Source: a virus. From it: 26,555 nt of DNA. Below the pieces are notes generated by a model. It ran no database searches. It saw only the letters and a list, made by a program, of their open reading frames with translations, and had not been told where the DNA came from. How positions within the stretch are numbered: the stretch's first letter is position 1; the number at the start of each line of letters is the position of its first letter. Positions 1-26,555 of this stretch are shown piece by piece. Position numbers and translations under genes: made by a program. The stretch covers positions 1 to 26,555 of IMG/VR virus record IMGVR_UViG_3300030333_005726; one strand, written 5' to 3'.

Positions 1-790
1 ATGGATCGAGGATAGTATCATTTAGTGCTGAACCTGCTTTAATACATGGGATGATTAATTCAGGTGGGAAAGTAGCAAAATGAGCACCCTTATATGGTCT
101 CTTAGTTATACTCCATACACTACGTTTATTCTTCTTTGGATATGATTTAGTGAGACCAGTATGAGGTGATAAACCTGTACCCTCATTGTGATATTTGCCT
201 TTTGATCTATCTCTTGTTCCCCAATCTTTAGCAGGTTCTTTAATAGCATCATTGTCATAATAATAGTTCTTACTCTTACTTAAGAGGAAGATATATTCAT
301 GTGATTTAGTACATCTATCTCTCACACTTTCAGGCATTGGATTAGGTTTATGCCAGATAATATCTTGTCTTAAATACCATCCATCTGCCCTCAATGCAAA
401 TGCTAACATCCAAGGAATACCAATTAAATCTTTATCTTTATATCCATTTAGTTTGTTAGATCTACGAGGTGTAGTTACAGGTAAATCTTGTCTATTAGTA
501 GAGAATGTTTGTTTAGGGATACATCCATCTTTCCTGTAATTATAATAACTATCACCAATATTCAACCACAATGTACCATCATCAGTCAATACATTTCTAA
601 CTTCTCTGAATACTTTCACCATCTCGTTAACATATTCTTCTGGTGATTGTTCTTGTCCTATCTGTTCATTTTCTCCTCCATAATCTCTTAATCCGTAATA
701 TGGTGGGGATGTTACACACATCCTCGCTGAATTTGGTAGAAATGCTGATAATGTCTTACGACAATCACCAAATAAAATTGTGTCTTTCAT
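1..790 (-). CDS. Site-specific DNA methyltransferase, beta class (partial, 3' end beyond window)
   Basis: 263 residues are visible from ATG at 790-788, and the frame stays open to base 1. Near the N-terminus, after LFGDC, is TSPPYYGLRDYG (about residues 27-38), the catalytic motif IV of amino-methyltransferases (N6-adenine or N4-cytosine). The body continues with IGDSYYNY, a QDIIWHKPNPMPES segment and a SHEYIFLLSKSKNYYYD segment, all typical of phage DNA methylases. The visible end reads SALNDTILDP, so the SAM-binding motif (DPFxGSG) should begin just outside the window. Motif IV before motif I is the beta-class order. There is no Shine-Dalgarno; instead TATAAT lies six bases before the ATG, just after a terminator. 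Function as a DNA methylase is firm; the target base and site are unknown. It is the second methylase of this region. Confidence 0.9.
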   Translation of the reverse strand, partial: MKDTILFGDCRKTLSAFLPNSARMCVTSPPYYGLRDYGGENEQIGQEQSPEEYVNEMVKVFREVRNVLTDDGTLWLNIGDSYYNYRKDGCIPKQTFSTNRQDLPVTTPRRSNKLNGYKDKDLIGIPWMLAFALRADGWYLRQDIIWHKPNPMPESVRDRCTKSHEYIFLLSKSKNYYYDNDAIKEPAKDWGTRDRSKGKYHNEGTGLSPHTGLTKSYPKKNKRSVWSITKRPYKGAHFATFPPELIIPCIKAGSALNDTILDP

Positions 791-796
791 GTGCAT

Positions 797-825
797 ATTA
801 TACATTAAAAAAGAGGGTTTTGCAA
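797..825 (-). promoter_or_regulatory. Putative sigma70-type promoter of the methyltransferase gene
   Basis: On the minus strand a perfect TATAAT (802-797) is preceded, after a 17-base spacer, by TTGCAA (825-820), which matches 4 of 6 bases of the -35 consensus. The -35 lies in the terminator loop and 3' arm. The expected transcription start falls at or next to the A of the ATG at 790, implying a leaderless message. Inferred from sequence only. Confidence 0.5.
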
Positions 826-838
826 CCCTCTTTTTATT
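807..838. terminator. Bidirectional rho-independent terminator
   Basis: A hairpin with a stem of about ten base pairs (AAGAGGGTT paired with AACCCTCTT) and a 3-4 base loop is flanked by an A-run on one side and a T-run on the other, so it reads as an intrinsic terminator on both strands. It lies between the stop of the small gene at 858 and the start of the methyltransferase at 790, separating the two transcripts. It is the only clear intrinsic terminator found in the window. Confidence 0.85.
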
Positions 839-857
839 TAATTGTTCTAATTGTCCG

Positions 858-1019
858 TTACACTAATAACTCTGAACATACCCTCCTACAACTATTTTGG
901 TCATCTTCGCAATCAATTAAGCACTCAAAGTAGTCGTCTATCTTATCATCTTGAGATGAATTATCTGCACTATGTTTCCAATGTGCCATCTGATTGAATG
1001 AAATTAAACTATTGGACAA
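858..1019 (-). CDS. Small Cys-containing hypothetical protein, TTG start
   Basis: 53 residues if translation starts at TTG (1019-1017). That codon has a perfect AAGGAGG (1031-1025) five bases upstream, whereas the in-frame ATG at 989 (43 residues) has no ribosome site, so TTG is preferred. The C-terminal half is acidic with four cysteines in the pattern FECLIDCEDDQNSCRRVCSE. The C-x3-C and C-x3-C spacing could bind a metal or form a helical hairpin. No family is recognised, although the acidic Cys-rich end resembles small conserved cyanophage proteins. The gene ends 20 bases before the terminator at 807-838 and is preceded by a leader with a late-promoter octamer at 1110-1117. Confidence 0.65.
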   Translation of the reverse strand: MSNSLISFNQMAHWKHSADNSSQDDKIDDYFECLIDCEDDQNSCRRVCSELLV

Positions 1020-1165
1020 TTAGACCTCCTTCGTAAACATTAAACTCATAATATAATGAGGTTTCAGTTCATCTTGTTACTCCTAATTGTACCTTTCGGT
1101 GACTACCATTATTTATAACAAATGTGATGAATTGAACACCTTAAGTTAATAAAAATAAATGCCTA
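1020..1165. other. Intergenic leader with late promoter and mini-ORFs (minus strand)
   Basis: On the minus strand this stretch holds a TATAAATA octamer (1117-1110), then very short reading frames: MVVTERYN starting right after the octamer, ATG-AAC-TGA behind an AGGAGT ribosome site, and MSLMFTKEV whose TAA stop directly abuts the TTG start of the next gene. A 5-bp inverted repeat (CTCAT/ATGAG) lies at 1045-1060. This may be a translated leader; nothing larger is coded here. Confidence 0.4.
1110..1117 (-). promoter_or_regulatory. T4-type late promoter octamer TATAAATA
   Basis: A perfect TATAAATA on the minus strand, identical to the T4 late consensus. It lies about 90 bases before the TTG start at 1019, a longer leader than at the other late promoters of this window (20-33 bases). 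Confidence 0.55.
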
Positions 1166-1510
1166 TTAACTTTTCTTATACCATACAAATACACCAACAA
1201 TAAATGATATGATGAGTATTGGTAACCAGAACTCAACAACAATTAATACAGTTGCCAATATTGGAATTAATAATAATAAATTACCAATCGCTGTAAAGTC
1301 TGGTGTGTTCATGTGTCTAGGTGTTATATGATTAGTATAATCATAATCATTAGATGACACTGATGAACCTTTATACAATACTCTTAAAACTGGAAGTCCA
1401 TACTGTGACTCAGCAAGTAATCTTGCCTCATCTTCGTACATACAATCATCAACGATTACAGTCTTATTGTAACCATTATCACGTTGTAATAGGACTTCGT
1501 ATTTATTCAT
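1166..1510 (-). CDS. Small membrane protein, hypothetical
   Basis: 114 residues. The soluble N-terminal domain (about 1-65) begins MNKYEVLLQRDNGYNKTVIV and contains a DDCMYEDEARLLAESQYG segment. The C-terminal third has two hydrophobic stretches (about 75-92 and 94-109, with a short turn at FWLP) and ends in basic KKS. It is therefore probably anchored in the host inner membrane by one hairpin or two spans. The start overlaps the stop of the preceding gene as ATGA (1507-1510), suggesting translational coupling. No homologue is recognised. Confidence 0.75.
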   Translation of the reverse strand: MNKYEVLLQRDNGYNKTVIVDDCMYEDEARLLAESQYGLPVLRVLYKGSSVSSNDYDYTNHITPRHMNTPDFTAIGNLLLLIPILATVLIVVEFWLPILIISFIVGVFVWYKKS

Positions 1511-1635
1511 AATTGATCTAATACATCATAGATAGCATCATCTTCAGTACCTAATACTGATGATACCCACTCATCCTCATTATCTTGACAGTTATCATAC
1601 TTTTGATCGTAATCAACTGTTAGTTTTTTGGTCAT
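1507..1635 (-). CDS. Small acidic hypothetical protein
   Basis: 42 residues from ATG at 1635-1633, beginning MTKKLTVDYDQKYDNC and ending AIYDVLDQL. It is strongly acidic after residue 8. The gene is embedded in a translationally linked string: its start lies 23 bases inside the preceding gene (stop at 1613) and its TGA overlaps the next ATG as ATGA. A weak AGAGGA ribosome site lies upstream. It is too short for routine ORF filters. Function unknown. Confidence 0.6.
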   Translation of the reverse strand: MTKKLTVDYDQKYDNCQDNEDEWVSSVLGTEDDAIYDVLDQL

Positions 1636-1801
1636 AACCAAATCCTCTGTTTTGAATTTGTCGGGTTTTTTCCTTCTCATCTAATAGTTTTTGAAGAGAA
1701 GTTTTTAGTTTGATAAGTTCCTCATCATTATATAAATGAGGTTGTTTAAGTGCCTTTCGGATGTACTTAATTTGTAACTTATCAGAGAAGAATTTTCTCA
1801 T
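1613..1801 (-). CDS. Small basic helical hypothetical protein
   Basis: 62 residues, Lys-rich and mostly predicted helix (KLQIKYIRKALKQ, then ELIKLKTSLQKLLDEKEK, a likely coiled-coil segment), with a polar tail QNRGFGYDQKTNS. Its last codons overlap the start of the next small gene. There is no Shine-Dalgarno; TATATT lies six bases before the ATG, similar to the TATAAT arrangement before other genes of this region. Function unknown; a DNA- or protein-binding role is possible but not shown. Confidence 0.6.
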   Translation of the reverse strand: MRKFFSDKLQIKYIRKALKQPHLYNDEELIKLKTSLQKLLDEKEKTRQIQNRGFGYDQKTNS

Positions 1802-1847
1802 GTTGTTAATATACTATGGAATCGATTGAAATAGTAGTTTACTGTGA

Positions 1848-1869
1848 CACTATGTTAGGTGTCATAGTG
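1848..1869. repeat. Inverted repeat at the end of the ParB-like gene
   Basis: CACTATG (1848-1854) and CATAGTG (1863-1869) form a 7-bp stem with an 8-base loop; an alternative pairing is TGACAC (1845-1850) with GTGTCA (1859-1864). It covers the stop codon of the gene ending at 1855. It lacks a T-run, so it is not a classical terminator; it may stabilise the 3' end or bind a protein. Confidence 0.4.
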
Positions 1870-3015
1870 ATGTGAAATTGGTTCCTTTTCACCAGCAAAC
1901 TCAGAAGAATATAACCATGATGGTAGTGGAAGAGATCTATCTATAAAGAGTGCCTTATATAATTCATAACAAGACCTTAAGAAATTAACAAACTTTAGAT
2001 ATTCATTCGCTCTTTCTTTTGCTGCATCTTCAGGTTTAATTTTCCTATCAGGAGATAGTGCTGATATTATATTATATGTACCCTTCCATCCAGCATCATA
2101 ATGTGCAATGACTTTCTTAATTAAACCACTCATATTACCACCAAATGCAATATAATTTGTATATTTAATATGAGGACCATCATAATAATCACAAGTATCA
2201 TCCTTACTATCTGATGGAGTCCATAGAGGGAAATTTAGTTTAATGTGGTCATGTAAATCAGATGATTTCTTGTAAAATCTCCTTTCAGGTATCAAATCAG
2301 TGTTTATAATTACTCTACCAACATATCCTTTTGCTTTAGTCTTTGTTAGACCATAATCCATTAACTCTAAAATTACAATATCATTGTACTCAGATTTATC
2401 TGCTGCCTTTATCTTTAGATTTAGTGGTCTTCCTTCTATTAAATAATCTTCTATAACTGACGCAACAACGTCATCATCATCTCTTCGATTACTTGCAGTA
2501 TAATCATTATTTAATATCTTATTTGCAATCTTTTTAACTCTATCTTCTGGTATATCTGCTACCCATGCAATTATATACTCTTCACCTGCTCTTCCAGCAG
2601 CAGTCCATCTATGAGTTAAATTAACAATACGATACTTCTTTGTTTGACCGTTATTATTTACCCAGTTCGGACTACATGGTGCAACTATTCCCTGTAATTC
2701 ATAAGGATTCCATCTCTTATTACGAATATCATTTTCAATCTCATCACATGTTTTAGAATCAACAGTTTCATTTACTCTAGTTTGAAATGCCTGTGGTCTC
2801 TGTTCTAATGTTACCTTGTTATGTAAATGTTCTATTCCCCAAATGTCTTTAAGTGGTATTAACTTTAACTCTGCATCTTTATATTCTGGTAGTAAATCTT
2901 GAAGAGGACGACTATGCTGTTTACACCTATCTAATAGTTCTTCTGTAAAACAAAAAGCATTAGGCATACTAAACTTCTTTTCTAAACCTGAAACGTCATC
3001 TGTAGTTGTTGTCAT
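1855..3015 (-). CDS. ParB-like domain protein next to DNA methyltransferase
   Basis: 386 residues. The first ~150 residues resemble the ParB/sulfiredoxin-like N-terminal fold: LKLIPLKDIWG (about 50-60), then GIVAP (109-113) followed by KYRIVNLTHRWTAAGRAGEE (about 127-146), which corresponds to the family's pattern of a hydrophobic strand, a 'GxRR'-like stretch and an alanine-rich helix. An exact GERR box is absent (THRW instead), so nuclease or NTPase activity cannot be assumed. The remainder (about 150-386) is unassigned. The start ATG overlaps the stop of the methyltransferase gene as ATGA, so both are translated together. ParB-like proteins are frequently paired or fused with phage DNA methylases, which fits a DNA-binding or targeting partner. 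The assignment is moderate. Confidence 0.6.
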   Translation of the reverse strand: MTTTTDDVSGLEKKFSMPNAFCFTEELLDRCKQHSRPLQDLLPEYKDAELKLIPLKDIWGIEHLHNKVTLEQRPQAFQTRVNETVDSKTCDEIENDIRNKRWNPYELQGIVAPCSPNWVNNNGQTKKYRIVNLTHRWTAAGRAGEEYIIAWVADIPEDRVKKIANKILNNDYTASNRRDDDDVVASVIEDYLIEGRPLNLKIKAADKSEYNDIVILELMDYGLTKTKAKGYVGRVIINTDLIPERRFYKKSSDLHDHIKLNFPLWTPSDSKDDTCDYYDGPHIKYTNYIAFGGNMSGLIKKVIAHYDAGWKGTYNIISALSPDRKIKPEDAAKERANEYLKFVNFLRSCYELYKALFIDRSLPLPSWLYSSEFAGEKEPISHHYDT

Positions 3016-3788
3016 AGTATTGTAGTTAGATCGATTGGGATTGATTTGATTCTTTCATTAGATATTCTAACATATTCTGGTGATGTGTCAATACCTATGA
3101 AAGATCTATTTAATTTAATTGCTGCTACTCCAGTTGAACCTGAACCCATACAATTATCTAATACAGTTTCACCTTCATTGGAATATGTTTTAATTAACCA
3201 CTCCATTAATGGTACTGGTTTCTGTGTTGGATGTACTTGTTGTTGTGCAGAGAAGTTTCTTGGAATGTTAAGAATTGATTTAGGATAACGTGTTCCTTTA
3301 TTCTCAAATTCTTTGCGTGGTTTCATACCATATCCATGATCGTTCTTTTTACCTACATAACCTTCTGGGTTCTTACTCACTCTTTTAAATGGTTCTCCTT
3401 TAGTCATTTGTGGATTATATGTACCACCAGCATTTTTATAGAATATTAATATATTCTCATGCACTTTCATTGGTCTCTTCTTTGCAAGACCTGGTGATCC
3501 ACACTTATTCTTATTCCATATAATTTCATATCTAAACCAATCTATCTTAGAACATATTAATTGAGATGTGAATGGTTGAGAACCGAACAAACATATAATA
3601 CCTTTAGGTTTAATTATCCTACCATATTGTTCCCACATTTTATTATAATCTAGGACTGAATCCCATTTAATAGATGTAGTACCGTATGGTAAATCACAAC
3701 ATATTAAATCAATAGACTCATCATCTATTGATTTCATCACCTCTAAACAATCGCCTTCATGTAATTTACAGTTCTTCAAATCCATCAT
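3012..3788 (-). CDS. Site-specific DNA methyltransferase, beta class
   Basis: 258 residues, a full-length compact DNA amino-methyltransferase. Motif IV is DLPYGTTSIKWDS (about 32-44; DLPY instead of the usual DPPY), IIKPKGIICLFG is the motif V-like strand, HPTQKPVPLMEWLIKTYS (186-203) is the segment typical of N6-adenine/N4-cytosine methylases, and DNCMGSGSTGVAA (211-223) is the SAM-binding motif, followed by the acidic FIGID. Motif IV before motif I gives the beta order. The start (ATGATG at 3788) lies inside the end of the preceding restriction-like gene and the stop overlaps the ParB-like gene. It probably transfers a methyl group from SAM to adenine or cytosine in a short DNA site. The site is unknown. 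Confidence 0.92.
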   Translation of the reverse strand: MMDLKNCKLHEGDCLEVMKSIDDESIDLICCDLPYGTTSIKWDSVLDYNKMWEQYGRIIKPKGIICLFGSQPFTSQLICSKIDWFRYEIIWNKNKCGSPGLAKKRPMKVHENILIFYKNAGGTYNPQMTKGEPFKRVSKNPEGYVGKKNDHGYGMKPRKEFENKGTRYPKSILNIPRNFSAQQQVHPTQKPVPLMEWLIKTYSNEGETVLDNCMGSGSTGVAAIKLNRSFIGIDTSPEYVRISNERIKSIPIDLTTIL

Positions 3789-4374
3789 GTGATGTAATCT
3801 TTTTGCGTACTGATTCCTTATAAGATTCTACCAGAAAATCATATGATTGTAAATAGTCTCTTTGTACAGGATGTATATTATCTCTCCATTTAATCTGAAA
3901 TGGTAGGTTATTACCATTAGATGTTAGTTTACTCAATGATTTAAGTGATTGTAAATATACAACACCAGTTACCTTATTAAGTACAATTATATAATAATCT
4001 CTAGGTATTGATTGTGATGAGTTCTCTTGTAGTTTAGTTTGAAAACTCTTCCATGATGTACATGTAACATCCTCCTCTGGAAGATTAGTTAGTGCATATA
4101 ATATTGCTGCTTTAGATGAAAAGTTATCTGCTGCACTCCCAAACTTAGATGATTTAATATTAGTAGGATAACCAAATAGTTTAAGATCCCACCAACATCT
4201 TGCTTTAGGTTTCTCTACATCATCACCATATCTTTCGATAAGAAGATCTATAATAGTATCTTCATCATCAATACTATTAACTCTACCATCCTCATGTGAT
4301 TCACTCACTTGGATAGTTAATTGATTGAGGTAATGAACTGCCTCAACGAGTTTAGGTGGGAATTGTAATTTCAT
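3766..4374 (-). CDS. Putative restriction endonuclease-like protein (PD-(D/E)xK type)
   Basis: 202 residues from the ATG at 4374; an upstream ATG at 4416 would add 14 residues (MTSCHHMGFMYNSI). The shorter form is preferred because TATAAT sits six bases before it and the extra residues coincide with an inverted repeat. The centre reads CWWDLKLFGYPTNIKSS and is followed by ADNFSSKAAILYAL. An Asp, eight residues, then N-I-K in a hydrophobic strand, followed by an ADN-type helix, resembles the active-site region of some type II restriction enzymes (the NgoPII-like group; family named from memory). The usual second acidic residue is Asn here. Its 3' end overlaps the methyltransferase start by 23 bases, the gene order of a restriction-modification pair. 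It could also be an inactive or different nuclease. Confidence 0.55.
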   Translation of the reverse strand: MKLQFPPKLVEAVHYLNQLTIQVSESHEDGRVNSIDDEDTIIDLLIERYGDDVEKPKARCWWDLKLFGYPTNIKSSKFGSAADNFSSKAAILYALTNLPEEDVTCTSWKSFQTKLQENSSQSIPRDYYIIVLNKVTGVVYLQSLKSLSKLTSNGNNLPFQIKWRDNIHPVQRDYLQSYDFLVESYKESVRKKITSHDGFEEL

Positions 4375-4376
4375 AA

Positions 4377-4382
4377 TACTAT
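4377..4382 (-). promoter_or_regulatory. Hypothetical: TATAAT-like hexamer before restriction-like gene
   Basis: The minus strand reads TATAAT (reverse complement of ATTATA at 4381-4386, with six bases to the ATG at 4374). No convincing -35 hexamer lies 16-18 bases upstream. The spacing equals that seen before the genes starting at 790 and 22589. Confidence 0.35.
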
Positions 4383-4398
4383 TATACATGAACCCCAT

Positions 4399-4423
4399 GT
4401 GATGACATGAGGTCATGTGTCAC
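4399..4423. repeat. Inverted repeat upstream of the restriction-like gene
   Basis: GTGATGACATGA, two bases GG, TCATGTGTCAC: a 6-bp perfect inner stem (ACATGA/TCATGT) extended by four pairs after a small bulge. It lies directly before the preferred start of the restriction-like gene and covers its alternative first ATG. It may be an operator or a translation-limiting hairpin. Confidence 0.45.
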
Positions 4424-4427
4424 TTAG

Positions 4428-4625
4428 TTAACTGCCATACCCTAAATGAAACTTCTGTATCATATTCTCAAGTTGATACCTCACCTCCTGATATGCTTCA
4501 GCAGTTAATAGTTTCTCTTTCTTTGCTTTAATTTCTAACTCTTTCATATATGATAAGAACGCATCCTTTAACAGTTGCTTTTCACTATCATCTAATAATA
4601 TGCACTCAGGTAATTCAATATCCAT
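4428..4625 (-). CDS. Small helical hypothetical protein
   Basis: 65 residues with an acidic N-terminus (MDIELPECILLDDSEKQ) and a long Lys/Glu-rich helix (MKELEIKAKKEKLLTAEAYQ), ending FHLGYGS. A good ribosome site (GGGAG, part of the end of the preceding gene) precedes ATG 4625. It starts two bases after the preceding stop codon and ends just before the restriction-like gene, so it belongs to the same transcript. No family is recognised. Confidence 0.7.
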   Translation of the reverse strand: MDIELPECILLDDSEKQLLKDAFLSYMKELEIKAKKEKLLTAEAYQEVRYQLENMIQKFHLGYGS

Positions 4626-4627
4626 TG

Positions 4628-4960
4628 TTAATACTCCCTCTTTTCAGACATATAATAATCACCTAATGTTCCACTCATTAATGTTTCACTAATCTCACCA
4701 TTTGGTGTGGTGATAGTAGGTTCTACATGATTATTCTTTTTACCAAATGCTAATGGTTGAGAGTGTGGATTGTTCATCTCTTTACATTTTTGAATTACTA
4801 TTTCTCTTATCTCCATTAATTCATGGAAACATTTTTGATTATGAGCACAACCTCTTAATTGATGATCTGCCTTGTATACAGATTCAAGGAACAGGGTCAT
4901 TGCCCTGTCCCATTTTTCTTTTTTTGATTCATCATCATGAATCGTGTTCTGGTCTTTCAT
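4628..4960 (-). CDS. Hypothetical protein, helical with His/Cys residues
   Basis: 110 residues. After a polar head (MKDQNTIHDDESKKEKWDRA) comes a helical region containing CAHNQKCFHELMEIREIVIQ, where two Cys and two His lie close together; the C-terminal ~40 residues are low-complexity and probably flexible (TTPNGEISETLMSG). The ATG overlaps the TAA of the upstream small gene by one base (TAATG). Function unknown. Confidence 0.7.
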   Translation of the reverse strand: MKDQNTIHDDESKKEKWDRAMTLFLESVYKADHQLRGCAHNQKCFHELMEIREIVIQKCKEMNNPHSQPLAFGKKNNHVEPTITTPNGEISETLMSGTLGDYYMSEKREY

Positions 4961-5109
4961 TAAGTTTGGGTTGTGTATTCTATTTCTACTCCATCAAATG
5001 AAGCATCATCATACTCTAAGTCATCATCATCATAAAATGATTCTGGTATCAAACCAGGAGATTGATCCGATACATCAACTCCTGGTATTTTATTCTTTTC
5101 TAAGTCCAT
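4960..5109 (-). CDS. Very acidic small hypothetical protein
   Basis: 49 residues from ATG 5109-5107: MDLEKNKIPGVDVSDQSPGL, then a run of Asp and Glu (ESFYDDDDLEYDD) and the end VEIEYTTQT. GAGG lies about ten bases upstream inside the preceding gene, which it overlaps by ten bases; its stop overlaps the next start by one base. The composition suggests a disordered acidic protein that could bind basic partners such as the neighbouring basic protein; that link is inference. It is below the usual ORF size cut-off. Confidence 0.65.
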   Translation of the reverse strand: MDLEKNKIPGVDVSDQSPGLIPESFYDDDDLEYDDASFDGVEIEYTTQT

Positions 5110-5279
5110 TGTTGTTGATCCTCATAGTCAGTTTTAACTTTGTTTTTGTTCCTATAGTTGTCATAATTTCCTTCTCTAAATTCAGATCGATTTGTACCTC
5201 GTTGTCGCTTATCTCGTAGTGATTTACCTGGTGAAGAATATCCTCGTTCAGCACCACCACGCCTATAAGTTTTACCCAT
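5100..5279 (-). CDS. Very basic small hypothetical protein
   Basis: 59 residues from ATG 5279-5277: MGKTYRRGGAERGYSSPGKS followed by LRDKRQRGTNRSEFREG and a polar end DYEDQQQWT. Arg/Lys/Gly-rich, probably disordered, possibly nucleic-acid binding. It overlaps the start of the acidic gene at 5109 by ten bases, so the basic and acidic proteins are made from coupled genes. No homologue is recognised. Confidence 0.65.
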   Translation of the reverse strand: MGKTYRRGGAERGYSSPGKSLRDKRQRGTNRSEFREGNYDNYRNKNKVKTDYEDQQQWT

Positions 5280-5324
5280 TGTTCTTTAGAATAGTTTCAT
5301 GGACTACAAATGTATGTATGCAGA

Positions 5325-5567
5325 TTAATCAGTTCCAGACTGTGATCCTCGATACGGATTCACATACTCTTCCCTTAAAAGGGTAGGTTTAATTGATGTT
5401 TTCCTACTCTTATCATTTTGAATGACTTTTAATTCATCAAACACAAATCCAGAACCTTTAAGAAAATCATCAAGGTAATCAACTACCTCAGCGATATAAC
5501 ACGATTCAAATGATTTAGTAGTAGTAGATCCATCTTCATCGATAGATTGTAAATAAAATGAGGGCAT
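5325..5567 (-). CDS. Small conserved-type hypothetical protein
   Basis: 80 residues: an N-terminal strand MPSFYLQSIDEDGSTTTKSF, then a helix EVVDYLDDFLKGSGFVFDEL, a pattern seen in small conserved cyanophage proteins (recalled, not searched), and a polar tail ending QSGTD. The ATG is placed immediately after a nested hairpin (5568-5603), which may control its translation. It lies between the adhesin cassette and the modification region. Function unknown. Confidence 0.7.
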   Translation of the reverse strand: MPSFYLQSIDEDGSTTTKSFESCYIAEVVDYLDDFLKGSGFVFDELKVIQNDKSRKTSIKPTLLREEYVNPYRGSQSGTD

Positions 5568-5603
5568 CTTTCTGCTCTAATACTTCGCCAGTATAACAGA
5601 AAG
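5568..5603 (-). promoter_or_regulatory. Nested RNA hairpin abutting a start codon
   Basis: On the minus-strand message, CTTTCTG (5603-5597) pairs with CAGAAAG (5574-5568), and inside it ATACT pairs with AGTAT around the loop GGCGA. The outer 3' arm ends directly at the ATG of the gene at 5567 and hides the only weak purine-rich ribosome site. There is no T-run, so it is more likely a translation or processing element than an intrinsic terminator. Confidence 0.45.
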
Positions 5604-5632
5604 TTACCCTCTTTGTCTATATGTGTGACAGT

Positions 5633-6982
5633 TTATTGTGCGGTTATCTTAATATATCCATCTCCTGTGTATGTATTGGCAGTATTACTTGTATTACCAC
5701 CTGCCTGATTTGTTGTACTAGTACCAGCATTATATGATCCACCACCACCTCCACCAGTTGATCCAGAAGACCATTGTCCAGAAGTACATCCTCCAGTATA
5801 TCCACCACCAGCACCAGGTCCAGAGAGTTGTCCTCCACCACCTCCACCAAATCCACCGTAGTTCCATCCATACCCAGATCCAGAACTACCATAGCAACAA
5901 TTACCAGTTCCACCTACCATGCCATTATTAAATCCTTGACCACCATAGGCAGTACAACAGTGTCCTCCACCATTTTGACCACCACTGAGGTATCCACCAC
6001 CTCCTCCACCATGATAGTTTCCACTTGTGTTGCCACCATATCCAGTACTAGGTTGTGATGCATCATAATAGCATCCATACCTACCACCTTGCTGACCAGA
6101 TTGACCTTGAGCATGTGATGATGGTCTGCTACAACCCCATCCCCAGTTATTACTTGGTGATCCACCAGCACCACCAGCAACTAATAATAAAGTATTACTT
6201 GTACTATTCTTAACAAATGATCCTCCTCCACCTCCAGTTTCATTACCATGAGGAGAATAATATTGACCACCACCAACACCAACAACCATTTCTAATTGAT
6301 CACCTTTAGTTAGTGAGAATGTACCTGTAATCTTTGCACCCCAATAATCAGTATACCCATAACTCATATCCCTTCCACCTCTTGCTCCACCTGCTTCTAT
6401 CTGATAATTACCATCTTTAGGTACAGTCCAGAGTTGGTATCCTTGATAAGATCCTTGAGTAAAGTTAGTTCCATCATTCCAAGGTTCTCCACTATATTCT
6501 GAAGTCATTTGTCCTGAATTAGGACCATTTCTACTTCCTCTACTAACAATAGATTTAAAAGTAAATGATGAGAATTGGAATAGTTCTCCTCCTTCACCAC
6601 CTCCAAATGGATTAATCCATGCTGCCTCTATTTCATCCTCATTATCACCAGGTTCTCCAGGATCAAAGTATATATCTATATTATTTGTATCAGTATTCCA
6701 ACCAATTAATCCATTAGTTAAGTTTGTTGATGGTCTTGTTGAATCGCTCCATGTAGGTAATACATCAACTGCTCTACCTACTTCAACCCATGCACTACCT
6801 GACCATACACATAAAGTTTCTTTCTCGTTATCATATATTAATGCACCAGCATGAGATCCAGTCATCCCAGTTGGTCGATTAGCAGTAGTAACTGAAGGAA
6901 CTTTAATTCCCTTAGCACCAGTTACAGTACCACTTACATTAATGTTAGTTGCTGATAGCAGTCTGGATGAAAATTCTGACAT
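5633..6982 (-). CDS. Tail adhesin with ALK-type glycine-rich head (paralogue 1)
   Basis: 449 residues. Residues ~1-145 form a fibre/attachment part with two copies of the short phage-fibre module (ANRPTGMTGSHAGALIYDNE, then STRPSTNLTNGLIGWNTDTN). From ~146 on it is an ALK/LTK-type glycine-rich domain: FTFKSIVSRGSRNGPNSG, YQLWTVPKDGNYQIEAGGARGG, WGAKITGTFSLTKGDQLEMV, then long Gly runs with LLLVAGGAGG and the closing strand GDGYIKITAQ. Cysteine pairs occur in GGHCCTAYGG and GNCCYGSSGS. It probably sits at the tail-fibre tip and recognises the host surface. It is a close paralogue of the protein at 9834-11138. A purine-rich GGAGG lies 14 bases before the ATG and a late octamer at 7006-7013. Confidence 0.85.
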   Translation of the reverse strand: MSEFSSRLLSATNINVSGTVTGAKGIKVPSVTTANRPTGMTGSHAGALIYDNEKETLCVWSGSAWVEVGRAVDVLPTWSDSTRPSTNLTNGLIGWNTDTNNIDIYFDPGEPGDNEDEIEAAWINPFGGGEGGELFQFSSFTFKSIVSRGSRNGPNSGQMTSEYSGEPWNDGTNFTQGSYQGYQLWTVPKDGNYQIEAGGARGGRDMSYGYTDYWGAKITGTFSLTKGDQLEMVVGVGGGQYYSPHGNETGGGGGSFVKNSTSNTLLLVAGGAGGSPSNNWGWGCSRPSSHAQGQSGQQGGRYGCYYDASQPSTGYGGNTSGNYHGGGGGGYLSGGQNGGGHCCTAYGGQGFNNGMVGGTGNCCYGSSGSGYGWNYGGFGGGGGGQLSGPGAGGGYTGGCTSGQWSSGSTGGGGGGSYNAGTSTTNQAGGNTSNTANTYTGDGYIKITAQ

Positions 6983-7005
6983 GGATCTATACTATTCCTC
7001 CTTTG

Positions 7006-7013
7006 TATTTATT
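7006..7013 (-). promoter_or_regulatory. Late promoter octamer AATAAATA
   Basis: Lies 24 bases before ATG 6982 and contains the TAA stop of the upstream adhesin gene (7009-7011). It matches the cyanophage late motif NATAAATA. Confidence 0.6.
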
Positions 7014-8145
7014 GGTCTTGAGTGTTAGTACTTGGAAACGCTCGACCTTGACCCCATATAATTCTTACTGCACCTTTACCACCATATGATCCATATGAGT
7101 CGTTTGATCCAGCACCTCCACCATAGTCACCACCTGGAACATCTGGGTTACCACTAGAGTTTCCTCCACCATCACTACCACCTGATCCACCACGACCAGC
7201 ACCACCATTACTAGTATCACCTCTACTACCATTACTACCTTGACCGAAGATGCCTACACCTCCTCCACCTCCACCGTAGATTTCATTATTACCTATATTT
7301 GTACGACCTCCTCCACCGCCACCACCTGAACCATTGGTTGCGTTATCTGAATTATAATCTCCTCCTCTACCACCATTACCTGTATATCCACCAGCACCAC
7401 CAGCACCACAAGATTGTCCTGTATCACTCAAACTACTTCTATTACCATCTCCACCATCTCCACCAAATCCTCCACCTTGCTCAGATCCACCAGATCCACC
7501 ATATCCTCCACCTTGACCACCGTAACCTGGTCTACTAGCAGAACCATTTCTATCTCTACCAGTTCCACCTCCACCTCCACCATACACAGTGTTAGTGTCT
7601 ATAAAATATGAAGTTCCACCATTACCAGCATAATTTCCTGGTGACGTTGGTGCTCCTTTTGCTCCAACAACTACACTATAAGTTTCTCCTGGTGTTACTG
7701 GTATACCATTTGCCCATCCTAAACCAGCACCACCACCTGCACCTTGTTCATCTTGAGTAGAACCACCTCCACCACCAACACAAACAACACAGACATCATA
7801 TACATTATCAGGACAAGTCCAAGTAAATGTTCCTGAAGACGTAAATGCTTCCTGACCTACATCAGTTGTTGTTCCAGCACCAGCAGAACTTCCTTGAGGA
7901 GATGCTATTGGTATCCATGCCTCACCATCATATACTTCTATAGCAAGTAAGGTTTCATTAATTCTTATCATCCCAACTTGAGGATTTGTTGGTCTTTGTC
8001 CTGTTGTGCCAGATGGTAAACATAACTGACCCATTGAACCCATCTTAAACTCACCAAATATATTAAGGTGGTCTTGACCATCCATCCGAATTTCCATATC
8101 CGAAAATTCAGGTCCATATAATTCCTCGAATCTAATAATGCTCAT
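7009..8145 (-). CDS. Tail fibre adhesin, glycine-rich type 2
   Basis: 378 residues. The N-terminal module (about 40-80) contains LPSGTTGQRPTNPQVGMIRI and YDGEAWIPIA. The C-terminal part is a different glycine-rich domain: AFTSSGTFTWTCPDNVYDVC, VVCVGGGGG, GIPVTPGETYSVVVGAKG, long GGGGGT/GGSGG runs and the closing GKGAVRIIWGQGRAFPSTNT, an ending seen in cyanophage fibre proteins (from memory). It probably forms a poly-glycine sheet-like adhesive head. It lies two bases after the preceding stop and has no good ribosome site, so translation is probably coupled. The target receptor is unknown. Confidence 0.82.
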   Translation of the reverse strand: MSIIRFEELYGPEFSDMEIRMDGQDHLNIFGEFKMGSMGQLCLPSGTTGQRPTNPQVGMIRINETLLAIEVYDGEAWIPIASPQGSSAGAGTTTDVGQEAFTSSGTFTWTCPDNVYDVCVVCVGGGGGSTQDEQGAGGGAGLGWANGIPVTPGETYSVVVGAKGAPTSPGNYAGNGGTSYFIDTNTVYGGGGGGTGRDRNGSASRPGYGGQGGGYGGSGGSEQGGGFGGDGGDGNRSSLSDTGQSCGAGGAGGYTGNGGRGGDYNSDNATNGSGGGGGGGRTNIGNNEIYGGGGGGVGIFGQGSNGSRGDTSNGGAGRGGSGGSDGGGNSSGNPDVPGGDYGGGAGSNDSYGSYGGKGAVRIIWGQGRAFPSTNTQDQ

Positions 8146-8146
8146 G

Positions 8147-9301
8147 TTACTGCACCACCAACATTGAAGGTTTGCCTCTGGCGGATCCCTTGCTACCAGT
8201 CTGTTCTATCCACCAGTTGTCACTCTGTCCTGATCCATCTTGCCAGTCATCATAACCATTACTATTGGTATCACACCATGACATAGTTTCATAACAAGGT
8301 TGGAGATTACTCTTATACCATGTACCAATATACAATGGATAATTCTGAGCATTACCACCTGATCCATTTACTCTTGGATAACTACCATTTCGATCATTCA
8401 TAACACCCCATGCTTCACAGTCATAGTTACCACTATACTGCCCATACTCATGTCTTCTATTCATGGTAGAACCACCCCATGTCAGTGATGCTCCTGTGAA
8501 GTTAAATTCTTGCACCCATGACTGTTGACCTGAAGGGATAGTTTGATTGCTACTAAATGAACTATACCAGTATATTATTGGATTGCCTAACCAGTTATTT
8601 GTACTAGGAGTTGACATACCAGAATTCTCATAACAGAAATGCATTACCTTTGTATAAGGTATACCAGTCATATCACAACTGAAACTATATTCAGGTTTTA
8701 ATCCAGATTCACTTACACCATTATCTCCTCCAACATAGGGACCATATGCTGTTGGTCTTGCTTGATGTCCTTGATTTGGATATTTTGATGCGTCATGGTT
8801 TGCAATAACCATCCATCCTCCACCACCTCCCCAACTTGAGGAGAGTATACAATAAAAGACTCTTGCTGTTCCAGAACCACCATTAATATAATAGTATCCA
8901 CTGGTACGATTACCTGAATCATATATTTCTTTAGCATTGACCGCAGGATTTGAAGCAGTACCTAATGTACCACTACCACCTGATCCACCACTGTCACCTG
9001 AATCATCTTCATCCTCTTCTGGTATTGCTGTAGCATATAACTTCCACTCACTACCATCATAAAATTCCAGACCTATTGTATTACCTGTCTCTGAATCAGC
9101 ATCAGTATTCCATCTAAGATATCCTGCATATGCAGGATTTGGACGTTGTGCTGTAGTTCCTGTTGGTAACTGTAATGCTTGTGACGAACAATGAGTTAGA
9201 TCTACAACACCATCTATCTCTAATGTATGTCCAGCACTAACACTAACCTGTCCTAATGTAGCACCAATACCTGATATTTTGTGAGTGGTAATTTTAGCCA
9301 T
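8147..9301 (-). CDS. Tail fibre adhesin with fibrinogen-like C-terminal domain
   Basis: 384 residues. The N-terminal fibre module has LPTGTTAQRPNPAYAGYLRW and FYDGSEWKLYA, then an acidic/Gly linker (EEDEDDSGDSGGSGGSG). From ~118, NAKEIYDSGNRTSGYYYING, then VFYCILSSSWGGGGGWMVIA, matches the start of a fibrinogen-related domain (normally ...YCDM...GGGW). The end SDNWWIEQTGSKGSARGKPS resembles related bacterial and phage lectin-like domains. Six or more Cys and a late Asp/Asn-rich stretch (DTNSNGYDDWQDGSG) could form disulfides and a calcium site. The start overlaps the preceding gene by eight bases. Fold assignment is moderate, adhesin role likely. Confidence 0.75.
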   Translation of the reverse strand: MAKITTHKISGIGATLGQVSVSAGHTLEIDGVVDLTHCSSQALQLPTGTTAQRPNPAYAGYLRWNTDADSETGNTIGLEFYDGSEWKLYATAIPEEDEDDSGDSGGSGGSGTLGTASNPAVNAKEIYDSGNRTSGYYYINGGSGTARVFYCILSSSWGGGGGWMVIANHDASKYPNQGHQARPTAYGPYVGGDNGVSESGLKPEYSFSCDMTGIPYTKVMHFCYENSGMSTPSTNNWLGNPIIYWYSSFSSNQTIPSGQQSWVQEFNFTGASLTWGGSTMNRRHEYGQYSGNYDCEAWGVMNDRNGSYPRVNGSGGNAQNYPLYIGTWYKSNLQPCYETMSWCDTNSNGYDDWQDGSGQSDNWWIEQTGSKGSARGKPSMLVVQ

Positions 9302-9581
9302 CAGTTACATTATTCTTTTCTACTTGTGCTTGAACTTCAGCAGTCTTATCACCTTCAGGATATTCTACTACCCCAGTAGTTTCTTCAAGACCTTCATTCA
9401 CTTCTCTATTGAGTTGTGATGCTGCATGAACACCACTTTCAATATCTTTAGTAATAAGCATATCTGCTTCAAGAAGATGAAGTTGTTTTACATGATCTTC
9501 TGCTTTAGATAATTGTAACTTTAATTCAGCAATAGTCGAATTAAGTTTAGTAATTTTCTCTTCTATTTCAGTAGGTGTCAT
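9294..9581 (-). CDS. Small coiled-coil protein in adhesin cassette
   Basis: 95 residues. The first ~45 form a regular heptad coiled coil (EIEEKITKLNSTIAELKLQL), followed by HLLEADMLITKDIESGVHAA and an acidic tail. It is placed between adhesin genes, preceded by a late promoter octamer and overlapping the next adhesin gene by eight bases. A role as a fibre assembly chaperone or trimerisation adaptor is an inference from position and coiled coil only. Confidence 0.7.
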   Translation of the reverse strand: MTPTEIEEKITKLNSTIAELKLQLSKAEDHVKQLHLLEADMLITKDIESGVHAASQLNREVNEGLEETTGVVEYPEGDKTAEVQAQVEKNNVTDG

Positions 9582-9602
9582 TGTAATAATATATCCTGTT
9601 TG

Positions 9603-9610
9603 TATTTATC
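9603..9610 (-). promoter_or_regulatory. Late promoter octamer GATAAATA
   Basis: Lies 22 bases before ATG 9581 and overlaps the TGA stop (9609-9611) of the small Cys-rich gene. Confidence 0.6.
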
Positions 9611-9818
9611 ACCATTTTTCAATGGGACATTTTGCATCCTTCATTCTTGTCTTAAGTTTCATAAAACACCCACATTTCTTGCATTGATTAGTTAACTTAA
9701 TGAAACTAGGACAATCATTACAGATTGCCATTCTTTTTTCAACCAACTCTTCATTTGAAAATGGATTGTAATTTTCATTACCCCTCCATTTCATACCACC
9801 CTGAAATTGTATAACCAT
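9609..9818 (-). CDS. Small zinc-ribbon-like protein
   Basis: 69 residues. The C-terminal half carries CNDCPSF (Cys33, Cys36), then CKKCGCFM (Cys46, Cys49, Cys51) and a final KCPIEKW (Cys64): two CxxC knuckles plus extra cysteines, a pattern expected for a zinc-binding ribbon and similar to small Cys-rich proteins of cyanophages and bacteria. The N-terminus QFQGGMKWRGNENYNPFSN is polar. It lies between two adhesin genes. Zinc binding is inferred; its target is unknown. Confidence 0.75.
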   Translation of the reverse strand: MVIQFQGGMKWRGNENYNPFSNEELVEKRMAICNDCPSFIKLTNQCKKCGCFMKLKTRMKDAKCPIEKW

Positions 9819-9833
9819 AATTAATTAATCAAT

Positions 9834-11138
9834 TTATTGTTTAGTTATTTTAATGTAACCTGCTCCAGCATATGTGCCACCATCAGATCCTGAGTTACCA
9901 CCTGCTTGGTTATTAGTAGAAGATCCTTGGTTATATGATCCACCACCTCCACCATGAGTAGAACCTGAAGACCACTGACCAGCAGTACATCCTCCAGTCC
10001 AACCTCCTCCAGCACCTGGTCCAGAGAGTTGACCACCGCCACCTCCTCCGAATCCACCATAATTATATCCTTCACCAGAACCAGAACTACCATAACAGCA
10101 GTTACCAGTTCCACCTACCATACCGTTATTATATCCCTGACCACCGTACGCTGTACAGCAATGTCCTCCACCATTTTGACCACCAGTATAATATCCTCCT
10201 CCACCACCACCGTGGTATCCTCCATTTGTGTTACCACCATATCCAGCAGTAGGTTGAGATGGATCATAATAACAACCATAACGACCACCATACTCACCAG
10301 ATTGTCCTTGTCCAGTTGATGTACTTCTACCACAAGACCATCCATGAGTATTAGAAGCACTACCTCCACCACCACCAGCAATAAGCAATGGAGAACCTGC
10401 TGACTTATTAACAACAAATGATCCTCCACCTCCACCTGCTTCATTACCATGAGGAGAATAATATTGACCACCACCAACACCAACAACCATAGAAAGTTCA
10501 GTTCCCTTAGTTAAAGTAAACTGACCACTAATTTTAGCACCCCATAGGTTTGTCATACCGTAGTTTAAATCTCTACCACCTTTTGCTCCACCTGCTTCAA
10601 TAGTATAAGTTCCATCTTCAGGTACTGTCCATACTTGATAACCCTGATAATCTCCTTGCTTAAAATGAGTACCATCATTCCATACTTCTCCACTATATTC
10701 CGAAGACATCTGTGAAGAGTTTGGACCGTTTCTACTTCCCCTACTAACAATAGATTTGAAGGTAAATGATGAAAACTCAAATAGACCAGCAGCACCTTCA
10801 GCAGCATTAGAACCAAATGTTACCCAATCACTTCCGTTAAAAATCTCTGCCTGACCTGTTGTAATATTAAAACCAAACTGCCCTGTAGATGGTGACGTTG
10901 GTCTTCCTTCTTCTCCTGACCACGTTCTCATATTACCAGCACCAAGACTCAACCAAGAACTTCCTTTCCACAACTCAACATCTTGTCCAGTTGTATTGTA
11001 AATTATCACTCCTGGATCAGCACTAGCAGGTTTTCCAGCATCCGCATAATTTGGTGCTTTCAAAGCGGTATTAGCGGATACCATCCCTGATGCTTGTACG
11101 TTCGCTGCTGTAACGGTATCTACGTTGAGATTACTCAT
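9834..11138 (-). CDS. Tail adhesin with ALK-type glycine-rich head (paralogue 2)
   Basis: 434 residues. The N-terminal part (about 1-120) has two fibre modules (ADAGKPASADPGVIIYNTTG and EGRPTSPSTGQFGFNITTG). The rest is an ALK/LTK-type glycine-rich domain nearly collinear with the protein at 5633-6982: FTFKSIVSRGSRNGPNSS, YQVWTVPEDGTYTIEAGG, SMVVGVGGGQYYSPHGNE, GGHCCTAYGGQGYNNGMVGG, GNCCYGSSGSG and GAGYIKITKQ. The N-termini differ far more than the heads, so the head has been duplicated onto different bases. Late octamer at 11165-11172. Receptor unknown. Confidence 0.85.
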   Translation of the reverse strand: MSNLNVDTVTAANVQASGMVSANTALKAPNYADAGKPASADPGVIIYNTTGQDVELWKGSSWLSLGAGNMRTWSGEEGRPTSPSTGQFGFNITTGQAEIFNGSDWVTFGSNAAEGAAGLFEFSSFTFKSIVSRGSRNGPNSSQMSSEYSGEVWNDGTHFKQGDYQGYQVWTVPEDGTYTIEAGGAKGGRDLNYGMTNLWGAKISGQFTLTKGTELSMVVGVGGGQYYSPHGNEAGGGGGSFVVNKSAGSPLLIAGGGGGSASNTHGWSCGRSTSTGQGQSGEYGGRYGCYYDPSQPTAGYGGNTNGGYHGGGGGGYYTGGQNGGGHCCTAYGGQGYNNGMVGGTGNCCYGSSGSGEGYNYGGFGGGGGGQLSGPGAGGGWTGGCTAGQWSSGSTHGGGGGSYNQGSSTNNQAGGNSGSDGGTYAGAGYIKITKQ

Positions 11139-11164
11139 AACTCCATCTATTACCTATCATTATG

Positions 11165-11172
11165 TATTTATA
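11165..11172 (-). promoter_or_regulatory. Late promoter octamer TATAAATA
   Basis: A perfect TATAAATA 27 bases before ATG 11138, four bases after the upstream stop codon. Confidence 0.65.
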
Positions 11173-11175
11173 ATT

Positions 11176-12381
11176 TTAAACAGACTTAAGTGTTACTTTA
11201 ACATATCCCCACCCAGTTCCTCCACCATCACTACCAGTATTCAATCCCATATCTTGTGACGATCCTGCATACTTGGGGTTACCAGTCCACTTATAGGAAC
11301 CGCCTCCTCCTCCACCCCAACCATTACCTCCGTCACAACCAGAAGCACCGCCAGAGTATCCTCCGCCACCGCCTCCACCGTTGTCACCACCTTGACCACC
11401 GCCACCCATGCCAAATCCACCTCTTGAGGTTGCTCTCTTACCCCTAAAGTTTGAACCATTATTTCCACCATCATTACCAGTATTACCGTAATTATTCCAA
11501 CCACCACCAGCACCACCATTACCATAAGCATCTCCACCAGTTCCACCACCAGATCCACCAGATGTTCCACAATTTCCTACAGATCCACCAGACTGACTAC
11601 TTGAAGCATTATATCCGTCACTACTATTATATCCTGCACCACCTCCTCCACCTGCTGCCATAAGAGGATATGCGTCATTTCTATTTTCAAATACAAATGA
11701 TCCTCCTCCACCACCACCGTTCTGATTGTTAGCACCTTGCTGACCTACAACGATCATTATAGTATCACTCTTATTTAAAGTAAACGATGCCTTATTCTTA
11801 TATCCATATCCAGGTTGTCTATTACCACCATAACCTTGAGATATACCTCCTCTTGCTCCAGCAACTTCAAACTCCCATACACCAGTTCCAGGCACAGTCC
11901 ATTGCAATACACCATCATACTGTGGTGTAGCTAAATATTCATTTACCCAAGTCTGACTGTTATAAGGACTCTGACTTCTTAATGTATTAATATCATATGC
12001 TTGATGTGTATCACCTTGATTACCTCCTCTACCACCAGAAGTGAAAGTAAAAGATCCATTGACCTCCCACGGATATAGAAAATCTCCTGCTGCTTCTTCT
12101 CCATCACCATCACCACTTACAATATATCCCCAACCTCCTTTACCACCATGTTTCCAATACTCTAACCTACCTGTTCTGGTATTCATAAAAACAGATCCAT
12201 AAACAGGGTCTTGCGGTCTAGCAAAGACATTCTGATCTGGATCACCACCAGGAAGAGGTAAATATGATTGATTCTGTAATCTTAAATCACTTTCTAATTT
12301 TAAAGTACTATCATTCGCTAAATTTATTTTAAAATTAGGTGAATTGCCTTGTAATGCTGCTACTTTGATTTCGCTTGTCAT
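11176..12381 (-). CDS. Tail adhesin with ALK-type glycine-rich head (third, divergent)
   Basis: 401 residues. An N-terminal fibre module (about 30-95) contains LPGGDPDQNVFARPQDPVYG, VFMNTRTGRLEYW and GGWGYIVS. The head starts with GSFTFTSGGRGGNQGDTHQA and continues VLQWTVPGTGVWEFEVAGAR, KASFTLNKSDTIMIVVGQQG, SFVFENRNDAYPLMAAGGGG and a closing GTGWGYVKVTLKSV, the block order of ALK-type glycine-rich domains. It lacks the CC pairs of the two paralogues and has one Cys pair instead (GNCGTSGGSG; SGCDGGNGWG). The TAA of the upstream gene abuts this ATG; GGAG ten bases before it serves as ribosome site. It is translationally coupled to 12382-12804. Confidence 0.84.
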   Translation of the reverse strand: MTSEIKVAALQGNSPNFKINLANDSTLKLESDLRLQNQSYLPLPGGDPDQNVFARPQDPVYGSVFMNTRTGRLEYWKHGGKGGWGYIVSGDGDGEEAAGDFLYPWEVNGSFTFTSGGRGGNQGDTHQAYDINTLRSQSPYNSQTWVNEYLATPQYDGVLQWTVPGTGVWEFEVAGARGGISQGYGGNRQPGYGYKNKASFTLNKSDTIMIVVGQQGANNQNGGGGGGSFVFENRNDAYPLMAAGGGGGAGYNSSDGYNASSSQSGGSVGNCGTSGGSGGGTGGDAYGNGGAGGGWNNYGNTGNDGGNNGSNFRGKRATSRGGFGMGGGGQGGDNGGGGGGGYSGGASGCDGGNGWGGGGGGSYKWTGNPKYAGSSQDMGLNTGSDGGGTGWGYVKVTLKSV

Positions 12382-12804
12382 TTAAATTACACTCCATGCT
12401 GCTCCACTTTCGATAGTAACAGTGTAACCATTAGCAATAGTTACAGGACCAGCAGTAAAACCATTGGTATATTTAGCATCATTATTTGCTGTTGGACCTA
12501 CAGTAATATTTTCTGAAATAATATTATGATTAGTTCTTATAACACTTTCTTCTCCTAATGCTGGACCACCACCTGCAACTGGAGCCCATCCAGCAGAACC
12601 TGTTCCATCATCGTTAACATATATCTCTGCATTATCTATCTCACTATTATACCTTAAAGTACCAGCAACAACACCAACAGGTCTTTGTGCTATAGTACCA
12701 GATGGTAACCTAAAAACACTATTACTATTTAAAAATGATAGTGTTGTGATAATTGCCTCAGTGGAAGTTGAAATCTGATTTCCACTAATTCTTGAAACTG
12801 CCAT
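12382..12804 (-). CDS. Short tail fibre protein
   Basis: 140 residues. The fibre module LPSGTIAQRPVGVVAGTLRY (about 34-53) is followed by AEIYVNDDGTGSAGWAPVAG and a C-terminal segment GPVTIANGYTVTIESGAAWS with the final VI, an ending common in cyanophage tail-fibre-like proteins. It has no large head, so it is essentially the shared base module plus a small cap. GGAGGG lies a few bases before the ATG, and a TCTAAATA octamer at 12827-12834. It may form the base on which the adhesins assemble; that role is inferred. Confidence 0.78.
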   Translation of the reverse strand: MAVSRISGNQISTSTEAIITTLSFLNSNSVFRLPSGTIAQRPVGVVAGTLRYNSEIDNAEIYVNDDGTGSAGWAPVAGGGPALGEESVIRTNHNIISENITVGPTANNDAKYTNGFTAGPVTIANGYTVTIESGAAWSVI

Positions 12805-12826
12805 AAGATCCCTCCAACTTCTGTAC

Positions 12827-12834
12827 TATTTAGA
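12827..12834 (-). promoter_or_regulatory. Late promoter-like octamer TCTAAATA
   Basis: Lies 23 bases before ATG 12804 and overlaps the TAA stop of the 1320-residue gene. It differs from NATAAATA only by C at the second position. Confidence 0.45.
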
Positions 12835-15800
12835 TAGGTAATTCTAGTATATGAACTGTATCTGTATTCAATGGTGCATCACCAGAACTGAATACAATAT
12901 TTGCACCAAGAGAATCAACAGTATAATTAGTACCTGCTATCTGTGCTACACCATTCAAGAATACTAATACTGAATCATCAGTATGTTGTATACCTGCTTG
13001 GTAAGTAGTAAGTGCAAATGTTAATGTTGATCCATCACCAGTATATGATCTAGTAATATACTTATCGGATGCAACACCACCTCGACCAGTTACAACTAAG
13101 TCACCATCAATCTTAGCACTACCCAAAATATCAACCCTGAAATCAGCAGTTGCTGTCTTACCAATACCAATGTTCTGAGTATTACTAAAGGTAGAAATAT
13201 CAATAATACCAGTATCAGTTAGTCCAAACTCTCTCCACTCTTGAGCATAACGAATCCATCCAAGTGATTTACCTGGAGTCCAGTTAATATTATAAACTAA
13301 GTCACCATCAGCAGGAGTATCATATCCTGTTATGTTAGAGAAGTCTGGTTGTCCAGTTGCTAGCTCTGGTGCTAGTAGAGTCTGCTTAATAACTGTACCA
13401 TCTTGGTTGAAGTATGAAATCTTCTTAGCAGATAAGTTATCAGTAAACGTTGTCTGTCCTTGGAATGTAACAGGACCAGCGAATATAGATTCTAACTGGT
13501 TAGATGCTCCACCAATTACAGTTATCTTATCAGTTATAACCAACTCAGAGAATGTTTCAATAGTAGTATTCTCTTCACCAACAACATTCAACTGTGCAAT
13601 ATCTTCGTTAGTGATCTGACCAGTAACAGGGTTAATAACCTGGTTACCAATGAATAGGTCACCATTAGAGTTCAATCCTGAATAGAAAGCAACTCCTGCT
13701 TCTTCTTTAATACTCTGTGAGAACCTAACTTGGTTCTGTGTAAGAGTCTCAACCTGAGTTTGAGGGAACGCAGTTGAGTAGTTACCTGGACCAAAACCAA
13801 GGTATTCAAACGTATGATTACCTGATCTTAGAATTGAGTGTCGTCTAAACTCTACTGCTATTGGTGCTACAGTACCATCATTATTCTGTCTTATCTTAAT
13901 CTTTCTTACTTCCTCATCACCAGCACGAGCAGTTAATTCAACGTTAGATAATCTACCATTAACTGAATCGAAATTAGGTGTAGTACCTGGTTGTGTCCAA
14001 CCTGTGTCTCCTAATAAGAACTCAGTTGCTTCTTTAGTAATACTTCTTTGAGGATCAAGATTAGGAGTTGGTGTTGCACCATCAGTTGCATTAACTAAAC
14101 CAATAATTTGATTATCAGCAACAGATATAGCAGGTTCTGGATCGGCAAGTGGATTATCTCTGTCAAATGTAGGATATACTTCATTAACATTCTGAGAGAA
14201 CTTCCTATTATTAAAGTTAGAAGTTGAAGGTGCAATAGATGCACATAATAGTGTTAGATAATAGATACCATCATCAACACCTCGAACAAATGGTTGTACT
14301 ACTTCAATATCATAAACATAATAACACTTAGATAATGAATATGATGTAGTATCACTATTCAATGGTTGTAATACATAACCAGATAGAGGATCTCTTGGTA
14401 ATGGATTAGTCTTATCCTTATCAATTACATAACGGAATCTATATGTTCTATCTTGTAAATCTCTTGGATCAGGTATTCTCTTAAGGAATGTCGTTGGTGT
14501 AAAGTTAACAGTATTATATGTTGCATTAGCTGATAATGTATCATAGATCATGTTATTAACAGAATCTACAGAAAGATACCAACCACCAACTGTATCTGGT
14601 GCACCACCTATAGTATATGTTTGATTATCATATTGTATTGGAGATCCAGGATTACCAGCACCTACACCAGAAACACTAGGTCCATAAGGTGCTATAGATG
14701 CAGAATGAACTGTTGCTTCGTTTGCACCATTAGCAACAAGTAAGCAATTAATTTTATCTGCTACTGCACTAAGACCAGTACCATCTTGTCTAGCACCGAT
14801 TGTATAACCCTGTACTCTTGTTGTTGGTGGTGATGCTTCTACAGTATAACCATAGAGATACAATCTAGTTCCTGGAGTACCACCTTGCCCTGCTAATGCA
14901 GAGTTAATAGTTTTAGTTCTCTTAATATCAACGTTAACCCAGTTAACAGAAGTTTCTTCACCAAAAATAATATTACCATTTACAATAGCAGTATTAACTT
15001 CAGTTAATGTAATAACTCTAGTATTTGTATTAACAGATCCAACTGTTGCACCTATACCAATACCTTCTCCATGAACTGTCATCCCTTCGATGACACCATT
15101 AACAGAACCATCATTAGCTAAAGTAATATTACCACCACCATTAGCACCAGTAGCAGTAGTTGATATAACATTAAGTGCTTTAGGTGGTATAACATGAGTT
15201 AATGCACCTGCCTTATCTTTAGAAAATGCTTTTGCTTTAAATCCAGCAGATCTTAATGCAGTGTTACCGAAGTTACTGTTACTGTTGGTAATTGACATGT
15301 CAGCACCTGCTTCAGCAGTGAAGTGGGAATAGTATCCAACAGCGAACACAGAAACCGCCTGAATAAATGCGTCATTAGATGCAACAATATGCCTATGACC
15401 CCAATCCTTTCTATACTCAGCAAATCCATCTAAGTGAGCACCATCTCCAGATGTTGCCACATCATAATTACCAGTTGATTGATTATATCTTACAAATGCT
15501 CTGTCGTCTTTCTGTAGTGATAGTCCAGTAAACTGTGCCACAACCATTGACTTGAAACCAGTTGCTTTACTACCATCTGCATGCATACCATTCATACCCC
15601 ACACACTTCTTAGTGATAGGTTGAAAGCATAAGGTGATGCAGAGTCAACTGTATCAATCTCTGTCTTAACAGCAATATTTGATCCAACAGCATTACCCGA
15701 AGGTTCTGCTGACATTTGATAAGTGAATACATTACCAGATGCAGAGGTTACAGTAAATGAACCATTATAGATACCAGCATCCAATTCTGACTGAGGTCCA

Positions 15801-16792
15801 GTTGATCCACTAACACCAGATACGTTAATGTTAACACCAACAGAGAATCCATGATCTCTTGGGTTATCGAATTCATCAACAGTAACAGCAGTTGCAGTTT
15901 GACCGTTTCTTGTAATCTGTAGGACTCTATATTCATCAGAAATAGGACCAACAATTCTGTTTTCCTCAACCCTTGCCTGTATTTGGTCAGTTGAAGGATC
16001 ACCAGAAGTATCAGGAATTGTAGCAAACGCTTTAGATATCTTCTGATAATATATGTCTAAATCTGTTCTGTCTAGAATATTTGGAACAGCAGAATAATCT
16101 GCATTAGGAACCGTTCCAGCAGCAATAAGTTGTGATAATGTATTTAAACCATCAGCAAACTCAAAACATGTTAATCTATGATGTGAAAACTTAGGTGGTA
16201 ATGTCTCTACACTATCTGATTTGAAATATACACCTTCTTCTGCACCATCAAAGAATGAGAATTGCCAGAAATAAGTACCACCAGTTACTTTGAAGATTGC
16301 AGTTCTTGCTGGTACTTGTGCCTCTGTGTTTATACCTTTAGCAGGATATGTTGTAGGATATGGGACATACTTTGGAATTATTTTTGTTCTTCTAAGATCA
16401 CTACCAACAACAGAACAACCTCTAGGTACTATAACACCACCTTCAATCGAATTATATTTGTATAATACATTGTTAGGAGATGTTAAATCTAGGTTAGAGT
16501 TTTCATCAATAGGTGCAACGTTTGTATAAAGAATATCTCCAGGTCTATTATCTATCTGATATTCAGCAGGATATAAGTAAATTGAAAATGCATCAAATTC
16601 GTCATTACTTAGACCAACACGATATGAGAAACGTGCCACCTCAAGGAAAGCACGTTGCAAACTCTTAAACGGACGTAATGCCGAGTTACCCCTATTGTCA
16701 ATAGCGTCTGACGCATCGAAATCATCAGGGTTTACGTAGATAATACGTCCAGTTCTGGACGTAATAATATTCTTTAACCTAGTTAGTGACAT
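12830..16792 (-). CDS. Large virion structural protein (tail fibre/baseplate)
   Basis: 1320 residues, the largest protein here. The N-terminus (MSLTRLKNIITSRTGRIIYV, NPDDFDASDAIDNRGN, RPFKSLQRAFLEVARFSYRV) is characteristic of a large cyanophage structural protein. The PFKSLQRA stretch and the following GGVIVPRGCSVVGSDLRRTK pattern suggest a pectate-lyase-like parallel beta-helix at about residues 15-250. The long middle is beta-rich and unassigned. Near the end are an INWTPGKSLGWIRYAQEWRE segment and a C-terminal module YTGDGSTLTFALTTY with VLVFLNGVAQIAGTNYTVDS, a domain common in phage fibres. No catalytic residues were recognised. It is probably part of the tail fibre or its baseplate attachment. 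Confidence 0.82.
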   Translation of the reverse strand: MSLTRLKNIITSRTGRIIYVNPDDFDASDAIDNRGNSALRPFKSLQRAFLEVARFSYRVGLSNDEFDAFSIYLYPAEYQIDNRPGDILYTNVAPIDENSNLDLTSPNNVLYKYNSIEGGVIVPRGCSVVGSDLRRTKIIPKYVPYPTTYPAKGINTEAQVPARTAIFKVTGGTYFWQFSFFDGAEEGVYFKSDSVETLPPKFSHHRLTCFEFADGLNTLSQLIAAGTVPNADYSAVPNILDRTDLDIYYQKISKAFATIPDTSGDPSTDQIQARVEENRIVGPISDEYRVLQITRNGQTATAVTVDEFDNPRDHGFSVGVNINVSGVSGSTGPQSELDAGIYNGSFTVTSASGNVFTYQMSAEPSGNAVGSNIAVKTEIDTVDSASPYAFNLSLRSVWGMNGMHADGSKATGFKSMVVAQFTGLSLQKDDRAFVRYNQSTGNYDVATSGDGAHLDGFAEYRKDWGHRHIVASNDAFIQAVSVFAVGYYSHFTAEAGADMSITNSNSNFGNTALRSAGFKAKAFSKDKAGALTHVIPPKALNVISTTATGANGGGNITLANDGSVNGVIEGMTVHGEGIGIGATVGSVNTNTRVITLTEVNTAIVNGNIIFGEETSVNWVNVDIKRTKTINSALAGQGGTPGTRLYLYGYTVEASPPTTRVQGYTIGARQDGTGLSAVADKINCLLVANGANEATVHSASIAPYGPSVSGVGAGNPGSPIQYDNQTYTIGGAPDTVGGWYLSVDSVNNMIYDTLSANATYNTVNFTPTTFLKRIPDPRDLQDRTYRFRYVIDKDKTNPLPRDPLSGYVLQPLNSDTTSYSLSKCYYVYDIEVVQPFVRGVDDGIYYLTLLCASIAPSTSNFNNRKFSQNVNEVYPTFDRDNPLADPEPAISVADNQIIGLVNATDGATPTPNLDPQRSITKEATEFLLGDTGWTQPGTTPNFDSVNGRLSNVELTARAGDEEVRKIKIRQNNDGTVAPIAVEFRRHSILRSGNHTFEYLGFGPGNYSTAFPQTQVETLTQNQVRFSQSIKEEAGVAFYSGLNSNGDLFIGNQVINPVTGQITNEDIAQLNVVGEENTTIETFSELVITDKITVIGGASNQLESIFAGPVTFQGQTTFTDNLSAKKISYFNQDGTVIKQTLLAPELATGQPDFSNITGYDTPADGDLVYNINWTPGKSLGWIRYAQEWREFGLTDTGIIDISTFSNTQNIGIGKTATADFRVDILGSAKIDGDLVVTGRGGVASDKYITRSYTGDGSTLTFALTTYQAGIQHTDDSVLVFLNGVAQIAGTNYTVDSLGANIVFSSGDAPLNTDTVHILELPI

Positions 16793-16817
16793 TACTTATA
16801 CGCTATTCCTATATGGT

Positions 16818-16825
16818 TATTTATT
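16818..16825 (-). promoter_or_regulatory. Late promoter octamer AATAAATA
   Basis: Lies 26 bases before ATG 16792 and overlaps the TAA stop (16824-16826) of the upstream structural gene. Confidence 0.6.
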
Positions 16826-18266
16826 AGATCGCTGCGAAGACTCTAGGACTAAATGAAGTTGAGTTGTCTTCAAAACCGATTAAGCTAAATGAGTTATTAG
16901 CAGTAGTACTATTAATAACTATAGACTCACCAGGACCAACAACTAATGAAGTAATTCTATCTACTTCATTATTACCGTTGGAAACACCATTAACAATATA
17001 TTGCTGATCTTCAAGAGCTGTAACAGCAGTTAATTCAGAACTAACTGTACAAGTAGTTCTTGCTAATAGTTCATTTAGAGGTAAATCCTTAAATGTATCA
17101 CTAGCAGCAAAATCTTGTGATCCTGGTCCCTTTGTTACATACAAAGTTGTTCCATCATACTCTTTAACATATCCATAAGGACCAGCAGTTTGACCAGTTA
17201 CAGTAAATGTACTTCCTGATTGAGTAAATGAATCAGTATTATTGACCCAAGTTCCTGAAATATTATATGCGTTAAAAGTTAAATATGTAAAATTACTAGA
17301 CATAGTAATTTGTCTGTCAGCACCACCATAAACATTATTAGCAGCAGTACCTGTACCTCCATCATAGAAATACATAACTGTTAGGTTACTTCCCTGTGTC
17401 CAATCATATTGTACATAAGCACCACCTGATCCAGCAGTACCATTGGTAGTTTTACCAGTAGTATACTCAGTACCATCATCACCGTTACCAGCAATACCAT
17501 CTGGTCCCCACTCTCCATTAGCAGTTGTAGATATCTTAAAATCCCTACCACTCATAGTTGCATCAGAAACATCAAATCTATATGTACGATCAGTAAATGC
17601 TTCTAAAGGATCTGCAAAGAATAAACTATATGTACCACCAGCAGTTGTAGTTGAAATTACAAAATCATTACTTGCAGTACCAATACCACCAGATGAAATA
17701 GTACCAGATGCACCACCAGCAGTTACAGAATCACCATCAGCAAATTCTGTACCAGATCCATTAAGAGTTGAAGGACCAATATAAATGATTGTTCCAACAA
17801 CACCATAAATCAATGCAGTTGATGTATCACCACCAGTTCCCTTAGTAACTGTAGCACCTACAGCAAAAGTACCAGTAACAGATTCTAATGTTATTTGTCT
17901 TATTGATGCAACTTTAACAAACCAAGTAGTTATATCGGGTACATTAAATGATTCAAAAATCATACTCTTTTCAGAATCATCACTTGTAATTACAGTACCA
18001 CCAGTCAAACCTGTTGTTGATGACATTGCATTATTAACAGTTACTTGATAACCAGTAATAATATCACCTTTATGCAACTTATAAGTTGATGCTGCTAATT
18101 GTAATTTTTGATCCCAACCTTTTATACCAACTTTATATGCAGATCCAGTTCCATCATTCGCTACAGTCAACACTGTGCTTGCAGATTTATCAACTGGAGC
18201 TGAATACAAAACTGTATTAGTATTTGCACCTGGTTTAGATTGTGCTAAAATTCCTTGATCTGCCAT
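16824..18266 (-). CDS. Virion structural protein
   Basis: 480 residues. It begins MADQGILAQSKPGANTNTVL, an N-terminus typical of a cyanophage virion protein, and is beta-rich with many Gly/Thr/Ser segments (GTGSAYKVGIKGWDQKLQLA; GGTVITSDDSEKSMIFESF), ending VVGPGESIVINSTTANNS and FSPRVFAAI. A GPGESIVIN-type C-terminal strand is common in cyanophage tail-associated proteins. It follows the 439-residue gene by nine bases with no clear ribosome site, so the two are probably co-translated. The exact virion location is unknown; tail fibre or its connector is likely. Confidence 0.75.
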   Translation of the reverse strand: MADQGILAQSKPGANTNTVLYSAPVDKSASTVLTVANDGTGSAYKVGIKGWDQKLQLAASTYKLHKGDIITGYQVTVNNAMSSTTGLTGGTVITSDDSEKSMIFESFNVPDITTWFVKVASIRQITLESVTGTFAVGATVTKGTGGDTSTALIYGVVGTIIYIGPSTLNGSGTEFADGDSVTAGGASGTISSGGIGTASNDFVISTTTAGGTYSLFFADPLEAFTDRTYRFDVSDATMSGRDFKISTTANGEWGPDGIAGNGDDGTEYTTGKTTNGTAGSGGAYVQYDWTQGSNLTVMYFYDGGTGTAANNVYGGADRQITMSSNFTYLTFNAYNISGTWVNNTDSFTQSGSTFTVTGQTAGPYGYVKEYDGTTLYVTKGPGSQDFAASDTFKDLPLNELLARTTCTVSSELTAVTALEDQQYIVNGVSNGNNEVDRITSLVVGPGESIVINSTTANNSFSLIGFEDNSTSFSPRVFAAI

Positions 18267-18275
18267 AGCTATTAA

Positions 18276-19595
18276 TTAAAATCCTGCGTAGAAAAATTGT
18301 TGTAGTCTTGTTCGTGAAGTTAGGTTTGCTGCAGCGAGACCAGCACCAAAGGTAACATCATCAACAGTGACGTTTTCGGTAGATAGTAGAGTAGCATCAG
18401 CATCAGGGAATCTAATTACCCTATTAGCAGTGATGTTATCTACACTAACAGTAACTTCACCAGATGAACCAACTTGTCTAAATTTACCACCATAAATGGT
18501 TTTATTTTTTAGATCTTGAGTTGCTAACTCAGTTACTATGGTGTTATTTGCACCATCATTATTTAGTATACCAGTTGGGGGAAACTGAATGGTCTCAATA
18601 GTTAAAGCATTACTATTTGATATATCAAATAAGAATCTCTTAGTAGGATCTGTAGTATCTGAAACAATCAAACCACCAACAGTCTTGTTAGTAAGAGATT
18701 GAGTTGATTCTGTACCAACTAAAGTTAAACTTTGATCTGGAACAGTAAGAGTTCTATTTGCACTTAATGATGAAGTATTCCACTGAACCCAGTTGGTTGC
18801 ATCATCAGCGTTAGCAGCAAATTTAGGTGTAACTAAAGTCTTATTAAGAACAGTCTGCTCTGCTTTAGTATCAAGTAAAGTTGATGAAGTAGCAGTAGGT
18901 TCGTTACCAGTTGTTACAGCACCAGCATCAGGTAAGAAATAAGATCTTCTAGTTCCTGACGTTGTTGGCCAGTTAATCTGGAAGATTGCTTCCTCAGTAC
19001 CATCAACAAGAACAAAATTATCCTCATCAATAAGGATAGTTTTATTTGTTAATGTTTGAGTAGTATTATCACCAAGTAATGTTGTACCATTACCAACAGT
19101 AATTTGAGGGAATGTCATTAATCTGGTAGCAGTACCAGTACCAACATTACCTACTTCAAATCTAACCTTTGGACCTTGAGAATCCTCTAATACAAATGAA
19201 GAATCCTCAATCAAAAACTGACCTGTTATCTTAACAGATCCAGTACCCTTTGGAGCAAAAACTATATCCGTATTCTGTGCTACATCATCAACTGCTGTAA
19301 CATACAATGAAGTACTATCATTACCATTATCAAGACGAGTGGCATATAATCCACCATCACCAAAAGCAACACCTATTTGATTATATGCATCTTGATACAA
19401 TCCAGTGTCTCTATCCAAATCAAAGCATAGACCAGGTTCCGCTTTAGTTCCTTGTCCTACACCCTTCATCAATTGATTAACTTTTGCTTTTCTGTTAGGA
19501 ATCAATGGATCAGACACCACAACAGGTAAAATTGCTTCACCCGATAAGTTGGAGTCTGATATTGTTTCTAACTGCGATATCTTCTTAGTTGCCAC
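18276..19595 (-). CDS. Virion structural protein with repeated LTNKT segments, GTG start
   Basis: 439 residues. The only plausible start is GTG (19595-19593), giving MATKKISQLETISDSNLSGE. The first ~60 residues (ISQLETISDSNLSGEAILPV, then KVNQLMKGVG) resemble phage fibre N-termini. Four or more repeats of the type TQTLTNKTI, LNKTLVTPKF, TQSLTNKTVGG and TQDLKNKTIYGG, about 60-80 residues apart, alternate with beta strands, as in phage tail fibres. It ends LTSRTRLQQFFYAGF. It probably forms a trimeric fibre shaft. A GCTAAATA octamer lies upstream at 19623-19630. Confidence 0.78.
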   Translation of the reverse strand: MATKKISQLETISDSNLSGEAILPVVVSDPLIPNRKAKVNQLMKGVGQGTKAEPGLCFDLDRDTGLYQDAYNQIGVAFGDGGLYATRLDNGNDSTSLYVTAVDDVAQNTDIVFAPKGTGSVKITGQFLIEDSSFVLEDSQGPKVRFEVGNVGTGTATRLMTFPQITVGNGTTLLGDNTTQTLTNKTILIDEDNFVLVDGTEEAIFQINWPTTSGTRRSYFLPDAGAVTTGNEPTATSSTLLDTKAEQTVLNKTLVTPKFAANADDATNWVQWNTSSLSANRTLTVPDQSLTLVGTESTQSLTNKTVGGLIVSDTTDPTKRFLFDISNSNALTIETIQFPPTGILNNDGANNTIVTELATQDLKNKTIYGGKFRQVGSSGEVTVSVDNITANRVIRFPDADATLLSTENVTVDDVTFGAGLAAANLTSRTRLQQFFYAGF

Positions 19596-19621
19596 GAATA
19601 ATCATACGTTTTGCTACAGTT

Positions 19622-20173
19622 CTATTTAGCAAGGTCAGCAATAGTGAATATACTCTTAAGTTTTATATTTGCTTCTTTCATAGCAACATCCGCTTCACCA
19701 TCTACTTGCCTATCAACAATAGTAATAATTTGATTCACTTTATATCCAGCATCACGGAGTTTCTCTACTGCTTTAATAGCAGATCCACCTGTTGTAATAA
19801 CATCCTCCAATACAGTTACCTCTGTATTTAAAGGTAATGCTGGTCCTTCTATCCATGCTTGAGTGCCATGACCTTTTGGTTCTTTACGAACAATTAAACC
19901 ATCGACACCAGCAGTCATAGCAACACCTGCTACTAATGGATCAGCACCAAGAGTTAAACCACCTACTGCTAATGTAGAAGGAGATAACTCCTGTGCAAAT
20001 AACTCGCTGATTATATTAAGACCTACACCAGATAAAGTAACTGGTTTACAATTTACATAATGCTCACTTTTTTTACCAGAAGAAAGAGTAAATTCTCCTT
20101 TACGATAACAATATGTTCTTAACAAACATAACAATTCTCCTCTAAGGTTTTCTTTCACTTCTTTAATGTTCAT
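19622..20173 (-). CDS. pyrE: Orotate phosphoribosyltransferase
   Basis: 183 residues, close to the usual short bacterial OPRT. It catalyses orotate + PRPP to orotidine 5'-phosphate in pyrimidine synthesis. FTLSSGKKSEHYVNCKPV (about 28-45) is the N-terminal orotate-site region, LAVGGLTLGADPLVAGVA the next conserved block, VRKEPKGHGT (95-104) the catalytic flexible loop, and VTVLEDVITTGGSAIKAV (119-136) the PRPP-binding motif. Its ATG overlaps the preceding small gene as ATGA and it ends its operon. A phage-carried pyrE can raise nucleotide supply during infection; cyanophages are known to carry such auxiliary genes. Confidence 0.93.
   Translation of the reverse strand: MNIKEVKENLRGELLCLLRTYCYRKGEFTLSSGKKSEHYVNCKPVTLSGVGLNIISELFAQELSPSTLAVGGLTLGADPLVAGVAMTAGVDGLIVRKEPKGHGTQAWIEGPALPLNTEVTVLEDVITTGGSAIKAVEKLRDAGYKVNQIITIVDRQVDGEADVAMKEANIKLKSIFTIADLAK
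19623..19630 (-). promoter_or_regulatory. Late promoter-like octamer GCTAAATA
   Basis: Lies 28 bases before the GTG start at 19595, formed by the last codons and TAG stop of pyrE (GCT AAA TAG). Same NCTAAATA variant as at three other sites. Confidence 0.4.
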
Positions 20174-20322
20174 TTTTTAGTATGCTGTATGTCGTATTCA
20201 ATGGTAATTTTTTTAGAAGACCTACCATTACTAGCAAAGGTAGTAGATCTTGTCATAGTACCATCAAGTTCTGCAGTAATTGTTAATAACTCTGCTATTA
20301 ACTCTCCTTCATTGTCTATCAT
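20170..20322 (-). CDS. Small hypothetical protein between oxygenase and pyrE
   Basis: 50 residues from ATG 20322-20320: MIDNEGELIAELLTITAELD, then GTMTRSTTFASNGRSSKKIT and IEYDIQHTKK. It is linked by ATGA overlaps to the oxygenase gene upstream and to pyrE downstream, so all three are translated in series. Length and position suggest a real small gene of the type common in cyanophages. Function unknown. Confidence 0.65.
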   Translation of the reverse strand: MIDNEGELIAELLTITAELDGTMTRSTTFASNGRSSKKITIEYDIQHTKK

Positions 20323-21002
20323 CGGTTATCAAATAAAATGTTAAAGGACAAACTCATTCTATCATTATCACTTTCATTAGTACCAACCCCATGATCCAAA
20401 TATGCTGGAAATAAAAGAATCTTACCCTCTTGAGGTATTTGGCACTGCTTATATGCGTAATGATTAAAAGAAAAAGAAGTAACCATAGAGGGGGAAGGTG
20501 ATTGAAAAAATAAATCACCAGTACCAGGATCACCTATTTTGTAATAGTATACACCAGATATATCACAATGTCCATGATTATGGATATGTGCATAATCTCG
20601 ATAATCAAACTTAGTCATCCATGAGCTTACTATTCTATAATTTAAAGGATCATTTGGATCATAATAACCACTTTCTTTAAATTCTATTGCGTCTAGATAA
20701 TTTGCCACATGACGTTGAATTGTACTCATAAATGCAGTCATGTTATTATCAACTATAATATTAGTCTTAAAATTTGGTGCTGACAGTTTATGTGTCATAC
20801 CAAAATTAGGATTATAATCGAAATTAACATTTTCTATTGCCTTATCACATTCTGATTGTACCTCTTCAAAATTTTCAACCATTGCAGCATACAATGGAGT
20901 AGGAAAAAGATGATATAGTGCAGAATTTTTAGTAGGTCTCTTTACTGGTTGATGGAAATCCATAACCTCACGTTTGCTCCAATTTCTTTTGATCCATGAC
21001 AT
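20319..21002 (-). CDS. 2OG-Fe(II) oxygenase superfamily protein
   Basis: 227 residues from ATG 21002 (a GTG three bases upstream would add one Met). A cupin-like C-terminal half holds AHIHNHGHCDISGVYYYKIG (about 138-157), supplying the first His and the acidic ligand of the iron site; FPAYLDHGV (about 198-206) supplies the distal His and DRMSLSFNI (about 214-222) the Arg that binds 2-oxoglutarate. This order fits the short phage 2OG-Fe(II) dioxygenases (TIGR02466-like), enzymes that hydroxylate an unknown substrate using O2 and 2-oxoglutarate. The start overlaps the preceding gene by one base. Superfamily is likely; substrate unknown. Confidence 0.82.
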   Translation of the reverse strand: MSWIKRNWSKREVMDFHQPVKRPTKNSALYHLFPTPLYAAMVENFEEVQSECDKAIENVNFDYNPNFGMTHKLSAPNFKTNIIVDNNMTAFMSTIQRHVANYLDAIEFKESGYYDPNDPLNYRIVSSWMTKFDYRDYAHIHNHGHCDISGVYYYKIGDPGTGDLFFQSPSPSMVTSFSFNHYAYKQCQIPQEGKILLFPAYLDHGVGTNESDNDRMSLSFNILFDNR

Positions 21003-21193
21003 CACTCATCGATATTTGATTCTACCATATCGATTAAAGTAGATACTTCGCATAAACAATCAATTTTCATCATCATATCAGAAATATGCTTACTAATGTA
21101 AGGTTTCTCACTTCTTGCTGCAAAAGCTAGTGCTTCTCTCAGTCTATCTTGTGCTTCTTGCAAAGCAGTTTCTACTTGTTTCGATAATGCCAT
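21002..21193 (-). CDS. Small helical hypothetical protein
   Basis: 63 residues, all predicted helix: MALSKQVETALQEAQDRLRE, then ALAFAARSEKPYISKHISDM and a short C-terminal helix. The TGA stop overlaps the next ATG. It lies five bases after the stop of the Lys-rich gene. The pattern resembles small conserved cyanophage helical proteins; no function is assigned. Confidence 0.7.
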   Translation of the reverse strand: MALSKQVETALQEAQDRLREALAFAARSEKPYISKHISDMMMKIDCLCEVSTLIDMVESNIDE

Positions 21194-21198
21194 AATAA

Positions 21199-21333
21199 TT
21201 AATCAGTTGGTTTCTTCTTTTTGGTTAATTTCTTAATTTGTTTTGCGTAGAAAACATCTTTCTTAGTATACCAGTCTGGATGTTCTTTGGCAAGCTTTAA
21301 TAATTTTTTAGCCGCTTTTCTGTCGGAAGTCAT
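21199..21333 (-). CDS. Small Lys-rich hypothetical protein
   Basis: 44 residues from ATG 21333-21331: MTSDRKAAKKLLKLAKEHPD, then WYTKKDVFYAKQIKKLTKKK and the end KPTD. Strongly basic and helical. The sequence resembles short conserved cyanophage proteins (from memory). Its start lies 28 bases after an ACTAAATA octamer. It is too short for routine ORF filters. Function unknown; nucleic-acid binding is possible. Confidence 0.68.
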   Translation of the reverse strand: MTSDRKAAKKLLKLAKEHPDWYTKKDVFYAKQIKKLTKKKKPTD

Positions 21334-21359
21334 ATTTCATTGTATTCTAGATATTTGAG

Positions 21360-22061
21360 CTATTTAGTATATTGATGATGGGATGCGGAAGCATCAGGAT
21401 CAGGCACTAAATCTGCATTAAATGATATAGAAATCCTATCCTCATCTGTCTTATTAGGTTCTACATGATGTCTAAGATGTGCAGGAAAAAATAACATTGT
21501 CCCTTCTTTTGGTTCAATATAATATGCACCAAATTGCGAATATTTCTCTTTAAACTCATCAGTATAGTAAAATAATTCTTTCCATGAACTAAAAGAATTA
21601 CCATTAGTAAAACAAAGTTCTCCACCTACAGGGTCTCCTATAGAATCAGCATATCCATCCACAGCATTAACACCAGAAAGTTTATTACTATGCTTAACTT
21701 CTGGTATTTTTAAATACAAAACACCTGACATGTGACATCCAGGATGATCATGTTGAACATTAAAATGATCCTTATTATTAATATTAAACCAACATGCAGT
21801 CAAATATATGTTAACTCCTGGTTTTATAATAGAATTACTATTAAAATAATGACCTAAACTATTTAAAACTATATCTCTTACTGGATTTTCTTCTAGATAA
21901 TATCCATCATTTGACTGCCAACCACCTCTATTAGTTCTATATACTTCTCCATTTGGATTATTTTTTCTTTCACTATAAACATAATCTATTACATTATCCC
22001 TATTCTTTTCATACTCATATACTGGTATCTCATGTACTAGACTAGGAAACAGATGGAACAT
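21360..22061 (-). CDS. 2OG-Fe(II) oxygenase superfamily protein, longer form
   Basis: 233 residues. N-terminus MFHLFPSLVHEIPVYEYEKN. The iron-site region is NVQHDHPGCHMSGVLYLKIP (about 101-120) with a His-x-His-like element; after an insertion (about 121-180) come FFPAHLRHHVEPN (191-203) with the distal His and DRISISFNADLVP (208-220) with the 2-oxoglutarate-binding Arg. This is the same arrangement as the protein at 20319, but the two differ widely outside these motifs. It overlaps a small basic gene upstream by 20 bases. The hydroxylation target is unknown; such phage enzymes are common in cyanophages. Confidence 0.83.
   Translation of the reverse strand: MFHLFPSLVHEIPVYEYEKNRDNVIDYVYSERKNNPNGEVYRTNRGGWQSNDGYYLEENPVRDIVLNSLGHYFNSNSIIKPGVNIYLTACWFNINNKDHFNVQHDHPGCHMSGVLYLKIPEVKHSNKLSGVNAVDGYADSIGDPVGGELCFTNGNSFSSWKELFYYTDEFKEKYSQFGAYYIEPKEGTMLFFPAHLRHHVEPNKTDEDRISISFNADLVPDPDASASHHQYTK
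21361..21368 (-). promoter_or_regulatory. Late promoter-like octamer ACTAAATA
   Basis: Lies 28 bases before ATG 21333, formed by the end of the 2OG oxygenase gene (ACT AAA TAG). Confidence 0.4.
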
Positions 22062-22182
22062 TATGTAATCTCTTCAATAGTGTTTTAGTTCTTTTTTTAA
22101 GTTGACGCAATCGGGCAGAAGCAGCACGAGATTTAATATTCCGTCCTTGCTTTCTAGGAGTTTCATGGCTTTTGAGTCTCAT
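22042..22182 (-). CDS. Small very basic hypothetical protein
   Basis: 46 residues from ATG 22182-22180: MRLKSHETPRKQGRNIKSRA, then ASARLRQLKKRTKTLLKRL and the end HNVPSVS. About a third of the residues are Arg or Lys. It overlaps the following oxygenase gene by 20 bases, which is tight packing and suggests translational coupling. The charge suggests nucleic-acid or capsid-interior binding, but that is inference. An ACTAAATA octamer lies 32 bases upstream. Confidence 0.6.
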   Translation of the reverse strand: MRLKSHETPRKQGRNIKSRAASARLRQLKKRTKTLLKRLHNVPSVS

Positions 22183-22213
22183 TGTTCTGCCCCACTGCTC
22201 AACCAGTATAAGT

Positions 22214-22221
22214 TATTTAGT
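22214..22221 (-). promoter_or_regulatory. Late promoter-like octamer ACTAAATA
   Basis: Lies 32 bases before ATG 22182 and contains the TAA stop of the upstream gene (22217-22219). Confidence 0.4.
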
Positions 22222-22435
22222 TAGCAGTGTCAAGAAGTTCTTTCTTAAATTCCTCAACTTGATCAATAACATCTTGATCTACAGGAGGACCAGACTGTAT
22301 TACTGGAGATAGTAAGCAGCAACTACCATCTTCTCTACGTATACGCCAAACAGTTCTATTTCTTTGAGTCATACTTAAAAGGAAAGGCAAATTATTAACT
22401 GCCTCTTCTTCTGTTACATCTTGAATGTCAGTCAT
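22217..22435 (-). CDS. Small acidic hypothetical protein
   Basis: 72 residues: an acidic head MTDIQDVTEEEAVNNLPFLL, a central region SMTQRNRTVWRIRREDGSCC with two adjacent Cys, and an acidic C-terminal helix DQVEEFKKELLDTAN. Start overlaps the preceding small gene by eight bases. No family recognised. A TGA-ATG overlap indicates co-translation with 22428-22589. Confidence 0.7.
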   Translation of the reverse strand: MTDIQDVTEEEAVNNLPFLLSMTQRNRTVWRIRREDGSCCLLSPVIQSGPPVDQDVIDQVEEFKKELLDTAN

Positions 22436-22589
22436 TGGTAAATTCCACGTTTAATTTTGCATCAGATAAAGCACCGACCATAGTCCATGCAGTTTCACCT
22501 GATACCATGTTTTCATCACAGAAATACTGAATAGTATCCTCAAGTATTTCCTTGAGTTCTACCAGTTGCTGTTGTCGTAGTTCATCCAT
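22428..22589 (-). CDS. Small hypothetical protein, possible leaderless gene
   Basis: 53 residues from ATG 22589-22587: MDELRQQQLVELKEILEDTI, then QYFCDENMVSGETAWTMVGA and LSDAKLNVEFTND. The CDE..VSGE..W.MV pattern resembles a small conserved cyanophage protein (from memory). It has no Shine-Dalgarno; an extended -10 element TGCTATAAT ends six bases before the ATG. It overlaps the next gene by eight bases. Confidence 0.7.
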   Translation of the reverse strand: MDELRQQQLVELKEILEDTIQYFCDENMVSGETAWTMVGALSDAKLNVEFTND

Positions 22590-22595
22590 AACGAT

Positions 22596-22604
22596 ATTAT
22601 AGCA
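22596..22604 (-). promoter_or_regulatory. Extended -10 promoter TGCTATAAT
   Basis: Minus-strand TGC-TATAAT ends six bases before ATG 22589, just after the gp5 stop codon. No -35 hexamer is clear at 16-18 bases, which extended -10 promoters do not strictly require. Implied transcription start is at the start codon. Confidence 0.45.
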
Positions 22605-22608
22605 TAGA

Positions 22609-25188
22609 TTAGTTCAAATGGATCTCTTTTGCAATCAACTTCATAGTTTCCTCAGCTTCTATGGTCATATCCTTACCAGCAGTAATTGTAGCATTCTTAT
22701 CACACTCCATAGACATAGGACCACCTTCAACTTCTAATAAGTAAGCACCCTCATCCTTGATTGTGATAGTCATTCCACTATCACCAAAGTCCATTGTACA
22801 TGGTCCTTCTTTATTGTCAATAATATATCTTGGTGGAATGTCATTTTCTGCTTTTTTAGGAGTTATCATAGTCATTTCATAAGATCCTGCACATGCTGTA
22901 GTAATTCCAGCCTTTTCTACAGTTCCTTTTTCTTTTTCTGGTTCATTAATCTGACGATATAAATGAGTTGTTACAACATTAATACTATTATCAGCAGTTA
23001 ACGCCATTTCTACAGCAGAATTTTTTTGAACCTTACACCCATTATCCCACTCTTTACCAGTAATAGATACCTTTTGACCTGCTAACTTAATTTCAGATGC
23101 TTGAATCTCATATTTAGATCCATTAAAAGCCCAATCAACATCACTACCATATGATATGACATGCTTTTGTACTTCATCACTAACCTTATTACCTTTCTTA
23201 TCTACTTGTTTAGGAGCACCCTGAGCATTAAAGAAATAACCTCCCCCAACTTCAATATGCATGTCACCAGTCACCTTTAATCTATAATCACCCTCAACAG
23301 TTAAACACTTATCTTCTTTAACAATCTTACAGTCATCACCATTAACTTCTTGTGTAAAAGTACCAGCATAGTTAATATGATCTGCCTGTAAATTACTTGT
23401 CTCACCAGAATTTTTACCACTTGCTTTCTTAGCAGCATCCTTTGCTAACTTATCAATTTCTTCCTCAGTCAAATCTGGATTGTCTTCCTTAATCTGTCTT
23501 TTAGCCATCCACTCTTGGTGTTGAGCATTGTTTATGTTAACAGATGTCCAAGTAGTTCCATTCTCTCTCTTCTGTTGAGTAGATTGTCGTCCAGGAGTTC
23601 CAATGTATAACTCATACGCACCATTAACCCAAGTCTTAGCAGTCGTTAAATATTGATCTGCCTCTTCAAATATAGAGTCAAATACACCTCCTCCTCCACC
23701 TTTCTCTCCACACTTACCTCTACTATCACCCTTAAACTTATTAATATCTTCAAATTCTTCTGGAGTACAATGTGTTACACCAAGTAAGGGGAACCAACCA
23801 ACATCATCTTCACCACCTTTAGGTTTTCTCTCACAATTACCACCACCCATCAAATTCATAAAGAATGAGAACAAACCAGATAAAGTCATTTCCTCCATCT
23901 CAAATAGGTTTGTAGCATCAGAGAAAATCTTTTCTCCACCCTTCCAAGCATCCATCATTTCTTTAGCATCTTCAAGAGAATCTAAAGCAGATGTAACTTG
24001 ACCAATAACTTGTAATAATGAATCTAATACTCCCTGAATATTACAGAAAATTTTATCAGTAACCTCTTCAATACCTTCCTGCACAAATGTAACTTTATCT
24101 ATAGCACCATTTAAAAAGGAATCTAATTTACCTGTTAAAGAACTTAATGGACTCGATACAAAGCTAGTTAATTGATTATCAACAATACACAATGCAGATA
24201 ATAATTCAGTAATTTTCTCCTGAACCTCTGTAATAATAGTATAAGGAACACCAGTGGCTTTCTCTTGTAAACTCTCAGTATCCAACCCTTCAACAAGATT
24301 TGCTGTTGATGCTCTCATAGCACTAATTGCTTGAGTAAATACAGCACCCAAGAAATTCTGAAGTTTAGATGTAAGTTCTTTTGCTTTTACAACTTTACCT
24401 GTAATAACATTAAAGAACTCACCATCATTCTCAGTCTTAACTAACAATGCAGCAGTATCAGCAATATCTTCTACAAGATATGATAATTGATAATCAACAC
24501 TCTTCCAAGGTCCGCCCACCCCTTGTGCTGCAGGAATAGGTTTACTAGGCATTGATGGTTTCATGGGATTACCACTACTACCATTAATACCAGGAGTTGT
24601 ACCTATATTACTAGGTGATCCTGTTCCACCAGCTTCAGTAGTTTTTGTTGCAGCAACAGTAGAAACACTATTATTCTGTGTTCCTGGTCTCCTAAAATTA
24701 TCAGATCCAATACCATTAGGATCTCCTGGTCTTTTTGATGCAGGATTAATAGTTCCAGTATTGGTTGCTTTCATTGGTTCTCCTGTGAAAGCAAATTCTT
24801 TTTTAGTTCTAGTACCTGTCGATTTATTTAATCTAAGAACTCCCATCACCAATGGCATTTGGGCATTCTCACCATCCATAAAAAATCCCATAACAATTGC
24901 GCCAGGTTGCAACTGTCCAGATGATTCACCCTGTCCATCATTACCTGCTTGAGATGTATGTTGCAATACAGTAGCCCAAGGTAAATGATCTGTTTTTAAA
25001 TCTGCTGTAGTACCACCACGAATATTGGTATAATAACCAAGAACTCTAACTTTAACTCTACCCAATTCCATCGGGTCTTCATTATCTTCAACTTCTCCTA
25101 CCCACCAGAAAAAACCGTCCTTACCAACGAAATTTACACTCGGTTCGTTGATAATTCCATCAATTGAGGTAGCTTCTAATCCAGCCAT
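22609..25188 (-). CDS. gp5: Baseplate hub/central spike protein, gp5-like
   Basis: 859 residues. The N-terminal ~125 residues are a gp5-type OB-fold: FVGKDGFFWWVGEVEDNEDP, MELGRVKVRVLGYYTNIRG, LPWATVLQHTSQAGNDGQGE and QLQPGAIVMGFFMDGENAQM. A Gly/Pro/Thr linker follows (about 130-225), then helices (about 230-430), a Gly/Cys-rich stretch (GKCGEKGGGGG) and a C-terminal beta-prism/helix (about 610-859) with repeated strand pairs (DYRLKVTGDMHIEVGG; NATITAGKDMTIEAEETMKL) ending IHLN. T4 gp5 carries lysozyme between OB-fold and spike; no lysozyme catalytic motif is seen here. It should form the trimeric tail-tip spike that punctures the outer membrane. An AATAAATA octamer precedes the start. Confidence 0.9.
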   Translation of the reverse strand: MAGLEATSIDGIINEPSVNFVGKDGFFWWVGEVEDNEDPMELGRVKVRVLGYYTNIRGGTTADLKTDHLPWATVLQHTSQAGNDGQGESSGQLQPGAIVMGFFMDGENAQMPLVMGVLRLNKSTGTRTKKEFAFTGEPMKATNTGTINPASKRPGDPNGIGSDNFRRPGTQNNSVSTVAATKTTEAGGTGSPSNIGTTPGINGSSGNPMKPSMPSKPIPAAQGVGGPWKSVDYQLSYLVEDIADTAALLVKTENDGEFFNVITGKVVKAKELTSKLQNFLGAVFTQAISAMRASTANLVEGLDTESLQEKATGVPYTIITEVQEKITELLSALCIVDNQLTSFVSSPLSSLTGKLDSFLNGAIDKVTFVQEGIEEVTDKIFCNIQGVLDSLLQVIGQVTSALDSLEDAKEMMDAWKGGEKIFSDATNLFEMEEMTLSGLFSFFMNLMGGGNCERKPKGGEDDVGWFPLLGVTHCTPEEFEDINKFKGDSRGKCGEKGGGGGVFDSIFEEADQYLTTAKTWVNGAYELYIGTPGRQSTQQKRENGTTWTSVNINNAQHQEWMAKRQIKEDNPDLTEEEIDKLAKDAAKKASGKNSGETSNLQADHINYAGTFTQEVNGDDCKIVKEDKCLTVEGDYRLKVTGDMHIEVGGGYFFNAQGAPKQVDKKGNKVSDEVQKHVISYGSDVDWAFNGSKYEIQASEIKLAGQKVSITGKEWDNGCKVQKNSAVEMALTADNSINVVTTHLYRQINEPEKEKGTVEKAGITTACAGSYEMTMITPKKAENDIPPRYIIDNKEGPCTMDFGDSGMTITIKDEGAYLLEVEGGPMSMECDKNATITAGKDMTIEAEETMKLIAKEIHLN

Positions 25189-25207
25189 AACTTACAGGGT
25201 TTTTATA

Positions 25208-25215
25208 TATTTATT
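25208..25215 (-). promoter_or_regulatory. Late promoter octamer AATAAATA
   Basis: Lies 20 bases before ATG 25188 and contains the TAA stop (25211-25213) of the upstream oxygenase gene. Confidence 0.6.
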
Positions 25216-25798
25216 GGTATTGAGGTGATCTATGATTCATATCGAAATCAAATACAATTTCAAAATTAAGAGCAAAGGTAACTCTTTTAGTATCTAATAT
25301 ATGAGGTGTTACTCCATGTAACATATGAGAGGGGAAAAATATTATATCACCCCTTTTATATTTTACATGATGATAAGAAGAATCTCTTAATATATTAAGA
25401 TACCAATTAGGAGTTAATTCCGAACAGTTTCTATTATAAAAATAGAATTCACCAGATCCTTCTTCATGATCATTAGTAAAAAGAACTGCAGATAAATCTG
25501 CAGGAAGATGATCATGTATCTCTTGGAAATATCCCTTAACATATGTATTTCTCCAAGAGTCTTGTATACGAAGACCACATGTTATTCCAAGTTCTGAAAC
25601 AAACTTTTCAAAAGATGGTTTGAGTAAGTGGAATAACTCTATACCATCTATTCTTTCTCTTTTAACTATGCACTTACTACCCCAACTAAAATTCTGATCC
25701 TCTGTTAAAATAATATTGTCAATATGATGAAGTAATTCTTCTTTATTGGGTGGAGTAATCAACCCATAAAAATTTTGGGGGAATACTTGTTGTATCAT
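25211..25798 (-). CDS. 2OG-Fe(II) oxygenase superfamily protein, short form
   Basis: 195 residues. The iron-site His/Asp region is QEIHDHLPADLSAVLFTNDH (about 92-111), GEFYFYN (116-122) follows, then KRGDIIFFPSHMLHGVTPH (148-166) with the distal His, and KRVTFALNFEI (171-181) with the 2-oxoglutarate-binding basic residue. This is the compact arrangement of phage 2OG-Fe(II) oxygenases. It overlaps the CpeT-like gene by four bases (ATGA). It is the third such gene in the window; similarity to the other two is confined to the motifs. Substrate unknown. Confidence 0.8.
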   Translation of the reverse strand: MIQQVFPQNFYGLITPPNKEELLHHIDNIILTEDQNFSWGSKCIVKRERIDGIELFHLLKPSFEKFVSELGITCGLRIQDSWRNTYVKGYFQEIHDHLPADLSAVLFTNDHEEGSGEFYFYNRNCSELTPNWYLNILRDSSYHHVKYKRGDIIFFPSHMLHGVTPHILDTKRVTFALNFEIVFDFDMNHRSPQYQ

Positions 25799-26250
25799 AC
25801 TCTATTATATCTGTATATTTCATCAGCACCCCAAATAATTCTTCCTTTAGAATCTAAAAACCTATCTCTCATAAAAAGTTTATGGCCATACAGACTAAGT
25901 TCTGCATGACCAGTAACTGTTTCACCTTGATCTTCCATGCTGGTATCAAATTTACCCATCCATGCAGTCCCATCATATTTCATAATCATATCACAATCTT
26001 CATTGCGTGTCAAACCACTATAAGTACCACCCCAATGCTCAAGTATAACTTCAGTATCGGATAGTACTTTTAGTTTTTTATTAGTTTTCAAATATGGATT
26101 ATGTTCGTCTTTCCTTCCCCAATGAACAGAATGTATAAATTCTCCGTCATCTTCCCACCTTACAAATACTTGTTTGTAAAGTAAAGGACTAGATTGTGCT
26201 TGTATCTTATTAGACCAAGTTCCAAGTAAACATGATAAAAAATGACTCAT
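25795..26250 (-). CDS. cpeT: CpeT/CpcT-like phycobiliprotein lyase, putative
   Basis: 151 residues. The N-terminus FLSCLLGTWSNKIQAQSSPL (about 4-23) matches the G-x-(F/W)-SN-x-x-QA opening of the CpcT/CpeT family, which attaches or chaperones bilin on phycobiliproteins. Further family-like points are NEDCDMIMKYDGTAWMGKFD (about 83-102, with the CD pair) and a C-terminal RDRFLDSKGRIIWGADEIYR (about 128-147). Host CpeT proteins are longer (about 190-200 residues), but phage forms are short. It lies between cp12 and an oxygenase gene and overlaps each by 1-4 bases, a set of metabolic genes in one operon. Assignment is moderate to good. Confidence 0.72.
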   Translation of the reverse strand: MSHFLSCLLGTWSNKIQAQSSPLLYKQVFVRWEDDGEFIHSVHWGRKDEHNPYLKTNKKLKVLSDTEVILEHWGGTYSGLTRNEDCDMIMKYDGTAWMGKFDTSMEDQGETVTGHAELSLYGHKLFMRDRFLDSKGRIIWGADEIYRYNRV

Positions 26251-26477
26251 TAATCGTCATACACTAGGCACTCTGGCTCATCAGGATGCATTTCACAGAA
26301 TAGTTCAATGGTATTAGGATCATGATGGTCACCAGCATTAATCTCTTCGATATGGTGCTCACGATAAACTTCTAACTCATGTAACTCTTCTGCAACATGC
26401 CTACGAGCTGCAGGACTAATTGTTGGATTATCAAGAATATCTCTATCTGCTTGAATGTGTTCTTCGATAGTTTTCAT
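26250..26477 (-). CDS. cp12: CP12-like Calvin-cycle regulator
   Basis: 75 residues. The C-terminus DPNTIELFCEMHPDEPECLVYDD has the CP12 signature: two cysteines eight residues apart (Cys61, Cys70) followed by VYDD. The central helix RRHVAEELHELEVYREHH corresponds to the conserved AWDxVEEL helix. The N-terminal cysteine pair of plant and many cyanobacterial CP12s is absent. CP12 binds GAPDH and phosphoribulokinase and switches off the Calvin cycle; phage copies are thought to divert carbon and reductant to the pentose phosphate pathway. GGAG lies nine bases before the ATG, a small GTTAC/GTAAC hairpin at 26491-26503 and a GATAAATA octamer further upstream. It heads the cp12-cpeT-oxygenase operon. 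Confidence 0.92.
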   Translation of the reverse strand: MKTIEEHIQADRDILDNPTISPAARRHVAEELHELEVYREHHIEEINAGDHHDPNTIELFCEMHPDEPECLVYDD

Positions 26478-26508
26478 AATTTTATTCTCCGTTACTAGGT
26501 AACAATAA

Positions 26509-26555
26509 CTATTTATCTTTTATTGATGGAATCTCTACACAAGAACAAGTCTGTG
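26509..26555 (-). CDS. C-terminal fragment of an unknown gene (partial, 5' end beyond window)
   Basis: In one minus-strand frame the window edge reads QTCSCVEIPSIKDK followed by TAG (26511-26509). Another frame ends at TAA (26515-26513), so the frame is not certain; the first is preferred because AAATAG stops overlapping a late octamer recur in this window. Too short to assign. Confidence 0.3.
   Translation of the reverse strand, partial: QTCSCVEIPSIKDK
26510..26517 (-). promoter_or_regulatory. Late promoter octamer GATAAATA
   Basis: Lies 33 bases before ATG 26477 of cp12 and overlaps the likely stop of the upstream gene. Confidence 0.55.

Follow-up and report, generated by a model that had tools for sequence, protein, structure and literature searches.

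Does the small fibre-like gene in this virus carry a fibrinogen-like domain, and could that domain serve the phage in recognising its host? The gene lies in IMG/VR virus record IMGVR_UViG_3300030333_005726 (26.6 kb); by the window we mean the whole stretch of DNA analysed, 26,555 nt.

The gene and its locus

The ORF is intact from ATG to stop and encodes 384 amino acids (Table 1). The segments on which the original prediction of a fibrinogen-like domain had been built were located in its product: EIYDSGNRTSGYYYING at residues 125–141 (nt 8879–8929), VFYC...GGGGGWMVIA at residues 148–167 (nt 8801–8860) and DNWWIEQ at residues 361–367 (nt 8201–8221).

Table 1. Coordinates in the window of the fibre gene, its parts and the genes that anchor the locus.
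Feature	Positions	Strand	Basis
Whole gene, 384 aa: adaptor, linker and fibrinogen-like tip	8147..9301	-	ORF
N-terminal domain, residues 1-92, PTGTTAQRP...GYLRWNT motif	9026..9301	-	Similarity to Kyanoviridae proteins, PHROGs
Linker, acidic, Gly/Ser-rich, residues 93-114, EEDEDDSGDSGGSGGSG	8960..9025	-	Sequence
Fibrinogen-like C-terminal module (predicted), residues 115-384	8150..8959	-	AlphaFold2, Foldseek, 17 relatives
Subdomain-A-like part, residues 115-170, GxYxI...YCIL...GGGWMVI	8792..8959	-	PDB profile search, hhalign, Pfam
Conserved family motif SWCDTNSNGYDDWQDGSGQSDNWWIEQ, residues 341-367, candidate Ca2+/ligand loop	8201..8281	-	Conservation, 18 members
Large tail fibre protein, locus anchor	12830..16792	-	phrog_529 tail fiber protein, 2106 bits
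140-aa protein, PSGTxAQRP head motif; its gene is conserved as the first one behind the large fibre gene	12382..12804	-	phrog_7459, E 1e-62

Residues 1–92 constitute a domain common to proteins of many cultured Kyanoviridae (T4-like cyanophages). The best identity, 47.8% over residues 1–92, was to S-MbCM100/ACG-2014a proteins, and matches to phrog_1325, phrog_5636 and other PHROGs of unknown function were also obtained. Judging from these similarities, the domain is presumed to function in fibre attachment and is hereafter referred to as the adaptor. The head motif of the 140-aa neighbour is of the same type as the adaptor motif. In S-TIM4, S-8S29 and P-SSM4, adaptor-type genes follow immediately on the large fibre gene and a conserved gene of about 140 codons, and the order in the window is the same: large fibre gene, 140-aa gene, then the fibre array. 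With both the adaptor and the position after the large tail fibre gene present, the protein matches the adaptor proteins of Kyanoviridae fibre loci.

The genes between approximately 12.4 and 19.6 kb, which include those for tail fibre (phrog_529, phrog_693) and virion structural (phrog_692) proteins, show 74–81% DNA identity to Synechococcus and Prochlorococcus T4-like phages, and a baseplate hub protein (phrog_694) is encoded at 22.6–25.2 kb. Since the neighbours match cyanophage fibre, structural and baseplate genes, and the adaptor is present, the proposed setting of a cyanophage tail fibre can be considered sound on sequence grounds. The locus suggests that the product is a tail fibre protein of the virion.

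On the same minus strand, the gene is flanked by four other fibre-like genes whose products are Gly-rich in the C-terminal half (5633–6982, 7009–8145, 9834–11138 and 11176–12381). The product of 7009–8145 matches Pfam Gly_rich_2 (E 2e-11), while 5633–6982 and 9834–11138 are clear paralogues, both with FSSFTFKSIVSRGSRNGPNS and a long Gly/Cys-rich region. Directly upstream of the fibre gene, and overlapping its start by 8 bases, lies a minus-strand ORF for a coiled-coil-looking 95-aa protein (9294–9581) with no PHROG match, possibly a fibre partner or chaperone. Elsewhere on the minus strand, a phosphoribosyltransferase-like gene (19622–20173, phrog_32468) adjoins the tail fibre genes and a 2OG-Fe(II) oxygenase gene (20319–21005, phrog_81) stands among tail genes. 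Two more ORFs (21360–22061 and 25211–25798) resemble this oxygenase by eye, and S-SM1 likewise has several 2OG-Fe(II) oxygenases after its fibre locus. At 1855–3788, also on the minus strand, a DNA methyltransferase gene (phrog_67) overlaps by a few bases the gene of a 386-aa protein with no PHROG match.

The C-terminal module occurs on different stems

A search of 50,697 phage records with the module (residues 115–384) revealed no credible relative, the sole match (E = 4) being due to chance, and a PHROG search gave none for the module alone. Scans of IMG/VR revealed the module in 17 other distinct uncultured marine viral contigs, at 30–87% identity to the window copy. A final relaxed pattern scan of IMG/VR added no further member, and the family appears saturated there for the motifs tried. 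Two scans for cellular relatives, covering 85,000 prokaryote genomes, found none, and we therefore propose no bacterial donor. Neither the subfamily nor its motif appears to have been described in the libraries that we searched.

The module is C-terminal in every one of the 18 members, the window copy included, and the N-terminal stems that carry it are of at least five different kinds. Contigs L001 and L002 have the same adaptor as the window protein (86–88%) and L035–L037 a distant version of it; other N-termini are found in L003–L005, L012/L022, L029/L030, L031, L032, L033, L038 and L065, the last being a 1406-aa protein with fibre-like repeats that ends in the module. Four of the relative contigs were searched against phage records and matched mainly cyanophages, with a few other marine phages; one of the four also matched phages of Campylobacter and Methylophilales, probably by way of conserved T4-type genes. 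Judged by the company it keeps in these proteins, the module is a portable tip.

Sequence similarity to fibrinogen

Single-sequence searches of Pfam, NCBIfam and the PDB with the whole protein produced no matches. For the N-terminal piece of the module, Fibrinogen_C was the sole Pfam match (residues 111–184, 14.2 bits, E 0.04), short of the 22-bit cut-off. With family depth the signal sharpened from these negative or marginal results. Pfam scans detected Fibrinogen_C in three of 17 members (best E 0.0072), and a 17-member profile compared with 177,635 PDB sequences had as its best five matches the fibrinogen gamma chains 1ei3, 1m1j, 1lwu and 1n73 and angiopoietin-1, with E values of 0.0046–0.085, all over module positions 3–56. 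NCBIfam NF040941, a model of fibrinogen-like YCDxxxxGGGW domains (cut-off 30 bits), was passed by the relative L036 with 33.5 bits and failed by the window copy with 11.5.

Profile searches and hhalign agree that the signature of fibrinogen subdomain A (GxYxI...YCxM...GGGWxxI) is present in the module, and hhalign related the module start to FReD-like profiles of sister phages with probabilities of 98.7 and 96.0. Thus, the resemblance to fibrinogen-related domains exceeds chance, as PDB profile, Pfam and structure matches (see below) indicate, and at the sequence level homology ends after the first ~55 residues of the module. One relative matched COLFI (collagen C-propeptide) at E 0.0054; this weak hint was set aside, the structure search having given fibrinogen domains.

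Fibrinogen-like proteins of related phages

At the same locus, other fibrinogen-like proteins are encoded by the cultured phages P-SSM4 (PSSM4_030), S-TIM4 (ORF_38/39, phrog_1959), S-RIM14 (AOO13362), S-8S29 (WLW36873) and S-CAM8 (SXCG_00050). They share with the window protein the location after the large fibre gene and the fibrinogen-like start of the C-terminal module, and a PTGTTAQRP-type N-terminal domain can be read in S-TIM4 ORF_39 and in the P-SSM4, S-8S29, S-RIM14 and S-CAM8 proteins. In contrast, the rest of the C-terminal module is unalignable by profile comparison, and the DDWQDG motif of the window family is absent from those Kyanoviridae fibrinogen-like proteins that were read here. 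WLW36873 matched angiopoietin-2 in a single-sequence PDB search (E 3e-5) and covers Fibrinogen_C positions 14–188. AOO13362 contains VYCDMTTDGGGW and matches NF040941 (E 5e-19) as well as intelectins/XEEL (1e-4). PSSM4_030 has the same fibrinogen-like start and is probably the BFVD/UniProt entry Q58LR8. Where the NF040941 family (GGGWT_bact, YCDxxxxGGGW) has YCDMxTDGGGW, the window protein has YCILSSSWGGGGGW.

A whole-genome search with the window profile did not find the sisters in S-TIM4, MS29 and S-8S29, so that profile–profile comparison was needed to establish the link. By hhalign, a further set of marine phage tips (alignment A8) shares the first 55 residues of the module (probability 98.7, E 2e-16). 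The A8 tips (L070, L073, L075, L077, L084, L091, L093, L097 and L099) start with NGVYWINLPTVGPKQIYCIMDS..DGGGWM and end in a conserved CCQ(D/N)xTGxNRSARVE motif; A8 relatives are found in the cultured cyanophages S-H9-1, ACG-2014h, P-TIM40 and P-HM2.

Fibrinogen-like tips are thus in general use in this phage group, with the window copy as one divergent branch. The idea is not new for cyanophages, since UniProt labels the related protein Q58LR8 accordingly; its novelty is limited by this label and by two annotations from the literature, 'fibrinogen-like coiled coil protein' (marine phage islands, PMC3909814) and 'fibrinogen protein' (roseophages, PMC12629253).

Predicted fold of the module

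AlphaFold2 modelling of the module with the 18-sequence alignment resulted in a pLDDT of 78.6 and a pTM of 0.85; an earlier model from six close sequences (pLDDT 29) was discarded. In a Foldseek comparison with the PDB, each of the best 50 matches listed was a fibrinogen-related domain, the intelectin-like LSVL counted in. FGL1 was at the top (E 2.8e-4, probability 1.00), angiopoietins and ficolins were also among the leading matches, and most top alignments extended over ~280–300 columns, i.e. most of the domain. TM-scores were borderline (0.30–0.45 by query, 0.28–0.53 by target), with large rmsd. A viral structure library yielded nine confident matches (probability at least 0.89), eight to named Synechococcus or Prochlorococcus phage proteins and one to an unnamed entry; among the eight was P-SSM4 Q58LR8, titled Fibrinogen C-terminal domain-containing protein. 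Structure prediction and PDB comparison, the test on which the fold claim had been staked, showed no clearly different fold. As modelled, the module is fibrinogen-like and divergent.

Gly-rich genes on both sides and the poor six-sequence model would fit a low-complexity Gly/Asn-rich fibre tip, not fibrinogen-like at all, that mimics GGGW by chance as its Gly-rich neighbours might. We regard this as very improbable: homology and fold evidence agree, the conserved residues of the module are not low-complexity, and the fold search, model-based as it is, disfavours it.

Intelectins are homologous to fibrinogen in their N-terminal part only, and the module might similarly be a chimera in which only the ~55-residue GGGW subdomain derives from fibrinogen and the other ~215 residues adopt a phage-specific fold. 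The end of sequence homology at about residue 55, the failure of a C-terminal profile to find anything in the PDB, and TM-scores of about 0.5 or less are all consistent with this, and the sister fibre P0007 and the A8 tips best match intelectins. We nevertheless consider it unlikely, since the Foldseek alignments to fibrinogen domains span most of the domain. Intelectins and LSVL (X-type lectins) share the N-terminal fibrinogen-like part and occur among the structure matches, but intelectin-type LSVL is only at rank 24 and they are not the best structural match for the module.

Many fibrinogen-type domains, such as those of angiopoietins, tenascin and FGL1, bind proteins and not sugars, and both the angiopoietins and FGL1 turn up in the leading structure matches; a structural module, either a fibre trimerisation tip or a docking domain for another baseplate protein, would fit this. 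The position of the module at the C-terminus in 18 of 18 members, on unrelated stems, is that of an exposed tip, and the same locus has several tip types behind similar adaptors; a purely structural role instead of receptor binding therefore seems improbable to us.

The conserved C-terminal motif, cysteines and candidate ligand site

The most conserved C-terminal motif of the 18 members is SWxD..GxDDWQDGSGxxDxW. The D/N-rich stretch with DNWWIEQ, which had been offered as a fibrinogen resemblance, contains this highly conserved family motif and by sequence is not detectably fibrinogen-like. A PDB search with a profile of the C-terminal third detected no relative, the profile–profile alignment to the sister family breaks down at the DDWQDG region, and the model is least confident there (pLDDT below 50 at residues 343–359, module 229–245). 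MAFFT placed DDWQDG over the SDDVSGGIG motif of the sister family; this alignment was unsupported by hhalign and was not used.

The P subdomain of fibrinogen domains has a Ca2+ site of the form Asp-x-Asp-x-Ser-x-Asn, and the module motif occurs at about the same place in the sequence. With its conserved D..GxDDxQDG residues it resembles an acidic metal loop and is the best candidate for a metal or ligand site. As the C-terminal-third profile has no PDB counterpart, Ca2+ binding by this loop is something that we infer.

The only near-universal cysteine is that of 'YC', present in 17 of 18 members. The conserved FReD disulfides, including one matching FIBCD1 Cys401–Cys414, are absent from the module family. 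The acetyl site of FIBCD1 centres on a Cys–Cys disulfide with a cis-peptide at the second cysteine, and the Cys401–Cys414 disulfide links the Ca2+ and acetyl sites (PMC3908420). The suggestion that the phage domain binds acetyl groups finds no support in a family with a single near-universal cysteine, and the pocket is not recognisable by sequence; acetyl binding is possible, with nothing that points to it specifically.

Compared with the FReD family (PF00147: ficolins, FIBCD1, tachylectin 5A, angiopoietins, FGL1), the module shares G-x-Y-x-I...YC...GGGW, the predicted overall fold and an acidic motif near the C-terminus that is followed by aromatic residues. It differs in scoring below the Pfam cut-off, in lacking the conserved disulfide pair and in having its own motif, GxDDWQDGSGxxDxW, with no recognisable CHxxNLNG-type acetyl pocket. 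Membership among the classical fibrinogen-related lectins could therefore not be upheld. We tentatively suggest that the module family represents an as yet undescribed subfamily of fibrinogen-like phage lectins, in which the binding site may have been rebuilt as a Ca2+ loop without disulfides and which may serve as a portable tip in uncultured marine T4-like phages.

Proposed role

The reading that we favour, with a probability of roughly 0.7, is that the gene encodes a small T4-like cyanophage fibre protein consisting of an adaptor and a divergent FReD-like tip for a host glycan, the tip being swapped whole on a constant adaptor. From the shared N-termini and the locus, the ~92-residue adaptor would probably dock the protein to the tail, the long fibre or a partner fibre protein. 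The 270-residue FReD-like domain, given its fold and position, would be the exposed tip and bind a glycan of the host surface, most likely LPS O-antigen or capsule, in a reversible first contact. The binding surface would most likely lie in the C-terminal part around the SWxD..GxDDWQDGSGxxDxW loop, possibly with Ca2+. A phage lineage could change its specificity by recombining whole tips on a constant adaptor, and at the sequence level such swapping is seen: the same tip occurs on different stems and different tips occur on the same adaptor type. The module is probably one of several swappable host-recognition tips.

These results tie a class of cyanophage genes that is variable and uncharacterised to a fold by which animals recognise microbes, and supply concrete residues and domain borders for how marine phages may recognise cyanobacteria. 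If the tentative subfamily is real, uncultured marine T4-like phages would have a portable host-recognition tip whose binding site was rebuilt around a Ca2+-dependent loop. Given the wider set of fibrinogen-like tips at this locus, swapping of tips may be a general mechanism of host range in abundant ocean viruses.
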